This document shows, piece by piece, positions 1 through 64,000 of a stretch of DNA of 64,000 nt (position 1 is the stretch's first letter; every line of letters begins with the position of its first letter). Source of the DNA: Cyanobacteria bacterium SZAS-4. Lineage in GTDB: Bacteria > Cyanobacteriota > Vampirovibrionia > Obscuribacterales > Obscuribacteraceae. A program made the position numbers and the translations under genes. The stretch covers positions 62,001 through 126,000 of the forward strand of contig JAFEAT010000015.1 in assembly GCA_018266255.1 (NCBI GenBank), written 5' to 3'. The notes under the pieces were generated by a model. It saw only the letters and a program-made list of their open reading frames with translations. It made no database searches and was not told the origin of the DNA.

Positions 1-264
1 GAGAATAGCTCAATGTGGACGATCGGCTGTCGATAAAAAGATTCATGACCTGTTCCCTCTTAAATCATTGCCTGTTCCTTTTGTTCCCAAACTGCCCGCT
101 TACTACGCGAAAACTGCGAGATTAATGGAAAGATTCAGGCGACCGATAACGATTGGAGCCGGGATACGGTCAACCTGGACGACGAAAACTTATTGACAAC
201 CCCGCGCGATGGAACCGAGTAGCAGTAGATTCCGTCGCTGCACTGGTGAATGGAGGAATGGGAA
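1..264. other. Left edge, no confident gene
   Basis: Frame 2 of the + strand is open from base 2 to a TGA at 194-196 (about 64 codons) and could be the tail of a gene that begins outside the window. The translation is basic and Pro-rich at its centre, and I recognise no family in it. A TTGACA at 193-198 lacks a -10 box at normal spacing, so I do not call a promoter. Confidence 0.2.
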
Positions 265-822
265 ATGAATCACAATGTTTTTAAAGGCTGCCTCGCTATC
301 GCGTTGACAGTGGGTTTGCAATCTGTTTGTTTTGCTGATGACACCGTAAGTACTACTACTACTTCGACTGAAGGTCCTCCGGTTGTGCTGGACAGTTACA
401 TGAAGCCAACTGTAGTGCAAACAAAAGAGACCACTGATGCAGCTGGCAATGTCCAAAGAACTGTTGCACCGATTATTCAAGAAAGACATGAACACGTGAT
501 GCTGCCTGCAAGCGAAACCACGTCGACGGTAACCGAGCACACTGGCTCTGCAGCTGTAGTCAAGACAGAGTCGAGCGTGGCGCAGAGCACCTTCCGCAGT
601 GCACCTGCCCGCAAAGTGGCGCACCGTGTACGACACCACCGACGCACATGTGCTTCAGTGCGCCCACGCGTAGCGGTAGTAAAGCCGAGAGCTGTAGCTG
701 TTGCGAACAAAGTAGTCGTCGAAAAAAGAATCGTCGAACCGACTGTGATTCAGAGACAAGATACGACAGTATCGAAAGCCACAGTTATAGAACGAAAAGA
801 TCCAGCCCTAGACAATCAGTAA
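265..822 (+). CDS. Secreted Thr/Val-rich basic protein, unknown function
   Basis: 185 residues. The ATG at 265 follows GGAGGAATGGGAA, a good ribosome site, and begins a typical signal peptide (hydrophobic core around residues 9-22, ending CFADD); an in-frame ATG 15 bases upstream lacks such a site. The mature part is Thr/Ser/Val-rich, with a strongly basic His/Arg stretch near residues 115-135 and a C-terminal Val/Lys/Glu-rich segment containing two similar pieces (VIQRQDTT and VIERKDPA). No domain is recognised. The composition suggests an extended exported protein that could bind polyanions or the cell wall, which is inference. It stands alone, with a small protein gene 119 bases downstream on the same strand. 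Confidence 0.7.
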   Translation: MNHNVFKGCLAIALTVGLQSVCFADDTVSTTTTSTEGPPVVLDSYMKPTVVQTKETTDAAGNVQRTVAPIIQERHEHVMLPASETTSTVTEHTGSAAVVKTESSVAQSTFRSAPARKVAHRVRHHRRTCASVRPRVAVVKPRAVAVANKVVVEKRIVEPTVIQRQDTTVSKATVIERKDPALDNQ

Positions 823-941
823 TTATCTAGTTTAAGAAATCTCGAGATAGCCGCGAAGCGCTAGGCTTGGCGGCTGTTTCCATTTCTCAGGAACATGAGC
901 TTTTGATGGCCGTCAATACTCTTGTAAGTGAGGATGGGAAG

Positions 942-1130
942 ATGAGCGAACTTGAGTCGGTCACTATTGGCGCGCAAATGTGCGACGGTATCGAATGTAA
1001 TACCGAATATGTGGAACTGAATGACACGTTTGACCTGACGCACCAAGCACACGTCAATCTGCAGTCAGATGTTTGCTCAGATGGATTGTGTTCGATCGAA
1101 TGGAAGCCATCACGCGACTCAGCCGCCTGA
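942..1130 (+). CDS. Small protein with C-terminal CxxGxCxxxWKPxR motif
   Basis: 62 residues from the ATG at 942, chosen because GAGG lies 8 bases upstream and because this gives a length like that of the second family member at 55732-55905 (57 residues). In-frame ATG/TTG starts at 906 and 867 are less supported. The body is acidic and polar with a CDGIEC pair near residue 14. The C-terminus VCSDGLCSIEWKPSRDSAA matches VCKNGVCLVNWKPQRPAAA of the other protein in all Cys, Gly, Trp, Lys, Pro and Arg positions and the final Ala pair. No signal peptide or membrane segment. Function unknown; metal binding, a disulphide-closed tail, or a peptide precursor are possibilities, none demonstrated. Confidence 0.6.
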   Translation: MSELESVTIGAQMCDGIECNTEYVELNDTFDLTHQAHVNLQSDVCSDGLCSIEWKPSRDSAA

Positions 1131-1281
1131 AGCAGTTGAACCTTGTATCAAACTTTCAGGGGCTCGTTAACTTTGATTTCTTGAATTAAACTGAAGTATA
1201 GGTGTCCCGAAACACGCCCATCGCGCCCGAAACGCGCCAGGCTGAAGCTTTTGGCGTGTCGGACTTGATGAGTTAACTACC

Positions 1282-1306
1282 AACAATTCGACACTTGAGA
1301 ATTGTT
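1282..1306. promoter_or_regulatory. 8-bp dyad upstream of PAS genes
   Basis: AACAATTC and GAATTGTT form a perfect 8-bp inverted repeat around a 9-base centre, 58 bases before the first PAS gene. It could be an operator or an RNA hairpin. It lacks a T-run, so it is not a typical terminator for the gene upstream. No clear -35/-10 pair is visible nearby. Confidence 0.3.
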
Positions 1307-1363
1307 CAAATGACACGCGGTTGCCACAGATTTGCGTTATATTCAAAGTAAGGGAAATTGAAT

Positions 1364-2623
1364 ATGTTGCAAGAAGAGCGGCCAGACCTGAAGGAGCAGC
1401 TTCAACAGCGCATCGTGGAACTCCAAGAGGAGCTCCACAGCTTGGCCAGCGACATTTCCTACGCGCCCAACGCGAACGCAGTCGACGTCAGCCAGGAATA
1501 TCGAAGCAGCCTCGAAAGATTTCTAGCGGCTGATTCCATCGCCATGCTCCGCTGCACCATTGGTGGCACAGTTATCGATGTAAATCAGGCTTTCACCGAT
1601 ATGATCGGCTATACGAAGGAAGAAGCACTCTCCGGCACATTAGATTGGACCAAGATGACTCCGCCAGGCTGGGAAGCTGCCGATGCCAATGCAATCCAAC
1701 AAATTTTACAGGGCGGCAGTGCTGTTCCTTTTGAGAAGGAATACCTCCACAAAAGCGGTCAAAAAGTGCCGATTATGCTCGCCGTGAGCGCGCTAGACTC
1801 GACTGGCGATGATTGCTTGTGCCTGTTCGTCGACCTCTCCGAGCAGAAGAGGAAAGAAGCGGAACTCAAATTGAGCGAAGCTCAATTCAGATTGCTGGCT
1901 GAATCAATTCCGCAGATGGTGTTCACGGTCGCGGCTAATGGAGTGACCGACTACTTCAACAAACGCTGGGGCGAACTGACAGGTGTTCAACCCACCTTCG
2001 GATTCGAGAACACGTGGCACGAGCTGTGCCACCCCGATGATGTGGAGCGAGTTCAAGAATATTGGAACGGCGCAAAATCTAACAAAACTCCCGTCCAAAT
2101 CGAGTCTAGATACAAACGCAAAGACGGCACCTACGCATGGGCTCTCCAGCGCGCGTTTCCCTTCATCGACGAAGATGGAAACATCGCAAAATGGTTCGGT
2201 ACACTCACTGACATCGATGAGCAGAAGCAAGCCGAGGAAGAGATACGCGCGAGTGAGATTCGCTTTCGCACTCTCGCCGATGCTATTCCGCAGATAGTCT
2301 GGACAGCAGACGGCGATGGGAGAATAGATTTTTTCAACCACCGCTGGTTCGAATACACTGGATTGTCCATCCAGCAGAGCCGTGATGATGGATGGAAACT
2401 GCTGATTCATCCAGACGATCTGCCCGCATACATGAAAGAGTGGGAGAACGCTTTGAAGACAGGCGACACCTATGAAGTCAACTTTCGGTTGAGGCGAGCG
2501 GTCGGCATCAAAAACGGCAGCGACAAGGCTTACAGGCGGCATTTAGGCCGCGCTGTTGCATTAAGGGCAAGAAACGGGCAAGTAATTAAGTGGTTCGCGA
2601 CGTGGACCGAGATTGAGCATTAA
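1364..2623 (+). CDS. Triple-PAS sensor protein without output domain (A)
   Basis: 419 residues from the ATG at 1364, preceded by AAGGGA at good spacing. An N-terminal coiled coil (about 5-30) leads to three PAS/PAC units at about 53-165, 170-288 and 296-419. Each of the last two starts with FR(L/T)LAxxIPQ(M/I)V and carries HPDD and a WFGTLTDI- or WFATWTEI-type PAC end. No histidine kinase, GGDEF, EAL or DNA-binding domain follows: the protein stops right after the third PAC. It may act as a ligand- or redox-sensing partner for a separate kinase, which is inference. The next gene is a paralogue with the same architecture 16 bases downstream, so the two are probably co-transcribed and arose by duplication. 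Confidence 0.85.
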   Translation: MLQEERPDLKEQLQQRIVELQEELHSLASDISYAPNANAVDVSQEYRSSLERFLAADSIAMLRCTIGGTVIDVNQAFTDMIGYTKEEALSGTLDWTKMTPPGWEAADANAIQQILQGGSAVPFEKEYLHKSGQKVPIMLAVSALDSTGDDCLCLFVDLSEQKRKEAELKLSEAQFRLLAESIPQMVFTVAANGVTDYFNKRWGELTGVQPTFGFENTWHELCHPDDVERVQEYWNGAKSNKTPVQIESRYKRKDGTYAWALQRAFPFIDEDGNIAKWFGTLTDIDEQKQAEEEIRASEIRFRTLADAIPQIVWTADGDGRIDFFNHRWFEYTGLSIQQSRDDGWKLLIHPDDLPAYMKEWENALKTGDTYEVNFRLRRAVGIKNGSDKAYRRHLGRAVALRARNGQVIKWFATWTEIEH

Positions 2624-2639
2624 GGAACGAAGTACAATC

Positions 2640-3902
2640 ATGACCATCCGCGATACTTCATCCAAATCTAGCGAACTGCTTTTGCTGCGGGCGAAGATTC
2701 ATGAATTGGAAACGCGGGTGGAGCAAGCGAAACTCGAAAAGAAGTTAGCGAGTGGTGGCTATAAAGAATTCTCGGACAAGGAGCGCTTGCGCCGTTACAT
2801 CGACTCGAACATCGTTGCCATACATCGCGCTGATATCTACGGAAACATCACCGAAGCCAACGACGCGACTGTCAAGTTGCTTGGTTATCCAAAGGAAGAT
2901 TTGTACTCCGGAAAAGTTAAGTGGACACACTTCACACCGCCAGAGTTTCTTCACATGGATAAGGCAGCGATCGAACAACTGCGTGAAACCGGTCGAACAC
3001 CATTTTTTCGGAAAGAATACATTCGCAGCGACGGCAGCCGCGTGCCAGTTTTGGTGCAAGTCACAGCCGTAAATCGCGAGGCGACTGATTGTTTTACGAT
3101 CGTTTTCGATCTCACAGAAAGTGACAAGCTCGAACGTCAATTGCAGGAGAGCGAAAAGCAATTTCGCGCTCTGGCAGAGGCGATTCCGCACATTGTTTGG
3201 ATGTGTGATCCAACCGGCAAAATCGCTTACGCAAACAAGAGATGGTTCGACTTCACCGGATTATCTCCAAACGACCATGAGGGAAGATGGCTCTCGGTGC
3301 TGCATCCAGACGATCGCAAACTATGCTTGCAAGAGGCTGAGCGTGCGTTTCGCACCAATACCGATTTTAATATGGAAATTCGTTATCGTGCGGCCAACGG
3401 CACTTACGTCTGGCATCTCGTTCGCGCACATATTATTGACGATCCAAAAAACGGCGAGAAAATCTGGTTTGGTACCAGCACTGATATCGATGATAAGAAG
3501 CGGGCTTCAGACGAGATCAAGGAGAGCGAAATGCGTTTTCGCATGCTCGCAGATGCGATACCGCAGATAGTGTTTACGGCGAACCCTAACGGCGAGATAG
3601 ACTTCTTCAACGACCGATGGTTCGAATTTACTGGTCTGTCACTGGCGCAGAGTCAAAACAACGGCTGGCAGCTGCTCATCCATCCTGATGACTTGCCCAG
3701 ATACATGAATGAGTGGCAGAAAGCGCTAGATACAGGAGACAGCCACGAAATTGAATTCAGGCTTCGCCGAGCTGTAGGAGTCAAGACCGTCAAGAATCAC
3801 GCCTATCGTTCCCACCTGGCAAGGGCAGTCGCCTTGCGGGGAACCAATGGATCAGTGATCAAGTGGTTTGCCACCTGGACTGAAATCGAAGGTCATAAGT
3901 AG
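2640..3902 (+). CDS. Triple-PAS sensor protein without output domain (B)
   Basis: 420 residues from the ATG at 2640; a TTG at 2613 would overlap the preceding gene. The order matches its upstream neighbour: a short coiled coil (residues 12-40), then PAS/PAC units at about 52-165, 170-290 and 297-420, ending in IKWFATWTEIEGHK. The third PAS units of the two proteins are especially close (DFFN..WFE.TGLS, HPDDLP.YM.EW, FRLRRAVG). No catalytic output domain is present. The pair probably forms hetero- or homodimers that regulate another protein; that partner is not identifiable here, although two PAS kinases are encoded at 10185 and 21894. Confidence 0.85.
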   Translation: MTIRDTSSKSSELLLLRAKIHELETRVEQAKLEKKLASGGYKEFSDKERLRRYIDSNIVAIHRADIYGNITEANDATVKLLGYPKEDLYSGKVKWTHFTPPEFLHMDKAAIEQLRETGRTPFFRKEYIRSDGSRVPVLVQVTAVNREATDCFTIVFDLTESDKLERQLQESEKQFRALAEAIPHIVWMCDPTGKIAYANKRWFDFTGLSPNDHEGRWLSVLHPDDRKLCLQEAERAFRTNTDFNMEIRYRAANGTYVWHLVRAHIIDDPKNGEKIWFGTSTDIDDKKRASDEIKESEMRFRMLADAIPQIVFTANPNGEIDFFNDRWFEFTGLSLAQSQNNGWQLLIHPDDLPRYMNEWQKALDTGDSHEIEFRLRRAVGVKTVKNHAYRSHLARAVALRGTNGSVIKWFATWTEIEGHK

Positions 3903-3910
3903 AGCCAACA

Positions 3911-3926
3911 CGCACCACATCTGGTG
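3911..3926. terminator. Small hairpin at convergent gene ends
   Basis: GCACCA-CATC-TGGTGC is a perfect 6-bp stem between two convergent genes and abuts the stop codon of the minus-strand one. It belongs to a set of similar CACC-N6-GGTG palindromes found at other convergent junctions in the window. No T-tract, so terminator activity is only a guess. Confidence 0.3.
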
Positions 3927-4130
3927 CTAGACATGCGTGTGCGTTGTCTTTGAAATCGTTTGCACAGCGGCTGGTGGAGTTGAATTTGACGCGGCGCCCT
4001 CGCCCTCTCCTTCGTTCAAGGCAGCTTTTCCGAACGTGAAGTACATCAATCCGAATCCGACTACTGCAACTAAGCTAAGACCAAGGAATATCGGCATAAA
4101 GCTCGATTTTTCTTTTTGGAGATAGGTCAT
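3927..4130 (-). CDS. Small single-pass membrane protein
   Basis: 67 residues from the ATG at 4130, chosen because TAGGGG lies 8 bases upstream; the longer open frame to 4241 has no comparable site. A basic N-terminus (YLQKEKSS) precedes one transmembrane helix at about residues 12-34, then an acidic Gly/Glu stretch and a Thr/Ser/Pro-rich tail ending in THTHV. The topology would place the tail outside the cytoplasm or act as a signal anchor. I recognise no family. It is transcribed towards the PAS pair and ends 24 bases from it. Confidence 0.55.
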   Translation of the reverse strand: MTYLQKEKSSFMPIFLGLSLVAVVGFGLMYFTFGKAALNEGEGEGAASNSTPPAAVQTISKTTHTHV

Positions 4131-4255
4131 TACGTTTACCCCTAGAAAATATACGTGCGCCGTTGGCGCATTCCCCCACGCGAAGTATCTCAAGGTCAAC
4201 GGTATCGTTGCCGTGGCTACTAAGTTGGAATCAAACGACAAATCATTTCGTTGAA

Positions 4256-4269
4256 TCTATTTAAATAGA
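4256..4269. promoter_or_regulatory. 14-bp perfect palindrome
   Basis: TCTATTTAAATAGA is self-complementary and lies in the gap upstream of the small membrane protein gene at 3927-4130. It could be an operator or part of an AT-rich promoter; there is no further support. Confidence 0.2.
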
Positions 4270-4324
4270 CTGCGAGATTGTCCATATGTTTCCGAAAATC
4301 TCATCGTATGTTTCAAAATTCCCA

Positions 4325-4738
4325 TCATGGTCCGGATGAACAGTGGTTATCTTTCGGCACGCTTTCAGCGGTCTGATTAGGCATCATGCAGCCTGGCGTC
4401 TCTAAATGTATGACTCGACCAGACTCGGAAAAACTAGGACAGTGCTCCGCAAAATCTCCACAACTGCCGTGGCACAGAACCATGTTGCAAATAAAAGGAG
4501 CGCAGTAGTTCTGACGCCAACGCTCGAAGGAAGTACGCGCAACAGGTGTTCGCATGCCAGCAAAAATGACGTCGCCCAGCATCGCCTGAGCGGTGGTTGT
4601 CGGAAGGCCTGCGGATATGGATTTGGGGTCAGAGGTAGTGACCGACGCGGCAGGTCTGGGCACACGAAAGGTCTCTTCTGCGCGCGCAGATTTAACAGAG
4701 AAAATCGAAATCACAATCAAGCAGATGGCTTTGATCAT
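4325..4738 (-). CDS. Secreted cysteine-rich small protein
   Basis: 137 residues with a clear signal peptide (residues 1-20, ending SARAEE). The mature protein begins with a Pro/Ala/Thr-rich segment and has a compact C-terminal half holding seven cysteines (YC, IC, LCHGSC, HC, PGC, NHC), which suggests a disulphide-bonded or metal-binding extracytoplasmic domain. The ATG directly abuts the TAA of the upstream TPR gene, so both are translated from one message and the products probably work together outside the membrane. The upstream partner also ends with a CPIC pair. No family recognised. Confidence 0.7.
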   Translation of the reverse strand: MIKAICLIVISIFSVKSARAEETFRVPRPAASVTTSDPKSISAGLPTTTAQAMLGDVIFAGMRTPVARTSFERWRQNYCAPFICNMVLCHGSCGDFAEHCPSFSESGRVIHLETPGCMMPNQTAESVPKDNHCSSGP

Positions 4739-6145
4739 TTAGAAGTGGAAGCCGCCGCCCATCATTCTGCAGATCGGACAATGCAAGCCGGATGAATAAA
4801 GAGCTGCTCGCATCCCAACGTTCATAACCTTTCCGAGCCCTCCTCCTTTCTTCGGAGCCTGTTGTGCTACTCCCATTGTCGGTGGTGGCGGTTGTTGGTT
4901 GACGTTCATGGTCGGCATGTAATTGCTGTTCGTAAACTGTGTGGTGTTCATCAGCACGTCGTTTTGAGTACCGCTAAGTTGGAATGGCTGACCTGTATAC
5001 GCGCCGACCGGAGAGCTAGCGGTTAACGGAGCGGACGATGTGGCTGCATCGACCGGCACCTGGAAGTGACCAAGCGTCGCCGTTCGTTTGGCGCTGGTAG
5101 AGGCTGCTGATGAACGCGCAGACGCTGACAGCTGATGCTCCATTGCAGTCACAGCAGCAATGTAATCTTTGTCTTTCGGATTGAAGTTGAGTGCGGCGCG
5201 ATAGTTCGTCAACGCGATGACATAGTCGTGATTTCGTTCCGCTAGCGAGCCGAGATTGTAGAAGGCATCCGCATTGCGCGGGTCGACCGTGAGCACGCGC
5301 CGGAACGTGTCTTCAGCCTCGCGATATTGCCCGTTGGAGTATTGTCTGAGACCCTCGCGCAATAAATTGCGAGCTTGCGAATTGAGATTGGTGGAATTCA
5401 TCGTTGCAGCAATTGATGGCGCCGCTGGTGGCATTGATTCTACCTTTTTTGGGGCGGTCGGAGGGATTGCCATCTTCGCCTCTAGCGGCTTGAGCGGGAT
5501 CAACCCGACTTTGCCGGTAACAGAACTTTTCTTTTCAGCACTTGCTTTAATCGCATCAGTCTTAGACACAAGTGGCTTAGACGGTCCAGATTTAGATAGT
5601 TTGGATGCGTCGACCTTGACTGCTGCCGTCTTAGATTCGCCGCTCTTGCTTACGTCACTCTTGGAGGCATCGGCCTTTTCAAAGTCAGTGTTCTCTCGCT
5701 CGGCTTGCAACGCGCACTGAGACGCCGCTTGCGAGGAAGCTCGCTCTGACTCTTCCTTCGCTGTTACCGAATCACCTTTTTCCGAATCAACTTTGGTCGC
5801 ATCGCCTTTTGACAAATCATCTCTAGCCCGTGGTTCATCTCCCTTTGCGGCATCAATCATCGCTGGCTTGGATGACTTACTTGCACCACCATCTTTTAGA
5901 CCAAGAAAGTCAGAGATCGAATCCACACGTTTCTGTACTGAACCGTGCTTGGTTTTGCCGTACAAGTTCATCTCGACTGCATCAAGGCGACTTTCAACGG
6001 GCTGATCGACTGCTGTTTTACCAAGCAACATCTGCTCGGCTTTCTCGATTCTGGCATCGATCGGGTCGTCGGCTCGAGCTTCACTGGCAGCGTAGAACCC
6101 TGCAAGCATTGAGAAAGAAAGCGCTAGAACAATTCGATTCTTCAT
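4739..6145 (-). CDS. Secreted TPR protein with Lys/Ser/Asp-rich linker and C-terminal CPIC
   Basis: 468 residues. A signal peptide ends near residue 25 (SEARADD). Residues 30-85 hold short repeats in which an R(I/L)D..E..L(L/Y)GK pattern recurs. Residues 90-230 are a low-complexity Lys/Ser/Asp/Ala linker with many SK and DA(S/T)K repeats. Two or three TPR helices follow at about 258-340 (for example QYSNGQYREAEDTFRRVL). The tail is Thr/Pro/Asn-rich and ends HCPICRMMGGGFHF, where the two cysteines could bind metal. It precedes the Cys-rich secreted protein without a gap. A scaffold at the cell surface or in the periplasm is likely; the partner is unknown. Confidence 0.75.
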   Translation of the reverse strand: MKNRIVLALSFSMLAGFYAASEARADDPIDARIEKAEQMLLGKTAVDQPVESRLDAVEMNLYGKTKHGSVQKRVDSISDFLGLKDGGASKSSKPAMIDAAKGDEPRARDDLSKGDATKVDSEKGDSVTAKEESERASSQAASQCALQAERENTDFEKADASKSDVSKSGESKTAAVKVDASKLSKSGPSKPLVSKTDAIKASAEKKSSVTGKVGLIPLKPLEAKMAIPPTAPKKVESMPPAAPSIAATMNSTNLNSQARNLLREGLRQYSNGQYREAEDTFRRVLTVDPRNADAFYNLGSLAERNHDYVIALTNYRAALNFNPKDKDYIAAVTAMEHQLSASARSSAASTSAKRTATLGHFQVPVDAATSSAPLTASSPVGAYTGQPFQLSGTQNDVLMNTTQFTNSNYMPTMNVNQQPPPPTMGVAQQAPKKGGGLGKVMNVGMRAALYSSGLHCPICRMMGGGFHF

Positions 6146-6221
6146 TTATGTACTACTGACAGTATCCAAGAATTAGGAAGCTGAGACGAAGATCTTGAAT
6201 CTGGAAGACGCGGTTGTAAGC

Positions 6222-6249
6222 AGAATAATTTGATTATGCACTTTCTCAA
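6222..6249 (-). promoter_or_regulatory. Possible promoter for the TPR/Cys-rich operon
   Basis: On the minus strand TTGAGA (5 of 6 consensus) is followed after 16 bases by TATTCT (4 of 6), about 77 bases before the ATG at 6145. Within the 306-base gap at 6146-6451 this is the only promoter-like pair I can support; nothing else was seen there apart from the ribosome site of the gene at 6452. Confidence 0.3.
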
Positions 6250-6451
6250 AAAGTCGTGCTAGTTAAAAACGCTGACGCAGCTTCCTCTTATTTACCCTTA
6301 CAGAGTCCGAAATACGCGAAATAGAGGACTTTTAACAATAGCGCTAGCAGCTTGAACGGCGGCAATGGCTTTGTCATACTGCAACTGTTAGGCGCTTTTC
6401 GTCAAGAGAGCGGCAATGTTCGACTCGATTACACAGGTGAAGGAAATTTCC

Positions 6452-6784
6452 ATGAAACGCACATCAATTATTACCGCCGGTTTGGCACTACTAATCGGCT
6501 TCTCAACTCTGCAACAACCGGCTCAAGCTGGCTGGACCATCTATGAACGCCAGGTTCGTTTGAAAAAAGAAGCAGCGCAGGGAATGAAAGCCAACGAATT
6601 GACGAAGAAGGAATACGACAGCTTGCTGGAATCTCTCGAAGACATCAACAACAGAATCAAGAAGATGAAGGCAAAGAACGCGGGTAAGTTGAGCATCAAG
6701 GATCAAGGAAAGATTGAACGAAGTCTCAATGACGTTTCAGTCAAGATTACAAAACTGCGTTTAGAAAAACGCGTCGCCAAGTAA
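6452..6784 (+). CDS. Small secreted coiled-coil protein
   Basis: 110 residues from the ATG at 6452, which has GAAGGAA 6 bases upstream and begins a signal peptide (basic MKRTS, hydrophobic core, cleavage near AQAGW at residue 26). The mature protein is a Lys/Glu-rich helical hairpin: residues about 30-75 and 85-108 look like two amphipathic helices with Leu/Ile heptads and are very basic overall. No cysteines and no family recognised. A periplasmic or surface helical protein is likely. It converges with the DUF2207 gene. Confidence 0.7.
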   Translation: MKRTSIITAGLALLIGFSTLQQPAQAGWTIYERQVRLKKEAAQGMKANELTKKEYDSLLESLEDINNRIKKMKAKNAGKLSIKDQGKIERSLNDVSVKITKLRLEKRVAK

Positions 6785-6785
6785 A

Positions 6786-6799
6786 CACCATATATGGTG
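6786..6799. terminator. CACC-ATATAT-GGTG palindrome
   Basis: A perfect 14-bp palindrome starting one base after the TAA of the preceding gene and 15 bases from the stop of the convergent DUF2207 gene. It has the same CACC-N6-GGTG form as the palindromes at 15303-15322 and 27156-27172. No T-tract. Confidence 0.3.
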
Positions 6800-6813
6800 G
6801 CGGTGCGAGCGCT

Positions 6814-8652
6814 CTACCAGGAGCCGACTCCGCCGCCACCGAAACCACCGCCCGAAGATCCGCCACCACCGAAGCCGCTGAATCCGCCGCCCGCTGAGCC
6901 TCCTCCGCCTCCGAAGCCACCGCCAGAACCGCCTGAAAAATTTATCGGTGGAGTGGGCGGGCTGGAAAATGCCCGCGAGATCGTATTCAGTCCGTAGCCC
7001 AGATCCTGCGCAAAGGTATAAGTCGTATAGTCAGTTCCGTCAGAACTGGAATACCAATCAGGAGGCGGTGTCTCCAGATCCTTGAAGGCTTTAGACCACT
7101 GGTCGGCGCAACCGAGCACCATCGCATAAGGCAATAGTCTCCCAAAAACCGTCGGATCTTCTTTTGCTAACACTTCGATTCTTTTCTTCTCAGCTTTCCT
7201 CACAAATCGCTGAAACGCCAGACACTGATTCAGTGCTTGCATGCCTGCAGCAGTGCGAGCAGGCATTGTATTTGATGCCATGGCCACAACGATTCCAGAA
7301 AGCAGAAATCCCACTGCCGACGCGCGCATTTCGTTTCCGCCCAGAACCACGGCGAACAATCCAACCACAACGATCAGAGCACCGAATGTGACAAAAGTGC
7401 TGCGGTCAGTGTTTGGATCTCTTGCAAAATACTTTTTGGCTAGCAACGAGTTGTACACCGCAGCTTTGATATCAGGAATGTTGGAATAGAATTTTCCGGT
7501 GCAACTCGAGAGCGAACTTTCCCTGGACGTGTAACCAAACACCGCAGTTAGCATCAATGTTTCGTGCAGCTTGAGCGGAATCGCATCGGGCGGTGCCGTT
7601 AGTTCTGTAAACCGATAATCGTTCTTGGACATCATCAAAATTCCGTTGTACGGAATTTGCTGAATCTTCATATGACCACGCGCAGCCAGATCTACAAGCG
7701 TAGATGTTATATCTGACATGTCACACTTTTCGTCAATCAAAGTGCCAACTTCAGCTGGCGTCAAATCTTTAGGTGGCTCCCATTCGACGCCAACCGCTTT
7801 TGCACCACCTCTATCTCTGCCAAAGAAAACCCAGTAAATCCACAGCATGACTGCAGTCGCTAGCGGCAAAACGAACGCTTCCCACCAATCTTGGTAGAAC
7901 CAGATCAGTTCTTGTGACACCTTCGGTAGTGTCACTGTGCCTACCGGCATGCGAATAGCAAAAGTCAATCCTTCGCCGGGAGGAAGCACAGATGCCGTTC
8001 GTACAGTGACTACGTTGTTCGCTACACTGACTGGAAGGGTCTTAGTCGAGCCTGGCGGTCCGACAAACGCTTCGCTACGAATACCGGCTAAATTAGACAT
8101 CGGCAGATGAATCGTCGCTGAAGCAGACCCGATTGCATACTGAGATTGGTCGCCGGTGACGTTCCAATACAACTCTGGCTCTTTGTCGAAAAAGTTGATC
8201 GCTCTGGCAACCTGATAGTGCACTTTGTAGACATGTCGTCCACTTACGACCCGGTTCGCCTCGCCTATCTTGATCGTCACATCACTGCCGATGTCGCTTT
8301 TCTGAAAGTGATAAGGAGTGCCACTCGCATCAGTCACTCCCAGAACGCGGATAAACGTGGTGTATGTGCCGAGATCGCGATGAAATCGTATCGGAATGAA
8401 GCGATAGATGCCGTGCCTTGGCTGGTTGGCAAAATCCATGTCGATGGTCTCGTTAACATCCAAAACACCCTGCTTCGATAGAGAGATATCGGCATTGAAA
8501 CTGACGATTTTGCTAGCCGCGACGTTCGCGGCCGAATGCCGCACAGTTCCCGCTCTCGAGTCGGCGGCCGCACAGGTGATACCAAACATGACGGTGACCA
8601 GCACCAGCAGTCGGCTAGAGAAACTGAATGAGTATCGGGGCATTTGGTTCAT
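6814..8652 (-). CDS. DUF2207 family membrane protein (A)
   Basis: 612 residues. A signal peptide (about 1-35) is followed by the extracytoplasmic DUF2207 beta domain (about 45-250; motifs DVNETIDMDF, RHGIYRFIP, ELYWNVTG). A membrane helix lies near 255-275, then a cytoplasmic region with a winged-helix-like part (DLTPAEVGTLIDEKCD), and a helix pair near 425-470. The tail of about 40 residues is almost only Gly, Ser and Phe, ending in GSW. DUF2207 proteins often sit beside LemA; here LemA is divergently encoded 78 bases away. The biochemical role is unknown. A paralogue with the same layout lies at 44039-45784. No clear ribosome site; MNQMP offers two nearby ATGs. Confidence 0.9.
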   Translation of the reverse strand: MNQMPRYSFSFSSRLLVLVTVMFGITCAAADSRAGTVRHSAANVAASKIVSFNADISLSKQGVLDVNETIDMDFANQPRHGIYRFIPIRFHRDLGTYTTFIRVLGVTDASGTPYHFQKSDIGSDVTIKIGEANRVVSGRHVYKVHYQVARAINFFDKEPELYWNVTGDQSQYAIGSASATIHLPMSNLAGIRSEAFVGPPGSTKTLPVSVANNVVTVRTASVLPPGEGLTFAIRMPVGTVTLPKVSQELIWFYQDWWEAFVLPLATAVMLWIYWVFFGRDRGGAKAVGVEWEPPKDLTPAEVGTLIDEKCDMSDITSTLVDLAARGHMKIQQIPYNGILMMSKNDYRFTELTAPPDAIPLKLHETLMLTAVFGYTSRESSLSSCTGKFYSNIPDIKAAVYNSLLAKKYFARDPNTDRSTFVTFGALIVVVGLFAVVLGGNEMRASAVGFLLSGIVVAMASNTMPARTAAGMQALNQCLAFQRFVRKAEKKRIEVLAKEDPTVFGRLLPYAMVLGCADQWSKAFKDLETPPPDWYSSSDGTDYTTYTFAQDLGYGLNTISRAFSSPPTPPINFSGGSGGGFGGGGGSAGGGFSGFGGGGSSGGGFGGGGVGSW

Positions 8653-8730
8653 GACAATCCGGTCGAGCCCATGACGGGTATTATAGCTACATTCGGGTAT
8701 AATCGGTACGCAACTCGAAGGCGGTCCTGC

Positions 8731-9366
8731 ATGGCACTCTGGATAGTACTCGGAATTTTGGTTCTACTCGCGATCTGGATGATCGGAAGCTACAACCACA
8801 TGGTTTTGCTCCGTCAAAACGTGCGCGAAAGCTGGTCAGCGATTGAGACGGAGCTCAGACGTCGGTACGATCTGATACCAAACCTGGTCGAGTCAGTGAA
8901 GGGCTACGCGACTCATGAGAAAGGCACGCTGGAAGCTGTGATAAGCGCCCGAAACTCGGCCGTCTCATCAGTAGGAATGCCCGAGGCTCAGAACGCTGCC
9001 AACACGGTGCTCAGTGGCGCCCTGACGAAGTTAGTGGCACTGAGCGAGGCTTATCCAGACTTAAAAGCCAACGAAAACTTCAATCAGCTGCAAAGAGAAC
9101 TAGGCGAAACCGAAACCAGAATTTCGCAAGCACGACGTTTTTACAACGCCAATGTGCGTGAACTGAACGCCGCAGTGGAAACGTTTCCAACAGTGCTGAT
9201 TGCCACAAGCTTTGGATTCCGAGCCCAGCCCTACTTTGGCATTGAAGACCCGGCGGCATTTGACGCTCCATCGGTCAATTTTGGTGGCAACAAGCAAATT
9301 GAGAGTTCGCCAACCATCACTTTGAACACGTCAGTTAAACAAGAAGAAAAGGAAAAGAGCACGTAA
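8731..9366 (+). CDS. lemA: LemA family protein
   Basis: 211 residues from the ATG at 8731 with AAGGCGG upstream. An N-terminal membrane helix (about 3-22) is followed by the helical LemA domain, with the hallmark stretches YNHMVLLRQNVRESWSAIE, RRYDLIPNLVE and FNQLQRELGETE, and an RRFYNANVRELN segment near 155. The final 40 residues are polar and flexible, a little longer than in many LemA proteins. LemA is a widespread membrane protein of unknown mechanism that is often linked to DUF2207 or TPM-domain proteins. It is divergent from the DUF2207 gene and only 16 bases before a response regulator, so it may be co-transcribed with the latter. Confidence 0.93.
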   Translation: MALWIVLGILVLLAIWMIGSYNHMVLLRQNVRESWSAIETELRRRYDLIPNLVESVKGYATHEKGTLEAVISARNSAVSSVGMPEAQNAANTVLSGALTKLVALSEAYPDLKANENFNQLQRELGETETRISQARRFYNANVRELNAAVETFPTVLIATSFGFRAQPYFGIEDPAAFDAPSVNFGGNKQIESSPTITLNTSVKQEEKEKST

Positions 9367-9382
9367 GCAGTGCTGCAGCATC

Positions 9383-10057
9383 ATGGCAAAAATTCTATTA
9401 GTTGAAGACGATCGCGATCTGGCCGGAATGGTCATCGACTGGTTGAAATTCGAGCATCATCTTGTTGAAGCAGTGCATGACGGCGAAGACGCAGTCAACA
9501 TGTTGAAGTCATACCAATTTGACGTAATCATTTTGGATTGGCAATTGCCGAAATTGGAAGGCGTTGATGTGCTGCGAAACTACCGCACCGGCGGCGGTCA
9601 AACTCCGGTCTTGATGCTGACAGGCAAAGGCGCGATCGCTGAAAAGGAAGTTGGTCTAGACGCTGGCGCCGATGACTATTTAACCAAACCTTTCCACATG
9701 AAGGAACTATCGGCCAGACTGCGAGCTTTGTTGCGCAGACCAGGCAACGTAACTGGGAATGTCCTCACGGCTAGAGACATTTGCCTTGAACCGGCCACCT
9801 TTAGAGTCACCAAAGGTGGTGCCGATATTCAACTACTGCCAAAAGAATTTGCTTTGCTGGAATTTTTGATGCGCCATCCAAATCAAGTCTTCAGTGCAGA
9901 TGCGCTGCTGGATCGTGTTTGGAAATCAGAATCGAATGTCTCTCCTGAAACAGTTAGAACTTGCCTGAAGCGCCTGCGCAGAAAAATCGACACGGAAGAG
10001 CAAGACTCACTGATCCAGACCCTGCATGGCGTAGGCTACAAGCTCGCGCCGTCCTGA
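9383..10057 (+). CDS. OmpR/PhoB-type response regulator
   Basis: 224 residues. The receiver domain (1-120) has the acidic pair D9-D10, phosphoacceptor D52 in ILDWQLP, T80 and K102 in TKPF, so it should be phosphorylated normally. The winged-helix DNA-binding domain covers about 128-222 (LLPKEFALLEFLMRHPNQVF, then ETVRTCLKRLRRKI and LHGVGYKL). It lies between lemA (16 bases upstream) and a PAS histidine kinase (127 bases downstream), which is its probable partner. The domain order and size resemble cyanobacterial RpaA/RpaB-like regulators, but orthology cannot be judged here. Confidence 0.92.
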   Translation: MAKILLVEDDRDLAGMVIDWLKFEHHLVEAVHDGEDAVNMLKSYQFDVIILDWQLPKLEGVDVLRNYRTGGGQTPVLMLTGKGAIAEKEVGLDAGADDYLTKPFHMKELSARLRALLRRPGNVTGNVLTARDICLEPATFRVTKGGADIQLLPKEFALLEFLMRHPNQVFSADALLDRVWKSESNVSPETVRTCLKRLRRKIDTEEQDSLIQTLHGVGYKLAPS

Positions 10058-10184
10058 CGGACCCGTTCCAGGTGACTGAGCAAATTGGTCTGTACGGCTG
10101 GACGCACCGGCTGATAACTTGTGCATGCATGAGCCTGGCGCAAACAGGGAAAAACAAAGCTAGTTAGCACTGTTCGTCGGCACC

Positions 10185-12380
10185 ATGTTCTCGAACCTGA
10201 ACTTAGCGCAAAAAGGGTTGATCTTAGTGGTGATCCCACTTCTGTTCCAACTCGGCTTCATTTACGTGCTCAACGGTCAGCTCGACCAGGCAGAGCGGGA
10301 ACGGCAACAAGAGTCGATTTACAAAGAGAAGAAACAGCATCTAGCAAAAATCTCGCGCATCGTTCTGGCTGATGCGGGTGGGTTAGCGATTTATGGCATG
10401 AGAAAGGGCGGAGACGGCAGCGGTCCCGATGTTCGATACAAACACGTATCAGATGCAGTTCCAGCTGAATTCGAAGCTTTAGAAAGGCTCTCGCAAAACG
10501 ACCCGCAAGAACTAAAAGACATCCAGAGCGTTAGAGAGCTAGCGACAAAAATCGTCAAAGATTTTCGCCGCATAAGAAACGACATCAGCTCAGACAACTA
10601 TCTGGTGGCGGTAAAGCAGTTCAACCAACTTCGCCCACAAATCGCGGTGCTAGAAAATCAACTGCAAGTCGTCAATGATTTGCAAGACCAGCTTGAGAAT
10701 GCCGGAGCTGAAAATTGGTCAGCTCGCCGCGAAGAAGTAAAACGAGTGCTGGTGCTGGCTACGCTCGTCAACATTTTAATTGCGACTTTACTATCATTCG
10801 CCTTTTACCGAGGCACCACTCGTAGACTGGCTATCGTCGTCGAAAATTCCGAAAGACTCGCTCGCGGACAAGAGCTGCTTCCGGCACTGACAGGAACAGA
10901 CGAAATCGCCCAGCTCGATTCTGTCTTCAACCAAATGGCGAAAATATTGAACGAAGCGGCCAGAAAAGAACGTGCTGTCGTAGAAAATGCAGTGGATGTA
11001 ATATTTTCAATCGATGAACGCAGCACTTTGACGAACATCAGCCCTGCTTCGCTGCAAGTCTTTGGCTATGATTCGGAAGACCTGCGTGGACGTAACGTGC
11101 GCTTCCTCTTGCCCAAAGACGAGGCAGACGAGACAGTGCAAAAATTGACTGCGACGCAACGCGGTGATGCACAATTCGAAAGTCACATCACCAAAAGTGG
11201 TGGCACTCAGATCGATGTTCTGTGGAGTGTGCACTGGTCCAGCGAGGAGCGGCAATACTTCTGCATTGCGCACGATATTACCGAACGCAAACGAGCCGAG
11301 AACTTGTTGAGATTGGCCGAAGCTCGCATCAGACTGATAGTCGAGAGCATGCCGATCGGTTTAATTATCATCGACGACAACGGACGAATCGAGCTAAACA
11401 ATCCAAGCGTTGAACGCATGTTCGAAAAAACGATGAACGACCTGGTGGGCGGCTCAATCGGTATGCTCTTCGGAAAACCGGAAACCGTTACAGATGCCGA
11501 GTTTACTGCTGACTTGATCCAAAAAACAAAGAGCCACGCTTACGAACTAGAAGCAGTTTCAACATATAAGAAAAAGATTCCCGTCGAAGTTTCTATGAAT
11601 GAGTTCGAAACGCTCGAAGGCAAAAGGCATCTGGTTCTTGTAATTGATGTGACAGAGCGGCACGAAGTAGAACGCTTGAAGCAAGAGTTCATTTCGATGG
11701 TCAGCCATGAACTTCGCAGTCCATTGAACTCCGTGCTCGGCTTCCTGGAGATGCTACCGGAGGGAATTTACGGAGACCTCAACGACACCGGGCAAGAGAA
11801 GGTGACAGTTGCGGAACGGAACGTTAACAGGCTGATTCGACTGATCAATGACTTATTGGAAATCGACAGAACGGAAGCCGGACGATTGAGTATGGAGATA
11901 GAAGATATCCCGATCAAACCGTTAATCGATCGCTCCGTCGATGCTGTAAAAGCCCTCGCAGACAAAGAAAACATCACCATTACAGTTTCAGACAGCGACA
12001 CAATTGTCACCGCTGATGGTGACAGAATCGTTCAAGTAATCGTCAACCTTTTATCAAATGCAATTAAGTATTCGCCAAAAGGCGGCAAAATCGAAGTGAC
12101 CACTTCGACTCAAGAAGACTGGCTAGAGGTTAGGGTGAAAGACGAAGGGCGCGGAATTCCAGCACAATACAAAGCACTAATCTTCGAAAAATTTCAGCAA
12201 GTAGATTCGTCAGACTGGAGACAGAAAGGTGGCACCGGTCTTGGGCTGGCAATTTCAAAGGCAATTATCGATCAGTTGAACGGTTCGATCGGTGTTGATA
12301 GTGAAGAAGGTAAAGGCAGTACGTTCTGGTTCAGGTTGCCGCTTAAGAAAGTCGCCAGCTCGCAATTTACGGCATCCTGA
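10185..12380 (+). CDS. Membrane PAS-domain sensor histidine kinase
   Basis: 731 residues. TM1 lies near 11-28, a helical extracytoplasmic domain of about 150 residues follows, TM2 near 188-208, then a HAMP-like linker (RRLAIVVENSERLARG...), a PAS domain about 265-375 ending in FCIAHDITERKRAE, a second PAS about 378-495, HisKA with phosphoacceptor H508 in MVSHELRSPLNS, and an HATPase_c domain with N-box NLLSNAIKYS, G1 DEGRGIP and G2 GGTGLGLAI. It is complete and likely active. Its partner is probably the response regulator just upstream, and a secreted TPR gene starts 6 bases after its stop. A shorter paralogue is encoded at 21894-23696. Confidence 0.93.
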   Translation: MFSNLNLAQKGLILVVIPLLFQLGFIYVLNGQLDQAERERQQESIYKEKKQHLAKISRIVLADAGGLAIYGMRKGGDGSGPDVRYKHVSDAVPAEFEALERLSQNDPQELKDIQSVRELATKIVKDFRRIRNDISSDNYLVAVKQFNQLRPQIAVLENQLQVVNDLQDQLENAGAENWSARREEVKRVLVLATLVNILIATLLSFAFYRGTTRRLAIVVENSERLARGQELLPALTGTDEIAQLDSVFNQMAKILNEAARKERAVVENAVDVIFSIDERSTLTNISPASLQVFGYDSEDLRGRNVRFLLPKDEADETVQKLTATQRGDAQFESHITKSGGTQIDVLWSVHWSSEERQYFCIAHDITERKRAENLLRLAEARIRLIVESMPIGLIIIDDNGRIELNNPSVERMFEKTMNDLVGGSIGMLFGKPETVTDAEFTADLIQKTKSHAYELEAVSTYKKKIPVEVSMNEFETLEGKRHLVLVIDVTERHEVERLKQEFISMVSHELRSPLNSVLGFLEMLPEGIYGDLNDTGQEKVTVAERNVNRLIRLINDLLEIDRTEAGRLSMEIEDIPIKPLIDRSVDAVKALADKENITITVSDSDTIVTADGDRIVQVIVNLLSNAIKYSPKGGKIEVTTSTQEDWLEVRVKDEGRGIPAQYKALIFEKFQQVDSSDWRQKGGTGLGLAISKAIIDQLNGSIGVDSEEGKGSTFWFRLPLKKVASSQFTAS

Positions 12381-12386
12381 GCTAGA

Positions 12387-14018
12387 ATGACATATCGCCG
12401 CGTCGTTATCGCTCCCGCTCGTTCGCCTATGTCATCAACACTAAAGAAAGCGCTACTTCTTTCAGGATGTTTAACGGGACTGCTTTTTTCGGCAGCTTCT
12501 GCGCAGACAGTGCAAACGCAACAGCAAGCGGGCGAGGTGTCAACGCAGGTCAGCGAGCAAAACACGCAAGATGCGGAAAATGCGGAACACTCGAAGAACA
12601 CGGCCTTGATTGGTCCGCCGTCCGAAAGAGTCGAGCCTGAAAAAAAATTCGTCGAAAGCGAGGATTTGCCTGAAACAGATCCATGGACTCGTGAGTACAA
12701 CTCGGGCCTGAAGGCGACGCAAAATCGAAGGTACGCCGAAGCCGAGCAAAAGCTTCTTGCTGCCGTCAAAGACGCAAAGAAGGGAGTATCGGGTGACCAG
12801 CGACTCATTCTTGCCCGAACGGCTCTTGCAGACGTTTACTGTGCACTGGAAAAGTACGATGATGCCGAGAAGCTCTATTCATGGGCGTATCAAACTACGC
12901 GCAAAAGTGGCGAGGAAAGTGAAGCATTCGGAAATGCGGCTCATGGACTAGCCGTTGTAAACCACGTGCACGGCAATCACGCAAAAGCAGCTGTCATCTG
13001 CAAACAAGCGATAGTGGCGAGAAGAAAAGCTCTCGGCGCCACTCACCACGATGTCGGTCAAAGTTATGTTTTGATGGCTCTCATTCTCGGCAAGCAGAAC
13101 TACCCTGATGATGCTGAACCTTACTTGACCAGAGGATTGCGCTTCCTGGAAAAATCACCCGGGCCAAAGCAGCTAGACTACGCAGATGCGCTGCGCAGCG
13201 CCGCACTGTATCGGCAGAGCCGCGGACAAAAGAAAGAAGCAGAGCAACTCTTCAACAAATCCTACGCCATTACAGATGGTGCAGTCGCTTTCGATCAACC
13301 GGCGAAGCTAAAAGGGTCCGTATTCTATAAATGGGAAGAAGGTTCGCCCAGAGCACTAGAGATCCCTGACTACGACTTTCCGCTGCGATATATCAACATC
13401 AATGGGGTGCGCGTCGCAGCAACAATTATTGACTTGTGGGAGTTGATGGGAGTGCTCGTTTCCATCACGAATACCAACGACGAGCGTGTGGTGCTCGGCT
13501 TGGACAAAGTGAATTTGGACCAACTCAGCCTCGACCCGAACGACACATCCAAGCACCCACTCACATTTGTTGACGCAAATAGCATCGATAGAATTCGCCG
13601 TGAACGCGTGATGTGGGACTTAACCATGAACCGTCCTTGGCTCGCAAACATTCAGAAAACAAGAAGTGTGCGTGGTCTAGTGCCGCAGCAGGGACACGAC
13701 CTTTTTCGTGGTCCAAACATATTTGGAGTCTACGGAGATTGGACCGCGATACCACGGGTGATGCCAGGACGCCTAGAATCACAAGCATCGCCTGAGCGAG
13801 TTCAGTACCAACTAGAGAGCGAACTCGACAGCGGCTTGATCCACTCGAACACAATCAAAATGACAGGGCTGGTGCCGGTTGCCCTTGAACCGTTCGAATC
13901 GCGAACCGGTGAACTGTTCTACATCCATCCACGCTGCGAAAGTGTTCTGCTGACCGTTCGAGTCGGCAATTCAACGGTGCAAATTCCGTTCAAACTTCGC
14001 AAACGGCGCATCAATTAG
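12387..14018 (+). CDS. Secreted TPR protein with unique C-terminal domain
   Basis: 543 residues if started at the ATG 6 bases after the kinase stop; an in-frame ATG at 12429 (MSSTLKK) would give a more classical signal peptide ending SAASAQT, and neither has a strong ribosome site. After a Gln/Glu-rich stretch, TPR units of the TPR_12/kinesin-light-chain type cover about 105-300 (NRRYAEAEQKLLAAV, EKYDDAEKLYSWAY, HGNHAKAAVICKQAI). The last 240 residues form a beta-rich domain I do not recognise, with a second DYDFPLRYININGVRVAA-type core near 330. Close coupling to the kinase suggests a sensory or envelope role linked to that two-component system. Confidence 0.8.
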   Translation: MTYRRVVIAPARSPMSSTLKKALLLSGCLTGLLFSAASAQTVQTQQQAGEVSTQVSEQNTQDAENAEHSKNTALIGPPSERVEPEKKFVESEDLPETDPWTREYNSGLKATQNRRYAEAEQKLLAAVKDAKKGVSGDQRLILARTALADVYCALEKYDDAEKLYSWAYQTTRKSGEESEAFGNAAHGLAVVNHVHGNHAKAAVICKQAIVARRKALGATHHDVGQSYVLMALILGKQNYPDDAEPYLTRGLRFLEKSPGPKQLDYADALRSAALYRQSRGQKKEAEQLFNKSYAITDGAVAFDQPAKLKGSVFYKWEEGSPRALEIPDYDFPLRYININGVRVAATIIDLWELMGVLVSITNTNDERVVLGLDKVNLDQLSLDPNDTSKHPLTFVDANSIDRIRRERVMWDLTMNRPWLANIQKTRSVRGLVPQQGHDLFRGPNIFGVYGDWTAIPRVMPGRLESQASPERVQYQLESELDSGLIHSNTIKMTGLVPVALEPFESRTGELFYIHPRCESVLLTVRVGNSTVQIPFKLRKRRIN

Positions 14019-14097
14019 AACACCATCGTTATTGTTCTCTCGGATATCTGCGCAATGAAGTGTTTCGGTTGCGCTCTGCTCGGAATAATAGTTGACA

Positions 14098-14892
14098 CTA
14101 ATCCGCTGCAGCCAGAATTGCTCCGTATCCTTCCCGATAAGTTGGATACTGCAAGGTAATGTTCAATTCATGCAAAAGCTTGGAAGCATCAATTTGTCGA
14201 TTGCCCCTCAATGTTGGCGAAACCTCAGACAGATCGGCGAACCCAGGGACGTCCACACCCATGCGGTTGCACAGCCAAGTGATAGTTTCGAGATGCGTTG
14301 ACGGTTTCAAATCACCCACTACATATGTACAATTTTCCATCTCACTTTCGAAACAAGCCGCGATGATGCGAGCCAGATCGTCGAGATGAATTCGCGACAC
14401 ATAGTTCCTGCCGTCTCCAGGGATTTTAAGATGACTCAACCGCAAGTGCATGCCGGTTTCCGAAGCGTAGAGTCCCGGGCAGCGCAAAATCGTAGCTCCT
14501 TGCTGACGCCAAATATTTTCTGCGTCTATGCGTGAGGCTGCTCTTGGATCATCACTGTCAACCGGTGAATCTTCATTGATTAGGCCAGTGATCTTTCCAT
14601 ATACACCAGTGGACGAGATGTAGACAATACGCTTGCAATCCGAACACTGCGAAGACCAGGCGTTGTCTGTTCTCTCATCAGGCGGAAAGGAGACAAGTAC
14701 GTTGGCATCGACAAGCAGTTGTTCAGGCAATGCTTCGCCCGTCATCAATATCGGTCGAATGCCAGCAGCTTCGAGTAAAGGTACGCGCTCAGACGAACGA
14801 GTGGTACCAAATATAGTGCAGCGAGTGGCGTGCAACTTCGCCACGTGAAGCGCTACATTTCCTACTCCCAAAAGAACGATTGAATCCGACAT
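14098..14892 (-). CDS. YeeZ-like NAD(P)-dependent epimerase/reductase
   Basis: 264 residues, an atypical short-chain dehydrogenase. The N-terminal Rossmann strand carries GVGNVALHVAK (residues 8-18), a variant of the GxxGxxG nucleotide motif. YISSTGVYG near 92-100 matches the SST-x-VY-G block of the YeeZ/extended SDR group and supplies the active-site Tyr, while the downstream YxxxK lysine is not obvious. SRIHLDDLARII near 165 is another family block. The substrate is unknown; such proteins are usually annotated as NAD-dependent epimerases. It reads towards the secreted TPR gene and is divergent from a small hypothetical gene. GAGAG lies 5 bases before the ATG. Confidence 0.8.
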   Translation of the reverse strand: MSDSIVLLGVGNVALHVAKLHATRCTIFGTTRSSERVPLLEAAGIRPILMTGEALPEQLLVDANVLVSFPPDERTDNAWSSQCSDCKRIVYISSTGVYGKITGLINEDSPVDSDDPRAASRIDAENIWRQQGATILRCPGLYASETGMHLRLSHLKIPGDGRNYVSRIHLDDLARIIAACFESEMENCTYVVGDLKPSTHLETITWLCNRMGVDVPGFADLSEVSPTLRGNRQIDASKLLHELNITLQYPTYREGYGAILAAAD

Positions 14893-14964
14893 TTACTCTC
14901 ACTTACGACGGTTCAAAGATTAACTCGAAATCTGTTAAAATGCTCCTTCTCACGAGAGTTTTCT

Positions 14965-15300
14965 GTGCTTAACGAAATAAAAATCAACGATACAAAGTAC
15001 GGTCCAGACAACGACGCGTTGACACTGTTGGGATTGTTGCGACGGCACTTAGACCAAACGCTTCCAGATTCCATCTATCTGCAGCAAGACGAACTCTTTG
15101 CTTTGAAGGCGTGGTTGTTAACTCACGCTGAAAAGATGAAACGAGGCAAGGCGATTTGGCTTGAAGAGTCAGAAGACGGCAAGCTATATCGGCTCGTAGC
15201 CGCCGTCGGCAAGACCGAAGAAGGCGCCACTATTTTGTGGCATGAGCCACTACCATGGCCGTTTGCCTTTATGAATCAAAGCTATCGCATGGATGAATAA
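14965..15300 (+). CDS. Hypothetical 111-residue cytosolic protein
   Basis: Starts with GTG at 14965 (GAGAG 7 bases upstream), as no ATG precedes the well-packed N-terminal sequence. The protein is a mixture of predicted helices (LLGLLRRHLDQTL, ELFALKAWLLTHAEKM) and a beta hairpin (KAIWLEESEDGKLYRLVAAV), ending with a Pro/Trp-rich stretch (LWHEPLPWPFAFM). No signal peptide, membrane segment or cysteines. No family recognised. It is divergent from the YeeZ-like gene and converges on the large proline-rich gene, separated from it by a hairpin. Confidence 0.65.
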   Translation: MLNEIKINDTKYGPDNDALTLLGLLRRHLDQTLPDSIYLQQDELFALKAWLLTHAEKMKRGKAIWLEESEDGKLYRLVAAVGKTEEGATILWHEPLPWPFAFMNQSYRMDE

Positions 15301-15302
15301 AT

Positions 15303-15322
15303 TAGCACCGAATATGGTGCTA
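15303..15322. terminator. 7-bp hairpin between convergent genes
   Basis: TAGCACC-GAATAT-GGTGCTA forms a perfect 7-bp stem with a 6-base loop. It fills the gap between convergent stops and includes the stop codon of the minus-strand gene. It is the best example of the CACC-N6-GGTG palindrome set. A bidirectional terminator is plausible but no T-tract follows. Confidence 0.4.
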
Positions 15323-16906
15323 CGGTTTCTCCCAGCCCAGGTCTTCCACAGCATCGTCAAACGTCGCTCGGCTGCGCTGGCAGTAGTGCAAACCGATCAT
15401 CGCTTGCTCCATTTTTAAGCGTCCCTGCTCCATTAACTCATTGCATTTGAGCGCGGCTTCGTAGGTGTTTGTATCAAGCTTCCCGGCAGCAGCCAGAATC
15501 TTCGAGACTTCGCCTCCGTGCTTGACCTTAACTTTTACCGCCGCCTGGAAATCTTGCTCTTGCAAAAGTCCCGCTTTCTTGATCAGGTCGATTGCTTTCA
15601 CTGCTTCAGGAGGCTCACTGGTACCATGTTTTCCCGTCTTGCCGAAGTGCTCGCGAATAAAGCCTTGAACGGCATCGTCTTTTGTCATTGCACCGTTGCG
15701 AACAACTTCCTGCAAATTCAACGCCGCTTTCAAAACGGCAATGCTGATCAATCCAGCTTCTACAAGTATCTGTCCAAGCGGAGGTGCCACAGCCTTCATA
15801 TCGCGAATATCATGGCGCGGAGGACTGGCAGAAAAGATGTTGGGATCGAGCGCGCCACCACGGTTGTGAGCGCGACGCACAGCTTCTGCGGCTTGGGAGG
15901 TAGACAGCGAGCCAGAGCGCACCATTTCTTGTAATTGCAGTGCGGAACTTAGTGTCGCATCTGGTATCAGACCTGCGTCAACAAGGAAGTTACCGAGCAA
16001 CACATTCGGACGTTTCTTGATCAAGTCATTATCGATTGGAACTGGAACCGGCGGCGGTGGGTCGCTGGGCGGAGAATATGGCGCAACTCCCGGCTGCACT
16101 GGAACAGTTTGCGCCGGTTGCGGATAGGGCGGATATGGAGGATAAGGCGGATAAGGTTGCTGTGTGCGCGGGTCGATATAAACCGGCGGCATCGCGTAAC
16201 CGGGCGGATAACCAGGTGGGTAGCCGTAACCTTGAGGCGGATACGGATACGGTGGCTGCGCGTAGCCTGGCGGATAGGCGTATCCAGGTGGATAGCCTTG
16301 TGGTGGGTAGCCCGGCGGTGGATAAGGCTGTTGCGGGTAAGGCTGACCAGCAGGTTGTGGCTGCTGCGCCGGAGCCGGTGCGGGTGCAGCTTGAGCCGGA
16401 GCGGCGGCTGGAGCAGGAGCCGGCGGAGTTGGAGCAGGCTCGGCAGGTTTCGGGCGAGCAAACTCATCTTGATCAGGCGGTTTGAGGAAGAATGGTTCTT
16501 CTTCCGCGCCTGGTCTTGGCGGCATGGGGAAGTTGTCATCGAACTCCATACTGGGTTTTACGGACCTGTCGATGACAAACTCGTCACTGCCTATTTGAGT
16601 GTTGACGTCAGCCGGCAATGAAAGACAGACAACGTCGTAAAGCAAGTCCAGATCTTCGAATGGAGAACTCCACATCACCCGAGAGGTGCTTCCATCGCCC
16701 TCGTAGAGCGTCCAGATGGGCTCGCCGCCGCCAAACTCGACACGCACCGTCATGCTGTATTGATAATCAGTCTTGGTCGATTTCCACGGTAGCTCAACCG
16801 TGCAGCCTTTTGCATTGCGAGCCTCCGTTAAAAGCGCACGCATATTGCTCATCTTCGGCAAGCCGCGCACGGCGTCTAAACGGATGTGTTTTTTAGGTTT
16901 ATACAT
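15320..16906 (-). CDS. Proline-rich adaptor: shared N-domain, GYPP linker, MshEN-like half modules (A)
   Basis: 528 residues, cytosolic. Residues about 15-100 form a domain also present in the proteins at 31004 and 37538 (LPKM...., G.TVELPW, WTLYEGD, W.....D...LLYD). Residues 120-290 are Pro/Ala-rich, with many PPGY and QGYPP repeats at 190-265. Helical repeats follow: LLGNFLVDAGL...LQLQ (303-326), PLGQILVEAGL...LNLQ (376-399), and a last unit (438-510) in which two motif halves are joined by the five-residue spacer KHGGE. It ends with LHYCQRSR and LGWEKP. The motif halves resemble MshEN, a cyclic-di-GMP-binding domain; the ligand here is inference. Transcribed alone. Confidence 0.8.
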   Translation of the reverse strand: MYKPKKHIRLDAVRGLPKMSNMRALLTEARNAKGCTVELPWKSTKTDYQYSMTVRVEFGGGEPIWTLYEGDGSTSRVMWSSPFEDLDLLYDVVCLSLPADVNTQIGSDEFVIDRSVKPSMEFDDNFPMPPRPGAEEEPFFLKPPDQDEFARPKPAEPAPTPPAPAPAAAPAQAAPAPAPAQQPQPAGQPYPQQPYPPPGYPPQGYPPGYAYPPGYAQPPYPYPPQGYGYPPGYPPGYAMPPVYIDPRTQQPYPPYPPYPPYPQPAQTVPVQPGVAPYSPPSDPPPPVPVPIDNDLIKKRPNVLLGNFLVDAGLIPDATLSSALQLQEMVRSGSLSTSQAAEAVRRAHNRGGALDPNIFSASPPRHDIRDMKAVAPPLGQILVEAGLISIAVLKAALNLQEVVRNGAMTKDDAVQGFIREHFGKTGKHGTSEPPEAVKAIDLIKKAGLLQEQDFQAAVKVKVKHGGEVSKILAAAGKLDTNTYEAALKCNELMEQGRLKMEQAMIGLHYCQRSRATFDDAVEDLGWEKP

Positions 16907-17008
16907 CTGCCGTCACTTGAAAAGGCTGATTGGTTCCACTGCTAAATATCTACCCAGCGAACTATATTAATCGACCCCGCGAAGATTGTGCGAAAATGCC
17001 CGAGAAGC

Positions 17009-17803
17009 TCAGCCACGCATCTCCATCAAATTTCCGGACTCATAGCGTCGCAATCCATAGTAAAAGACAAAAACACCCGCCGCAACCACTGCCGCAGAAC
17101 CCGCAACAGCAATCAGCGCATGGGATAGCGACAACTGCCGCAAAGCAATAATCGGGTAATAGCTGACGAACACAGCCGGAATGAGCGTATAGAGAAGAAT
17201 TTTGACCGCTCCTTCGAACAAAGTAGCGGGATAGGTGCTGAACGTAATCATTGCGTATCGCCATTGCTCGGCAAGCGATTCTGAGTTGCCCAGGAAAAAT
17301 GTCAAACTGCCGGTGAATATGCTGAAGCCGACGAACAAAAAGGCAATCGAAACAGTTAGTGCGACGAACAGTGCAAAGTGTGGCAGATCTGGTTTGACGA
17401 AAATCAAATAAACAATGTATCCAAAAATCGCGTCACCCCATGCGGTGGCACTCATTCTGCCGAGCAAAATATGCGGCAGAAGCGCTCGCGGATAAAGCAT
17501 CCACACATCGAGCTGCCCGCGTGCGATGAGCACCGCCAGTTGAAGCGCATTGCCGCAGACTGTGTGCGCCAGACCGAAACCAGATGCGGCGATACACCAC
17601 AAGGTCACGACGTCGTTTATGTCCCAACCACGCAAGACTTTAAATCGACCGAAAAACAAAACCCAGAACCAAACCCATATGCAATTGTTGATAAACATCG
17701 CAACCACTTGCGAATAAAATGCGCCTCGATATTCCAACTGCGCGTCGAGATTGAGGCGTGTGTAGGCTGCGGCAAGTTTGAGATAGTTCACTAAAGTGCG
17801 CAT
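17009..17803 (-). CDS. ABC-2 type exporter permease (COG3694-like)
   Basis: 264 residues with about six membrane helices and no signal peptide. Size, the N-terminal block (YLKLAAAYTRLNLDAQLEYR) and the gene order place it in the COG3694 (DUF990) permeases that pair with COG4587 permeases and COG4586 ATPases. The ATG abuts the stop of the preceding permease gene, so translation is coupled. The substrate of this export family is not established. The final gene of the four-gene unit at 17009-20516. Confidence 0.85.
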   Translation of the reverse strand: MRTLVNYLKLAAAYTRLNLDAQLEYRGAFYSQVVAMFINNCIWVWFWVLFFGRFKVLRGWDINDVVTLWCIAASGFGLAHTVCGNALQLAVLIARGQLDVWMLYPRALLPHILLGRMSATAWGDAIFGYIVYLIFVKPDLPHFALFVALTVSIAFLFVGFSIFTGSLTFFLGNSESLAEQWRYAMITFSTYPATLFEGAVKILLYTLIPAVFVSYYPIIALRQLSLSHALIAVAGSAAVVAAGVFVFYYGLRRYESGNLMEMRG

Positions 17804-18613
17804 TCAGCCTCCATTTGCAAAGACGCGGCGAGAGGCGATACGAAAAACAAAAGCGACGGCGAGAGCAAAGAAAATGCAAGCGACAACTTGACGGAACAAA
17901 ATGTCCTGATAAAAAGCAAGATCCGGTGAGACAAACAATCGGGCCGGTCCATAAACAACAGCCGAGAACGGAAGCATTTTAAGAGTGGCTTGCCAACTGT
18001 CTGGAAAGAGCTCGAGTGGAATCAACATTCCACCCAGAATCATCGTCATACGAGAATAAATCAGAACCAATCCATTCGTATCTTCCAGCCAAAATGCCGC
18101 TAACCCGATCAAAAAATTCCCGAGGAAATCAATAACAAAAGCCAACGGTAACACTGTCAGGAAACAGAAAAAGCCGAGCCAATTCATCGGAACAAAACCA
18201 ACAAAGACCACTGAAATCAGCGCTCCAACCGACATGTTGACGAAAAATCTTACAGCTCGCTCGCCCAGCGTGTTGAACAAACAGTAGAGCGGATAAGAGA
18301 GTGGTCGAATGAAGTGAATAGAAATTGCGCCAGTGCGCACATCTTGATCGACACTTTGAGCAACGCGTGGGCCAGAAAGAATGATCGACTCCGTAATCGC
18401 CAGATACCATAGCATTTGCGGAAGTGACAACCCGCCCAATGTCTGCGAGCCAGTTTCACTGTACGTGACTTGCCACAAGCGCAGAAAAATGTACAAAATC
18501 ACGCCGAGAAAAAATACCCGACTGCCAATCTCGGCAAGATATGCCAGATTTGATTTGGCAGAAGTGAGAGAAATCCACCAGTACTTATCTGCAACTGTGA
18601 TGCCGCTACTCAC
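17804..18613 (-). CDS. ABC-2 type exporter permease (COG4587-like)
   Basis: 269 residues, six predicted membrane helices, starting with GTG at 18613 inside the end of the ATPase gene (8-base overlap, typical of coupled translation). Blocks such as LAEIGSRVFFLGVILYIFL and LEDTNGLVLIYSRMTMILGG fit the COG4587 family. It forms the membrane part of the exporter together with the next permease. Nothing unusual in length. Confidence 0.85.
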   Translation of the reverse strand: MSSGITVADKYWWISLTSAKSNLAYLAEIGSRVFFLGVILYIFLRLWQVTYSETGSQTLGGLSLPQMLWYLAITESIILSGPRVAQSVDQDVRTGAISIHFIRPLSYPLYCLFNTLGERAVRFFVNMSVGALISVVFVGFVPMNWLGFFCFLTVLPLAFVIDFLGNFLIGLAAFWLEDTNGLVLIYSRMTMILGGMLIPLELFPDSWQATLKMLPFSAVVYGPARLFVSPDLAFYQDILFRQVVACIFFALAVAFVFRIASRRVFANGG

Positions 18614-19595
18614 CGTCTTCTTCTCCGGTCGAAGGCTGTGGTGGCTGGCTGTATATGTGAGCGATCACTTCTTCGAGTGGTGGATCCTCAATCGTTATGT
18701 CTGCAACTGAACCCGCTTTGAGAATGTGCTCCATGACCGCTTCGATTGCCGTTACCTGCGTATCCACTTCCAGGCGAACCGCATACTGACTGGATTTAAC
18801 GATAGTGGCACCAGGAAAATCTAGAGCCGCTGGATTATCGTGATACTTCACAGATAAAACTTTTGCACCTAGATATTGGCGGCGCATCGAAGAAACTTTG
18901 TCATCAAGCACGACTTTGCCGTGATTGACGACAACAACGCGGCGCGCCACATACTCGATGTCGCCTGCATCGTGGCTTGTTAGAAAAACAGTAATGCCTT
19001 CCTCTTTGTTCCACTCGCGAATCAAGTCGCGCAATTCTTGACGCGCCATCACATCTAACCCGATAGTCGGTTCATCCAGAAACAGAACACGCGGATGGTG
19101 CAATAGGCTAGCAGCAATTTCGGCACGCATTCGCTGACCGAGAGAGAGCTTGCGAACCTGCGTGTCTAGAAAAGTACCGATGCCGAATCGTTCGATCAGC
19201 ATATCGCGCCGCTTCGTATAATCGTTTTTCGGCAACTCGTAAATCTTTCCCAACAACTCGAAAGTATCCCGCGGAGGCAAGTGATACCAGAGCTGCGAAC
19301 GTTGTCCAAAGACTGCACCTATCTGCCTGACTAGCTTCTTACGGTCTGTCCATGGAACCCAGCCCAAAACAGTGGCACTACCGGCGGTGGGGCGAAGTAT
19401 GCCTGTCAGAATCTTGATCGTGGTTGATTTCCCAGCCCCGTTTGGTCCAATAAACGCGACAGATTGACCAGATGGAATTGAAAGCGAAATATCATCGACT
19501 GCCACAACCTCAGACGAAGTGCGCTTCAGCCCCTTGCCTGTCTGCAGGGTAAAGGTCTTACGCAAGTTTTCGATTGTTACTGCCGCGTCTGACAA
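18606..19595 (-). CDS. ABC exporter ATPase (COG4586-like)
   Basis: 329 residues. It carries Walker A GPNGAGKST, Q-loop GAVFGQRSQL, signature LSLGQRMRAEIA, Walker B VLFLDEPTIGLD and the H-loop TSHDAGDIE, so it should hydrolyse ATP. The region after residue 235 is the extra C-terminal domain seen in exporter ATPases of this group. The only in-frame start is TTG at 19595, 12 bases after the stop of the TPR gene. With the two overlapping permeases it makes a complete ABC-2 exporter; the substrate is unknown. COG4586-type ATPases are often annotated as daunorubicin/antibiotic transporters, which is not support for such a substrate here. Confidence 0.92.
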   Translation of the reverse strand: MSDAAVTIENLRKTFTLQTGKGLKRTSSEVVAVDDISLSIPSGQSVAFIGPNGAGKSTTIKILTGILRPTAGSATVLGWVPWTDRKKLVRQIGAVFGQRSQLWYHLPPRDTFELLGKIYELPKNDYTKRRDMLIERFGIGTFLDTQVRKLSLGQRMRAEIAASLLHHPRVLFLDEPTIGLDVMARQELRDLIREWNKEEGITVFLTSHDAGDIEYVARRVVVVNHGKVVLDDKVSSMRRQYLGAKVLSVKYHDNPAALDFPGATIVKSSQYAVRLEVDTQVTAIEAVMEHILKAGSVADITIEDPPLEEVIAHIYSQPPQPSTGEEDGE

Positions 19596-19607
19596 ATTAT
19601 TCGTCGC

Positions 19608-20516
19608 TTATTTGTTGGTCACGCTTTGAATCGTTGAAGTTTTTCCAGATGGCTTAGAATCAGCAGCCGGAGTCAGCTCATAGTTACGCACATAGAGATT
19701 CGTTCCAGAAGGAGAGAGATGTAGCTTTCCAGCCTTCGCCTGCTCGTTCATCTGATCTTGCAAAGACGCTGCTGTGTTTTGAATCTCAGTGTTCTGGCGT
19801 GCGCCAACATCGAGGTAGGAAGACTTTTGTGAGTCGTACAATTTCCTCAGATTTTCGAGAGTCTTGTTGTCATCACTAGTCAATGATGGTTGAACAATTC
19901 TTCCACGTCGAGTGATGTAGCGGCTGGAATCGAGCATATCGTTTTTGCTTTTCTCAACAAATCGCTCGCCTTGTTTTCCAGCGTCTTCACTGGCCAGGCG
20001 ACTCTGCTCACTACGCAAATTTTTCAGGTCTTCAGCTTGCTTCTCTAGCATTGTTTTCGGTTTAGGTGTCTCCACGACTGCACCTGGCAGTCGTCCGGAA
20101 GACGGAGGCAGAGCGCTCGAATTCGCACCAGGTAGAGCACCGAGTGGAGTAGCTGACGGTTTCTTTTCCACAGGTCCGTCGGGATCGAATCCATAAATCT
20201 CCAGCGCCTGCTTGGCGAATCGACCAACTTCTTTCGTCGGTTCTAAGGCATAAGCTATTCGAAATTCGCGCACTGCAGCTTCCTGTTGCTTCATGTGGGC
20301 GTAACAGCTGCCGAGATAATAGTGCAATGTCGCGTTGTTGAAATCTGTCGAAAGAGCGCCGCCAAAGTGACCAGACGCATCTGAGTAGTTGCCTGCTGCG
20401 TAATCAGCCATTCCTTCTTTCAAAAAATCGGTAGCGAGCGAGGCTTGTGGAAACGCCACAACCATGAAGAGAAAAAGCAAAAATTTTGTGGCTCGATGCG
20501 CCAGTGCCGGGTTCAT
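19608..20516 (-). CDS. Secreted TPR protein upstream of ABC exporter
   Basis: 302 residues from the ATG at 20516 (AGG 9 bases upstream; TTG at 20525 is weaker). A signal peptide or anchor covers about 8-30 (KFLLFLFMVVAFPQASLATDF). Two to three TPRs follow at 32-105 (DYAAGNYSDASGHFGGAL, CYAHMKQQEAAVREFRIAY), then a Pro/Ser/Lys-rich region and a helical coiled-coil part at about 155-265 (MLEKQAEDLKNLRSEQSRLA). It lies 12 bases before the ATPase gene and is probably co-transcribed, so an extracytoplasmic partner of the exporter is possible. Confidence 0.75.
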   Translation of the reverse strand: MNPALAHRATKFLLFLFMVVAFPQASLATDFLKEGMADYAAGNYSDASGHFGGALSTDFNNATLHYYLGSCYAHMKQQEAAVREFRIAYALEPTKEVGRFAKQALEIYGFDPDGPVEKKPSATPLGALPGANSSALPPSSGRLPGAVVETPKPKTMLEKQAEDLKNLRSEQSRLASEDAGKQGERFVEKSKNDMLDSSRYITRRGRIVQPSLTSDDNKTLENLRKLYDSQKSSYLDVGARQNTEIQNTAASLQDQMNEQAKAGKLHLSPSGTNLYVRNYELTPAADSKPSGKTSTIQSVTNK

Positions 20517-20608
20517 ATCAAACAACCTGAGTTGGTGGAATCAACTTCCACTCATAATATTATGCCCAGCGTGGATGTTTCGTAGACTTTGGCACTTTCA
20601 GGCGGGCG

Positions 20609-21814
20609 TCAGTCCTCGAGAGACTTGGACTTAGCCAAATCGGCCTTAGCCTGCTCTGTTTTGCCGAGCTTTTCATAAACTTTGGCCCGCTCAATAAACC
20701 ACTGTGAACTGGTTGGATCGGTGTTGAGCAGTGCGCTGTAATCGCGCAAAGATGCTGGGCAATCATTTAACTCGAAGGAAACGCGAGCCCGCTTTGCCAA
20801 CGCTTCCGTGCTTTTAGGTTCGATGCGGCAAACCCAGTCAACATAGACCTTCGCAGTTTTGTAGTCGTGCACTTTTTCACACGCTTCGATCAATGAAAAG
20901 ATGGCCAATTTGTCTGTACCAGAAAGCCTTCTAGTAAATTCACAGTGAGCAACGTAAGGCTTCAACACCTCAATCGTTTTCTTCGGCTGTCCAGTCTTTT
21001 CGTAGGCGAGCGCGAGGAGACGCCTGGATTTTTTACCGAATTCTTCAACGTTTTCCAGCTCGGAACCTTTGATGGCGTCCGGAATAGACTCTGCATACAT
21101 TTTTTTGCCCGAGTATAAGTGAGCTCGTCGGAAGTATGCATACTGGCTCTGGGGGCTCAGCTTGATTGCACGATTGTAATCAGCCAACGCCGCTGGAAAT
21201 TTCCCCGCTTCATCCAGGAAGTCTGCGCGCATTATGTAATATCGCGCGCTGTTCGGATTTTTTGCAATGACTTTATCGTAAAAGACCTCCGCCTTCTTAG
21301 ACTCACCGGCACCGACGTAGCCTATCGCCATGTATTGATCGTAGGCATTCGGTGTCGGGTCAAGTGTTTGAGCCTTTTTTATTTCAGCCAGCCCGCGCTC
21401 TAATTCATCGGCATAACACAAGCTACAACCGAGAAAAGCATGGGCCAGGGCGTTGTTTGGATTGAGCCGAATGGCAGTGAGCAACTGGTTTTGTGCTGGC
21501 AGATATTTTCTCGATAAAAACAGTCCATAGCCGCGCCACATCGCCGCTAAAGATGGATTAGGAGCAAGGTCGGCAGTGTGCGCGTATTTATCCGAGGCGT
21601 ACCCATCGTACGCCTCGTGCGTTCTGGCCTCAAGCAAAGAGGCAGCATAGTCCTTCTCTGACGACTTGCCGATCAACTTCAGCGTCGTGCCGTACAAAGC
21701 CTGATCATAAGCCTTTGTAGCTTGCTCGAGCTGGGGTGCGCCACCTTTAGCCAATGCTCCGTTCAGCACAAGGCACTGGGCCAGCAAGAATAGAGAAAGT
21801 CGAAATTTTGCCAT
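20609..21814 (-). CDS. Secreted TPR-repeat protein
   Basis: 401 residues. A signal peptide spans about 1-22 (FLLAQCLVLNGALAKGG). Almost the entire mature protein is TPR helices, at least eight units between about 85 and 395, with classical lines such as ALAHAFLGCSLCYADELERG, SARYYIMRADFLDEAGKFPA and QYAYFRRAHLYSGKKMYAES. No catalytic domain is seen. It is probably a protein-interaction scaffold outside the cytoplasm. It is divergent from the orphan histidine kinase with a 79-base gap and is about 90 bases upstream of the TPR/ABC unit in the same direction. Confidence 0.8.
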   Translation of the reverse strand: MAKFRLSLFLLAQCLVLNGALAKGGAPQLEQATKAYDQALYGTTLKLIGKSSEKDYAASLLEARTHEAYDGYASDKYAHTADLAPNPSLAAMWRGYGLFLSRKYLPAQNQLLTAIRLNPNNALAHAFLGCSLCYADELERGLAEIKKAQTLDPTPNAYDQYMAIGYVGAGESKKAEVFYDKVIAKNPNSARYYIMRADFLDEAGKFPAALADYNRAIKLSPQSQYAYFRRAHLYSGKKMYAESIPDAIKGSELENVEEFGKKSRRLLALAYEKTGQPKKTIEVLKPYVAHCEFTRRLSGTDKLAIFSLIEACEKVHDYKTAKVYVDWVCRIEPKSTEALAKRARVSFELNDCPASLRDYSALLNTDPTSSQWFIERAKVYEKLGKTEQAKADLAKSKSLED

Positions 21815-21893
21815 TGCTGTAAATATGAAGGTCCTGGTGATACGTTAACATAGCATCGGTGCAAACGCCCCGATAAATGCTGGAAAACCAAAG

Positions 21894-23696
21894 TTGAACC
21901 TGAGATTGACTCAAAAAGCGATGATGCTGGTGGCGGTGCCACTGATATTTGAGTTGGGGTTTGTTTCCGTACTCCTCTATCAATTAAAAGCGTTTGACAT
22001 CGAGTTAGCGGCAGAACATTTGGATCGAGATGTATTGACGGACGTGAACCTTGAACTGAAGTGCCTTCTTCAAGCTGCAGGCGCGATGGGGATGTATCAA
22101 GTTCATCGCGATGACAAATATAAAAATCAGTACAAAAATGCACTCGACGATTTAAGAAAATATCGCAACGAGCTGGGCGAAAAACTCAAATATGATCATA
22201 GTGAAGATTTGAATGCTTTTGCTAAAGCGACCGATGATGTAGTGCAGGCGCTGGACGACACGGATGAATTAGTCAACTCTGGCGACCGAATCGATCGCAT
22301 GCGCTCGATGATCAAAGCAGATAAATTACTGCGCCGCATGGATCGAGCCGGAAATACTGTTATCGATCGCTGCCTGGCTGTCAATAAACTACAGCGCGAG
22401 CAAGAGGTGCAAAGCAGAGCCGCAATCGAAATGCTGATTTTAGCTAGCGCAATTTTCAGCATCGTGTTGGCCATTGTGTTAGCGCGTTACTTCAACCACG
22501 GAACATCGCGACGTTTGCATGTGCTGCTGGAAAACACTTATCAGCTGGCAATGGAGAAACCGTTGCAACCCCCTCTGCAAGGCAACGACGAAATTGCCAT
22601 CATAGATGGTGGCTTTCACCGCATGGCTGAGTCGCTGCTCGATGCGCGCACTAAAGAGCAAGCACTGACCGAAAACGCGTTAGACGTGATCTGCTCACTG
22701 GATGAGCGCGGCAAGTTCACCAAAATGAATCAAGCGGTGAAGGGTGTTTGGGGCTATGATGCTGACGAACTGATGGGCAGAACGATCGTCTCATTAGTCG
22801 AGCCATCAGAAGTTGAACGAACAAATCAAGCCCTGGAAGAGGTAATCTCGGGAAAATCCACTGCACCGTTCGAGCTGAAGATGCGACGCAAAGACCAGAC
22901 TACATGCGATATGTCATGGTCTGCGCGTTGGTCAGAATCGGACAAGTCTTTATTCTGCGTTGCGCATGACATTTCCGAAAGAAAAAGATTGGAACGAATG
23001 AAACAAGAAGTGGTGGCCATGGTCAGTCATGACTTGCGTTCACCGCTAACCTCTATTCAAGCCATGTTCGACCTGTTGGAAGCAGGAGTTTTAGGACAGC
23101 TCAACGACAAAGGCGAAGACAAAATTCGGCGGTCTAGCGCTTCGTTGAACAGGTTGATTTCTATGATCAACGATTTGCTCGACATGGAAAAATTAGAATC
23201 AGGAATGTTTGAACTGGAGCTAGCCAACGTAGCCTTCAACACAATGTCAGCGCACGCACTTGAAGCAGTTCAAACATCAGCCGAGCAAAAGAAAATTCAA
23301 TTGAACGTAGACGCTTCAGAAGCAAGCGTTTATTGCGATGGCGATAGAATCGTGCGAGTGCTGATTAATTTTTTATCCAATGCGATCAAGTTTTCACCTG
23401 AAAACTCAACTATAAGACTGGCCATTTCACAGGCTGAAGACACCACGGAAATCGAAGTCATCGACCAGGGCAAGGGCATTCCAGCGGATCAACTCGAGTC
23501 TGTCTTTGAGAGATTCAAGCAAGTAGAACGTGCGGACGAAACGATGAAAGGCGGGTCGGGACTGGGGCTGGCGATCTGTAAAGCTATCGTCGAAGCTCAC
23601 CACGGTTCAATCGGCGTAAGAAGCGAAATCGGTCAAGGCAGTACGTTCTGGATTCGTTTGCCCTGTAAAAAATCGAACGAAAAGGCGAACAGTTGA
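21894..23696 (+). CDS. Orphan membrane PAS histidine kinase
   Basis: 600 residues from a TTG start at 21894; this start is supported because the encoded N-terminus (NLRLTQKAMMLVAVPLIFELGF) lines up with that of the kinase at 10185. TM1 is near 9-27, an extracytoplasmic helical domain of about 150 residues follows, TM2 near 182-202, HAMP-like linker, one PAS (about 258-365), HisKA with H379 in MVSHDLRSPL, and HATPase_c with NFLSNAIKFS, DQGKGIP and GGSGLGLAI. It has one PAS fewer than its paralogue. No response regulator gene is adjacent, so its partner is unknown. Confidence 0.9.
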   Translation: MNLRLTQKAMMLVAVPLIFELGFVSVLLYQLKAFDIELAAEHLDRDVLTDVNLELKCLLQAAGAMGMYQVHRDDKYKNQYKNALDDLRKYRNELGEKLKYDHSEDLNAFAKATDDVVQALDDTDELVNSGDRIDRMRSMIKADKLLRRMDRAGNTVIDRCLAVNKLQREQEVQSRAAIEMLILASAIFSIVLAIVLARYFNHGTSRRLHVLLENTYQLAMEKPLQPPLQGNDEIAIIDGGFHRMAESLLDARTKEQALTENALDVICSLDERGKFTKMNQAVKGVWGYDADELMGRTIVSLVEPSEVERTNQALEEVISGKSTAPFELKMRRKDQTTCDMSWSARWSESDKSLFCVAHDISERKRLERMKQEVVAMVSHDLRSPLTSIQAMFDLLEAGVLGQLNDKGEDKIRRSSASLNRLISMINDLLDMEKLESGMFELELANVAFNTMSAHALEAVQTSAEQKKIQLNVDASEASVYCDGDRIVRVLINFLSNAIKFSPENSTIRLAISQAEDTTEIEVIDQGKGIPADQLESVFERFKQVERADETMKGGSGLGLAICKAIVEAHHGSIGVRSEIGQGSTFWIRLPCKKSNEKANS

Positions 23697-23827
23697 GGAA
23701 CGGCAACATTTAGGACGCTACAATCTCGCAATTTTACGGCCGATCCTGTTGGCATTTGCGCCTCTATGTCGGACAATGCTTACTGCGGTACCGTCGACTG
23801 TCGTACTGCGTGTTGAATCAGAGGGAA

Positions 23828-24799
23828 ATGATTGTGGAGAACGAACCAGCTAAGACTCCGCTCGATACGGGAAAGCAAAATCCAATCCCAAAGTCGATGC
23901 GAACATGGATACTGCCATTCACCCGCTTTCATCGCATCCCTGTTTTCAAAAGAGTTTGGCTCTATCTCGCGGTCATGGCGATCTACTGTGCCGGCGTAGA
24001 TTGGGTAACCGACCACGAACTGAGAGCTGCAGCGGTCTTCAAAGAGATCGGCGCCGCCGCTTACACCAGCGTAATTCTTGGTCTCTTGCTGGTTTTCCGC
24101 ACCAACTCGGCGTATGAGCGCTGGTGGGAAGGAAGAAAATTGTGGGGACAGTTAGTCAACGAATCTCGCAACATGTGCCTGAAAGTGAAGATTCTGGCAG
24201 AGGCGCCAAAAGCCGACCAAAATCGTTTTGGAGAATTGCTCATCTCCTTCGCGTTCGGGCTCAAGCACCACTTGCGCGACAGCCGTCCTACCAAGACAGT
24301 GCATAGCGTCGAACTCGACCCGACTGCCAACATACCTGTCGCCATGACGGGCGAACTCTACAAACTCATGGTGAAGTGGCAGAAAGAAGGTCTGATCGAC
24401 GGTTTCACACGCATGCAACTTGATGCGCACATCAAGACCTTGATGGATATTCTTGGCAGTTGCGAAAGAATTAGAAGCTCACCACTGGCGGTTTCATATC
24501 GCGCCTTCTTACGCCAGGGTATCGCGCTGCAACTATTCGCTCTTCCCTGGTTCGTGCCACCTGATGTAACTTACATTTTCAGCATGCCGATCATCTTGAT
24601 CGGTGCTTATTTCTTGATCGGTTTGGAGCTGATTGCCGAAGACATCGAAGATCCTTTCGGTGATGACGGCGACGATTTACCGCTCGATCACATTTGCGAA
24701 AATATTCAGAAAACCATTACGGAAATTCTGGAGCTACCAAAACAGAGATTCACTGCGGCTTTCAAACAGCCAAAGCTTGACCCGCTCAAGCACCACTAG
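23828..24799 (+). CDS. Bestrophin-like anion channel (UPF0187/YneE type)
   Basis: 323 residues from the ATG at 23828, preceded by GAGGGAA; the upstream extension to 23756 has no site. The family block FRTNSAYERWWEGRKLWG (near 95-112) is diagnostic of bacterial bestrophins. Membrane helices lie near 41-58, 73-92, 232-250 and 252-275, and the acidic EDIEDPFGDDGDDLPLDHI near 278-296 corresponds to the cytoplasmic gate/Ca-clasp region of the family. Function is probably passive ion conductance across the inner membrane. It is transcribed in the direction of the orphan kinase, 131 bases after it. Confidence 0.9.
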   Translation: MIVENEPAKTPLDTGKQNPIPKSMRTWILPFTRFHRIPVFKRVWLYLAVMAIYCAGVDWVTDHELRAAAVFKEIGAAAYTSVILGLLLVFRTNSAYERWWEGRKLWGQLVNESRNMCLKVKILAEAPKADQNRFGELLISFAFGLKHHLRDSRPTKTVHSVELDPTANIPVAMTGELYKLMVKWQKEGLIDGFTRMQLDAHIKTLMDILGSCERIRSSPLAVSYRAFLRQGIALQLFALPWFVPPDVTYIFSMPIILIGAYFLIGLELIAEDIEDPFGDDGDDLPLDHICENIQKTITEILELPKQRFTAAFKQPKLDPLKHH

Positions 24800-24867
24800 A
24801 GCACTAAATTTAAGACCACTAAGTCTGAAAATCCATAATTCGTAAAATCAAAGAGCGAACAAATGCA

Positions 24868-24894
24868 AAGCCACCACATTAAGTGCGGTGGCTT
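24868..24894. terminator. Hairpin terminator between convergent genes
   Basis: AAGCCACC and GGTGGCTT form an 8-bp stem with an 11-base loop between the bestrophin gene and the convergent secreted protein gene. On the minus strand it is followed by TTTGCATTTG, so it may act bidirectionally. Confidence 0.5.
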
Positions 24895-24942
24895 GCGTTC
24901 AAATTCGAAAAGACGTTCGATACGTTCGGTCTACAAAGTTTG

Positions 24943-25590
24943 TTACCAGCGTCTGCCGCCACCCACGGAGTAGCCGTAGCCACCGCCCATGCCGTATCCG
25001 CCAGTGCTATTGAACGTACCGTCCTGTGGCGGTCTGCCCCATGAGGCAGCGCCCATTTCACTCTGCAATTCATTGAACTGATTGATGCGCATCATCTTAT
25101 TGAAATCATCATCAGACTGCGCGGCAATTTGACTTTCGCGCATTCCTTGAATAGCACCACTCATATTCTTTTGGTCAATATTTTCAGACTCTCGCAAATT
25201 AGCAATTGCCTGATCTAACGCCTTGATGCGAGCCTGTTCAGCCGCTCTGCTTTTGTCGTCAGCCTGAACCCAGTTTTCCAACGCGTGCAAATCGCCGGTT
25301 TTATTCGCATAAGTTCGCGTAGGTGACCCACCGTGCATTTTTAGCTGAAGCAACTGTGCAATTCTTTTCTCGGCATAGAGTCGATAAGGCTCGGTCTTAG
25401 CATCGTTAGCTGCTGCAGCCGCGCGGGCCTGCGCTTCCTGGTCGGATAAACCGTTGATTCGGGCTTGATTGTCTAGCTCCATCTGTCGTTCGTCTTGAAA
25501 GATCGCCTGATTGCTGCCCTGACTGAACGCTGGGACTGAAGTCAACCCCAAAGAACAGACAGCAATGGTCAAAATTGTTTTAAATCGCAT
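24943..25590 (-). CDS. Secreted Ala/Gln-rich protein with Gly-rich tail
   Basis: 215 residues from the ATG at 25590, with GGAGAAGTAAGG just upstream; the open frame reaching 25677 is not needed. The signal peptide spans about 1-23 (ending PAFSQG). Residues 25-180 are mainly helical and charged with many Gln, Ala and Glu, and no cysteines after the signal. The C-terminus is Gly/Tyr-rich (GGYGMGGGYGYSVGGG) and ends in RRW. The Gly-rich tail with final Trp recalls the tails of both DUF2207 proteins in this window. Unknown function. Confidence 0.7.
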   Translation of the reverse strand: MRFKTILTIAVCSLGLTSVPAFSQGSNQAIFQDERQMELDNQARINGLSDQEAQARAAAAANDAKTEPYRLYAEKRIAQLLQLKMHGGSPTRTYANKTGDLHALENWVQADDKSRAAEQARIKALDQAIANLRESENIDQKNMSGAIQGMRESQIAAQSDDDFNKMMRINQFNELQSEMGAASWGRPPQDGTFNSTGGYGMGGGYGYSVGGGRRW

Positions 25591-25791
25591 CCTTACTTCT
25601 CCAAACAGGTCTAAGACCCTGAGATTTGCATACCAACAGTTAAAACATACCCAGCAATTTTTTGAGATAACCGGCAAAATTGCGTAACGCTAAGTGAAGG
25701 CTGAAACGCCCAAATATGCAGGTTCCTGTTAGGTTACCGAGCCCTGAATGTGATAAACAATAGGCTCGTTGGTTCATCTCAGGAGAAATCT

Positions 25792-26763
25792 ATGAAAGGC
25801 ATAGTCATCGAAAAGAACGGCGGTCCTGACGTGATGCAGTTCACGGAACTCTCGCTGCAAAAACCGGGACCGGGTCAAGCACGTATAAAGGTGATGGCAT
25901 CTGGGTTGAACTTTATAGACATCTATCAGCGGCGGGGCGACTACCCCGTGCCATTGCCTTACACACCCGGTCTGGAAGGTTCAGGAGTGGTCGAGGAAGT
26001 GGGCGCGGATGTGACTGTAGTCAAACCTGGCGATCGCGTCGCCTACACCTCGCAGCCGGGTGCTTACGCTGAGGGCAGTCTCGTCAAAGCAGATAGTTTG
26101 ATTCCATTGCCGGAGAGTTTTTCATTCGCACAAGGTGCCGCATTTCCGTTGCAAGGAATGACCGCACATTATCTGATCCACGAATTCCGAAAAGTGAATA
26201 AAGGCGACACAGTTTTGATCCACGCAGCAGCTGGTGGCATGGGTCTGCTACTCGTGCAATGGGCTAAGCATCTGGGTGCTCACGTGTTTGGCACCGTCTC
26301 GACAGAAGAGAAAGCCAAAGCTGCACGCGACGCTGGAGCAGACGAAATTATCTTCTACAACAAAGAAAATTTTGCCAATGCTATTAAACGACTTACAAAC
26401 GATAAGGGCGTTGAATTGATTATCGACGGGGTGGGAAAAACAACTTTCGCTCATAACTTCGACGCCGCCGCAAGACGCGGCACTGTCGTCATTTACGGCT
26501 CAGCCAGTGGGCCGGCAGAGCCTATTGCCCCCAACAGCTTGCAAGCCAAGTCAATCACCGTAGCTGGTGGCTCTCTGGGTAGCTACCTGCTCAATCGAGA
26601 AGAACTTTTATATAGAGCAAACGATGTTTTAAAAGGAATTCAAGAGGGCTGGTTGAATCTCCGCATCGACAATGTGCTGCCACTTGCACAGGCGCAAGAG
26701 GCGCACAAATTGCTGGAAACGAGAAAATCAATCGGCAAAATAGTGTTACGGTCTGATAACTAA
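25792..26763 (+). CDS. qor: NADPH:quinone oxidoreductase, zeta-crystallin type
   Basis: 323 residues, the usual length of the family. The ATG at 25792 has GGAG 7 bases upstream. The N-terminal GroES-like fold carries GLNFIDIYQRRGDYP and PGLEGSGVVEEVG; the cofactor-binding fold has HAAAGGMGLLLVQWAK, where the AAAGGxG motif binds NADPH. No structural zinc cysteines are present, as expected for the quinone reductase branch of the MDR superfamily. It likely reduces quinones by one electron in the cytosol. Single gene, followed by an AT-rich gap and a small protein gene. Confidence 0.92.
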   Translation: MKGIVIEKNGGPDVMQFTELSLQKPGPGQARIKVMASGLNFIDIYQRRGDYPVPLPYTPGLEGSGVVEEVGADVTVVKPGDRVAYTSQPGAYAEGSLVKADSLIPLPESFSFAQGAAFPLQGMTAHYLIHEFRKVNKGDTVLIHAAAGGMGLLLVQWAKHLGAHVFGTVSTEEKAKAARDAGADEIIFYNKENFANAIKRLTNDKGVELIIDGVGKTTFAHNFDAAARRGTVVIYGSASGPAEPIAPNSLQAKSITVAGGSLGSYLLNREELLYRANDVLKGIQEGWLNLRIDNVLPLAQAQEAHKLLETRKSIGKIVLRSDN

Positions 26764-26820
26764 ATATGGTGGCGCAAAGAAAATTTCCTTACGGAAACCT
26801 CTCCTAATAATTCTCGTCAT

Positions 26821-26857
26821 CTAGTTACAGGAACTACAGGGTTCCGAAAATAACTAG
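26821..26857 (+). ncRNA. Structured 5' leader of small protein gene
   Basis: Two nested inverted repeats: CTAGTTA pairs with TAACTAG (7 bp) outside, GGAAC pairs with GTTCC (5 bp) inside. The structure ends 13 bases before the ATG at 26871 and just ahead of the GGAAG ribosome site. It could control translation of the small protein, or be a DNA operator. Function not shown. Confidence 0.35.
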
Positions 26858-26870
26858 AATGGAAGTGAAC

Positions 26871-27044
26871 ATGAAAGCGCTGAAGAAACCAGTCAGACAC
26901 CTCACAATCGTTGAGACGAATGAAAAGACGTGGACCGACTTGGACATCGAAGATTTCGAAGATCTGTTCGAACTCGCCGATGACGTATACATGGCGACAT
27001 TAGATACGCACGTCGCCGCACTAGAATGCACACGCACTGAATAA
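26871..27044 (+). CDS. Small acidic protein, 57 residues
   Basis: Starts at the ATG at 26871 (GGAAG 5 bases upstream) with a basic N-terminus (MKALKKPVRH), followed by a strongly acidic middle (DLDIEDFEDLFELADDVY) and one cysteine near the end. No signal peptide or membrane segment. I recognise no family. The gene is framed by a structured leader and by a near-perfect intrinsic terminator 37 bases after the stop, so it appears as an independent short transcript, which strengthens the case that it is expressed. Confidence 0.6.
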   Translation: MKALKKPVRHLTIVETNEKTWTDLDIEDFEDLFELADDVYMATLDTHVAALECTRTE

Positions 27045-27081
27045 ACAATCAGACCACCTCTTCTCAAGTCTCCTCATTAGC

Positions 27082-27109
27082 AAAAGAGCGCCCAAATGGG
27101 CGCTCTTTT
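27082..27109. terminator. Strong intrinsic terminator
   Basis: A 12-bp perfect stem (AAAAGAGCGCCC and GGGCGCTCTTTT) with an AAAT loop and a U-run in the transcript. A-tracts on the other side make it able to work in both directions. It ends the small acidic protein transcript. Confidence 0.85.
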
Positions 27110-27155
27110 CAGTAGTCTATCGTTTCGCAGCTTATGCAGCCCTGATGCCTGCCGG

Positions 27156-27172
27156 CACCGAGTATGGTTCTA
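27156..27172. terminator. CACC-N6-GGTT imperfect palindrome
   Basis: CACC-GAGTAT-GGTT, followed by the CTA that is the stop codon of the minus-strand frame at 27170. Same position and form as the hairpin at 15303-15322, with one mismatch. Confidence 0.25.
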
Positions 27173-27445
27173 CACAGCCGTGTAATTTTGATCTTCAGTT
27201 TTTAAACATCGATTGCTCGAACGACAAATCGCGTTGATATTGCGGTCTGCAATCATCTCGTTCACGGTGTTCTTCAAATAAGCGATAGCATTGACGATTG
27301 CCCGGGCAATCGAAAATTGCATCTTTGTTTGTGCATGTGCTTTTCTGCGCAAACTGCGAATATCGGCAACGGTCATTCGCTTTTCAGGATTTAAGTCTTC
27401 AAGAGAGCCGAGCTCTGCTGACGACGTTAGTCGAATAACATTCAC
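27170..27445 (-). CDS. Hypothetical basic small protein, uncertain
   Basis: 91 residues if started at a GTG at 27445, which has GAGG 8 bases upstream; the longer frame to 27505 lacks a site. The product is helical and mildly basic, with a TVADIRSLRRKAHAQTK stretch near residue 25, a hydrophobic helix (IARAIVNAIAYLKNTVNEMI), and two cysteines near the end. No family recognised. It lies alone between a strong terminator and proB, divergent from proB. Because no other gene explains this 480-base stretch, a real gene is likely but not certain. Confidence 0.45.
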   Translation of the reverse strand: MNVIRLTSSAELGSLEDLNPEKRMTVADIRSLRRKAHAQTKMQFSIARAIVNAIAYLKNTVNEMIADRNINAICRSSNRCLKTEDQNYTAV

Positions 27446-27541
27446 GTTTACAACCTCAACACCTAAGACCAACTTAATACTAAGTCTAAGTGCCACCAAA
27501 CTCAAGCTAATTTTTTCTTGGCAACGTCCAAATCGAACCCA

Positions 27542-27568
27542 TTGAACGGGGTGAAAAGCTAGTAGAAT
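27542..27568 (+). promoter_or_regulatory. Possible proB promoter
   Basis: TTGAAC and TAGAAT (5 of 6 match to the -10 consensus) are separated by 15 bases, 33 bases before the proB ATG. The spacing is shorter than ideal, so this is tentative. Confidence 0.3.
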
Positions 27569-27600
27569 ACAGACGCTTAGAGGAGTCTAGAAGATATACG

Positions 27601-28770
27601 ATGGCACAACTTGACCGCACCGAATTAATCAAACGGTCTCGCAGGGTAGTTGTCAAGCTCGGCACAGCCGTGCTCATGCGAGATGAAGGCGGAATTGCCT
27701 TAAGCCGTTTTTACGCTTTTATCGAAGGATTAGCGGCCATAAAAAAAAGCGGCCGCGAAGTGCTGCTGGTCACATCCGGAGCTGTTGGACTCGGTTCGCA
27801 GAAGCTTGGATACGGCAGCAAACCTAAGTTGCTGCCACAGAAACAGGCTTGCGCAGCCGTTGGACAGGGAAGATTGATGGCGCTTTATTCAGACGCCTTC
27901 GATCGATTGGGAATAACCGCCGCACAGATTTTGTTGACTGAAGAAGATTTTTCCAACCGTCAACGTTATCTGAACTTGAGAAGCACGATCGCTGAACTAG
28001 TCTCCATGGGAGCGATTCCGGTCTTCAACGAGAACGACACGGTCTCGACAGCCGAGCTGGAACCACTGAGAAATTCTTCTGACTTCAAAGTCAATTTTGG
28101 CGACAACGACAAACTATCGGCCCTGGTTGCAAGCAAAATCGACGCCGACCTTCTCGTCATCCTTACCGACGTAGAGGGCTTGTACACGGCTGATCCGCGC
28201 TCTGATGAAGGTGCAAATTTGATTTCAGTCGTCGAAAATATCACACCCGAAATCGAATCATTAGCTTCCGGAGAAAAATCCAAAGTTGGTCGAGGAGGTA
28301 TGAAGACCAAGTTGGCAGCAGCCAGAGTAGCCACTCAATCTGGCTGCGCGACAATTATTGCTGGTGGAAAAATACCAAACGTAATCGAAAAAATATTCGC
28401 TTACGAAGATCTTGGCACCATCTTCCTTCCGCATGCCATGCGCAGCGGCAAAGAAAAATGGATCGCATTTGCAACCACTGTAAAAGCATCCATCGTCATC
28501 AACAAAGGTGCAGAAGAAGCTCTTCTGAAGAGGAAAGCGAGCTTGCTACCAGCTGGAGTGACTGAAGTGCGCGGCAACTTCGACCGCGGAGATGTGATCA
28601 GCGTGCTCGACGAATCAGGCAGTGAGTTCGCACGTGGCATAGTCAACTACTCGAGCGTCGAAGCAAAGAAGATCTCGGGCATGCATTCAGATCGAATTGA
28701 TGAAGTGATTGAAAGCAGAAACTATGATGCGCTGATAACCCGTGATAATATCGCTTTCTTGGAAGCCTAA
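27601..28770 (+). CDS. proB: Glutamate 5-kinase
   Basis: 389 residues. It phosphorylates L-glutamate to glutamyl 5-phosphate with ATP, the first committed step of proline synthesis, in the cytosol. The amino-acid kinase domain (about 10-270) shows VVVKLGTAVL, TSGAVGLG, VFNENDTVS, NFGDNDKLSALVA and VGRGGMKTKLAAARVA. A PUA domain (about 290-375) follows, as in E. coli ProB (367 residues), so it has the feedback-regulated long form. proA starts 11 bases downstream and proC overlaps proA, giving a full operon. Confidence 0.96.
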   Translation: MAQLDRTELIKRSRRVVVKLGTAVLMRDEGGIALSRFYAFIEGLAAIKKSGREVLLVTSGAVGLGSQKLGYGSKPKLLPQKQACAAVGQGRLMALYSDAFDRLGITAAQILLTEEDFSNRQRYLNLRSTIAELVSMGAIPVFNENDTVSTAELEPLRNSSDFKVNFGDNDKLSALVASKIDADLLVILTDVEGLYTADPRSDEGANLISVVENITPEIESLASGEKSKVGRGGMKTKLAAARVATQSGCATIIAGGKIPNVIEKIFAYEDLGTIFLPHAMRSGKEKWIAFATTVKASIVINKGAEEALLKRKASLLPAGVTEVRGNFDRGDVISVLDESGSEFARGIVNYSSVEAKKISGMHSDRIDEVIESRNYDALITRDNIAFLEA

Positions 28771-28781
28771 CAGGTGGCACG

Positions 28782-30170
28782 ATGACCGGGTCAACAGACA
28801 ATCAAACAACGGGCGCAACCACCCGCAACATCGCCTCTGTTTTGACTCTGGCGCAAAAGGCAAAGCAGGCCGCTAGCGTTTTGGCGGGCAGCTCTGGCAG
28901 CGCTCGCAATCAAGCATTGTTAGCAATAGCAGCTGAAATCGAGGCTCACGAGAGCAAAATACTCGAAGAGAACAAACGGGACTTGAAGCATGCAGCAACC
29001 CTGCTGGCTGCAGGAAAAATCTCTCAAGCTTTAATAGACAGACTCAAATTGGACCACAGCAAACTCTCATCAGTGGTCGAAGGTATTCGCCAACTGGCAA
29101 AAATGCCCGATCCACTTGGAAAAATTGATCTAGATAGAGAGCTAGACAAGAATCTCGAACTCCAGCGCGTCACCTGCCCGATCGGTTTGATCGGCGTAAT
29201 CTTCGAGGCCCGCCCTGACGCTCTGCCCCAAATCGCCTCCCTATGCCTGAAGAGCGGCGATGGAGTCATTCTCAAAGGCGGCGCTGAAGCAGAACATTCC
29301 AATCGCATTCTATTCGACTGTCTGAAGAGAGCCGCACAGCACGCGGGATTACCAGGCGATTGCATGGTTTTACTAGAATCACGCGCTGACGTAAACGAAT
29401 TGCTGACGGCAGATCGTTTTGTCGATCTGGTCATTCCTCGTGGGTCCAACGCTCTGGTTCGGTTCATTCAAGACAACACACGCATTCCCGTTCTTGGTCA
29501 CGCCGAGGGAATTTGCCACGTTTATGTCGATGAGTCTGCTAACTTCGATAAAGCTATTTCATTAATCTGCGACGCAAAAATTCAGTATCCGTCAGCATGC
29601 AATGCCGCAGAGACCGTCTTAATTCACAAAACGATTGCGCCACAATTGATGCCTCGACTGGCAAAACAGCTGACTGAGCGCAAGGTGTCGCTTCGCTGCG
29701 ATGCAGAAGCGCTCAAGCTTGCTGGCTCAGGTGCCAACACGTCGCTGGCCAGCGCAGACGACTGGGGCACCGAATATGGTGACTTGATCGTTGCCGTCAA
29801 AGTCGTCAAAGACCTGGAGGAAGCGATTGAGCACATCAACGAATTCGGCTCAGGTCATACAGAAACAATGGTTGGCGAAAATCAAAAGACATTCGACAAA
29901 TTTTTCTCTCAAGTCAATTCCGCGGGAGTTTACTTGAACGCCTCCACTCGCTTCGCTGATGGATTCAGATATGGCTTCGGCGCGGAAGTCGGCATCAGCA
30001 CTGCGAAACAACATCCGCGCGGTCCGGTCGGCATTGAAGGACTCGTCACTTACAAGTACAAACTAATCGGTGACGGACATATCGTGGCAGACTATGTCGG
30101 GGCAGAAGCAAAACAGTTTACGCATCGAGATTTAAGCAGACCACCGAAACAGGAAGACAAACAATGTTAA
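28782..30170 (+). CDS. proA: Glutamate-5-semialdehyde dehydrogenase (gamma-glutamyl phosphate reductase)
   Basis: 462 residues. It reduces glutamyl 5-phosphate to glutamate 5-semialdehyde with NADPH, the second step of proline synthesis. The aldehyde-dehydrogenase-like fold shows ITCPIGLIGVIFEARPDALP-type family sequence (CPIGLIGVIFEARPD) and the catalytic cysteine in YPSACNAAET, near residue 271. It is about 45 residues longer than E. coli ProA, partly from a Thr/Asn-rich N-terminal extension. Starts 11 bases after proB and overlaps proC by 7 bases. Confidence 0.96.
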   Translation: MTGSTDNQTTGATTRNIASVLTLAQKAKQAASVLAGSSGSARNQALLAIAAEIEAHESKILEENKRDLKHAATLLAAGKISQALIDRLKLDHSKLSSVVEGIRQLAKMPDPLGKIDLDRELDKNLELQRVTCPIGLIGVIFEARPDALPQIASLCLKSGDGVILKGGAEAEHSNRILFDCLKRAAQHAGLPGDCMVLLESRADVNELLTADRFVDLVIPRGSNALVRFIQDNTRIPVLGHAEGICHVYVDESANFDKAISLICDAKIQYPSACNAAETVLIHKTIAPQLMPRLAKQLTERKVSLRCDAEALKLAGSGANTSLASADDWGTEYGDLIVAVKVVKDLEEAIEHINEFGSGHTETMVGENQKTFDKFFSQVNSAGVYLNASTRFADGFRYGFGAEVGISTAKQHPRGPVGIEGLVTYKYKLIGDGHIVADYVGAEAKQFTHRDLSRPPKQEDKQC

Positions 30171-30994
30171 AGGGTAAGAAACTGGGAGTGATTGGGGTCG
30201 GCAAACTTGGTGAGGCGCTCATCGCTGGACTGCTCAAGCAAAGTGATTTAGACGTGACTGATATCATAGGCAGTGTACATCACGAAGCCTCTATCGACCG
30301 AGTCAAAGAGCGATTAGGCATCAGCACCACATTAGACAATCGTGAGCTAACTAAAGATCGAGACATCATCTTGATCGCGGTAAAACCGCAGAACATGGAC
30401 AAAGTGGTGCGCGAAATTGCCGATCAACTCAAACCGAATCAACTTTTGATTTCAGTGGCGGCTTCGGTTACGACTGCGTTCGTTGAAGAACGACTGACTC
30501 AGCCGATCCCAGTTGTTAGGGCTATGCCTAACACACCAAGCGTGATGAACGCAGGCATGACCGGTCTGTGCCTGGGGACACACGCTAAGAGCGAACACAA
30601 GGAGATAGCGGAAGCAATTTTCGACTGCGTCGGAAAAACAGTGTTTGTCGACGAAAACTTGATGGACGGAGTTACCGCGCTGTCAGCGAGTGGTCCAGCT
30701 TACCTGTATGTAGTTATCGAATCCCTGGCAGAAGCTGGTGTGAAGCTCGGTCTGTCCAGAGAAGTATCCACATTGTTAGCATCGCAAACGATGTATGGTG
30801 CATCGCGGATGGTGCTGGAATCGAAAGCACATCCTGCTTTGCTAAAAGACATGGTCACCACTCCTGCCGGATGCACCATCGACGGACTGATGGAACTGGA
30901 AGAAGGCAAGCTGCGCGTGACGCTGATTAAAGCTGTGGTGAAAGCAGCAGAACGCGCTCGCGAACTGGTGAACAACCAAAACAGTTCCAAATAG
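30164..30994 (+). CDS. proC: Pyrroline-5-carboxylate reductase
   Basis: 276 residues. It catalyses the last step of proline synthesis, reduction of 1-pyrroline-5-carboxylate with NAD(P)H. The N-terminal Rossmann motif GVIGVGKLGEALIAGLL, VRAMPNTPSVMNAGMTGL, SASGPAYLYVVIESLAEAG and TTPAGCTIDGLMELEEG near the end are the family blocks. The ATG at 30164 lies within the last codons of proA, so translation is coupled. It converges with the degenerate GGDEF gene, leaving only 9 bases. Confidence 0.96.
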   Translation: MLKGKKLGVIGVGKLGEALIAGLLKQSDLDVTDIIGSVHHEASIDRVKERLGISTTLDNRELTKDRDIILIAVKPQNMDKVVREIADQLKPNQLLISVAASVTTAFVEERLTQPIPVVRAMPNTPSVMNAGMTGLCLGTHAKSEHKEIAEAIFDCVGKTVFVDENLMDGVTALSASGPAYLYVVIESLAEAGVKLGLSREVSTLLASQTMYGASRMVLESKAHPALLKDMVTTPAGCTIDGLMELEEGKLRVTLIKAVVKAAERARELVNNQNSSK

Positions 30995-31003
30995 AAGCAG
31001 ACC

Positions 31004-32296
31004 TTACGTTGGGAAGAGCAAGATCGGATTGACCAGTGTTTTCGCCGTTTCTTTTGCTTGTCTAGCCGCGGCAATCAATACTTCTGGATCGTCACAAGTG
31101 TGAGGCAACGACGCCATACCAATGGCAGCTAACACGCCTTCACTGCGATTGCCTGCTGTCAACGGTTCGCTCGTAATTGCGCTGTGCAATTTCGGCGCCC
31201 ACTCAGAGATCGCTTCATGACCAAGACCTGGTAGCAGAGCGGCAAACTCACCACCGCTTAAGTGGGTGACGATATCGAACTCTGTCGCTATTGTGTTGAT
31301 GCGGTCTATGATCATTGGCAACGCGATTCCTGGCAAAGCCACATTTTCATTGCCGATTCTCAAAGCGACTTCGAAAACAACCACTGAATAAGGGGTGTTA
31401 GACCGACGGAACAAAGCTTGCTCACGAAACAAGTAATAGACAAATGCTGCAAACGAGTGCATGCCAGTCGCCTGATCCAACATTCCCGCACCGATTTTAT
31501 CGATCAAAGTCACATCTAACTTGATCGGCGGAGGTAGTGCGACCGATGGCGCAACTGGTGCAGCGGGCTCTGCCACTGGCGGCGCGGGCGCCGGTTGACT
31601 GCTGTCTGGCACCTGGTCGAGAGGTAGTGGAGCTGCCGGTCTAGGAGTGGATGCGATTGGTTGAGCGGTGCCTGGATGAAGAGCCGGCATGTTCGTCCGA
31701 GACGCATTAGCGTTGAACGCCGGCGGTTGAATCAGTCCGTCTACCCAATTGTCTGACGGAGCTGGTGCTATCTGTGGTGGCGCCTGGAAGGCGTTAATCG
31801 CGTTCTGATTCGCCTGGGCATAAAAATTGTTCGGAGCAGCTGGAGCTGAAGGATCTCCTGGAGCACCACCCTGTCCGGGCGCGAGCGGGTTGTCTAGGTC
31901 CATGCCACCGCCGCCGATATTCACTTGCAGCGACATTGGCTGTGACGGAACCATGACCTGATCCTCTCCATCGGCAGGAACATATTGAGCATCGATTTTG
32001 ATTTTGTTTTGCACCATCAAGACGTCTTCAGAGCCACGATTCCAAAGCCTGATCGCGTTTGGACCGTCACCTCTTTGCAAAGTCCAGGATGGGGGGTTCT
32101 TATTACCAACTGAAAGGTTGAGCTTGACGACGAAAAACTGATGATTGTTGGGATGCTCGAAGGGCAATTCGATCGTCTTGCCAATTCGCTTCTGTCCCTC
32201 TGCAATGGCATAACGCAAGTCATCAGTTGTCGGCACCGAATTCATTTTCGGTAGTCGATGAACTTGAGTAGTGCTCAGGGAATCGAATAAAGGCAT
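31004..32296 (-). CDS. Shared N-domain, Pro-rich linker and degenerate GGDEF domain
   Basis: 430 residues, cytosolic. Residues 13-108 match the N-terminal domain of the proteins at 15320 and 37538 (HRLPKM, GKTIELPF, WTLQRGD, a hydrophobic end). A Pro/Ala/Asn-rich linker covers about 110-265. Residues about 270-430 resemble a GGDEF domain: ATGMHSFAAFVYYLFREQ, a DIVTHLSGGEFAALLPG core and late AIGMASLP. The active-site GG(D/E)EF reads SGGEF, and the I-site RxxD reads TEFD, so cyclase activity is doubtful; a nucleotide-binding or dimerising role is more likely. GAGGA lies about 11 bases before the ATG. Confidence 0.8.
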   Translation of the reverse strand: MPLFDSLSTTQVHRLPKMNSVPTTDDLRYAIAEGQKRIGKTIELPFEHPNNHQFFVVKLNLSVGNKNPPSWTLQRGDGPNAIRLWNRGSEDVLMVQNKIKIDAQYVPADGEDQVMVPSQPMSLQVNIGGGGMDLDNPLAPGQGGAPGDPSAPAAPNNFYAQANQNAINAFQAPPQIAPAPSDNWVDGLIQPPAFNANASRTNMPALHPGTAQPIASTPRPAAPLPLDQVPDSSQPAPAPPVAEPAAPVAPSVALPPPIKLDVTLIDKIGAGMLDQATGMHSFAAFVYYLFREQALFRRSNTPYSVVVFEVALRIGNENVALPGIALPMIIDRINTIATEFDIVTHLSGGEFAALLPGLGHEAISEWAPKLHSAITSEPLTAGNRSEGVLAAIGMASLPHTCDDPEVLIAAARQAKETAKTLVNPILLFPT

Positions 32297-32392
32297 GCGT
32301 TTTTAATCCTCACCGCCGACGTAGCGCTCAGTCAATATACCCAGTTTATCGCAACAGACCCACAGTCCGAACATCGCCCGCCTGTGAACACA

Positions 32393-34594
32393 CTAAGATT
32401 TACTAGACTCGATTTCTTTGACGCGCTTCTCTAACCGTAGGGCCTCATCTTCTTTGCCAATTTTTCGTAGAGATTGTGCATACATCTTCAAGCTTCTGGC
32501 AACCTCGGGGTTGTCTGGTCCCAGAGCGACCTCTTTGATCTCCAGTGCTTGTTTGAACAAAGGTGCTGCCGCTGCTGATTGCCCCTGAGCGTCTTTCAGA
32601 ACAGCCAGGCACGAGAGAATTTCGCCGGTGCGGAGATTTTTTTCACCAAGCGATTTTTGCCGAATTTTCAAAGCCTGATTGAACAGCTGCTCGGACTGAT
32701 CGAATTTGTTCTGCAAGAAGGCAATGCTGCCCAGACCGACAAGGCTATCTGCAACTAAAGGATGGTCAGCTCCGACAGATTTACTGAGGATAGTTTGCGC
32801 ATCTTTGTACAACGTTTGAGCACGTTTCAAATCACCTTTGATTTGATAATCCATGGCCAAACTATTTTCCGTTTCGGCAACGTCTGGACTGTTCGGTCCC
32901 AACTGCTTCTTGCGAATCGCCAGGGCTGACTGAAGTAGCTTCATGGCCAGATCGACACGGCCCGTTTTATTGTAGATTGCCGCCATCGCTTTTAAGCTGT
33001 CTGCATATTCAACGCTCTCGACCCCGGTGCTCGCTTTACGAATCGATAGTGCCTTAGTCAGCAAAGGTTCTGCTTGTGCCGATTTGTTTTCGGCGAAATA
33101 CACCATGGCCAGATCGTTCATGCTGTCAGCGACAGGCAATCCATTTTTTCCAAAAATCTCTTCTCGAATAGCGAGTGCCTTCTTAATCGATCGCTCGGCT
33201 TCAGGGTAGAAGTCTTCTTTAAAGTAGACGTTACCGAGATTATTCAAACTTATGGCGTAACGCGGATCTTCACTGTCGAAGCCTTCAGCTAGAGCGCAAG
33301 CCTCTTTAAACAGCTTTTGTGCTGCTTGATAGTGCCCCTGACTGAACTCTTGTTCGCCCTTATCATTCAACAGGCGCCAATCTGGCACGGTTGGATTGGC
33401 GTGATCGGTTGCAGTTTTTGGATAGTAGAAATAAAACAACGCCGCTGCTGCTACCGCCGTCGATACCGCAGCGATCACAGGCGACCAGGAAAACTTAGAC
33501 GGCACTTTTTCTGACGCGGGAGTGACAGAGCGTATCGCGCTCGATGTGATCACCTGGGCTTGGGTAATGGCAGGAATACCTGTCTGTGTGGGGTTCTTCG
33601 CTGGACGCAACGTGTTGCGGAACAGTTCAAGATCTGTCCACAGCTCGAGAATTGTTTGATATCGATCGGCTGGATCGAGCTGCAGACATTTCAAAACTAT
33701 TTTTTCAATCTGCTCAGGAATTGAGATGAGCTCAGGATCTACACTAGCAAACGATCTTGGCGTTTCATGGATATGACGCTGAATGGTATCAAAAACATCT
33801 GTGCCAACCAACGGCGGTCTGCCGGTTAAGGTCTCGTACATGACACAGCCAAGCGAGTAAATATCAGAACGGGCATCCAGGCGGTTTCCGGTGCACTGCT
33901 CTGGACTCATATAAAGCGGGCTACCTAAAACTTGTCCGGTTTGCGTCAATTGAGCCGCCTCAGTCAAGGGCATAGTCATATGTTTGGCGATACCAAAGTC
34001 CACAAGTTTGACGACGTCATCATGCTGCTCCTCATCAACCAGCATGAAATTACTCGGCTTCAAATCACGATGAATCAAATCTCGTTTGTGCGCCAAATTC
34101 AAAGCATCGCAAGCCTGACAAAAAATCCACGTCGCTCTGACGAGATCAAGACGTGTTTCCCTGCGGATCTCGTCAGCCAGATTGCTGCCTTCAAGATAAT
34201 CCATCACCAAATATGGTTGCCCTTTGAATGAAACTCCAAAGTCATAGACGGTGACAATATTATGGTGCTTGAGACTGCTGACCAGTTTTGCTTCCAGCTG
34301 AAACCGCTTCAGGCTGGGAACATCAGAGGCTACCAAAATTTTGATGGCGACAATTCGGTCCATCAAAGTATGTTTTGCCTTATAAACGGAACTCATTCCG
34401 CCTTTGCCTAACTGCGAAATTATCTGATATCTTTCGGCAAAAAAACTACCGACTAGAGGGTCTGTACACAAAGGCGTGAGCGGGCTTCCGTCTATTGGGC
34501 AGAATTGCGAGTCTGCGCTGAAGTCTTTCCCACAAGCCAGGCAAGTTCGAGTGGCTTGAGGTTCTTTTTGAATATCTTCTGACTCAGAACTCAA
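32393..34594 (-). CDS. Zinc-ribbon Ser/Thr protein kinase with TPR sensor domain
   Basis: 733 residues from a TTG at 34594. A zinc-ribbon-like head (C18, C21, C32, with CPIDG) precedes a complete Hanks-type kinase (about 56-325): P-loop LGKGGMSSVY, K85 in VAIKIL, HRDLKPSN with D177, DFG at 199-201, and SPLYMSPEQ. A membrane helix lies at about 369-391. The extracytoplasmic part (about 405-733) is TPRs of the TPR_12 type with repeats such as NNLGNVYFKEDFYPEAERSI and AIRKKQLGPNSPDVAE. It should phosphorylate cytosolic proteins on Ser/Thr in response to an outside signal. It sits 27 bases after an LRR membrane gene and is likely co-transcribed with it. Confidence 0.93.
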   Translation of the reverse strand: MSSESEDIQKEPQATRTCLACGKDFSADSQFCPIDGSPLTPLCTDPLVGSFFAERYQIISQLGKGGMSSVYKAKHTLMDRIVAIKILVASDVPSLKRFQLEAKLVSSLKHHNIVTVYDFGVSFKGQPYLVMDYLEGSNLADEIRRETRLDLVRATWIFCQACDALNLAHKRDLIHRDLKPSNFMLVDEEQHDDVVKLVDFGIAKHMTMPLTEAAQLTQTGQVLGSPLYMSPEQCTGNRLDARSDIYSLGCVMYETLTGRPPLVGTDVFDTIQRHIHETPRSFASVDPELISIPEQIEKIVLKCLQLDPADRYQTILELWTDLELFRNTLRPAKNPTQTGIPAITQAQVITSSAIRSVTPASEKVPSKFSWSPVIAAVSTAVAAAALFYFYYPKTATDHANPTVPDWRLLNDKGEQEFSQGHYQAAQKLFKEACALAEGFDSEDPRYAISLNNLGNVYFKEDFYPEAERSIKKALAIREEIFGKNGLPVADSMNDLAMVYFAENKSAQAEPLLTKALSIRKASTGVESVEYADSLKAMAAIYNKTGRVDLAMKLLQSALAIRKKQLGPNSPDVAETENSLAMDYQIKGDLKRAQTLYKDAQTILSKSVGADHPLVADSLVGLGSIAFLQNKFDQSEQLFNQALKIRQKSLGEKNLRTGEILSCLAVLKDAQGQSAAAAPLFKQALEIKEVALGPDNPEVARSLKMYAQSLRKIGKEDEALRLEKRVKEIESSKS

Positions 34595-34621
34595 TCTCGA
34601 CCTGCCGATGAGAAGGGACTC

Positions 34622-35491
34622 TTAAGCCGGGATGCCACTAGCCATGATGATCTCGCAGTTTTTCGGAAACGCGTCTTTCAATTCTCGAATACTCGATTCC
34701 GCGATATCTGTACCAGTCAACGAAACTTTCGTGAGCCCCTGCAATCCTTTCAGTTTTTCCAGGGCGGCGTCGGTTATCTTAGTGTTATCCAGCCAGATTT
34801 TTTTCAGCGAATACAGCTTGGCGAGCTGTTCGATGCCTTCATCGCTGATTGATGTGTGAGATAGATCAATTTCATAGAGTTTGCTGAAGTGAAGCAAATA
34901 TTGAATGTCATCGTCTTCCACTTCGCTTTCGCTGAAATCGATCGACTGCAACGAGTGTGGATCCATCTCTTTCAGACCGGCGAGATTCATCGGTTTTTCT
35001 TTGTGCACTTCTAACTGAACATTGCGGCCTGAGGGAATCTTGACGGTGCCACGAGCTTCGCCCAAACCTTCCCAATAGTCAGGATCATCGGCTGATTCGA
35101 CCAGAACTTCACCAAGTGAAGTGTCAGGAAACTTGATTGACTTCGTCGCAACACTAGAGGTTGTTTTTGAATTTGACTTGGCTGGCGCGACCTGCGGCGG
35201 TTCCTGGGTTGTGCTTGCTTTGGCGTTTGTAGAAGCGTTGGCGCTACTGTTTTTTGCTGCCGCAGTCTGCGCGGTTGCGATCAAACCGGCAGTGACAAAT
35301 CCAGCTAAGCACCACTCCACGACCAAGCGAGAGTAGTCTAATTTCACCTGTCCCGGTGGTGGCGCATAGAGAAAAGCAAAAGATGTCGGGGTCTCGTCGA
35401 CGAGTTTCCAGGGCGGATAAATGCCCATGGCAACAATTGCGAGAATGCCAACCCAGAGGAATAATTTTTGATTTTCGTTCAACGGATTCAT
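34622..35491 (-). CDS. Membrane protein with leucine-rich repeats
   Basis: 289 residues. Two membrane helices (about 10-26 and 58-76) precede a Ser/Thr/Ala/Lys-rich linker (77-125) and a C-terminal leucine-rich-repeat region (about 165-285) with successive strands LQSIDFSESEVED, LYEIDLSHTSISDEG, LKKIWLDNTKITD and LTKVSLTGTDIAES. Only about four repeats are present. No enzymatic domain. Because the kinase gene follows at 27 bases, this protein may be a partner or a substrate of the kinase. LRR proteins of this short type are common binders of other proteins. Confidence 0.78.
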   Translation of the reverse strand: MNPLNENQKLFLWVGILAIVAMGIYPPWKLVDETPTSFAFLYAPPPGQVKLDYSRLVVEWCLAGFVTAGLIATAQTAAAKNSSANASTNAKASTTQEPPQVAPAKSNSKTTSSVATKSIKFPDTSLGEVLVESADDPDYWEGLGEARGTVKIPSGRNVQLEVHKEKPMNLAGLKEMDPHSLQSIDFSESEVEDDDIQYLLHFSKLYEIDLSHTSISDEGIEQLAKLYSLKKIWLDNTKITDAALEKLKGLQGLTKVSLTGTDIAESSIRELKDAFPKNCEIIMASGIPA

Positions 35492-35611
35492 TTGTTAATT
35501 TAGCACTCTGAAGATTATTATCTATCCCGACGCATCTGTTTTATAAACTGCGCCTTGTATGCTTAGAGTACCTTGGTCAGCACGGCATTGGAACCACTGG
35601 AGGGGCACATC

Positions 35612-35968
35612 ATGTGGGAACGATACAACTTGTCAGGTCAGCAGGCGATGTCATCGGGCAAGGCCGCTGAGGCAGAACAGGCATTCCGATTGGCTTTGCA
35701 GGAAGCTGAGAAACTCGGTACCTACGATGCCAAAGTTGCAATTAGTTGCGTAAACTTAGCCAATTGCCTCAGACAACAAGGTCGCTTCGCTGATGCAGAG
35801 CCGCTTTACAAGCAAGCGCTGGTGGTGAAGGATAAAGTTTTCGGACCGTTGCATAAAGAATCGATTCCAGTCCTTGATAACTATGCAAAAATGTTGCGCG
35901 CTGCGGGACGCCCGGGCGAAGCAGACAAAATGGAACAGAAGGCAAAAGCTATTTTTGTTAGACCATAA
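35612..35968 (+). CDS. Small TPR protein
   Basis: 118 residues from the ATG at 35612, which has GGAGGGG 6 bases upstream. Two to three TPR_12-type units (GKAAEAEQAFRLALQEAEKL, CLRQQGRFADAEPLYKQAL, NYAKMLRAAGRPGEADKMEQ). No signal peptide, so cytosolic. It is followed after 12 bases by homogentisate dioxygenase on the same strand, with which it may be co-transcribed. Its sequence resembles the TPRs of the neighbouring kinase, so it could be derived from it by duplication. Confidence 0.75.
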   Translation: MWERYNLSGQQAMSSGKAAEAEQAFRLALQEAEKLGTYDAKVAISCVNLANCLRQQGRFADAEPLYKQALVVKDKVFGPLHKESIPVLDNYAKMLRAAGRPGEADKMEQKAKAIFVRP

Positions 35969-35980
35969 AAGGGATCGAGT

Positions 35981-37324
35981 GTGGTGAAGAAAGTGGCTGA
36001 AAGCAGCGCAAAGAGTAACTTGCAAATCGACTCGACTGCATTGCTATATCAAAGCGGGTTCGGCAATCACTTCGAAAGTGAGGCGGAGCCTGGAGCTCTA
36101 CCAAAAGGTCAAAACTCTCCCCAGAGAGTAAACCGTGGATTATACGCCGAGCAATTGAGCGGCTCTTCATTCACTGCCAATCGCTCCGAGAATTTGCGCA
36201 GCTGGTTGTACCGCATTCGCCCGTCGGTTTTACATTCGAAGTTCAGCAACTACAACCAGGGGTTATGGCGTGGCAAACCGTTCTCGGAAGATTTCACATC
36301 GCCTGAACAGCTGCGCTGGGATCCACTGCCAACCCCTTCGGAACCGACTGATTTTATCGATGGTGTAGCCACGATAGCCGGTAATGGCGACAGTGCAAGC
36401 TGGCGTGGATGCGCCGCACACATCTACTCGATCAACAAATCGATGCACGATCGCTTCTTCTACAACGCTGATGGCGAGATGCTTTTTGTGCCCGAAGCAG
36501 GGTCCTTACGCTTCTGCACCGAATTTGGTGACATGGATGTTCACCCTGGTGAAATCGCGGTTATTCCTCGCGGCATTAAGTTTCAAGTGCAATTGCACGA
36601 GCGCACCGCCCGTGGTTACATTTGCGAAAATTATGGTCCACCCTTGCGCCTGCCAAACCTTGGCGTGATCGGCTCGAACGGGTTAGCCAACCCCCGAGAT
36701 TTCCAAACGCCCGTAGCCAAATACGATCACGCCGATGGTCCAAACCAGCTGATTGCAAAATTCAACAGTCGCCTCTGGTCGACAGAGCTGGACCACTCGC
36801 CACTAGATGTAGTGGCATGGCACGGCAATTATGCCCCTTATAGATATGACCTTAGTTTGTTTCAAGCCGTCAACACTGTCACTTTCGACCATTCCGATCC
36901 TTCTATCTTCACTGTGCTCACGTCACCATCAGAAGTGCCGGGATTTGCCAACGTCGATTTCGCGATTTTTCCGCCTCGATGGCTAGTTGCCGAACACACT
37001 TTCAGACCGCCATATTTCCATCGCAACATGATGAGCGAATATATGGGACTGATTTTCGGTGTCTACGATGCGAAAGAAGAGGGTTTCGTGCCCGGAGGAG
37101 GCAGTCTGCACAACTGCATGTCAGCTCATGGACCAGACGCAGACACGTTTGCACGAGCCAGCGCAGCCGAGTTGGTACCGAAATATTTGGCCGATACGCT
37201 GGCATTTATGTTTGAAAGTTCGTTGATTTTTCATCCAACCGAATTTGCTCTCAAATCAGAACTTTTGCAACCAGGTTATTTAGATTGTTGGGCTGGTTTG
37301 AAAACAAACTTCTCGAAAGAGTGA
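35981..37324 (+). CDS. hmgA: Homogentisate 1,2-dioxygenase
   Basis: 447 residues, close to the 440-450 usual for the family. It opens the aromatic ring of homogentisate to maleylacetoacetate with O2, using non-haem Fe(II), in tyrosine/phenylalanine breakdown. Start GTG at 35981 with AAGGGA upstream. Blocks [18 protein letters not shown], and [14 protein letters not shown] with likely Fe ligands H347 and E353, and H377 in [12 protein letters not shown], fit the human H335/E341/H371 set. The partner genes (hppD, maiA, fahA) are not in this window, which leaves the pathway incomplete here. Confidence 0.96.
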
Positions 37325-37537
37325 AGTTGGACAAGGCTTCACCAAACAATCACCTGAAAACTTAGTTTAGCCAAGCTATCACCCTGGGCATGACGGATAT
37401 GGCGGCTGCCAGTCCACACACTGCTACGGCAGACTGCCGCCAAACCTGGTATTGTTCCGACTACTCGACCCAGCCCAGTTGCCAGGCGAAATCAAATTCT
37501 CACCGTAAATTTCCGCATTTTCACAGTATCCCGACAA
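37325..37537. other. Intergenic 213 bases after hmgA
   Basis: A GGCGGCTGCC arm and a later GCCGCC arm (about 37401-37443) can pair with a bulge and may form a terminator-like structure after hmgA. No gene seen. Confidence 0.25.
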
Positions 37538-39004
37538 ATGTATAAACCAAAAAAAGAAGAACAACCCGTCGCCTCCAACCGTCACAGATTGCCCGTATTG
37601 GCGACCATGCCTGGTATCAAGGCAATCCAGGCACAGTTCGACCTGGCCGTGAAGTCACGCGGCTTGATTGTCGAGCAGCCCTGGACGACAAGCGTTCCCA
37701 AACAGCAGTTCATGCTCATGGTGCAGTGGGAAGGCAAAGCTGAGTTTCCGCTGTGGACTCTTTACGAAGAAAATGCCAGCGAATCCAAAATGCACTGGAG
37801 CCAAACATTTCCGCCTTCAGATGTGCAGCTGATGTATGACGTCTTGTCGATGTCGGTCGAGTCTGGAGGTCAAGCAGCCTCGAGAATACCTGATGAATTG
37901 CGACCCAAAGATGATTACGACGCGGCGCCTGTAGAGACAAAGTCCGAGCCAGCGCCTCTGCCTCCGCCGCCTCCTCCTCCGCCGCCGCCTCCTCCGAACT
38001 TACCCCCACCGCCTGGTCTGCATCCACAACCCCAGGGCTATCCACAGCCGCCTCAGGGTTACCCTCAGCCGCCACAGGGATACCCGCAGCCGCAGGGCTA
38101 TCCACCGCCTCAGGGCTACCCGCCAGGCTACCCGCAGACGGGTTACCCACAGCAGATGCCGGGCTACCCGCCTCCCGGCTATCCTCAATATCCGCCGCAA
38201 CAGCAGCAGCCAGCCTACCCGCCGCCGCAACCGCCACAACCTGCGCCAAATCCCAGTCAGGGTTCACCGTGGCAGAGTGGATTCGCGCCCCAGCCGCAAC
38301 AGCAATCACCTTTTAACGCACCAGCTAAGAGTGCAGCCAGTTCAGGCGACTCTGACCTGAGACCGATCGACTACAACATGATGGACAAGCGCGCCAACGT
38401 TTTGCTTGGCACGTTGCTAGTTGAAGCCGGGCTGGTGACATCACCGACACTGAATGCCGCACTGAAAATTCAAGAGTTAGTGCGCGACGAGAAGATGGAT
38501 CAAGAACAAGCCTACGATGCACTCAAACGACTGCATTCGATGGGTGCATCTATCGATGATTACTTGAGTCCGACCGACTTCAAATCAGGCAAAGTTGCAA
38601 CCAGCAAGCCTAAACCTGCTGCACCTGGTCCAACCGGTGGTGGTGGCAGTGCACCTGCTAGTGCAAGTTCAGGGTCGAAAGGTGGGCCTGTTGACCCTGA
38701 AAAACAAAGAGAGATGCACGCAACGTTCGATCTGCTCCAGAAAGCAGCGTTGCTCAGTGAAGCCGATCTAAAATCGGCACAAGCAGTGCGTTCTAAGCAC
38801 GGCGGAGACATGGTGCAAATTCTAAAATCAGCTGGAAAGCTTGAAATGAAAACGTATGATGCAGCATTGATTTGTATCAGACTGATTCATGTCGGCAAAA
38901 TGAAAGTCGAACAATGCATTATTGCTTTGAACTACTGCAGCCGCAGCCGAGTCGGATTCGACGAAGCGATGGAAGAATTGAACTGGCCGAACCCAAGAAA
39001 GTAG
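37538..39004 (+). CDS. Proline-rich adaptor: shared N-domain, GYPQP linker, MshEN-like half modules (B)
   Basis: 488 residues, paralogue of the protein at 15320 and starting with the same MYKPKK. N-domain about 18-108 (HRLPVLATM, GLIVEQPW, LWTLYEE, QLMYDVL). A 13-residue proline run near 142-154 and repeats of PQGYPQPP and PPGYP fill 142-250. Helical modules: LLGTLLVEAGLVTSPTLNAA followed by IQELVRDEKM (about 292-330), then a last unit with the spacer KHGGD (about 395-480) and the ending LNYCSRSR, LNWPNPRK. The two paralogues differ mainly in linker and in one module lost here. Cytosolic adaptor that may bind cyclic di-GMP, which is inference. Confidence 0.8.
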   Translation: MYKPKKEEQPVASNRHRLPVLATMPGIKAIQAQFDLAVKSRGLIVEQPWTTSVPKQQFMLMVQWEGKAEFPLWTLYEENASESKMHWSQTFPPSDVQLMYDVLSMSVESGGQAASRIPDELRPKDDYDAAPVETKSEPAPLPPPPPPPPPPPPNLPPPPGLHPQPQGYPQPPQGYPQPPQGYPQPQGYPPPQGYPPGYPQTGYPQQMPGYPPPGYPQYPPQQQQPAYPPPQPPQPAPNPSQGSPWQSGFAPQPQQQSPFNAPAKSAASSGDSDLRPIDYNMMDKRANVLLGTLLVEAGLVTSPTLNAALKIQELVRDEKMDQEQAYDALKRLHSMGASIDDYLSPTDFKSGKVATSKPKPAAPGPTGGGGSAPASASSGSKGGPVDPEKQREMHATFDLLQKAALLSEADLKSAQAVRSKHGGDMVQILKSAGKLEMKTYDAALICIRLIHVGKMKVEQCIIALNYCSRSRVGFDEAMEELNWPNPRK

Positions 39005-39049
39005 TTGTTCTCTTAACGACAGAAACGTAGACACATTTGAGCTGCGGGC

Positions 39050-39790
39050 ATGACCGATAATAATTTAGACGTCGATAACCCATACAAACACAGCCAACTG
39101 GCGCAGCAACACGAATTGGCTGAAGACTTCCGCAAAGCCGAATCAGAATTCAAAGCCGCGATTCGCGCCGCAGATGCACTGCCGCTAGCCGAATACAAAA
39201 CGCATTTTCAAAGCAATTTAGCGCAGGAGCATGTGGTCAAACATGCCGCCGAAAATTTCGAATCGAACCAGAATGTCGCCAGTCTCGAAGCGATCGAGAA
39301 GGCCTATCACGAGTTGATTGCGCTGCCGTTTTTGACACGTATGCAACTGGCGGGATTTTATGCGCGACACGAGGCCATTCCCGAAGCGAAAGACGCTTGC
39401 GATGACGCTTTTCGTGCCGGGCTCGACAAGCTTGTGCAAGACAATCCGTCTATGGTAGCGATGTACAAGCGAGCAGAAGATCTGCAACGACATCTCTCGG
39501 ACATTTTGGGACCTGAAAACGTCGAAAAAATCTTCAAGGCAAACTTCGACAAATTAGACCTGAACAAAGATGGTTTCGTCGATGAGGCTGAATTGAAGCG
39601 CGCTCAGCTTGACATTACTATTGGTGCCGAAACGCAACAAGTAATTCGCTATCTGCTGCACAACTATCTCGAAGTCGAAAAGGCAAGCAACGACGAATTC
39701 GGGCTCGAGATAAGCGGCATCACTAAAGCCGATGTACACAACTACGAGGGCAATTCAGCGGCACGCTGGAAGCGCATGAAGAAGTCTTAG
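39050..39790 (+). CDS. EF-hand and helical-repeat protein
   Basis: 246 residues, no signal peptide. The first 150 residues are helical, TPR-like (QQHELAEDFRKAESEFKAAI). One canonical EF-hand loop DLNKDGFVDEAE lies near 172-183, with Asp, Asn, Asp, Asp and Glu at the Ca ligand positions 1, 3, 5, 9 and 12. The last 60 residues contain a second helix pair with no clear second loop. It probably binds Ca2+ and changes interactions. It begins 45 bases after the proline-rich adaptor gene on the same strand and ends 1 base from the convergent small gene. Confidence 0.8.
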   Translation: MTDNNLDVDNPYKHSQLAQQHELAEDFRKAESEFKAAIRAADALPLAEYKTHFQSNLAQEHVVKHAAENFESNQNVASLEAIEKAYHELIALPFLTRMQLAGFYARHEAIPEAKDACDDAFRAGLDKLVQDNPSMVAMYKRAEDLQRHLSDILGPENVEKIFKANFDKLDLNKDGFVDEAELKRAQLDITIGAETQQVIRYLLHNYLEVEKASNDEFGLEISGITKADVHNYEGNSAARWKRMKKS

Positions 39791-39791
39791 A

Positions 39792-40067
39792 CTATCCGTC
39801 AAACTCCTCAATGCGCCATTGTCCACAAGATCTCGTTTTTAAAATCGTATGACGCCGACCTGTCACCAACTTCGGGTGCCTATCTCGAATCTCTTGATAG
39901 GCACTATGCATGGTGCTACAAGTCCACGACTCGGACTGTCGGTCCAGACCAGAACACGTCATCGTCATAACCGCCAAATCGTTGTTAGGCAATAGTTCGA
40001 CGTGCTCAGCGTGTATTTCTTGGATCTGTTCCTCGACAACTTCAATGCGGATGGTTTGAACTTTCAT
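39792..40067 (-). CDS. Hypothetical small protein with three cysteines
   Basis: 91 residues. The ATG at 40067 has AGAGGA 5 bases upstream. The first 40 residues are beta-rich and acidic (KVQTIRIEVVEEQIQEI), then TCSGLDRQSESWTCSTMHSA near 37-56 with two cysteines, a basic stretch (GRRHTILKTRSC) and an acidic end. No signal peptide or membrane segment. Family not recognised. The convergent EF-hand gene ends one base away, and the diguanylate cyclase gene is divergent, 222 bases upstream, so it may share a regulatory region with that gene. Confidence 0.6.
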   Translation of the reverse strand: MKVQTIRIEVVEEQIQEIHAEHVELLPNNDLAVMTMTCSGLDRQSESWTCSTMHSAYQEIRDRHPKLVTGRRHTILKTRSCGQWRIEEFDG

Positions 40068-40289
40068 TGGTTTCCTCTACTGCAAACCCAGACGATTCAT
40101 TGCACTCTCTCACTCTAGACTTCAAATTTGGCAGACTGATGGCATCAGACCATTAAACGGAAAATTGGCCCGATTATCTGCCGGTGAGCAAGAAAATCCT
40201 CGTTAACCCCCGATTCCACGGGGCTAGACCCATAACTACGGCACTTCTTGGGTATACTGTTTGCAAAGGACGAGGCAATACGGCGCCTG

Positions 40290-42344
40290 ATGGGCAAAAA
40301 CATCCTACTTCTAGATGACGATAAGCAGTTCTGCAAACTGATGGCATCGGTTCTAGAAGGTCGCGGCCACAAGGTTTTGCAAGCTGACTCGGGCGAAAAG
40401 GGCTGGGAGACGCTCAACAAAGAAAACCTTGACCTGGTCATAGTCTGTGGACCTTTGCCAGACAAAACAGGGGTTGACTGGATCAGCGACGTCAGGGAAA
40501 AAGGAAACGACGTTCGGTGTGTCTTCGTCGGTCAATCGCAAAAAGACGTCCAAATCAATAAAGCGAAACTGGAAAACGAACTTGGCATATCGCTTATCGT
40601 TCACAAACCAGTAATTCCATTTGTCTTTGGTGCTCAAATCGAAGGGCAATTCGCCGAAAGCGCCGGTGCGCAAGCGGGCAAACTCAAAGATTTCGAAACG
40701 ATGTTCCTCGCGCTCGTAACAAAATACGCGCGCATGCTACCTACGAAGTTAAGCGATCTTTCTGCTGCAATTCAAAAAGCAAAGTTAGATCCCACCAACA
40801 TCGATCTAGTCGGTGAAGTGCGAGCACAAGCGCACAAAATCAAGGGCACAGGCGGCTCTCTCGGCTTCAGATTAGTTGGCGAAGCAATGGCATTTATCGA
40901 AGCAGCTGCTGTTGCTATGCCGACAAAGTCTCATGAAGAACAACAAATTTCCTGGGCCGAAATCGATCGCAAGTTGTTAGAAGCACAAGCTGCGGGCGAA
41001 ATGGAAGCCCGCGAGGTCGCGCAAGTAGTCGCCGGAAAAGATGACGAGACTACAGATGAACCGGCCATGGCACGCATACTTGTGGTCGACAGCGACCAGG
41101 AATTCCTCAACCTTATCGAAGACCTGGGCAGAGAGCGACTTGTAGAGATCGTGAAGGCGCTAAATGTCGACGAAGCGTTGAACAAAGCATGTGTATTACC
41201 ACTCGATGCTGCGCTGGTGAATGTGGTCAGCGATGCTCCTGAAGAATCGTTTAAACTGGCTCGGCAACTGCGAGAATTGCCTGGCTACGAAAATTTGCCA
41301 TTAGCATTTATTTCTGGTGACGCGTTTATAAAAGATCGTGTTGAAGCTGCTCACGCTGGCGCATCCCTATATCTAGATAAACCGTTGCAATCTGATTCGC
41401 TCGAGACAGCGGTGCAACACTTAGTCGCCATCAGGCAAGGCGGACGACCGCGAGTTCTGATCACAGACGATGACGAGTTTTTCGCCAACACAGTTGCCTT
41501 GACTCTGCGCAATGAAGGAATGATCGTTCGCACGTTACTGGACCCAACGAAAATTCTCGACGTGATGCAAGACTTCCCACCAGACATGCTGCTTTTGGAT
41601 GTGATGATGCCTGGCATTACTGGATTCGAAGTCTGCCGGATGTTGCGACAAGTGCCACGCTGGCAAGATTTGCCGATTATCTTTTTGACCGGACAAACAG
41701 GTGTAGATGCTCGTGTAGAAGCGTTCAGATCGGGCGGTGACGACTACCTTCCCAAGCCTGTCGTGAACGAGGAGTTGCTTACTCGCGTAAAAGTGCGATT
41801 GGATAGATCTAAACTTTTGAAAGAGCGGTCCGACAAAGATACGATTACTGGACTACTGCTAAGACGGGCATTTTCAGAGCATCTTTCAGGGATGATCGCA
41901 GAAGCGCAGCGACTGAAATCAAGTTTTTCAGTGTGCTTGTTAGACGTCGATCACTTCAAGAAAGTGAATGACACATACGGTCACCTTGCTGGTGACAAAG
42001 TGCTAGCAGGGCTTGGGCAGTTGCTTTCAAGAAGATTCCGTGTTGATGATTTGCGCGGCAGATGGGGCGGAGAAGAGTTCATTCTCGCATTCAGACGCGA
42101 AGCAAAAGAAACTATGCATGCAGCAGTGCTGCGTGTTCTCGACGAATTCAGCGAAATGACTTTCGTCAGCGATGAAGGAAAAGAATTCCACGTCAGTTTC
42201 AGCGGCGGACTGGCAAGCTTTCCAGAAGATGGAGAATCGGTCTACGAACTGCTTCAAACAGCCGACAGACGATTGTACGAAGCAAAACGTGCAGGAAGAA
42301 GGAGGATCGTTTTGGACGATCCCGATCCAGCAGTCGTTACCTAG
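40290..42344 (+). CDS. REC-HPt-REC-REC-GGDEF diguanylate cyclase
   Basis: 684 residues from the ATG at 40290; an upstream TTG at 40248 is not favoured because the receiver fold starts at MGKNILLLDDD. REC1 (2-115) lacks the phosphoacceptor Asp (VIVCGPLP). An HPt domain (about 135-225) has H182 in AHKIKGTGGSLGF. REC2 (about 255-375) is also degenerate (ALVNVVSD). REC3 (about 387-505) is complete with D437 in LLLDVMMPG. The GGDEF domain has GGEEF at 593-597 and an I-site RVDD five residues before it, so it probably makes cyclic di-GMP with product inhibition. Single gene, convergent with a TPR gene. Confidence 0.92.
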   Translation: MGKNILLLDDDKQFCKLMASVLEGRGHKVLQADSGEKGWETLNKENLDLVIVCGPLPDKTGVDWISDVREKGNDVRCVFVGQSQKDVQINKAKLENELGISLIVHKPVIPFVFGAQIEGQFAESAGAQAGKLKDFETMFLALVTKYARMLPTKLSDLSAAIQKAKLDPTNIDLVGEVRAQAHKIKGTGGSLGFRLVGEAMAFIEAAAVAMPTKSHEEQQISWAEIDRKLLEAQAAGEMEAREVAQVVAGKDDETTDEPAMARILVVDSDQEFLNLIEDLGRERLVEIVKALNVDEALNKACVLPLDAALVNVVSDAPEESFKLARQLRELPGYENLPLAFISGDAFIKDRVEAAHAGASLYLDKPLQSDSLETAVQHLVAIRQGGRPRVLITDDDEFFANTVALTLRNEGMIVRTLLDPTKILDVMQDFPPDMLLLDVMMPGITGFEVCRMLRQVPRWQDLPIIFLTGQTGVDARVEAFRSGGDDYLPKPVVNEELLTRVKVRLDRSKLLKERSDKDTITGLLLRRAFSEHLSGMIAEAQRLKSSFSVCLLDVDHFKKVNDTYGHLAGDKVLAGLGQLLSRRFRVDDLRGRWGGEEFILAFRREAKETMHAAVLRVLDEFSEMTFVSDEGKEFHVSFSGGLASFPEDGESVYELLQTADRRLYEAKRAGRRRIVLDDPDPAVVT

Positions 42345-42353
42345 AGCGCAGCC

Positions 42354-42863
42354 TTACTGATTTTCGGCTTGCTGTTTCTTGTAATTTTCGTACTGCTCTT
42401 GCTGAGCAACATATTGTTGTGCCGTCGCCAACAGTGCAGAAGGACTCTGACTTCCCGTTGCGCCGCCAATTTCAACAGCACGGCGATACGCTGCAACAGC
42501 GCCTCGATAGTTCTTGTTGCGCATCATCGCATTACCGAGTCCGATTTGATAATCAGCAACGTGACTTTGATATTTGCAAGCAAGTGCATACTGAGCTTGA
42601 GCTCCTGATGCATTGCCACCACGCAAGAGGAAATTGCCATATTCGTAATGCATCTTTCCGTCAGAAGGATTCGCCGCCAACAGCGCCAAATATTCGCCAC
42701 CAGCCTCAGACTTGCGTTGGCTCAGATAAATGGCGAGCAGACACTTGTGAATTGTTTCGCGCTTTTCTTTTGGCGAATCCGCAAAACTAGCAGTGGCATT
42801 AACAGCTAAAAGACTGACGACGATACCCAGCGAAAATGCTGAGCGAATAACCATGGAAAACAT
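42354..42863 (-). CDS. Secreted small TPR protein
   Basis: 169 residues from the ATG at 42863 with GGAGG 7 bases upstream. A signal peptide spans about 1-28 (ending TASFADSP). Three TPR-like helix pairs cover about 33-145 (LLALLAANPSDGKMHYEYGNFL-like sequence, LRGGNASGAQAQYALAC, MMRNKNYRGAVAAYRRAV), followed by a Gln/Tyr/Asn-rich tail (QQYVAQQEQYENYKKQQAEN). It is 18 bases after a larger secreted TPR gene on the same strand and likely co-transcribed. Confidence 0.75.
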   Translation of the reverse strand: MFSMVIRSAFSLGIVVSLLAVNATASFADSPKEKRETIHKCLLAIYLSQRKSEAGGEYLALLAANPSDGKMHYEYGNFLLRGGNASGAQAQYALACKYQSHVADYQIGLGNAMMRNKNYRGAVAAYRRAVEIGGATGSQSPSALLATAQQYVAQQEQYENYKKQQAENQ

Positions 42864-42881
42864 CTCGGACCTCCGAATCAC

Positions 42882-43865
42882 TTAGCTATTAGGATTGCGC
42901 ATGTTGAATTTGTCGAGCAACTGATAGAGATTATTCAAATTGTCATCAGTTGCAGGTTGGCGCCCGTAGGAGCCCTGGAAAGTTTCGAACATGCCGCGTT
43001 TCGGCACAGCCCATTCGATGAATAGTATCCAACTGCTACCTTTTTCAGGCAACGACTTCTCACTGAATTTCCAACCAGCTGGTTTTGCTGGATTAACAAA
43101 ATCGTGTAGCTCGAATTTCACAGGCAGCGCTTTGTTCAAAGGCGGTCCTTTGAGATTCTTGGTGATGTGATAGTGCGCTAAAGGAGGACGATTCCACTGA
43201 ATGTCTTTCTCGCCCTTATCGAGCCCTTCAAATTCAGCAATGACAATACATTCCGCTTTGATCGCATTGTCATAGCTCAAGCTATAAGTTTCCGGAGCGC
43301 GTTCTGGTTCTTTCGGCGGCTCAGGCTTCACTTCCTCTTTCGGTGGCGGTGGTGGCACATATGGCGTGGAAGGAACAATGTCGATATTTTTGATTTTTGG
43401 AACGAAGGCAACAGTTGGAGTGTCTGCATTTGCCAGAGCCCTTTTCAGCCACGGAATAGCTTCGTCGTACTTGTTCAAATAAAAGAGAGCTCGCCCGTAA
43501 TCGTAAGCTACGACCGGTTGTTTCTTGGGATCGAGTTCGAGAATCTTCTCAATGGCGAATGCGACCTGGTCCCACTCTTGGGCTTTGATGCAGGTGTTCT
43601 CAAGCCCTTCGTAGAGCTCAATAGATTTAGGGCTTAAGCCGATAGCAACGCGGTATTCTTCCCGGGCGCGTCCGTAATCGCCAGCGTTGTAATAGTCGGC
43701 AGCTTTGTTGGAGTGCCTGATCAGGGTCACGGACTCTTCGGCAGCCGCTTTCGGCGGCATCGCGCACAGCATCGAGAGCAGCGTTGCTGAGCCTGCCAGG
43801 AGAAAAGCATTGCTGTTGATGCCATTCACCCTTGAATTTTTAGAACCTGGGACCTTCTTGAACAT
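42882..43865 (-). CDS. Secreted TPR protein with Pro-rich linker
   Basis: 327 residues, ATG at 43865 with GAGGAG upstream. The signal peptide is long (about 1-42, ending KAAAEES). TPRs occupy about 50-150 (ADYYNAGDYGRAREEYRVAI, RALFYLNKYDEAIPWLKRAL). A Pro/Lys/Glu linker (about 165-190, VPPPPPKEEVKPEPP) leads to a C-terminal beta-rich domain (about 195-320) with GSSWILFIEW near 285. That domain is not recognised. It precedes a small TPR gene by 18 bases, and both probably act outside the inner membrane. Confidence 0.75.
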   Translation of the reverse strand: MFKKVPGSKNSRVNGINSNAFLLAGSATLLSMLCAMPPKAAAEESVTLIRHSNKAADYYNAGDYGRAREEYRVAIGLSPKSIELYEGLENTCIKAQEWDQVAFAIEKILELDPKKQPVVAYDYGRALFYLNKYDEAIPWLKRALANADTPTVAFVPKIKNIDIVPSTPYVPPPPPKEEVKPEPPKEPERAPETYSLSYDNAIKAECIVIAEFEGLDKGEKDIQWNRPPLAHYHITKNLKGPPLNKALPVKFELHDFVNPAKPAGWKFSEKSLPEKGSSWILFIEWAVPKRGMFETFQGSYGRQPATDDNLNNLYQLLDKFNMRNPNS

Positions 43866-44038
43866 TCACAACTCCTCTCGCCAACATTCGCCCGCTGCAC
43901 GAACAAACAGCCAGTGCACCATCATAATCTCATTTCTACCACTTTGATGCTCGAACCCTAACCCGCAGGCCTCTTTTTGTCTGCTCTCAGCTCTCATGAC
44001 ATCAAGTTAGCACGAACCATAACCGCGATGAATCGCTA

Positions 44039-45784
44039 CTACCAAGAACCGCCGCCACCACCACCGAAGCCGCCGCCGCTGAAACCGCCAGAGAAGCCGC
44101 TGTCCCCGCTGGCGGCTGACCCATAGCCGCTGCTGCCGCTGCTCACTGGCACCGACGCGAAAGTGCTGCGCATCGTATTCATGCCGTTGCCCAAATCATT
44201 GACAAAGTCGGAAGCAGAAAATCTGTAATTATCTCCGTAATCCGACACTCGATACCAATCAGGAGGTGCGGTCATCAAGCCCTCAAAAGCCTCAGCCCAC
44301 TGGTCTGCAGCTCCCAGCACCATGGCATACGGAAGCAATCGCCCAAATATCGTTGGGTCGTCTTTTGCCAAAACTCTGATTCGATCTTTTTCAGCCATGC
44401 GCACAAAACGGGCAAACCCCAGACATTCTCTGGTTGCTTGAGAACCTGCTGCCGTGCGCGCCGGCATCGCTTTAGCAAACATGTAGACGATGACGCCAGA
44501 ACACATGATGCCAAATCCCCAGGCTGTGTGATGCACGATCGTCCAGATGCCGATCAAGAAAAAAACAATGGCAAGCCCCTGATAATCAGATCTGACACTG
44601 TCTGGATTTTTGAGAAAAAGTCCCTTACTGGCGAGAGAGTCATAGATATTTTTCTTGATGGTGGGCAAGTGTGTATAAAATTGCGCCTTCAAATCACTGA
44701 GATTATTTGTCGCATTTGTCTGCACATTGTAGTTGAATATTCCTCGCAAGAACTCCTCTTCATGCGGCGAAAGCTTCTCTGTCGCTGGTGGTTCTGTTTT
44801 GGTGAAAACGTAATCTTTGTTTGAAAAAAAGAACAACGTTTTGCTCGTAGTCTGCGAAATTATCAGGTGCCCACGAACCGCAAGATCGATCAAAGTGGAG
44901 ACGATGTCTTCCATGTCACATGATTCGTCAACGAGCGTACCGACTTCAGCAGGAGACAGATCTTTCGGTGGAGTCCATTCAACTGCAATTGGATGATTGC
45001 CATCGACGTCACGACCAGAATTCCACCACAGCAAACTCATCACAGCAAGAGTTGCACAGGGAACAACCCAGGCTGGCCACGAATCCAACATGTACTGTAG
45101 ATACTCTTTCCACCATGGTGGCGGAATCACAGAACCAGCCGGCATGCCAATCACGATGGTCAGACCTTCTCCAGGTTGCAACGGTTGCACCGTAGAAAAA
45201 CGAACAATCGGACCCTGAACGGAACTGAAGGCATTCGTTTTGCTTCCTGGAGGTCCGTAATATGAAGTAGCTCGAATATCTTTCTGGTCGATGCCCGCTG
45301 GCACCTCCACTGTGGCGTGCGCATGATTTATAGGATAAGGCCACTGGTCTCCCGTCACGTTCCAGTAAAACTCAGGCGTTTTGTCGAAAAAGTTGACAGC
45401 ACGATCGACTTTGAATTTGATTCGATACATGTGCGCACCACTGACGGTGTGACCAGCATCACCAACCTTTATCATCAGATCATTGCCCTGATGACTAAAT
45501 TGATAAGGCTCAGGGCGACCTGAGTCAGTTGTAACGCTGATTACTTTCAGCGGCAAAGAGTAGGAAACGCCATACCTGTCATACATCACGGGAATAGTGC
45601 GAAATATTCCATGCCGTTTGGTGGTGCCGAAATCTATCATTATTGAATCAGTGATATCGACCGACGAATCTTTGTTGATTATGATGGCCGTATCGTAATC
45701 CTGAATCACATCCGCCAGCGCAGGTGTGAAAATGCATAGCACCACATATAGTGCAATGGCAAAAATCAATCGAAACGCTTTCAT
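44039..45784 (-). CDS. DUF2207 family membrane protein (B)
   Basis: 581 residues, paralogue of the protein at 6814. Signal peptide about 1-24, DUF2207 domain about 28-225 (SVDITDSIMIDF, KRHGIFRTIP, EFYWNVTGDQWPY), membrane helix about 240-255, the block DLSPAEVGTLVDESCDMED near 273-291, a helix pair near 405-440, then LPYAMVLGAADQWAEAF. The tail is Gly/Ser-rich and ends GGGSW. No lemA gene is adjacent to this copy. It is divergent from the HIT gene. Role unknown, as for the family. Confidence 0.9.
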   Translation of the reverse strand: MKAFRLIFAIALYVVLCIFTPALADVIQDYDTAIIINKDSSVDITDSIMIDFGTTKRHGIFRTIPVMYDRYGVSYSLPLKVISVTTDSGRPEPYQFSHQGNDLMIKVGDAGHTVSGAHMYRIKFKVDRAVNFFDKTPEFYWNVTGDQWPYPINHAHATVEVPAGIDQKDIRATSYYGPPGSKTNAFSSVQGPIVRFSTVQPLQPGEGLTIVIGMPAGSVIPPPWWKEYLQYMLDSWPAWVVPCATLAVMSLLWWNSGRDVDGNHPIAVEWTPPKDLSPAEVGTLVDESCDMEDIVSTLIDLAVRGHLIISQTTSKTLFFFSNKDYVFTKTEPPATEKLSPHEEEFLRGIFNYNVQTNATNNLSDLKAQFYTHLPTIKKNIYDSLASKGLFLKNPDSVRSDYQGLAIVFFLIGIWTIVHHTAWGFGIMCSGVIVYMFAKAMPARTAAGSQATRECLGFARFVRMAEKDRIRVLAKDDPTIFGRLLPYAMVLGAADQWAEAFEGLMTAPPDWYRVSDYGDNYRFSASDFVNDLGNGMNTMRSTFASVPVSSGSSGYGSAASGDSGFSGGFSGGGFGGGGGGSW

Positions 45785-45855
45785 CTTGAATACCAGCTTT
45801 TAATTTGCGGCGCTCGTGCTAAATTCATACGAATCCACGGATAAGAATACACATA

Positions 45856-46281
45856 ATGCAATCAAATCAACCCTGCCCTATCTGCGATAGGCAAAAAAAT
45901 ACCCGGCCAATATTCGAAAACGACGACTGGCTGGTCAGACATTCCGCCGAAACGAACATCGTCGGATACGTTCTAATCGAAGCCAAACGGCACTTTTTGG
46001 ACATGGCTGACGCAACTGAGAGCGAATGTGCGTCTTACGGAGAAATACTGCAGCGCGTTACCAAGGGCATCCGTCGATTGGTTCCAGCCGAGCGGGTTTA
46101 CACTTTCACACTTGGCGAAGTAGTGCCGCACTTCCACGTTCATGTGATTCCAAGAACAAATCAATTGCCTCGCGGTTATCGAGGACGCGGTATATTAACG
46201 TATCCGCTGGAGCCAAAAGCTGACAATTCTTTGGTGGATATTTTCTCTGATGGAATGGCGAAAGCGCTTTCGAAGCGTTGA
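45856..46281 (+). CDS. HIT family protein (nucleotide hydrolase/transferase)
   Basis: 141 residues, cytosolic. The catalytic histidine triad is in PHFHVHVIPR (HxHxHxx), near residues 97-104, and an N-terminal CPIC could bind zinc with H49 or the C-terminal His. The block YVLIEAKRHFLDM is the beginning of the HIT fold. The family hydrolyses or transfers nucleotidyl groups, for example on adenosine phosphoramidates or dinucleoside polyphosphates; the substrate here cannot be fixed. Stand-alone gene, divergent from the second DUF2207 gene. Confidence 0.9.
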   Translation: MQSNQPCPICDRQKNTRPIFENDDWLVRHSAETNIVGYVLIEAKRHFLDMADATESECASYGEILQRVTKGIRRLVPAERVYTFTLGEVVPHFHVHVIPRTNQLPRGYRGRGILTYPLEPKADNSLVDIFSDGMAKALSKR

Positions 46282-46372
46282 GCAATTTTGGTTCGAAAAG
46301 ACCGGAAAACGATTGCAATAATCGTGTGCCAGTTATACTGAAACTACGGCCGTAGCTTGATACGAGGCAACA

Positions 46373-46927
46373 ATGGATTTACCGCCACGCGAAGTTCCTG
46401 AGGGACTTTCAGCTCAAGAATATTACAAACTTGGCGTCCAATATAAATCCATGGGTTGGACCGAACAAGCTCGTGATGCCCTGAATTTCGCACTTGAAGA
46501 CGATTCTGACGCCGAGACGACCGCCTCAGCCAAACGTTTCTTGCGCACAAAAATTCCTCGGTTCCCTGTGCCACTGCTGGCCGAACAGAAAAATATCGAA
46601 GGTTTCAATTTAATGGCAACCGGCGATGTTGTTGCTGCTCGGTCGACATTCGAAGAACTGATCGCTCAGTTTCCAGATTTCGAATGGCCGTACGGTAACC
46701 TCGCGGTTCTTTGTCTGCACGATGGTCAAATTCCGAAAGCGAAAGATTTGTTAGAACAAGCGTTGGAAATCAATCCAGACTATGTCAACGGCTGGCTGCA
46801 TATGGCAACAGCGAAAGGTCTGGAACTTGACCTGGACGGTGCTCGCAAGTGCGTCGAACGTGCACTGGAGTCTGATCCAACCGACACCGCAGCAAAAGCC
46901 ATGCGTGACGCTCTCAACGAACTTTAG
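46373..46927 (+). CDS. TPR protein, cytosolic
   Basis: 184 residues. GAGG lies before the ATG at 46373. It starts with an LSAQEYYKLGVQYKSMGW helix pair, followed by three TPR units (FNLMATGDVVAARSTFEELI, NLAVLCLHDGQIPKAKDLLE, LHMATAKGLELDLDGARKCV). No signal peptide. A short Pro-rich connector (RTKIPRFPVPL) near residue 62 separates the first and second halves. No enzymatic domain; a cytosolic scaffold is likely. Single gene. Confidence 0.8.
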   Translation: MDLPPREVPEGLSAQEYYKLGVQYKSMGWTEQARDALNFALEDDSDAETTASAKRFLRTKIPRFPVPLLAEQKNIEGFNLMATGDVVAARSTFEELIAQFPDFEWPYGNLAVLCLHDGQIPKAKDLLEQALEINPDYVNGWLHMATAKGLELDLDGARKCVERALESDPTDTAAKAMRDALNEL

Positions 46928-46951
46928 TTGCGACGCTGGTTAATTTAGCGA

Positions 46952-46983
46952 TCTATATAGTTTTTTCCTATGGTCTATATAGT
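46952..46983. promoter_or_regulatory. Tandem TCTATATAGT repeats, 22-bp period
   Basis: The decamer TCTATATAGT occurs at 46952-46961 and 46974-46983, start-to-start distance 22 bases (about two DNA turns). Each copy contains the palindrome CTATATAG. The pair lies in the 284-base gap upstream of the MshEN-like array gene (47212). It could be a two-site operator. No other gene-like content is seen in the gap. Confidence 0.4.
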
Positions 46984-47211
46984 CGGCTTTAGCTTTGAGA
47001 CTGATCAATTACGTGCATGATATTGGAGCGGAGGGCTCTCCGCCTCATGTGACTGTTACCACGTACGAAAGCGAAACTACATTCGCGTCGCCCTTCAGCG
47101 ACCTGAAATTTGAGCGAGTAATAGTCGCCATAATTCACTGGCATGCGTGCTTTGTTGTTGCCAAAAGCCGCGCGGAATGCCGGACTTCAGTTTGTCAAAA
47201 AGGGTCAAGCT

Positions 47212-48495
47212 ATGAATACTTTGGGAAGCAATATGCTCATCGGCGATCTGCTGAGAGGAGCAAAAATTATCCAGATGCACGATCTGACAAATGCGGTGCA
47301 AGTGGCAAGCAAAACAGGATTACCAGTCGGAAGAGTATTGGTCATGCTCGGACTGGTGACGACTGAAACTGTTCATGCCGCATTGCAAGCGCAATCGCTT
47401 GTGCGTGACCGACTTATCTCGATGGATGTCGCGACGAAAGCGATCGGCATGGTGGCAAGTTATCGAATCGACTTGGAGCGCGCACTCGAATGTTTAGGTT
47501 CGTTGCCAGGGCGAGAAATTGAAACAAACAAGTTGGGAGATTTGCTAGTCTTAGCAGGACTGATTACTAATGAGTGCTTGATCGAATCGCTGAAAACCAG
47601 TCAACATCTAAATCTTCCGCTTGGAAGAATTTTAGTTCTGAAAAACATCTTGAAAGAGAATGTTGTTGAAGCGGCCCTCAGCGCACAAGTTCTGTTGAGA
47701 GATGGCGTTATCGATCGCAAGACCGCAGTAGCGGCTTTAAAGAATGCGAAACACACGCATACATCCATTGAAAGCTGCTTGAGTGCTGCTGGTGTGGATA
47801 CGGGAAACAAGCGTCAGACAGTGCGTCTTGGAGAGTTATTCGTTCTGGCAGAAATAGTCACTGAACCTGATCTTCTCGCCGCCGTAGAAATTGGACTGAA
47901 CGAAGGAACACAGATTGGACAGGTCTTGATGCAGTTTGGTTTCATAAACGAAGAGACTCTAGAAACCTCGCTGAAACTGCAGCAGATGGTGCACAAACAC
48001 TCGCTATCGGTATCGCAGGCAGTGCAAGTGTTAAGACTGCATCTGCAAGGTGTGGATATCCCAAATGCAATCGCAAGTATCGCTGAACCAGAAGTAAACC
48101 CAGTGCAGGCGGTCGGATTGGCAGAAGTGCTTTACCTGGCAGGGCTAGTGCCACAAGAGGAAACCGAGAAAGCCCTAGCCATAAGTTACGCAAGCAGAAT
48201 TCCATTCAATACAGTTCTTTTGCAGTACAACATGATCAAAGAGGAAGCCCTGCATGTAGCAACGCGCTGCATGCTCCTCATGGGTGAAAATCTCCTCACT
48301 GCCGAAGAAGCGATAGTCGCTCTTCACCACTGCGTCTGGAGCGGCATGGAACTTGTAGTAGTGCTTAGCAAAATGGGTTGGCTGGACAAACAACACAAGG
48401 AAGAATCGCAACAATCCCTACCAATCATCCTGGGCGACACACCAATAACCTACACCCCAGCCCCAGAATTCAACCCAACCGCCTCAATGTGGTAA
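47212..48495 (+). CDS. Four-module MshEN-like repeat protein
   Basis: 427 residues from the ATG at 47212 (AAGGGTCAAGCT upstream). Four modules of about 50 residues lie at about 10-61, 108-159, 205-257 and 303-353. Each has two motif halves of the LGxxLxxAGLI....L..(A/S)L..Q type with a five-residue spacer (KTGLP, HLNLP, NEGTQ, ASRIP); module three begins RLGEL. A 40- to 50-residue helical stretch follows each module. The layout matches MshEN, the cyclic-di-GMP-binding N-domain of type II/IV secretion ATPases, but no ATPase domain is present. The C-terminal ALHHC and MGWL recall the ends of the two proline-rich adaptors. A stand-alone ligand sensor or adaptor is likely (inference). Confidence 0.82.
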   Translation: MNTLGSNMLIGDLLRGAKIIQMHDLTNAVQVASKTGLPVGRVLVMLGLVTTETVHAALQAQSLVRDRLISMDVATKAIGMVASYRIDLERALECLGSLPGREIETNKLGDLLVLAGLITNECLIESLKTSQHLNLPLGRILVLKNILKENVVEAALSAQVLLRDGVIDRKTAVAALKNAKHTHTSIESCLSAAGVDTGNKRQTVRLGELFVLAEIVTEPDLLAAVEIGLNEGTQIGQVLMQFGFINEETLETSLKLQQMVHKHSLSVSQAVQVLRLHLQGVDIPNAIASIAEPEVNPVQAVGLAEVLYLAGLVPQEETEKALAISYASRIPFNTVLLQYNMIKEEALHVATRCMLLMGENLLTAEEAIVALHHCVWSGMELVVVLSKMGWLDKQHKEESQQSLPIILGDTPITYTPAPEFNPTASMW

Positions 48496-48550
48496 CCACC
48501 AAATCGCCTCAACATAGTAAAGGCACAACGTGGAGCGCAAAAAGAATGGA

Positions 48551-48597
48551 GCGCCGGCTTCAGCCGGCAAGGGTCGCCGGTCTATTGACCGGCGCGC
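48551..48597. repeat. Double palindrome, REP-like
   Basis: Two hairpins side by side: GCCGGC-TTCA-GCCGGC (48553-48568) and CGCCGGTC-TATT-GACCGGCG (48575-48594). The outer ends GCGC/GCGC can also pair. The block lies between convergent genes and may terminate transcription from both sides or be a dispersed palindromic element; only this copy is in the window. Confidence 0.5.
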
Positions 48598-48603
48598 TAA
48601 CAC

Positions 48604-51099
48604 TTAACTCGGCAGCCAAAGTAAAACAACCGCATTAACAGCAATGTTGCTCTTCTTAGCCGCAAGCCCAGTGTATTCAATCGCCTCAAGATGCGACTGA
48701 ATTTCCGAATTCAACGCATTTAGCTCATCCTGACACTGATTCTGCATCTCATCAGACTGCTCTTGCAAGCTTTGCAAAGAATCATTTGCCCGATTGGCAT
48801 CAGCTTGCTTCTGCGAAGCACGGCTCACCTTCCTGGCAGCGCTCGTTGCCTTATTAATGGTCGTTGCACCAAACGGTTTGCGTGAAACCATAGCACCGAA
48901 AATAGTGGCACCGACTGAGAGCATAGAGTGAAGCTGATCGTCTCTAGACTCTTGCGCTTCTCTGTCTAATCTCTGCTGCGCCAGTCGAATTCGTTCCTGC
49001 AGAGCATTCAACTTAGTCGCATATTTGCTTCGGATTTTCTCTCTACTGTCATCGCGCAACTCGTTGGACTTCTGCTGCAAGCGAACCTTAAATGCACCCT
49101 CTTGTTCATTAGGCAATGAATAAAGATCCAGAGCATCGCTGTACAAGAGTTGATACTTCTGAGATTGACTCAACCAGGTCGCAAACGATTTAGTCCACAA
49201 TTTGTAGTTGGCTGCTTGCGCTAAGCCGCTCGGTATTGTATCGAAGACAGCGCCAGGACGCGGTTCGGCTTCGAAGCTATCCATAGAATATTTGACAGGT
49301 TGTGCATCATTCCAATTTAGTGACGCACCGTCGCCGGTGACATCACAAATAAATGATCTCGTTACAGTTTCATCGAGTTTTGCTTTGGTATCGGCAAAAC
49401 GAATAGTTGCCGAACCATATAAAACCGGCTTGTAGACTATCTGCGCGTCAGAAAGTATGGATTTTCTTGACGGCAGGAAGTATTCCTTCACACCTGGTGG
49501 CAGAGCCGGTCGGCTGCTAGTGCCAGAAGGATTCACGGCCTTCGGATTTGCCGTGGAAGGATTTGCAGCCACCGGATTAGGAACTCCAGTATTGATAGTT
49601 CCCGAATTCATAGCACCAGAATTCACACCACCATGATTTGCAGCTCCGGCTGAAGAGCCCGCAAGCCCCTTCTTAATGGGCTCCATCAATGTTTTGATCT
49701 GAGTCTTCATCAATGGTCCGCGCAGATATGACAAAGTCCAGCGCGTCTGGAAAATCTCAGGACGACTCTCGTGCACATTGTTCATCAAAAACACACGCTT
49801 ACCGAGGCCAGCCAAAATCTGTTCCATTTCCTGACGATCGAACTTGCCACCAGTCTCAGCAATGGCACCCTCCAATCCCTCGATCACGCGCATCTTGTCG
49901 CGTTCGGTTTGTAGTCGCCCGATGAACCATGTGCCTGTGTTCGCCAGACCCTTGTAGTCGAGGTCGACAGGATTTTGCGTCGCTAAAATCAGACCTAATC
50001 CATATGCACGAGCTTGCTTCAACAACGTCAGCAAAGGCATTTTGGAGGGTGGATTCGCAACCGGTGGAAAGTATCCGAAGATTTCGTCCATGTATAAGAT
50101 GGCTCGCAGACTACTGGTGCCTGATTGTGATCGAGTCCACGAAACAACCTGACCGAGCAGCAGTGAGACGAAAAACATTCTTTCGGTGTCGCTCAAATGT
50201 GCGATGGAAAATATACTGACTTGTGGTTTACCACTTTCCGAATGTAATAGTCTGCTGATATCCAGCGGTTCTCCAGATAACCATGCATCGAATCCCGGCG
50301 CCGCCAAAAGATTATTGACAGTCATCGCCAGTTCGAATCTTTCCTTCGATGGAAAAAACGATTCGATATCAATTGCTCCAACTTGAGTCATCGGAGGCTT
50401 TTGAATCTGCTGAATGATATCGGCGAGAGTCAGGTCTTCGCCCTTGCGCCAGGCGCGATCCAGGATGTTAGAAAGCAAAATGTGTTCGCGACTTTTGAGT
50501 GGGTCGACATTCGTTCCCAAGAGAGCTAGTAAACAGTTTGCAGTCGTTGCCACACGCTCTCGCATCGCATCTGTATCGTCAATATCTTCCGCAGACGGAG
50601 CCGATAGCGATTGCACGATTGAAATCGGAATTCCAGCCGTGCTGCCCGGTGTGTAGACCTTGAAGTCAGCCGAAGCCTTGAGCATCTTGATGCGGTCGCT
50701 GGTTTGTCCCCAATCTGCTAAACCAGACTTCCAAGTCGATGCCTGTTGCGCCGCAAATTGTTCGGTGGTCAGATTATTCTGTCGCGCCTCATCTGCGTTC
50801 ACCCAGGGAAGAAACTCTTCAGGTGCGAGATTCGGAAAAGTAAGGAGCAAATTTGAAAGATCACCTTTGGGGTCGATGGCGATTACCGGAATATTGTCGA
50901 TCGCCGCCTCTTCAACTAGATCGAGACACAGTCCAGTTTTGCCACTACCGGTCATGCCGATACAGACTGCGTGAGTCAACAAATCTCTTGAGTCATACAA
51001 GACTAAATCATTGGTTGTTTTTGCGGTCGCCATATCGTAGCGACGCCCCAAGTAAAAAAGTCCGAGTTTTTCGAAGTCTTGAGTTACGCTTTCCGCCAC
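48604..51099 (-). CDS. HerA/FtsK-like P-loop ATPase with coiled-coil C-terminus
   Basis: 831 residues from a GTG at 51099 with GAGGAA 7 bases upstream. Walker A GMTGSGKT at residues 48-55, DPKGDLSNLL at about 76-85, Walker B ILYMDEIF near residue 338, a motif LILATQNPVDLDYKGL near 370 (sensor-like Q), all as in the DUF87/HerA branch of pumping ATPases. Residues about 475-520 are an Asn/Ala/Gly low-complexity linker of NPxxxN repeats. The C-terminal 250 residues include a long coiled coil (about 660-720 and 770-815). No nurA or defence gene is adjacent. A hexameric DNA- or protein-translocating ATPase is likely; a TPR lipoprotein precedes it. Confidence 0.85.
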   Translation of the reverse strand: MAESVTQDFEKLGLFYLGRRYDMATAKTTNDLVLYDSRDLLTHAVCIGMTGSGKTGLCLDLVEEAAIDNIPVIAIDPKGDLSNLLLTFPNLAPEEFLPWVNADEARQNNLTTEQFAAQQASTWKSGLADWGQTSDRIKMLKASADFKVYTPGSTAGIPISIVQSLSAPSAEDIDDTDAMRERVATTANCLLALLGTNVDPLKSREHILLSNILDRAWRKGEDLTLADIIQQIQKPPMTQVGAIDIESFFPSKERFELAMTVNNLLAAPGFDAWLSGEPLDISRLLHSESGKPQVSIFSIAHLSDTERMFFVSLLLGQVVSWTRSQSGTSSLRAILYMDEIFGYFPPVANPPSKMPLLTLLKQARAYGLGLILATQNPVDLDYKGLANTGTWFIGRLQTERDKMRVIEGLEGAIAETGGKFDRQEMEQILAGLGKRVFLMNNVHESRPEIFQTRWTLSYLRGPLMKTQIKTLMEPIKKGLAGSSAGAANHGGVNSGAMNSGTINTGVPNPVAANPSTANPKAVNPSGTSSRPALPPGVKEYFLPSRKSILSDAQIVYKPVLYGSATIRFADTKAKLDETVTRSFICDVTGDGASLNWNDAQPVKYSMDSFEAEPRPGAVFDTIPSGLAQAANYKLWTKSFATWLSQSQKYQLLYSDALDLYSLPNEQEGAFKVRLQQKSNELRDDSREKIRSKYATKLNALQERIRLAQQRLDREAQESRDDQLHSMLSVGATIFGAMVSRKPFGATTINKATSAARKVSRASQKQADANRANDSLQSLQEQSDEMQNQCQDELNALNSEIQSHLEAIEYTGLAAKKSNIAVNAVVLLWLPS

Positions 51100-51121
51100 G
51101 ACATTTCCTCGATGCGCTGTT

Positions 51122-51757
51122 CTATTTCTTCTTGACCGCTGGCTTGCCTACCGCTGGCTTGTTCGCATTCGGTGCGGCAGGTTTACTCTCGGCAGGAGCG
51201 CCAGCCTTAGCCGGTACGTGACTTTTCGCTTCCGCGTATTCCTTCTTTACGTCTTCCAAATCTTTTGACTTCATCATTTCCATGTATCGAATCGCCTCTT
51301 CGTACAAAGGGAGCGACTCGGCCCACTTATCTTGCTTCGTCAAAATGCGCGCTTCATTACGCTCTGTGACAGGAATCAGCTCATTCTTGTCACCGTAAGC
51401 TTTGCGGAAAAGCTTTCTAGCCTTCTGTAGATAGCTCGCACACTGAGAATACATCTTCTTGTTTTCGTACAGTGACGCAAGATTATTCAAACTGACAGCA
51501 ACGCGCTCGTCTTCCGGCCCACATTCCTCAGCCTCTTTGAGACCTGCGACCAGGTCTTTCTCAGCCTTATCCAGGTCACCGCTAGTCATAGCCGCCAACC
51601 CAGATTTGTTCTTCTCTTGCCACACCGTTGCGTGCTCAGCGGCGATTTGCTTAGGGTCCAACTTCACGTTGGTCGGCTTCTCAGACGGGGTGCAAGCCGC
51701 CAGTATGAGGGTGACAAGCGATAAAAGGACCGTGGTCGCAGGAATGGCGAATTTCAT
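51122..51757 (-). CDS. TPR lipoprotein
   Basis: 211 residues. A lipoprotein signal ends in LILAAC with the lipidation Cys at residue 22. TPR_12-type helices cover about 40-165 (LAAMTSGDLDKAEKDLVAGL, NNLASLYENKKMYSQCASYL, AESLPLYEEAIRYMEM). The tail from about 180 is Ala/Pro/Lys-rich with a very basic end (KPAVKKK). Membrane-anchored outside the cytoplasm. The HerA-like gene starts 22 bases downstream and is probably co-transcribed. The C-terminal Lys/Pro tail could contact the cell wall or anionic surfaces. Confidence 0.8.
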   Translation of the reverse strand: MKFAIPATTVLLSLVTLILAACTPSEKPTNVKLDPKQIAAEHATVWQEKNKSGLAAMTSGDLDKAEKDLVAGLKEAEECGPEDERVAVSLNNLASLYENKKMYSQCASYLQKARKLFRKAYGDKNELIPVTERNEARILTKQDKWAESLPLYEEAIRYMEMMKSKDLEDVKKEYAEAKSHVPAKAGAPAESKPAAPNANKPAVGKPAVKKK

Positions 51758-51854
51758 CAGTGTTTACCAGGAAAGCTATGAAATTCATATCTTACCTGGT
51801 TGTTCATTATTTTGTCGGTGCTCTCGGAGCTTCTCAAGGGCACCGTATACGATA

Positions 51855-52379
51855 CTAGCGCGAGGCTACTTTGGTGCTCGTCGCAATGTCGCGCACATCA
51901 TCCAATCTTTTTTGAATGGATTTAGCTGTTCGTCTTCGCGTAATTCCCTCAGCAAATGGAATATGGATGCCCGCATCAGTACGCGAGCTCAACTTCAGAT
52001 TTGTCTTACCATCCGCTGTGGGACTCAATTCCCATTCACCTTCGAAGGCTTTCAATTTGTCAGACTTGATCATCGAGTATTCCAAACGTTGCATCGGCAC
52101 TTCGTGCTCTTTGTATGTGCAAACGGCTTCGCCGAGCACTGGAATGCTATCGAATTTTTCCTCGACAACGTAATTGCCGCCGCCGCTAGACACCACTCTT
52201 CTGTGGGCTGGGTCGTTGCGTCGCAATGTTCTCATCGCCTCCCAGACGGTCTTGACTGGCGCATCAATTACTGTGCTGTCGGTGACCATGGCATCTGTAT
52301 CGCTGCTCGCCATAGCTGCCGGCAGTGAACCGAAACTGCAAACCAACCCGCACAAAATCAACTTACGCACGTACATCAT
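51855..52379 (-). CDS. Secreted SRPBCC/START-like ligand-binding protein
   Basis: 174 residues from the ATG at 52379, where GAGGGA is 7 bases upstream. A signal peptide spans about 1-24 (ending AAMASSDTD). The remainder resembles the polyketide cyclase/START-type fold: DSTVIDAPVKTVWEAM at the start of the first strand and helix, a VVEEKFDSIPV strand, FEGEWELSP and a long C-terminal helix. Such folds bind hydrophobic ligands. No catalytic motif. It is unusual that this fold is exported. It lies between the TPR lipoprotein and a PlsC-type acyltransferase on the same strand. Confidence 0.65.
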   Translation of the reverse strand: MMYVRKLILCGLVCSFGSLPAAMASSDTDAMVTDSTVIDAPVKTVWEAMRTLRRNDPAHRRVVSSGGGNYVVEEKFDSIPVLGEAVCTYKEHEVPMQRLEYSMIKSDKLKAFEGEWELSPTADGKTNLKLSSRTDAGIHIPFAEGITRRRTAKSIQKRLDDVRDIATSTKVASR

Positions 52380-52440
52380 GTGTAATTCCCTCACCTCGAC
52401 TAAATGAGCAGACGTGAGGATGTGGACTTAGTTCCGCGCA

Positions 52441-53160
52441 TTAGGCACCAATTTGATCTTGAAGACGAGGAATCCACTCGCGAACAGGATTTCCTAAATA
52501 CAAAGTATCTTTGTCGTGCATCAGACCTAGTCCCACTTTCAGATGGCAAACTTCACGATGCAATCGGTTGCTCAAAGTTTTGATGGTCACAGTAGGAGCA
52601 CTGCGGAATTCATCGACATAATCAATCACGTCGACTGGTTTTCCAATCGAAATTTTGGCAACGCGATTGTCACCATTTTCAACATATCGAATCGCCATGG
52701 GAACAATTGGAATATTCGTTCCAGTAGCCCGGCAATTCAGCGCAATGCGCGCAACACCGCTCTTAAATGGATGAGTCGTGCCGTCGCGAAAAACATCGCC
52801 TTCTGGAAATACAACGAGCACTTCTTTTTTGCGGAACTGATTAGCAATAAAGTCGTAAGCAGCACGCGAAGCAACAGCCGGAAATGCTCCAATACCAGGG
52901 ATGATCGCACCCTGCAATCCTTTCATTTCATTAGGCGATGCCATATAAATCGATCGACGCTGCTCTAAAACTTTTTGCACAAGTGGTGGATCCCAGCGTG
53001 AATAATGATTCGAGATGAGGATGAATGGACCGTCTTTAGGCAAATTTTCCTGACCAACAATTTCAACTCGATTGAAGTGGATATTCAAACAGATATTGTT
53101 GATCACATTTAGAATGCCAATGCTCCACCAACTTTTTCTATCTACTAGCTTATTTTTCAT
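52441..53160 (-). CDS. PlsC-family 1-acyl-glycerol-3-phosphate acyltransferase
   Basis: 239 residues from the ATG at 53160, with GAGGA upstream; TTG at 53196 is not needed. The acyltransferase motif I NHYSRWDPPL (HxxxxD) and motif III FPEGDVFRDG are present and spaced as in PlsC, and VPMAIRYV is motif IV-like. It likely transfers an acyl group to lysophosphatidic acid or a related lipid. Hydrophobic N-terminus (SIGILNVINNICL) suggests membrane association. The gene is transcribed as the SRPBCC protein, 61 bases before it. Confidence 0.85.
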   Translation of the reverse strand: MKNKLVDRKSWWSIGILNVINNICLNIHFNRVEIVGQENLPKDGPFILISNHYSRWDPPLVQKVLEQRRSIYMASPNEMKGLQGAIIPGIGAFPAVASRAAYDFIANQFRKKEVLVVFPEGDVFRDGTTHPFKSGVARIALNCRATGTNIPIVPMAIRYVENGDNRVAKISIGKPVDVIDYVDEFRSAPTVTIKTLSNRLHREVCHLKVGLGLMHDKDTLYLGNPVREWIPRLQDQIGA

Positions 53161-53245
53161 GGTCGGTCCTCGAACTCCTTGTCGCTCCTTCAACATAGCG
53201 CCGGAAATAAGGGCGCCGTTGAGTCAATCAACAGTTCGAAGAGTG

Positions 53246-54751
53246 TTAAGTGGATTTCGCTGACTTTGACATGATCAAGTAATAAATGATTCCGGATGTG
53301 GCGAATCCGACAAACCAGGCGTAGTCAAAGAGGATTTTCAGTGGCGCGTAGAACCAGCCCACCCACGCCAGGGCGCAGCCAATCACTGTAGCGACTATCG
53401 CCGCTGGATTCGAGCCCTTCTGGTACTTGTACACACCTTCAGGCAAGTACAGATCGGGCAGTTCCAACTTCTTCTTTTTGACGATCCAGTAGTCAATGAT
53501 TAGTACGCCAGCAATTGAACCAAGTCCGCCGGAGTATCCGACCAGCCACTGAAAGATGTAACCGGAAGGATCGGCGATGAGCTTCCAGGGCTGCATGAGG
53601 ATGCCTAAAATTGCCGTGATCAATCCACCTGTTCTGAAGTTGATGTAGCGCGGAAAAGCATTGGAAAAATCGTTGGCGGGTGATACCACATTTGCAGCGA
53701 TGTTCATCGCTAGGGTTGCAACAGCAACGGTGAACATTGAAACACAAACTGTGAGCGGATCAGTGAACAGCGAAATGAGGTTGATCGGATCCCACAAAAC
53801 CTTGCTCGATGACTGCGGATAAATTACTAGTGCCGCGGAAGTAACAACAACTCCCATCATCGACAACAAAGTCATTGCAGCGGGAAGTGCCACCACTTGT
53901 CCGATTGTTTGCTCTCTTTGACTGCGCCCATAGCGCGTAAAGTCAGGCATGTTCAGCGAAAGCGTCGCCCAGAATCCAATCATTCCTGTCAACGATGGAA
54001 TGAAAACTGTAATAAAAGAAGGAAAGTCTTTGAATTTGCCCGGGTCAGAAAGCAGAGTTCCGACACCATGAGCGTTAGTAACAGCCCAGACGACAAGCGC
54101 GCCGCACATCAATAATACGAATGGTGCAGCCAGCCCTTCTATCTTCTTAAGCAGATCCATACCACGATAAATCACCAGCACGTTCAAAGACCAGAAGATA
54201 AAAAACGATATCCATTCAGTTGCCGAATGTTCGAGAATAACGGGTCCACCGAGCATCGTGGGCCAATCTTTGTGCAGCGCCGTAAAGATGGTGAACAGAG
54301 CTTTTCCGCCTAACCAACTTTGAATGCCGAACCAGCCGCAGGCGACCAGAGCACGCATCAGCGCCGGCAAATTCGAACCATATGTTCCATACGCGGCTCT
54401 AGCAAATACCGGAAAGGGGATACCGTATTTGGTGCCTGGATGAGAATTCAATAAAATCGGAATCAAAACAATGACGTTGCCGAGCAAGATGGTAACTATG
54501 GCTTGCCACCAGTTCATGCCTGACGCAATCAGTCCCGAAGACAGCATATAGGTTGGGATACAAGCAGCCATCCCGACCCAGAGAGCAGCATAATTGTAAG
54601 TGCTCCAATCTCGCTTTGCCACCGCAACCGGTGCCAGGTCATGGTTATACAACGGGCTGGAACTAATCACACTATCGTCGCGCAACTCGACGCGTCCGTC
54701 TGGGTGTTCTTCAACTAAACTGGCAGCATCCACTGGCACTCTTCCATTCAT
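53246..54751 (-). CDS. NCS1 family nucleobase permease (probable cytosine/uracil type)
   Basis: 501 residues from the ATG at 54751. About twelve membrane helices. N-terminal blocks NYAALWVGMAACIPTYMLSS, GMNWWQAIVTILLGN, FPVFARAAYGTYGSNLPALM and GWFGIQSWLGG match NCS1 (Mhp1/FurD-like) symporters of purines, pyrimidines and related compounds. It should carry a nucleobase with Na+ or H+ into the cell. The gene is divergent from a cytosine-deaminase-type enzyme, separated by 104 bases, so cytosine is the likely substrate; allantoin, hydantoin or uracil cannot be excluded. Confidence 0.9.
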   Translation of the reverse strand: MNGRVPVDAASLVEEHPDGRVELRDDSVISSSPLYNHDLAPVAVAKRDWSTYNYAALWVGMAACIPTYMLSSGLIASGMNWWQAIVTILLGNVIVLIPILLNSHPGTKYGIPFPVFARAAYGTYGSNLPALMRALVACGWFGIQSWLGGKALFTIFTALHKDWPTMLGGPVILEHSATEWISFFIFWSLNVLVIYRGMDLLKKIEGLAAPFVLLMCGALVVWAVTNAHGVGTLLSDPGKFKDFPSFITVFIPSLTGMIGFWATLSLNMPDFTRYGRSQREQTIGQVVALPAAMTLLSMMGVVVTSAALVIYPQSSSKVLWDPINLISLFTDPLTVCVSMFTVAVATLAMNIAANVVSPANDFSNAFPRYINFRTGGLITAILGILMQPWKLIADPSGYIFQWLVGYSGGLGSIAGVLIIDYWIVKKKKLELPDLYLPEGVYKYQKGSNPAAIVATVIGCALAWVGWFYAPLKILFDYAWFVGFATSGIIYYLIMSKSAKST

Positions 54752-54855
54752 GTTCGGCAAATCTCACCAAGGCATAATACTACTCGGCAGTTTGCGATTG
54801 AACTGTTGAAAACCTGCAAACGCTCCCCACGACATTCAAGAGGCTTAGACGACAA

Positions 54856-55326
54856 GTGTCCAATCCACACTCGAAAGAAGAAATGATGCAATTTCTAAAA
54901 GAGGCAATCGCCGAAGCAAGGCTGGGGCTGAGCGAAGGGGGCATTCCGATTGGATCTGTGCTCGTTCGCGACGGAAAAATCATCGGCAGGGGTCACAATC
55001 GAAGAGTCCAAAACAACAATCCTACGGCTCATGCAGAGATTGAGTGCTTGAAAAACGCTGGTCGAATGAACGACTACGTCGATACAGTTTTGTATTCAAC
55101 CCTGATGCCGTGCGCGATGTGTGCAGGCGCGGCTGTGCAATTCAAAGTTCCGGTGGTGGTTGCAGGCGAGAACCGAACCTTCAAAAGCGCCAGTGACTGG
55201 ATGGAATCGATGGGTACGCAAGTGATCGATATGGATTCTGAGGAATGTTTTCAGATGCTGGCTGAGTTCGCTAAAGCGCAACCAGACGTGTGGAACGAAG
55301 ACATCGGCATTCCAACCAAGAACTAA
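54856..55326 (+). CDS. Cytosine deaminase-like zinc enzyme (Fcy1 type)
   Basis: 156 residues with a GTG at 54856, or 147 residues from the ATG at 54883; the second has a GAAGAA-rich upstream. The zinc and catalytic motifs TAHAEIECL (HAE) and PCAMCAGA (PCxxC) are complete. GGIPIGSVLV, RVQNNNPTAHAE and GRxxDYVDT-type spacing, plus late DWMESMGTQVIDMDSEEC, are closer to the yeast Fcy1 cytosine deaminase than to TadA. It would hydrolyse cytosine to uracil and NH3 in the cytosol. Divergent from the NCS1 permease, forming an uptake-salvage unit. Confidence 0.85.
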   Translation: MSNPHSKEEMMQFLKEAIAEARLGLSEGGIPIGSVLVRDGKIIGRGHNRRVQNNNPTAHAEIECLKNAGRMNDYVDTVLYSTLMPCAMCAGAAVQFKVPVVVAGENRTFKSASDWMESMGTQVIDMDSEECFQMLAEFAKAQPDVWNEDIGIPTKN

Positions 55327-55473
55327 TCGAGACAATTTTCTCGTTCAAATTTCGCTCTAATCCAAGTGCTAGTCAAAGCTTCGAGACTTTCAACCGAAAT
55401 CGAATGGTTAAAAGACTCGCCTGATCGGGCATTTAGTGGTAGAACTGATTTGGGTAGTTAAAGGAGAGCTTCT

Positions 55474-55692
55474 ATGAAAGCGCCTACAGCCGAAAAGAAA
55501 CCCGCATCCTCAAAGAAAAAAACAACAACAAAGAGCTCTGCTGCTGCTTTAGCGATATGTCCCACAAACGGTGCCGGCTGGTGTCCGTATCCATTTACCG
55601 TGGAACAGCTGGAGAGAAGGCTGAAAGAGAAGGCTTTGAGTGCAGCTAGTGCAGCGGCGGAAAAGAAAACTGTCGTCAAATCCGCAAAATAG
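55474..55692 (+). CDS. Small Lys/Ala-rich protein with CPTNGAGWCPYPF centre
   Basis: 72 residues. The ATG at 55474 has AAAGGAGAG 7 bases upstream, a very strong site. The N-terminal 28 residues are Lys/Ala/Ser/Thr-rich (PASSKKKTTTKSSAAALA). The centre is CPTNGAGWCPYPF, then a helix FTVEQLERRLKEKALSA and an Ala/Lys tail. The two cysteines could bind metal or form a disulphide. The Lys/Ala-rich flanks resemble histone-like or DNA-binding tails. Not recognised. It converges with a second small cysteine-containing gene 39 bases away. Confidence 0.65.
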   Translation: MKAPTAEKKPASSKKKTTTKSSAAALAICPTNGAGWCPYPFTVEQLERRLKEKALSAASAAAEKKTVVKSAK

Positions 55693-55731
55693 TTAGGCTG
55701 CGATTGTTCTGCCGATTAAGACTGCTACCGA

Positions 55732-55905
55732 TTAGGCTGCAGCGGGTCTCTGTGGTTTCCAATTAACCAGACAGACTCCGTTTTTGCAGACCGGACCGTT
55801 CTGGCTTTCGTGCGATTCAGTAGCGACTTCGTTTTTGTCGCTGACATTTGCGATTTCGTTGCGGCTTGTTGCTTCGTCGTTCTTTAGAATCTGGTGCGTA
55901 TTCAT
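55732..55905 (-). CDS. Small protein with C-terminal CxxGxCxxxWKPxR motif (second copy)
   Basis: 57 residues from the ATG at 55905, with GGAG 8 bases upstream; an ATG at 55920 is weaker. The body is polar, Glu/Asn/Ser-rich (NDEATSRNEIANVSDKNEVA). The C-terminus VCKNGVCLVNWKPQRPAAA shares the Cys, Gly, Cys, Trp-Lys-Pro and Arg positions with the protein at 942-1130, while the N-terminal parts are unrelated. That pattern, a variable leader and a conserved tail, could fit a processed peptide or a protein-docking tail, though no maturation enzyme is nearby. No signal peptide. It converges with the other small gene. Confidence 0.6.
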   Translation of the reverse strand: MNTHQILKNDEATSRNEIANVSDKNEVATESHESQNGPVCKNGVCLVNWKPQRPAAA

Positions 55906-55996
55906 GATGGGCTCCGTCATACTGATCGTGTTCGGTCTTTGTGCGAGGATAATAGTCCTTTCATATGCACTGGTCGATTGGGGAAATTACTAATGA

Positions 55997-56821
55997 GTGC
56001 GTAAAAGTCCCATGCCTGAGAAGCTTTCAGACGACGACAGCCAGAAAAACCGAGAAAGCCGCAAGGGCGCCATTCTGCGCCTGATAATTTTGACACTCGG
56101 CATGGTCATCAATTCGGGCAATCCAGCACAGGCTGAGCCTCTGCAGGGGCGCATCGAGCATAGCCAGAAGCTGCCAGCAGTCAACAAGATGCTCAAACCA
56201 GGCATCCACTACGACGAGACCGCCAATAAGCCGATGTCCAATGCGTGGGTGCGAATACCGGCGTGGCTCGCAGGCGTTTGGGGGACCAAAGAAGAGACGG
56301 CGGTGTTCCGGGAGAATTATCAGAATGGAATGAGTTCGAGGGAGCACCGGACTTTTACCGCGAAAAGCAAATTTGCGTACGGTAAACAGGTCGACAAGAC
56401 CGGTCAAATCTGGCATTACGTCGGTGTGCCCTACACATCTGACACGCAAATGTCTGGGCTAATCGAGTATCACCAGGTGCTCGACAAGAATGTGACGCAG
56501 CAATCCGCCAACAAAGCGGTAGTGCGCACTAAAGTGATAGTGATCAAAGTCCGCAAGCCAAGCGGTTCTATTAATGAAACCTATCAACAGGAAAGCATCA
56601 CCGTCTACACATTCAATCCAGCTGAAGACCAAATCCAGATGGATTCTTCGACAAAAGCTTTTGGCGCCGACGGCAGCCCGATCAGCCTCACTCGCAACCT
56701 GGCACGAATTCATCGAGTGTCAGCATTTAAGGTCGTGGATGAAGAGTACGGAAGGGATTTGAAATCACTCTTCCACCAATTTCTGCTCGCACAGGGTCTG
56801 GCGTCACTGGTGCCGGATTAG
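55997..56821 (+). CDS. Secreted or membrane-anchored protein, unknown
   Basis: 274 residues from GTG at 55997, or 269 from the ATG at 56012; neither has a strong site. A hydrophobic segment spans about 26-44 and ends PAQAEPL, a signal peptide with a long polar N-terminal region. The mature part has two Trp-rich lines (NAWVRIPAWLAGVWGTKEE and IWHYVGVPY) and several beta strands ending in a helical SLFHQFLLAQGLASLVPD. No family is recognised. It runs away from the small Cys-containing genes and converges with the next hypothetical gene. Confidence 0.65.
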   Translation: MRKSPMPEKLSDDDSQKNRESRKGAILRLIILTLGMVINSGNPAQAEPLQGRIEHSQKLPAVNKMLKPGIHYDETANKPMSNAWVRIPAWLAGVWGTKEETAVFRENYQNGMSSREHRTFTAKSKFAYGKQVDKTGQIWHYVGVPYTSDTQMSGLIEYHQVLDKNVTQQSANKAVVRTKVIVIKVRKPSGSINETYQQESITVYTFNPAEDQIQMDSSTKAFGADGSPISLTRNLARIHRVSAFKVVDEEYGRDLKSLFHQFLLAQGLASLVPD

Positions 56822-56870
56822 CGGGCATTGCCTGGAAATTCTGGGAAGTAGCTAGAGAGTCACAGTTGAA

Positions 56871-57224
56871 TCAAACTTTTGCGGCTGGTTTGTAAGGCTG
56901 AAAACCCAAAAACGACGAGCCTTGCCAGGTCCCAGCAGTCACTGTTAACACTCCAGCTTTATCAAGTTGTAGCCTAACCACAGCGCCATCGACCGAGATT
57001 TGCTTCAGTTCTGACGAGTAAATCCAGCTCCAATCCACTGAACAAACCGCCTCGGTCTGGATGGGCAAATCTTTGTTCGCAACAACCCGGGCAGAAATTT
57101 TGGGACCGTCCACAGCATCCATCTGCAAACCAGTATCGCCTTCGAACTCTATGGAAAAGTTCTTCAAGCTACTGCTCGCTTTCGCTATCTTTTTGCCGAC
57201 AAGACCCTGGACTTCGACACTCAT
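56871..57224 (-). CDS. Hypothetical beta-rich protein
   Basis: 117 residues from the ATG at 57224 (GCAGGTTGAAT upstream); the frame extends further without better starts. It starts with MSVEVQGLVGKKIAKAS and consists of alternating beta strands (NFSIEFEGDTGLQMDAVDG, VVRLQLDKAGVLTVTA, GSSFLGFQPYKP). No signal peptide or membrane segment. Not recognised; the size and pattern would fit a single beta-barrel or sandwich domain. It lies downstream of the lipoprotein gene, with a long hairpin between. Confidence 0.6.
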   Translation of the reverse strand: MSVEVQGLVGKKIAKASSSLKNFSIEFEGDTGLQMDAVDGPKISARVVANKDLPIQTEAVCSVDWSWIYSSELKQISVDGAVVRLQLDKAGVLTVTAGTWQGSSFLGFQPYKPAAKV

Positions 57225-57329
57225 ATTCAACCTGCTCAGAAGAAATTGCACGATGATTGTACCGCGTGGCACGAAGATGCCACGGCGTGCGAAGAGCCGA
57301 ACTTCATTTCGAGCAAAAAAGACAAAAGA

Positions 57330-57387
57330 AAGCCCGCGTTTCGCGTGTGAAATCTCTTGAGAGACTAACTTGCAAAAACGCGGGCTT
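57330..57387 (-). terminator. Long hairpin terminator of lipoprotein gene
   Basis: AAGCCCGCGTTT and AAACGCGGGCTT form a 12-bp stem around a 34-base loop that itself contains the palindrome TCTCTTGAGAGA. On the minus strand the stem is followed by TTTCTTTTG, so it reads as a terminator for the gene at 57457-57849. Confidence 0.65.
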
Positions 57388-57456
57388 CAGATGTCATCAC
57401 CGCATACAGTGGCAGAAATTTTCCAGTTCGAAAAATTTCTGATTCATTGTCAGAAC

Positions 57457-57849
57457 TTACTTGCCTTTTGCAGCTTCTTCGATGCCCTTTTTTGCAGCAT
57501 CTGCGTTAGCGTCAACAACGTTCTTGTCAGCTTTTACTTGACGATCCAAATCTTTCTTCTCGAGATCGTGGGTCTTGTCAGCACTGGTCTTGGCTGCATC
57601 TAGATTTTTCTTAGCCAAATCAAGTTCATCTTTCTTGGCCTCAATTGCTTGCTCAGTGGCTTCGTGTTTGATATCAGAAGCGGCTTTTAACTCATTGCCT
57701 TTTTGCTCGATCAGCGCTTTCTGTTCGTCTTTCTGCGCGTCGATATCTTTCTTTTGGTCAGCGACTTCTTTCGCCTGTTCACTGCAAGAACAAAGTAACA
57801 TCGCCATACCGCAAGCTACAAATAACGACTTGACTTTTCCCTCTATCAT
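57457..57849 (-). CDS. Lipoprotein with LEA-like charged helix
   Basis: 130 residues, strong GAGGG site 8 bases before the ATG at 57849. The lipoprotein signal ends in LLCSC, with lipidation at the second Cys (residue 22) or the first (20). The mature part is a single highly charged Lys/Asp/Glu/Ala helix (DIDAQKDEQKALIEQKGNEL, AKKDELDLAKKNLDAAKTS) with an 11-residue-like periodicity, reminiscent of LEA or apolipoprotein-type repeats. It is anchored in a membrane and possibly interacts with lipid or protects the envelope. Single gene. Confidence 0.75.
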   Translation of the reverse strand: MIEGKVKSLFVACGMAMLLCSCSEQAKEVADQKKDIDAQKDEQKALIEQKGNELKAASDIKHEATEQAIEAKKDELDLAKKNLDAAKTSADKTHDLEKKDLDRQVKADKNVVDANADAAKKGIEEAAKGK

Positions 57850-58039
57850 TTAAAATCCCTCTGTGATGAGATACCGCCGATACAGATTTGTGGGACCAAC
57901 TGAGCGGCTGAAAAGTTCCCGGGTTGAAGTGTTTGCGAAACATTGTCGACAGCTGAGTACGATAATATAAGTTGGAACGGTGTAGGCACTTGGCCACAGT
58001 GTGGTGGCACTGATAGTTTCAACTCAGCAGAGAATTCAC

Positions 58040-59581
58040 GTGTCGAAGAACAATCGTATCGAGTTGATCGGCATAGGGTTCCTCCTAGTTTTTATTTGCA
58101 TCGGAGCTTCTCTGCGCTTTATCAATTTGGCTGATAAAGAGTTTTGGCATGATGAATCGTTCACGGCACTGGTGCTTTCGGGTCGCACGACCGTAGAGTT
58201 GAAGGATGAAATCTCGGCAAAGCCATGTAAATTTTCCGACCTGACCAAATACAGAACGCGGACTGATCGAACTGACGCAGCATCGTTGCTCCGAGTTATC
58301 GGAGAGGATGAGCCGGGTCACGCACCGCTTTTTTACTACATAGTTAACGCCTTTTGCCTGGCTATGGGCACAACTCCATTTTCGATGCGGCTAGTCTGCG
58401 CGATCATAAGTTTGGCCACACTACCGGTCATTTACTGGCTGGCGCTGGAAACCTACAAATCGAAATTTACAGCAACGCTTGCCACCACATTTGCCAGCCT
58501 CTCACCGATCTTGATTTACTACGCTCAAGAGGCACGCGATTACTCGCTTGGCATGTTTTTTATGACTTTGTCGAGCGCGTTACTTTTTTATGCGCTTCGC
58601 ACATCGAAACGCATCACATGGATAGCATATGCCTCGAGTTTGGCGTTGGGAATGTACAGTTGGCTATTCATCACAATCGTCATTGATGGTCACATATTGT
58701 TCGTTGCTCTCACACAAAAACGAAGCAAAGAAATACTGCTTCCATTTTCTCTATCAATTGCTTCGGCAGGATTAGTTTTTGCGCCTTGGCTGGCATTCTT
58801 ATCGATGCACACCGCCAACTTCAAGAAAGCATATGATTGGATTCAACCGGCCCTAACGCCAGGAGAACTGCTTACAGTATGGCTTGCCATTCCTTACAAA
58901 GCACTTGCACTATTCGGATTCAAGACGCCTAAACTAGCTACTCCTTTGCTTGTCGTTACACTTTTGGAATTTTGTTCAGTCGCACTTGCCGCAATTCCTT
59001 TCAAGAATGCAAGGTACTTGCACTTGTCGATAATCACAATTTGGTTGCTCGTTTTCGCAGGTCAAGACTTACTAACAGGAGGTGCACGCTCAGCCGTCTT
59101 TCGCTATCAGACTGTGATAATCGTGAGCATCCTGATGCTTCTTCCAACTGTATTCGAAGCACTGTGGAAGAAAAATCGCCTTGTTAAAGCGCTGGCAATT
59201 GTCGTGCTTATGCTTGTCTTCGGGATTGAATTGTTGTCCGATCAATACATGCTCAACTGCAAAATTTGGCCTGACAAAGGGATAAACATGCGTTTCACAT
59301 TACCGATTGCAGAGCATTTGAACAAGGAACCAGCGGCATATTTAGTAACAGAAGAGCAGTCGATAAATCCCACAGAATTGCTCGATTTGAGCTATCAGAC
59401 AAATCCAGATTGTCAGCTCATCTTCAGAAGTGCAGCCAAGCCTCAACCAGTTCCCGATGACGCGCAAGTTCTCTACTTGTGGAATCCATCACCGGAGTTG
59501 ATGTCTGCGCTTAAGGAGCGGTTTGACATAACCGATGAGGTAGACAAGTTTCCTTACCTTAAAAAAGCAACGAGGAAGTAA
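58040..59581 (+). CDS. GT-C glycosyltransferase (PMT/GT39-like)
   Basis: 513 residues from the GTG at 58040 (AGAGAA upstream); GTG 58001 would add 13. About ten to twelve membrane helices. The first loop has the GT-C acidic motif in FWHDESFTALVL, about residue 40, where D and E of the DE pair are catalytic candidates. LSPILIYYAQEARDYSLG near 155 is another family block. It probably transfers a sugar from a polyprenyl-phosphate donor on the outer side of the membrane. A C-terminal periplasmic domain (about 430-513) is small. Acceptor unknown; single gene. Confidence 0.85.
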   Translation: MSKNNRIELIGIGFLLVFICIGASLRFINLADKEFWHDESFTALVLSGRTTVELKDEISAKPCKFSDLTKYRTRTDRTDAASLLRVIGEDEPGHAPLFYYIVNAFCLAMGTTPFSMRLVCAIISLATLPVIYWLALETYKSKFTATLATTFASLSPILIYYAQEARDYSLGMFFMTLSSALLFYALRTSKRITWIAYASSLALGMYSWLFITIVIDGHILFVALTQKRSKEILLPFSLSIASAGLVFAPWLAFLSMHTANFKKAYDWIQPALTPGELLTVWLAIPYKALALFGFKTPKLATPLLVVTLLEFCSVALAAIPFKNARYLHLSIITIWLLVFAGQDLLTGGARSAVFRYQTVIIVSILMLLPTVFEALWKKNRLVKALAIVVLMLVFGIELLSDQYMLNCKIWPDKGINMRFTLPIAEHLNKEPAAYLVTEEQSINPTELLDLSYQTNPDCQLIFRSAAKPQPVPDDAQVLYLWNPSPELMSALKERFDITDEVDKFPYLKKATRK

Positions 59582-59635
59582 AGCACTGCTTAAAATGCTA
59601 GCTAACTGAACGGTTGCTCTGGCAACGGAATCTCT

Positions 59636-61336
59636 CTAGTTCGCCGCATCATGCTTGTAAACAGGTTGTCCTTTGAAGTAAGTCATCAACACCTTTACGT
59701 TGTGCAAAGTGGACGGATCGATTTCGAATAAGTTTTTATCCAAAACTACAAAGTCCGCGTCCTTGCCTACTTCTAGAGAACCAGTGACCTTCTCCTGGTG
59801 ATTTACATACGCACCATTTATGGTGTAAGCGGCAATAATTTGCGGAAGCGAAACGCGCTCATCTGGAGTCCACGGCGAACCAGAAACATCGGTTAAACCC
59901 TTTCTGGTGATCGCGACTTGCATCGCATCCAATGGATTCATTGTGGTTACAGACCAGTCGCTGCCTGCCGCAACAACGGCTCCTGTTCTTAAAACAGAAT
60001 TGATTTGATAGAGGCGGCCAGTTCGTTCAACTCCTAAAAGCGGCTCAGTGCATTGAGTTATGTATGCATCACGGTATGCCCAAAACGGCTGAAAGTTTGC
60101 CACCACATTCAACTTCCTGAATCTAGGAATGTCGCTTAATTTCATCAACTCCAAATGAGCAATGTGGTGACGATTGTCATTCTGTCCGTTCTTTGATTTT
60201 GCTTTTTCCAGCGCATCCAACGCCTGGTGAACCGCTTCGTCTCCAATTGCATGAATATGAACTTGAAAATTATTCTTGTCCAATTCTTCGACAATCGAAT
60301 TCAATTGTTCGGTGCGGAAATTCAACAGTCCTGAAGTCGATGGTTTATCCGTGTAGGGCGAAGACAAAGCGGCAGTATAGGTTTCGACAACACCGTCTGC
60401 AAAAATTTTCGCGGAAGTGGGGCGCACAAACGGCGACAAATATTTGTCACGCAAGGCGACAAAACCTTTCACTTGCTCAGCACCCAGTGCAGGATTAACG
60501 TGCAAGGCAGCGACAATACGCACCGTCAAACGTCGCCAGTTCGCTATTTCGGTATAAGTTTTGAGCGAATCTTCATCAGCATTTGCGTCTTGCAATGACG
60601 TAATACCAAATCCATTTGCCATGCGCAGACTGCGAAGCAATCCCTGCTGGCGTTCATCCATCGAAGGCTTTGGCTCGAGTTGACTGACCAAATCAGTAGC
60701 AGACTCTCGTAAAGTGCCGTTTGGCTCACCATCGGCATTTCGTTCAATGATGCCCAACGGTGGGTTTGCTGTAGATTTATCGATATGAGCAAGCTTCAAT
60801 GCTTTTGAATTTACCCAAGCGGAGTGCGCATCCTGAGATACAAAATAAGCGGGCCGGTCTGGAATAATCGCATCTAGATCTTCTTTCAGGGGACAGGCAT
60901 TAGGGAATAGAGGTAAACTCCAGCCACCACCAGTGATCCAGGGCGAGTCTGGATGCGCCTTTGTATATTTTTTGATGATTTCGAGCACTTCTGCTTTGGT
61001 GCTGGCATCATCGAGTCTGCACAGTGCCAGTTCGATACCACTGTCAATTGGATGCACATGACTGTCATGGAAACCGGGCAAAATCATTTCGCCGTGCAAC
61101 GGAATTTTTTGCGTCGCCGGTCCGACCATGTCGAGAACATCTTTGTCTTCTCCGACGAAACAGATTTTCCCGTCTTTGACCGCCATGGCATGAGCCCAGC
61201 GGCGGGAACCGTCGACGGTGTAAATGTCGGCGCCAGTAATGACCAAATCTGCCTGGGTTGGCATGTCTGCCAGCGCAGGTCGGCAGATACCGAACAAACT
61301 CAGAGCCACCATCACCTTGGCAATAGTTCTGTACAT
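59636..61336 (-). CDS. Secreted amidohydrolase (YtcJ-like, amidohydrolase 3)
   Basis: 566 residues from the ATG at 61336 with AGGAAGG upstream; the ATG at 61348 lacks a site. Signal peptide about 1-24 (ending ALADM), unusual for this mostly cytosolic family. LVITGADIYTVDG is the N-terminal beta domain, ILPGFHDSHVHP holds the HxH metal ligands, VHIHAIGDEAV the second His pair, and SDWSVTTMNP the late Asp. These fit the YtcJ/amidohydrolase_3 group of N-substituted amide or ester hydrolases. The substrate is unknown. It is divergent from the YhiN-like flavoprotein. Confidence 0.88.
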   Translation of the reverse strand: MYRTIAKVMVALSLFGICRPALADMPTQADLVITGADIYTVDGSRRWAHAMAVKDGKICFVGEDKDVLDMVGPATQKIPLHGEMILPGFHDSHVHPIDSGIELALCRLDDASTKAEVLEIIKKYTKAHPDSPWITGGGWSLPLFPNACPLKEDLDAIIPDRPAYFVSQDAHSAWVNSKALKLAHIDKSTANPPLGIIERNADGEPNGTLRESATDLVSQLEPKPSMDERQQGLLRSLRMANGFGITSLQDANADEDSLKTYTEIANWRRLTVRIVAALHVNPALGAEQVKGFVALRDKYLSPFVRPTSAKIFADGVVETYTAALSSPYTDKPSTSGLLNFRTEQLNSIVEELDKNNFQVHIHAIGDEAVHQALDALEKAKSKNGQNDNRHHIAHLELMKLSDIPRFRKLNVVANFQPFWAYRDAYITQCTEPLLGVERTGRLYQINSVLRTGAVVAAGSDWSVTTMNPLDAMQVAITRKGLTDVSGSPWTPDERVSLPQIIAAYTINGAYVNHQEKVTGSLEVGKDADFVVLDKNLFEIDPSTLHNVKVLMTYFKGQPVYKHDAAN

Positions 61337-61389
61337 TTCCTTCCTCATATTTGTTCAGACGTTCCGGCGCGTAGACTATTCTAGAATAC

Positions 61390-62619
61390 GTGGGAAGATT
61401 GTTTGAATCTATTAGTAGGTTTGTCGAATTGGCGTTGGAAAGAGACTTTGACGTTGTCATCATAGGTGCAGGCGGCGCCGGAATGATGTGCGCAAGCACC
61501 GCTGCCAACCGCGGTCGAAAAGTGATTTTGCTCGACCATTCGACGAAAATCGGCAGAAAAATTTTGATCTCGGGTGGCGGCAGGTGCAACTTCACCAATA
61601 TCGGTGCCAATCCAGAATCGTTCGTGTCGCAGAATCCGCATTTCTGCAAGTCTGCACTATCGCGATACAGGCCAGATGATTTCGTAAGTCTGGTACGAAA
61701 ACACAAGATCAGATATCACGAGAAAAAACTTGGACAGCTGTTTTGCGATGATTCAGCGTCGCAAATTGTAGATATGCTGGTTGAAGAGTGCGATGACGCT
61801 GGGGCGCGCTTTCAAATGGATTGCCAGATCTTCTCCATTAAAAAAACAGGCGATAAATTCGTCATTTCAACGAGCGCGGGTGATTTTCGCAGTGAATCAC
61901 TAGTAGTGGCAACTGGCGGATTGTCGATACCTCAAATTGGTGCCACCGGGTTTGGTTACGACATAGCCAGACAATTCGATTTGAAGATTGTGGAAACCGC
62001 TCCTGCACTGGACGGTTTCAATTTCAGCAAAGCAGACGCCGAGCACTTCAAAGACTTACCAGGAATTTCTTTAGACACAATTGTCACCTGCAAAAAAGCG
62101 ACTTTTCGAGAAAACATTCTCTTTACCCACACGGGGTTGAGCGGACCGGCTAGTTTGCAGGCGTCACTGTATTGGCATAAGGGAGAAGCACTTAAATTCG
62201 ACCTCTTGCCGCAGTTCGACGCCGAAAAATGGCTCAGCAGAATTAAAACGTCGCATAACAATAAAGTCGAGTTGAAAAACGTATTGTCTGAGAAATTGCC
62301 AAAACGATTCGCAGAAAAGTTCGCCCAACTGATGAACATGAATCGCCCAATCAATCAATTGAACGAGCGACAGATTAGCGATCTAGCTCAGCATTTGCAT
62401 GGCTGGACGCTGCATCCGTCCGGCACTGTTGGCTACAGAAAAGCCGAGGTCACCAGGGGCGGAGTCGACACCAAAGAGCTTTCATCACAAACGATGGAAG
62501 CAAAAAAAGTTCCGGGACTTTACTTCATCGGCGAAGTAGTAGACGTAACAGGTCAACTCGGTGGCTATAACTTCCAGTGGGCTTGGGCTTCGGGATTTGC
62601 AGCGGGAGAGTCGTGTTAA
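61390..62619 (+). CDS. HI0933/YhiN family FAD flavoprotein
   Basis: 409 residues if started at the GTG 61390; a TTG at 61429 with GTAGG upstream would give 396. The FAD-binding motif is in VVIIGAGGAGMMCAST, then KIGRKILISGGGRCNFTN, a hallmark of the HI0933 family, LVVATGGLSIPQIGATGFGY, FTHTGLSGPA and the C-terminal LYFIGEVVDVTGQLGGYNFQ. Complete length. The reaction is unknown in the family, though it binds FAD in the cytosol. Followed 46 bases later by a TPR gene on the same strand. Confidence 0.9.
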   Translation: MGRLFESISRFVELALERDFDVVIIGAGGAGMMCASTAANRGRKVILLDHSTKIGRKILISGGGRCNFTNIGANPESFVSQNPHFCKSALSRYRPDDFVSLVRKHKIRYHEKKLGQLFCDDSASQIVDMLVEECDDAGARFQMDCQIFSIKKTGDKFVISTSAGDFRSESLVVATGGLSIPQIGATGFGYDIARQFDLKIVETAPALDGFNFSKADAEHFKDLPGISLDTIVTCKKATFRENILFTHTGLSGPASLQASLYWHKGEALKFDLLPQFDAEKWLSRIKTSHNNKVELKNVLSEKLPKRFAEKFAQLMNMNRPINQLNERQISDLAQHLHGWTLHPSGTVGYRKAEVTRGGVDTKELSSQTMEAKKVPGLYFIGEVVDVTGQLGGYNFQWAWASGFAAGESC

Positions 62620-62665
62620 CCAGCGTGTCACAATGTATCTATATGAGACACGAAATCCCCAGGCA

Positions 62666-64000
62666 ATGCAACTAGAGTCAAGCAAGACACGAATATTATC
62701 CGCGATTGGACTGAGCATCATTTGTGCGTCGATATTCGCAGAATCTGCGCTGTCCAGAAAACTATCCTTCTACGAACAAGCGCTTGAATGCCTTGACGAA
62801 GAAAAATATGACTTAGCTGTTCCAAAACTAAAGCAAGTAATTGAACATGATTCCTCAAATGCAGATGCGCATGCAGAACTGGCACGAGCGTACATGGATT
62901 TAGATAACAACGAGGCAGCAATTGAAGAGTCGACTCGTGCTATCGCTATTGCCCCCAAAATGGCGAGAGCATACGCCACTCGTGCGTATTCTGAGTTTAA
63001 GACAAATCGAATGAAAGAAGGATTTGCAGACTCTGAAAAAGTGATAAAGTACTACACGGTAAATCCACTCGACGCAACGATTTGGAATACGTACAAGAAT
63101 CGAATTCAAGCATTCAGAATGCTTGGTCGCAACAAAGAATTTTTAGCAGAGCAACCGAAAGCATACATATCTGACCTCATAGATGCCGGTGAAAAAGCGC
63201 GCGAAGTCGGGCAGCTAGACGTTGCCTTGCAGAAGATAGACAGCGCTCTCAAAATCAATCCAGAAGTGGCAGATTTGTGGTTCATGCGCGGTGTGATTTG
63301 CAGCAACCAGAACAAAAATCCGGAAGCAGTCGACGATTTTAGCAAAGCGCTGAAATTAGCTCCCAATGTTCCAATGCTCCATTATTTCCGAGCCGATTGC
63401 TATCAACAAATGGGCAAGCACCAACAAGCAATTGATGATTTCAACAAAATCATTGAAGCGAAACCAAAACTGGTAGCATATCGATTTGTCTGTGAAACTG
63501 GGCGTCTTCGCAATGAATTGAGCCGCGACGACACGTCTCCAATTTCTCTTGCTGATGTTTATGTTCTACGTGCGCAGTCATACTCTGCAATCAAAAAACC
63601 TGACCTGGCAGCCAAAGATTTAGACGTGGCTGGGCGACTGGAACCCAGTGACGATAAAGCTTTCGCCAAGAAAGCAGAGTTGACCATGAACAATGGCAAA
63701 TTCGATCAAGCCATAATGGAATATACAAAATCGGTTGCTGCAAATCCGAAAGATTGGACGCGATATAAAGAACGTGCCGATGCATATTTGCAAGCTGGCA
63801 GAAACGAAGAAGCGTTAGCCGACTTTACTGAAGTAATAAAACTGACTCCTAATGAGCCTGGAGCCTACATGTTGAGGGCGTTGGCGTACAAGTCTTTGAA
63901 GCGATACGCCGAAGCGATTCCTGATTTCACCAAAGCCTTAGACCTTCGCGGCGCCGATGACGATGCTTACATGGAGCGGTCTGATTGCTACAGACTGATG
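62666..64000 (+). CDS. TPR protein, truncated at window end
   Basis: At least 445 residues; the frame is open from the ATG at 62666 (AGG just upstream) to the window edge without a stop. An in-frame ATG at 62633 is possible. A hydrophobic segment at about 10-30 (LSAIGLSIICASIFAES) is a signal peptide or anchor. The rest is a regular TPR array, about ten units so far, for example ALECLDEEKYDLAVPKLKQV, ELARAYMDLDNNEAAIEES and ALAYKSLKRYAEAIPDFTKA. An exported scaffold, like several others in this window. No catalytic domain seen. Confidence 0.85.
   Translation, partial: MQLESSKTRILSAIGLSIICASIFAESALSRKLSFYEQALECLDEEKYDLAVPKLKQVIEHDSSNADAHAELARAYMDLDNNEAAIEESTRAIAIAPKMARAYATRAYSEFKTNRMKEGFADSEKVIKYYTVNPLDATIWNTYKNRIQAFRMLGRNKEFLAEQPKAYISDLIDAGEKAREVGQLDVALQKIDSALKINPEVADLWFMRGVICSNQNKNPEAVDDFSKALKLAPNVPMLHYFRADCYQQMGKHQQAIDDFNKIIEAKPKLVAYRFVCETGRLRNELSRDDTSPISLADVYVLRAQSYSAIKKPDLAAKDLDVAGRLEPSDDKAFAKKAELTMNNGKFDQAIMEYTKSVAANPKDWTRYKERADAYLQAGRNEEALADFTEVIKLTPNEPGAYMLRALAYKSLKRYAEAIPDFTKALDLRGADDDAYMERSDCYRLM

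Follow-up and report, generated by a model that had tools for sequence, protein, structure and literature searches.

Two genes for small proteins with a common C-terminal tail lie in the stretch of 64,000 nucleotides that was analysed here (hereafter, the window; G000:C6:62001-126000 in the genome coordinates used). Both had been put forward in the original prediction, and both open reading frames (ORFs) were confirmed (Table 1). At 55732-55905, for which the original prediction named no strand, a stop interrupts the plus-strand reading and the ORF is intact on the minus strand. The assigned starts of P0001 and P0002 are preceded by GAGG-/GGAG-type Shine-Dalgarno matches; the start of P0001 is uncertain, with an in-frame ATG at 906 and a TTG at 867 as alternatives upstream, and for P0002 an upstream in-frame ATG at 55920 makes a longer form possible. 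Promoter and terminator scans at the two genes gave scores near shuffle level. Over the whole gene, pN/pS was 0.36 and 0.63 for P0001 against its orthologues L042 and L053 from two genomes of the same genus, and 0.21 and 0.26 for P0002 against L039 and L040.

Table 1 Family genes and tails in the window and elsewhere in the genome, and recurrent gene neighbourhoods of the family (window positions unless a contig is given)
Feature	Sequence	Position or number of loci	Strand	Remarks
Small protein P0001	MSELESVTIGAQMCDGIECNTEYVELNDTFDLTHQAHVNLQSDVCSDGLCSIEWKPSRDSAA	942..1130	+	62 aa; ORF translation; member of synteny group 6
Conserved C-terminal tail of P0001	CSDGLCSIEWKPSRDSAA	1074..1127	+	C, G, C, W, P invariant in 59 aligned members; 108-member counts
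Small protein P0002	MNTHQILKNDEATSRNEIANVSDKNEVATESHESQNGPVCKNGVCLVNWKPQRPAAA	55732..55905	-	57 aa; member of synteny group 1
Conserved C-terminal tail of P0002	CKNGVCLVNWKPQRPAAA	55735..55788	-	59-member alignment, 108-member counts, AlphaFold2
Genome family member 3		G000:C18:48874-49041	+	56 aa; DNA pattern match
Genome family member 4		G000:C33:307006-307197	-	about 66 aa; DNA pattern match
Synteny group 0		21 loci		adjoins NUDIX gene and DeoC/LacD-type aldolase gene
Synteny group 1		19 loci, including P0002		NCS1-type permease, acyltransferase; divergent protein of no named family in 8 loci
Synteny group 2		13 loci		immediately upstream of metH, same strand, 13/13
Synteny group 3		10 loci		adjoins CusA/CusB-like RND efflux genes
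Synteny group 4		8 loci		between VIT/VWA and FHA genes
Synteny group 6		3 loci, including P0001		upstream of tandem PAS-domain genes
Synteny group 7		3 loci		directly after ECF sigma gene
Synteny group 8		3 loci		after Ppx/GppA

A family of small proteins in the Obscuribacterales

Written as a degenerate DNA pattern, CxxGxCxxxWKP occurs exactly four times in the 6.3 Mb genome and never in the reversed control, and all four occurrences lie in small ORFs whose stop comes 13 aa past the second Cys. The four-member profile matched 47 of the 53 sampled genomes of the order Obscuribacterales (Candidatus Melainabacteria) at E values up to 0.1; a 64-member tail profile matched 47 order genomes with 1–6 copies in each, and the copies, up to six per genome, are unlinked. 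By reading the loci, 108 distinct members were collected, with a median length of about 61 aa and, in most of them, an ATG start with a Shine-Dalgarno match. With P0002 as the query, nine Obscuribacterales/Melainabacteria/Cyanobacteria MAG records were matched in a contig collection.

Outside the order, no member was found either in a search of the class (382 genomes, order included) or in a sample of the phylum (386 genomes), and no relative was found among the viral contigs and plasmids searched. Weak class-level matches (genera g68 and g50), situated inside frames of 125–500 aa and not in C-terminal tails, and the single match in the phylum sample, antisense to a histidine kinase gene, were rejected as chance. 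Pfam, NCBIfam and PHROGs, searched with the full family proteins, returned nothing credible, a PDB search with the tail profile gave chance matches only (e.g. ‘HCEDGVCTVT’ in NF-kB p50), and literature searches turned up no account of the family, nor of a resolving tail that acts in trans. The original prediction had named a lineage-specific family with a signature not previously described, and had proposed that homologues with a kept tail be sought in related genomes; these expectations agree with what was found. The family is real, previously undescribed and, in the sampled genomes, confined to the Obscuribacterales. It should be added that short frames without a database match might be taken for spurious ORFs, but order-wide conservation, purifying selection and starts with Shine-Dalgarno matches leave this a negligible chance, and we count it as already refuted by the conservation at the codon level.

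Conserved tails and divergent leaders

In the 108 members, the invariant core of the tail reads C-x2-G-[VIAL]-C-x-[VLI]-x-W-[KR]-P. Both Cys residues are present in all 108 and the Gly in 106, the following Val in 86 (otherwise mostly I, A, L or M), and the position +2 after the second Cys is V, L or I in 104. Trp and Pro are each found in 100 members, the other eight having Trp-x-Pro with a one-residue insertion; across the 59 aligned members C, G, C, W and P do not vary at all. The two window proteins share CxxG[VL]CxxxWKPxR. The signature first proposed from them also took in the final Ala pair, which is common (46 of the 108 members) and not an invariant part of it. The constrained tail comprises the last ~18 residues of each protein and is under purifying selection (pN/pS of 0.05, 0.18 and 0.39 in three groups), and members differ by about 20 residues in how far the stop lies from WKP.

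The N-terminal parts had been noted to differ, and they do: leaders of different synteny groups align as shuffled sequences would (20.8 vs 20.3) and the 12-residue tails are 57% identical between groups, so that the constrained part is the tail and not the leader. Within the big synteny groups most leader pairs do not surpass the shuffled maximum, and the leaders of syntenic orthologues from different genera are mostly unalignable; inside groups 4, 6, 7 and 8 the leader is conserved. Leaders are polar, on average acidic (mean net charge −1.7), and poor in Cys and Trp, the N-terminal part being free of Cys in 79 of the 108 members. No signal peptide or transmembrane segment was recognised in the 108 members, one of which was over the hydropathy cut.

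In the AlphaFold2 model of P0002 made from the family alignment, mean pLDDT is about 84 in the tail against 50–60 in the leader, with a beta-hairpin in the tail only, its strands 40–41 and 44–45 flanking an Asn42-Gly43 turn. Cys40 faces Cys45 across the hairpin of the model, and a cross-strand disulfide between the two is plausible. The proteins may be small cytosolic, mostly disordered carriers of a single working part, the 18-residue dithiol tail; together with the explanation of that tail favoured below, we put this at somewhat less than an even chance. Segments like CKDGVC/CNDGVC, without the Trp-Lys-Pro, were also seen in other proteins, some of them long (L190, 2906-5632, +; L191, 3494-4255, +; L130, 2357-2581, +; L194, 4962-5144, +), and may be related hairpins or chance.

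Two invariant Cys residues near each other on a predicted hairpin would also suit a metal-binding tail, whose C-x4-C, perhaps in a dimer, would hold Zn2+ or Cu+ in a metallochaperone or a metallothionein-like buffer, and the ten loci of synteny group 3 adjoin a CusA/CusB-like RND efflux system. Each chain, however, offers just two invariant thiols and no conserved His or Asp; a dimer could supply the four ligands that a metallothionein-like or zinc-binding site takes at the least. Furthermore, metal genes are absent from the other synteny groups and the invariant Trp-Lys-Pro is left unexplained, and we consider metal binding improbable.

As regards the extreme C-terminus, the Ala-Ala end of the 46 members compares with 1.3% of 1,190 background tails, counts that are inflated by relatedness, and the genome has a tmRNA whose tag, ANNIVKFPAQRVALAA, ends in VALAA. 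Given this excess and the tag ending, it is plausible that the Ala-Ala end is a ClpXP degron, in which case the many members that bear it would be short-lived ClpXP substrates, like tmRNA-tagged proteins. The likeness to ClpXP Ala-Ala degrons and the ssrA tag is thus found in part of the family ends, the feature not being universal among them.

Gene neighbourhoods

The family loci fall into 13 synteny groups and singletons, as judged from recurrent neighbour clusters and Pfam matches of the neighbours, which are housekeeping genes and differ from one group to the next. The P0002 gene sits between a cytidine-deaminase/NCS1-permease cluster and the gene of a divergent 274-aa protein. Tail-to-tail with it (window 55474-55692, +) is encoded a 72-aa Lys/Ala-rich protein with the core CPTNGAGWCPYPFTxEQLERRLK, which has no Pfam match and is kept beside group-1 members in seven loci. 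Downstream of P0001 (window 1358-3902, +) are two adjacent paralogous multi-PAS proteins, in which Pfam recognises PAS domains only. Two ECF sigma-factor genes, near duplicates of each other on the same strand, flank the group-7 family gene at L055 (G000:C33:302006-312197).

In several groups the arrangement might point to a small regulator specific to its neighbour, a translated leader or co-factor for metH, ECF sigma or PAS genes whose tail senses redox state in cis: metH is next downstream on the same strand in 13 of 13 group-2 loci, an ECF sigma gene is directly upstream in group 7, and the N-terminal parts are conserved within groups 4, 6, 7 and 8. Against this, the nearest downstream gene in the largest synteny group is on the opposite strand, the N-terminal parts of syntenic orthologues across genera mostly do not align, and a tail-to-stop distance varying by about 20 residues is unlike that of an arrest peptide. 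No Rfam regulatory RNA (cobalamin or SAM riboswitch) was detected at the loci of the metH group. We regard regulation in cis as quite improbable; its variant as a ribosome-arrest leader was rejected on account of the variable distance from WKP to the stop and of most downstream genes not being co-oriented. One partner acting in trans is more likely than thirteen partners in cis.

The original prediction had also considered a peptide signal or processed precursor, and proposed synteny with maturation enzymes, exporters or radical SAM genes as a check. Among the 13 groups no maturase, radical-SAM, protease or peptide-export gene was recognised as recurring beside the family, several neighbours having no Pfam match. 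A variable leader with a conserved C-terminal segment in multiple paralogues is indeed what a precursor of a processed or secreted peptide (RiPP or pheromone) could look like, but besides the missing maturase or protease the family lacks a signal peptide, not all members end in Ala-Ala, and up to six copies are unlinked. The pattern is also the reverse of the usual one in RiPPs, where the leader is generally conserved and the core variable. This part of the prediction found no support, and a peptide precursor appears very improbable.

Likeness to peroxiredoxin tails and to known systems

The single typical 2-Cys peroxiredoxin (Prx) of the genome is encoded by a separate gene (G000:C9:141309-141845) and ends GGLCGADWKPGQKPLTV / KTGGLCGADWKPGQKPLTV. 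In alignments this tail corresponds to the region of the resolving Cys in 2-Cys Prxs of solved structure (e.g. 1qmv, ‘EVCPAGWKPG’), and all 30 Prx tails read in the order keep G-L-C-x-A-[DN]-W-K-P-G-Q-K-P. The second Cys of the family with its x3-W-K-P equals this resolving-cysteine tail both in spacing and in C-terminal position, and the family tail adds one Cys upstream. All genomic DNA matches to C-x3-W-K-P were read in frame; at ≤20 aa from the stop in credible genes, they belong to Prx, one redoxin (STGCNIKWKPGNEP) and the four small proteins. Among the 1,190 background tails, which were taken from longer ORFs (≥100 aa) at all loci, C-x3-W[KR]P was found within 25 aa of the C-terminus outside the family only in Prx and in this second redoxin, a thioredoxin-fold protein of the 2ywi/2cvb/3u5r kind with the C-terminal GCNIKWKPGNEP / STGCNIKWKPGNEPTYFGS. 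The same two redoxins head the non-family matches of a family HMM search (E of 0.03 for the best Prx tail, and 0.69), and HHalign of the family tail against the Prx tails of the order gave P = 9.1e-6 and a probability of 83. With PF10417, the C-terminal domain of 1-Cys Prx, one of 64 family tails was matched at E 0.15, below threshold; nothing in the genome was over the curated cut-off, the local Prx tail also falling below it.

Prx was found in 49 of 53 order genomes (22 of 22 good genomes), including some in which no family member was detected (e.g. G004 and G023). With Prx present almost throughout the order, its co-occurrence with the family carries no information. No Prx or thioredoxin gene is among the recurrent neighbours of family members. 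The second redoxin, present in just 28 of the 53 order genomes, was rejected as an obligate partner. It should be noted that the Prx loci were retrieved once the likeness had already been noticed; since the likeness is short and was seen before the test was designed, it is a strong lead, short of a proof of homology.

On the strength of these sequence comparisons, we tentatively suggest that the free-standing dithiol tail docks on the active site of a thioredoxin-fold protein, probably Prx, and works as a dithiol/disulfide switch, a reading that comes close to an even chance without reaching it. The Trp-Lys-Pro segment would dock the tail beside the active-site Cys, the target being most likely the local Prx or the thioredoxin that reduces it. 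Standing in for the resolving Cys, the second Cys would be joined to the oxidised enzyme in a mixed disulfide. This bond would be resolved by the first Cys, opposite on the hairpin, so that the enzyme would be reduced and the small protein would be left oxidised, with a disulfide across its hairpin, until re-reduced by thioredoxin. Such a protein would be a trans-acting resolving or relay peptide that reports or dissipates peroxide oxidation. It may relay peroxide, serve as another point of electron entry or modulate Prx by competition, and the data fit all three. Of the docking, redox or peptide-signal role originally proposed, docking and redox are favoured, since the tail copies the resolving tail of Prx. 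The most specific proposal, that these are order-wide detached resolving tails of Prx, provided with a second Cys and borne on dispensable disordered leaders by several paralogues in each genome, which relay or buffer peroxide in trans on Prx/thioredoxin, is conceivable and on the whole rather unlikely. Oxidation is handed on from Prxs to other proteins in several systems, and a precedent for a Prx that oxidises other thiol proteins is the chloroplast 2-Cys Prx, which acts as a thioredoxin oxidase (PMC6221545).

Several considerations weigh against docking on Prx, among them the recurrent neighbours without a Prx or thioredoxin gene and the Prx-bearing genomes in which no family member was detected. 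This enzyme retains its own resolving Cys and so has no need of one in trans, the E values of the HMM search are weak, and a shared stretch of about 8–10 residues could reflect convergence on another partner, or coincidence. The tail might instead dock some other housekeeping partner (enzyme, chaperone or protease adaptor), its Cys residues being structural, as a hairpin disulfide or buried thiols, and the likeness to Prx coincidental. A fixed tail on fast-diverging leaders suits any single trans-acting partner, the synteny groups have no connection with redox genes, the stretch in common with Prx is short, and the Ala-Ala ends are compatible with protease targeting. However, a C-terminal C-x3-W-K-P is rare by chance, being confined to two thioredoxin-fold redoxins among the background tails, and in Prx its Cys is the resolving one; we judge this alternative unlikely, if still one to be reckoned with. 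Separately, a BCP/PrxQ-like peroxidase (L209, G000:C39:340656-341015, +) has its usual nearby resolving Cys replaced (PGCNKQLSEF) and may be a 1-Cys enzyme that depends on a resolving thiol from elsewhere.

To our knowledge, no small bacterial protein that is a dedicated partner of Prx and copies the enzyme's own resolving tail has been described. If docking on a thioredoxin-fold active site is the function, the tail would be a docking element for such sites that is minimal in size and can be encoded genetically, and it would give access to the redox regulation of uncultured, non-photosynthetic relatives of cyanobacteria. Even if the Prx reading is wrong, there is a family with a fixed tail and drifting leaders across most genomes of the order, absent from the searched libraries.

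Among known systems, typical 2-Cys Prxs (Prx1/AhpC; human Prx2, 1qmv; Anabaena Alr4641) share with the family the Cys-x3-W-K-P at the extreme C-terminus and the Q/R-K/P that follows it, and the local Prx also has the Gly two residues ahead of the Cys. Alr4641, a cyanobacterial 2-Cys Prx, was active as a peroxidase only when neither the peroxidatic nor the C-terminal resolving Cys was missing (PMC4349727). Unlike Prx, the family, whose window members are of 57 and 62 aa and have no Pfam match, has neither the AhpC-TSA domain (PF00578) nor a peroxidatic Cys, and it possesses an extra invariant Cys five residues upstream, in the CxxGxC hairpin. Redoxins of the 2ywi/2cvb/3u5r kind share a C-x-I-x-W-K-P C-terminus and differ in being full thioredoxin-fold enzymes. 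CP12 of oxygenic phototrophs is likewise small and disordered with a C-terminal Cys pair (PMC3906501); the family has no CP12 Pfam match, its motif and Cys spacing differ and its WKP is not CP12-like, and the analogy is one of working mode only.
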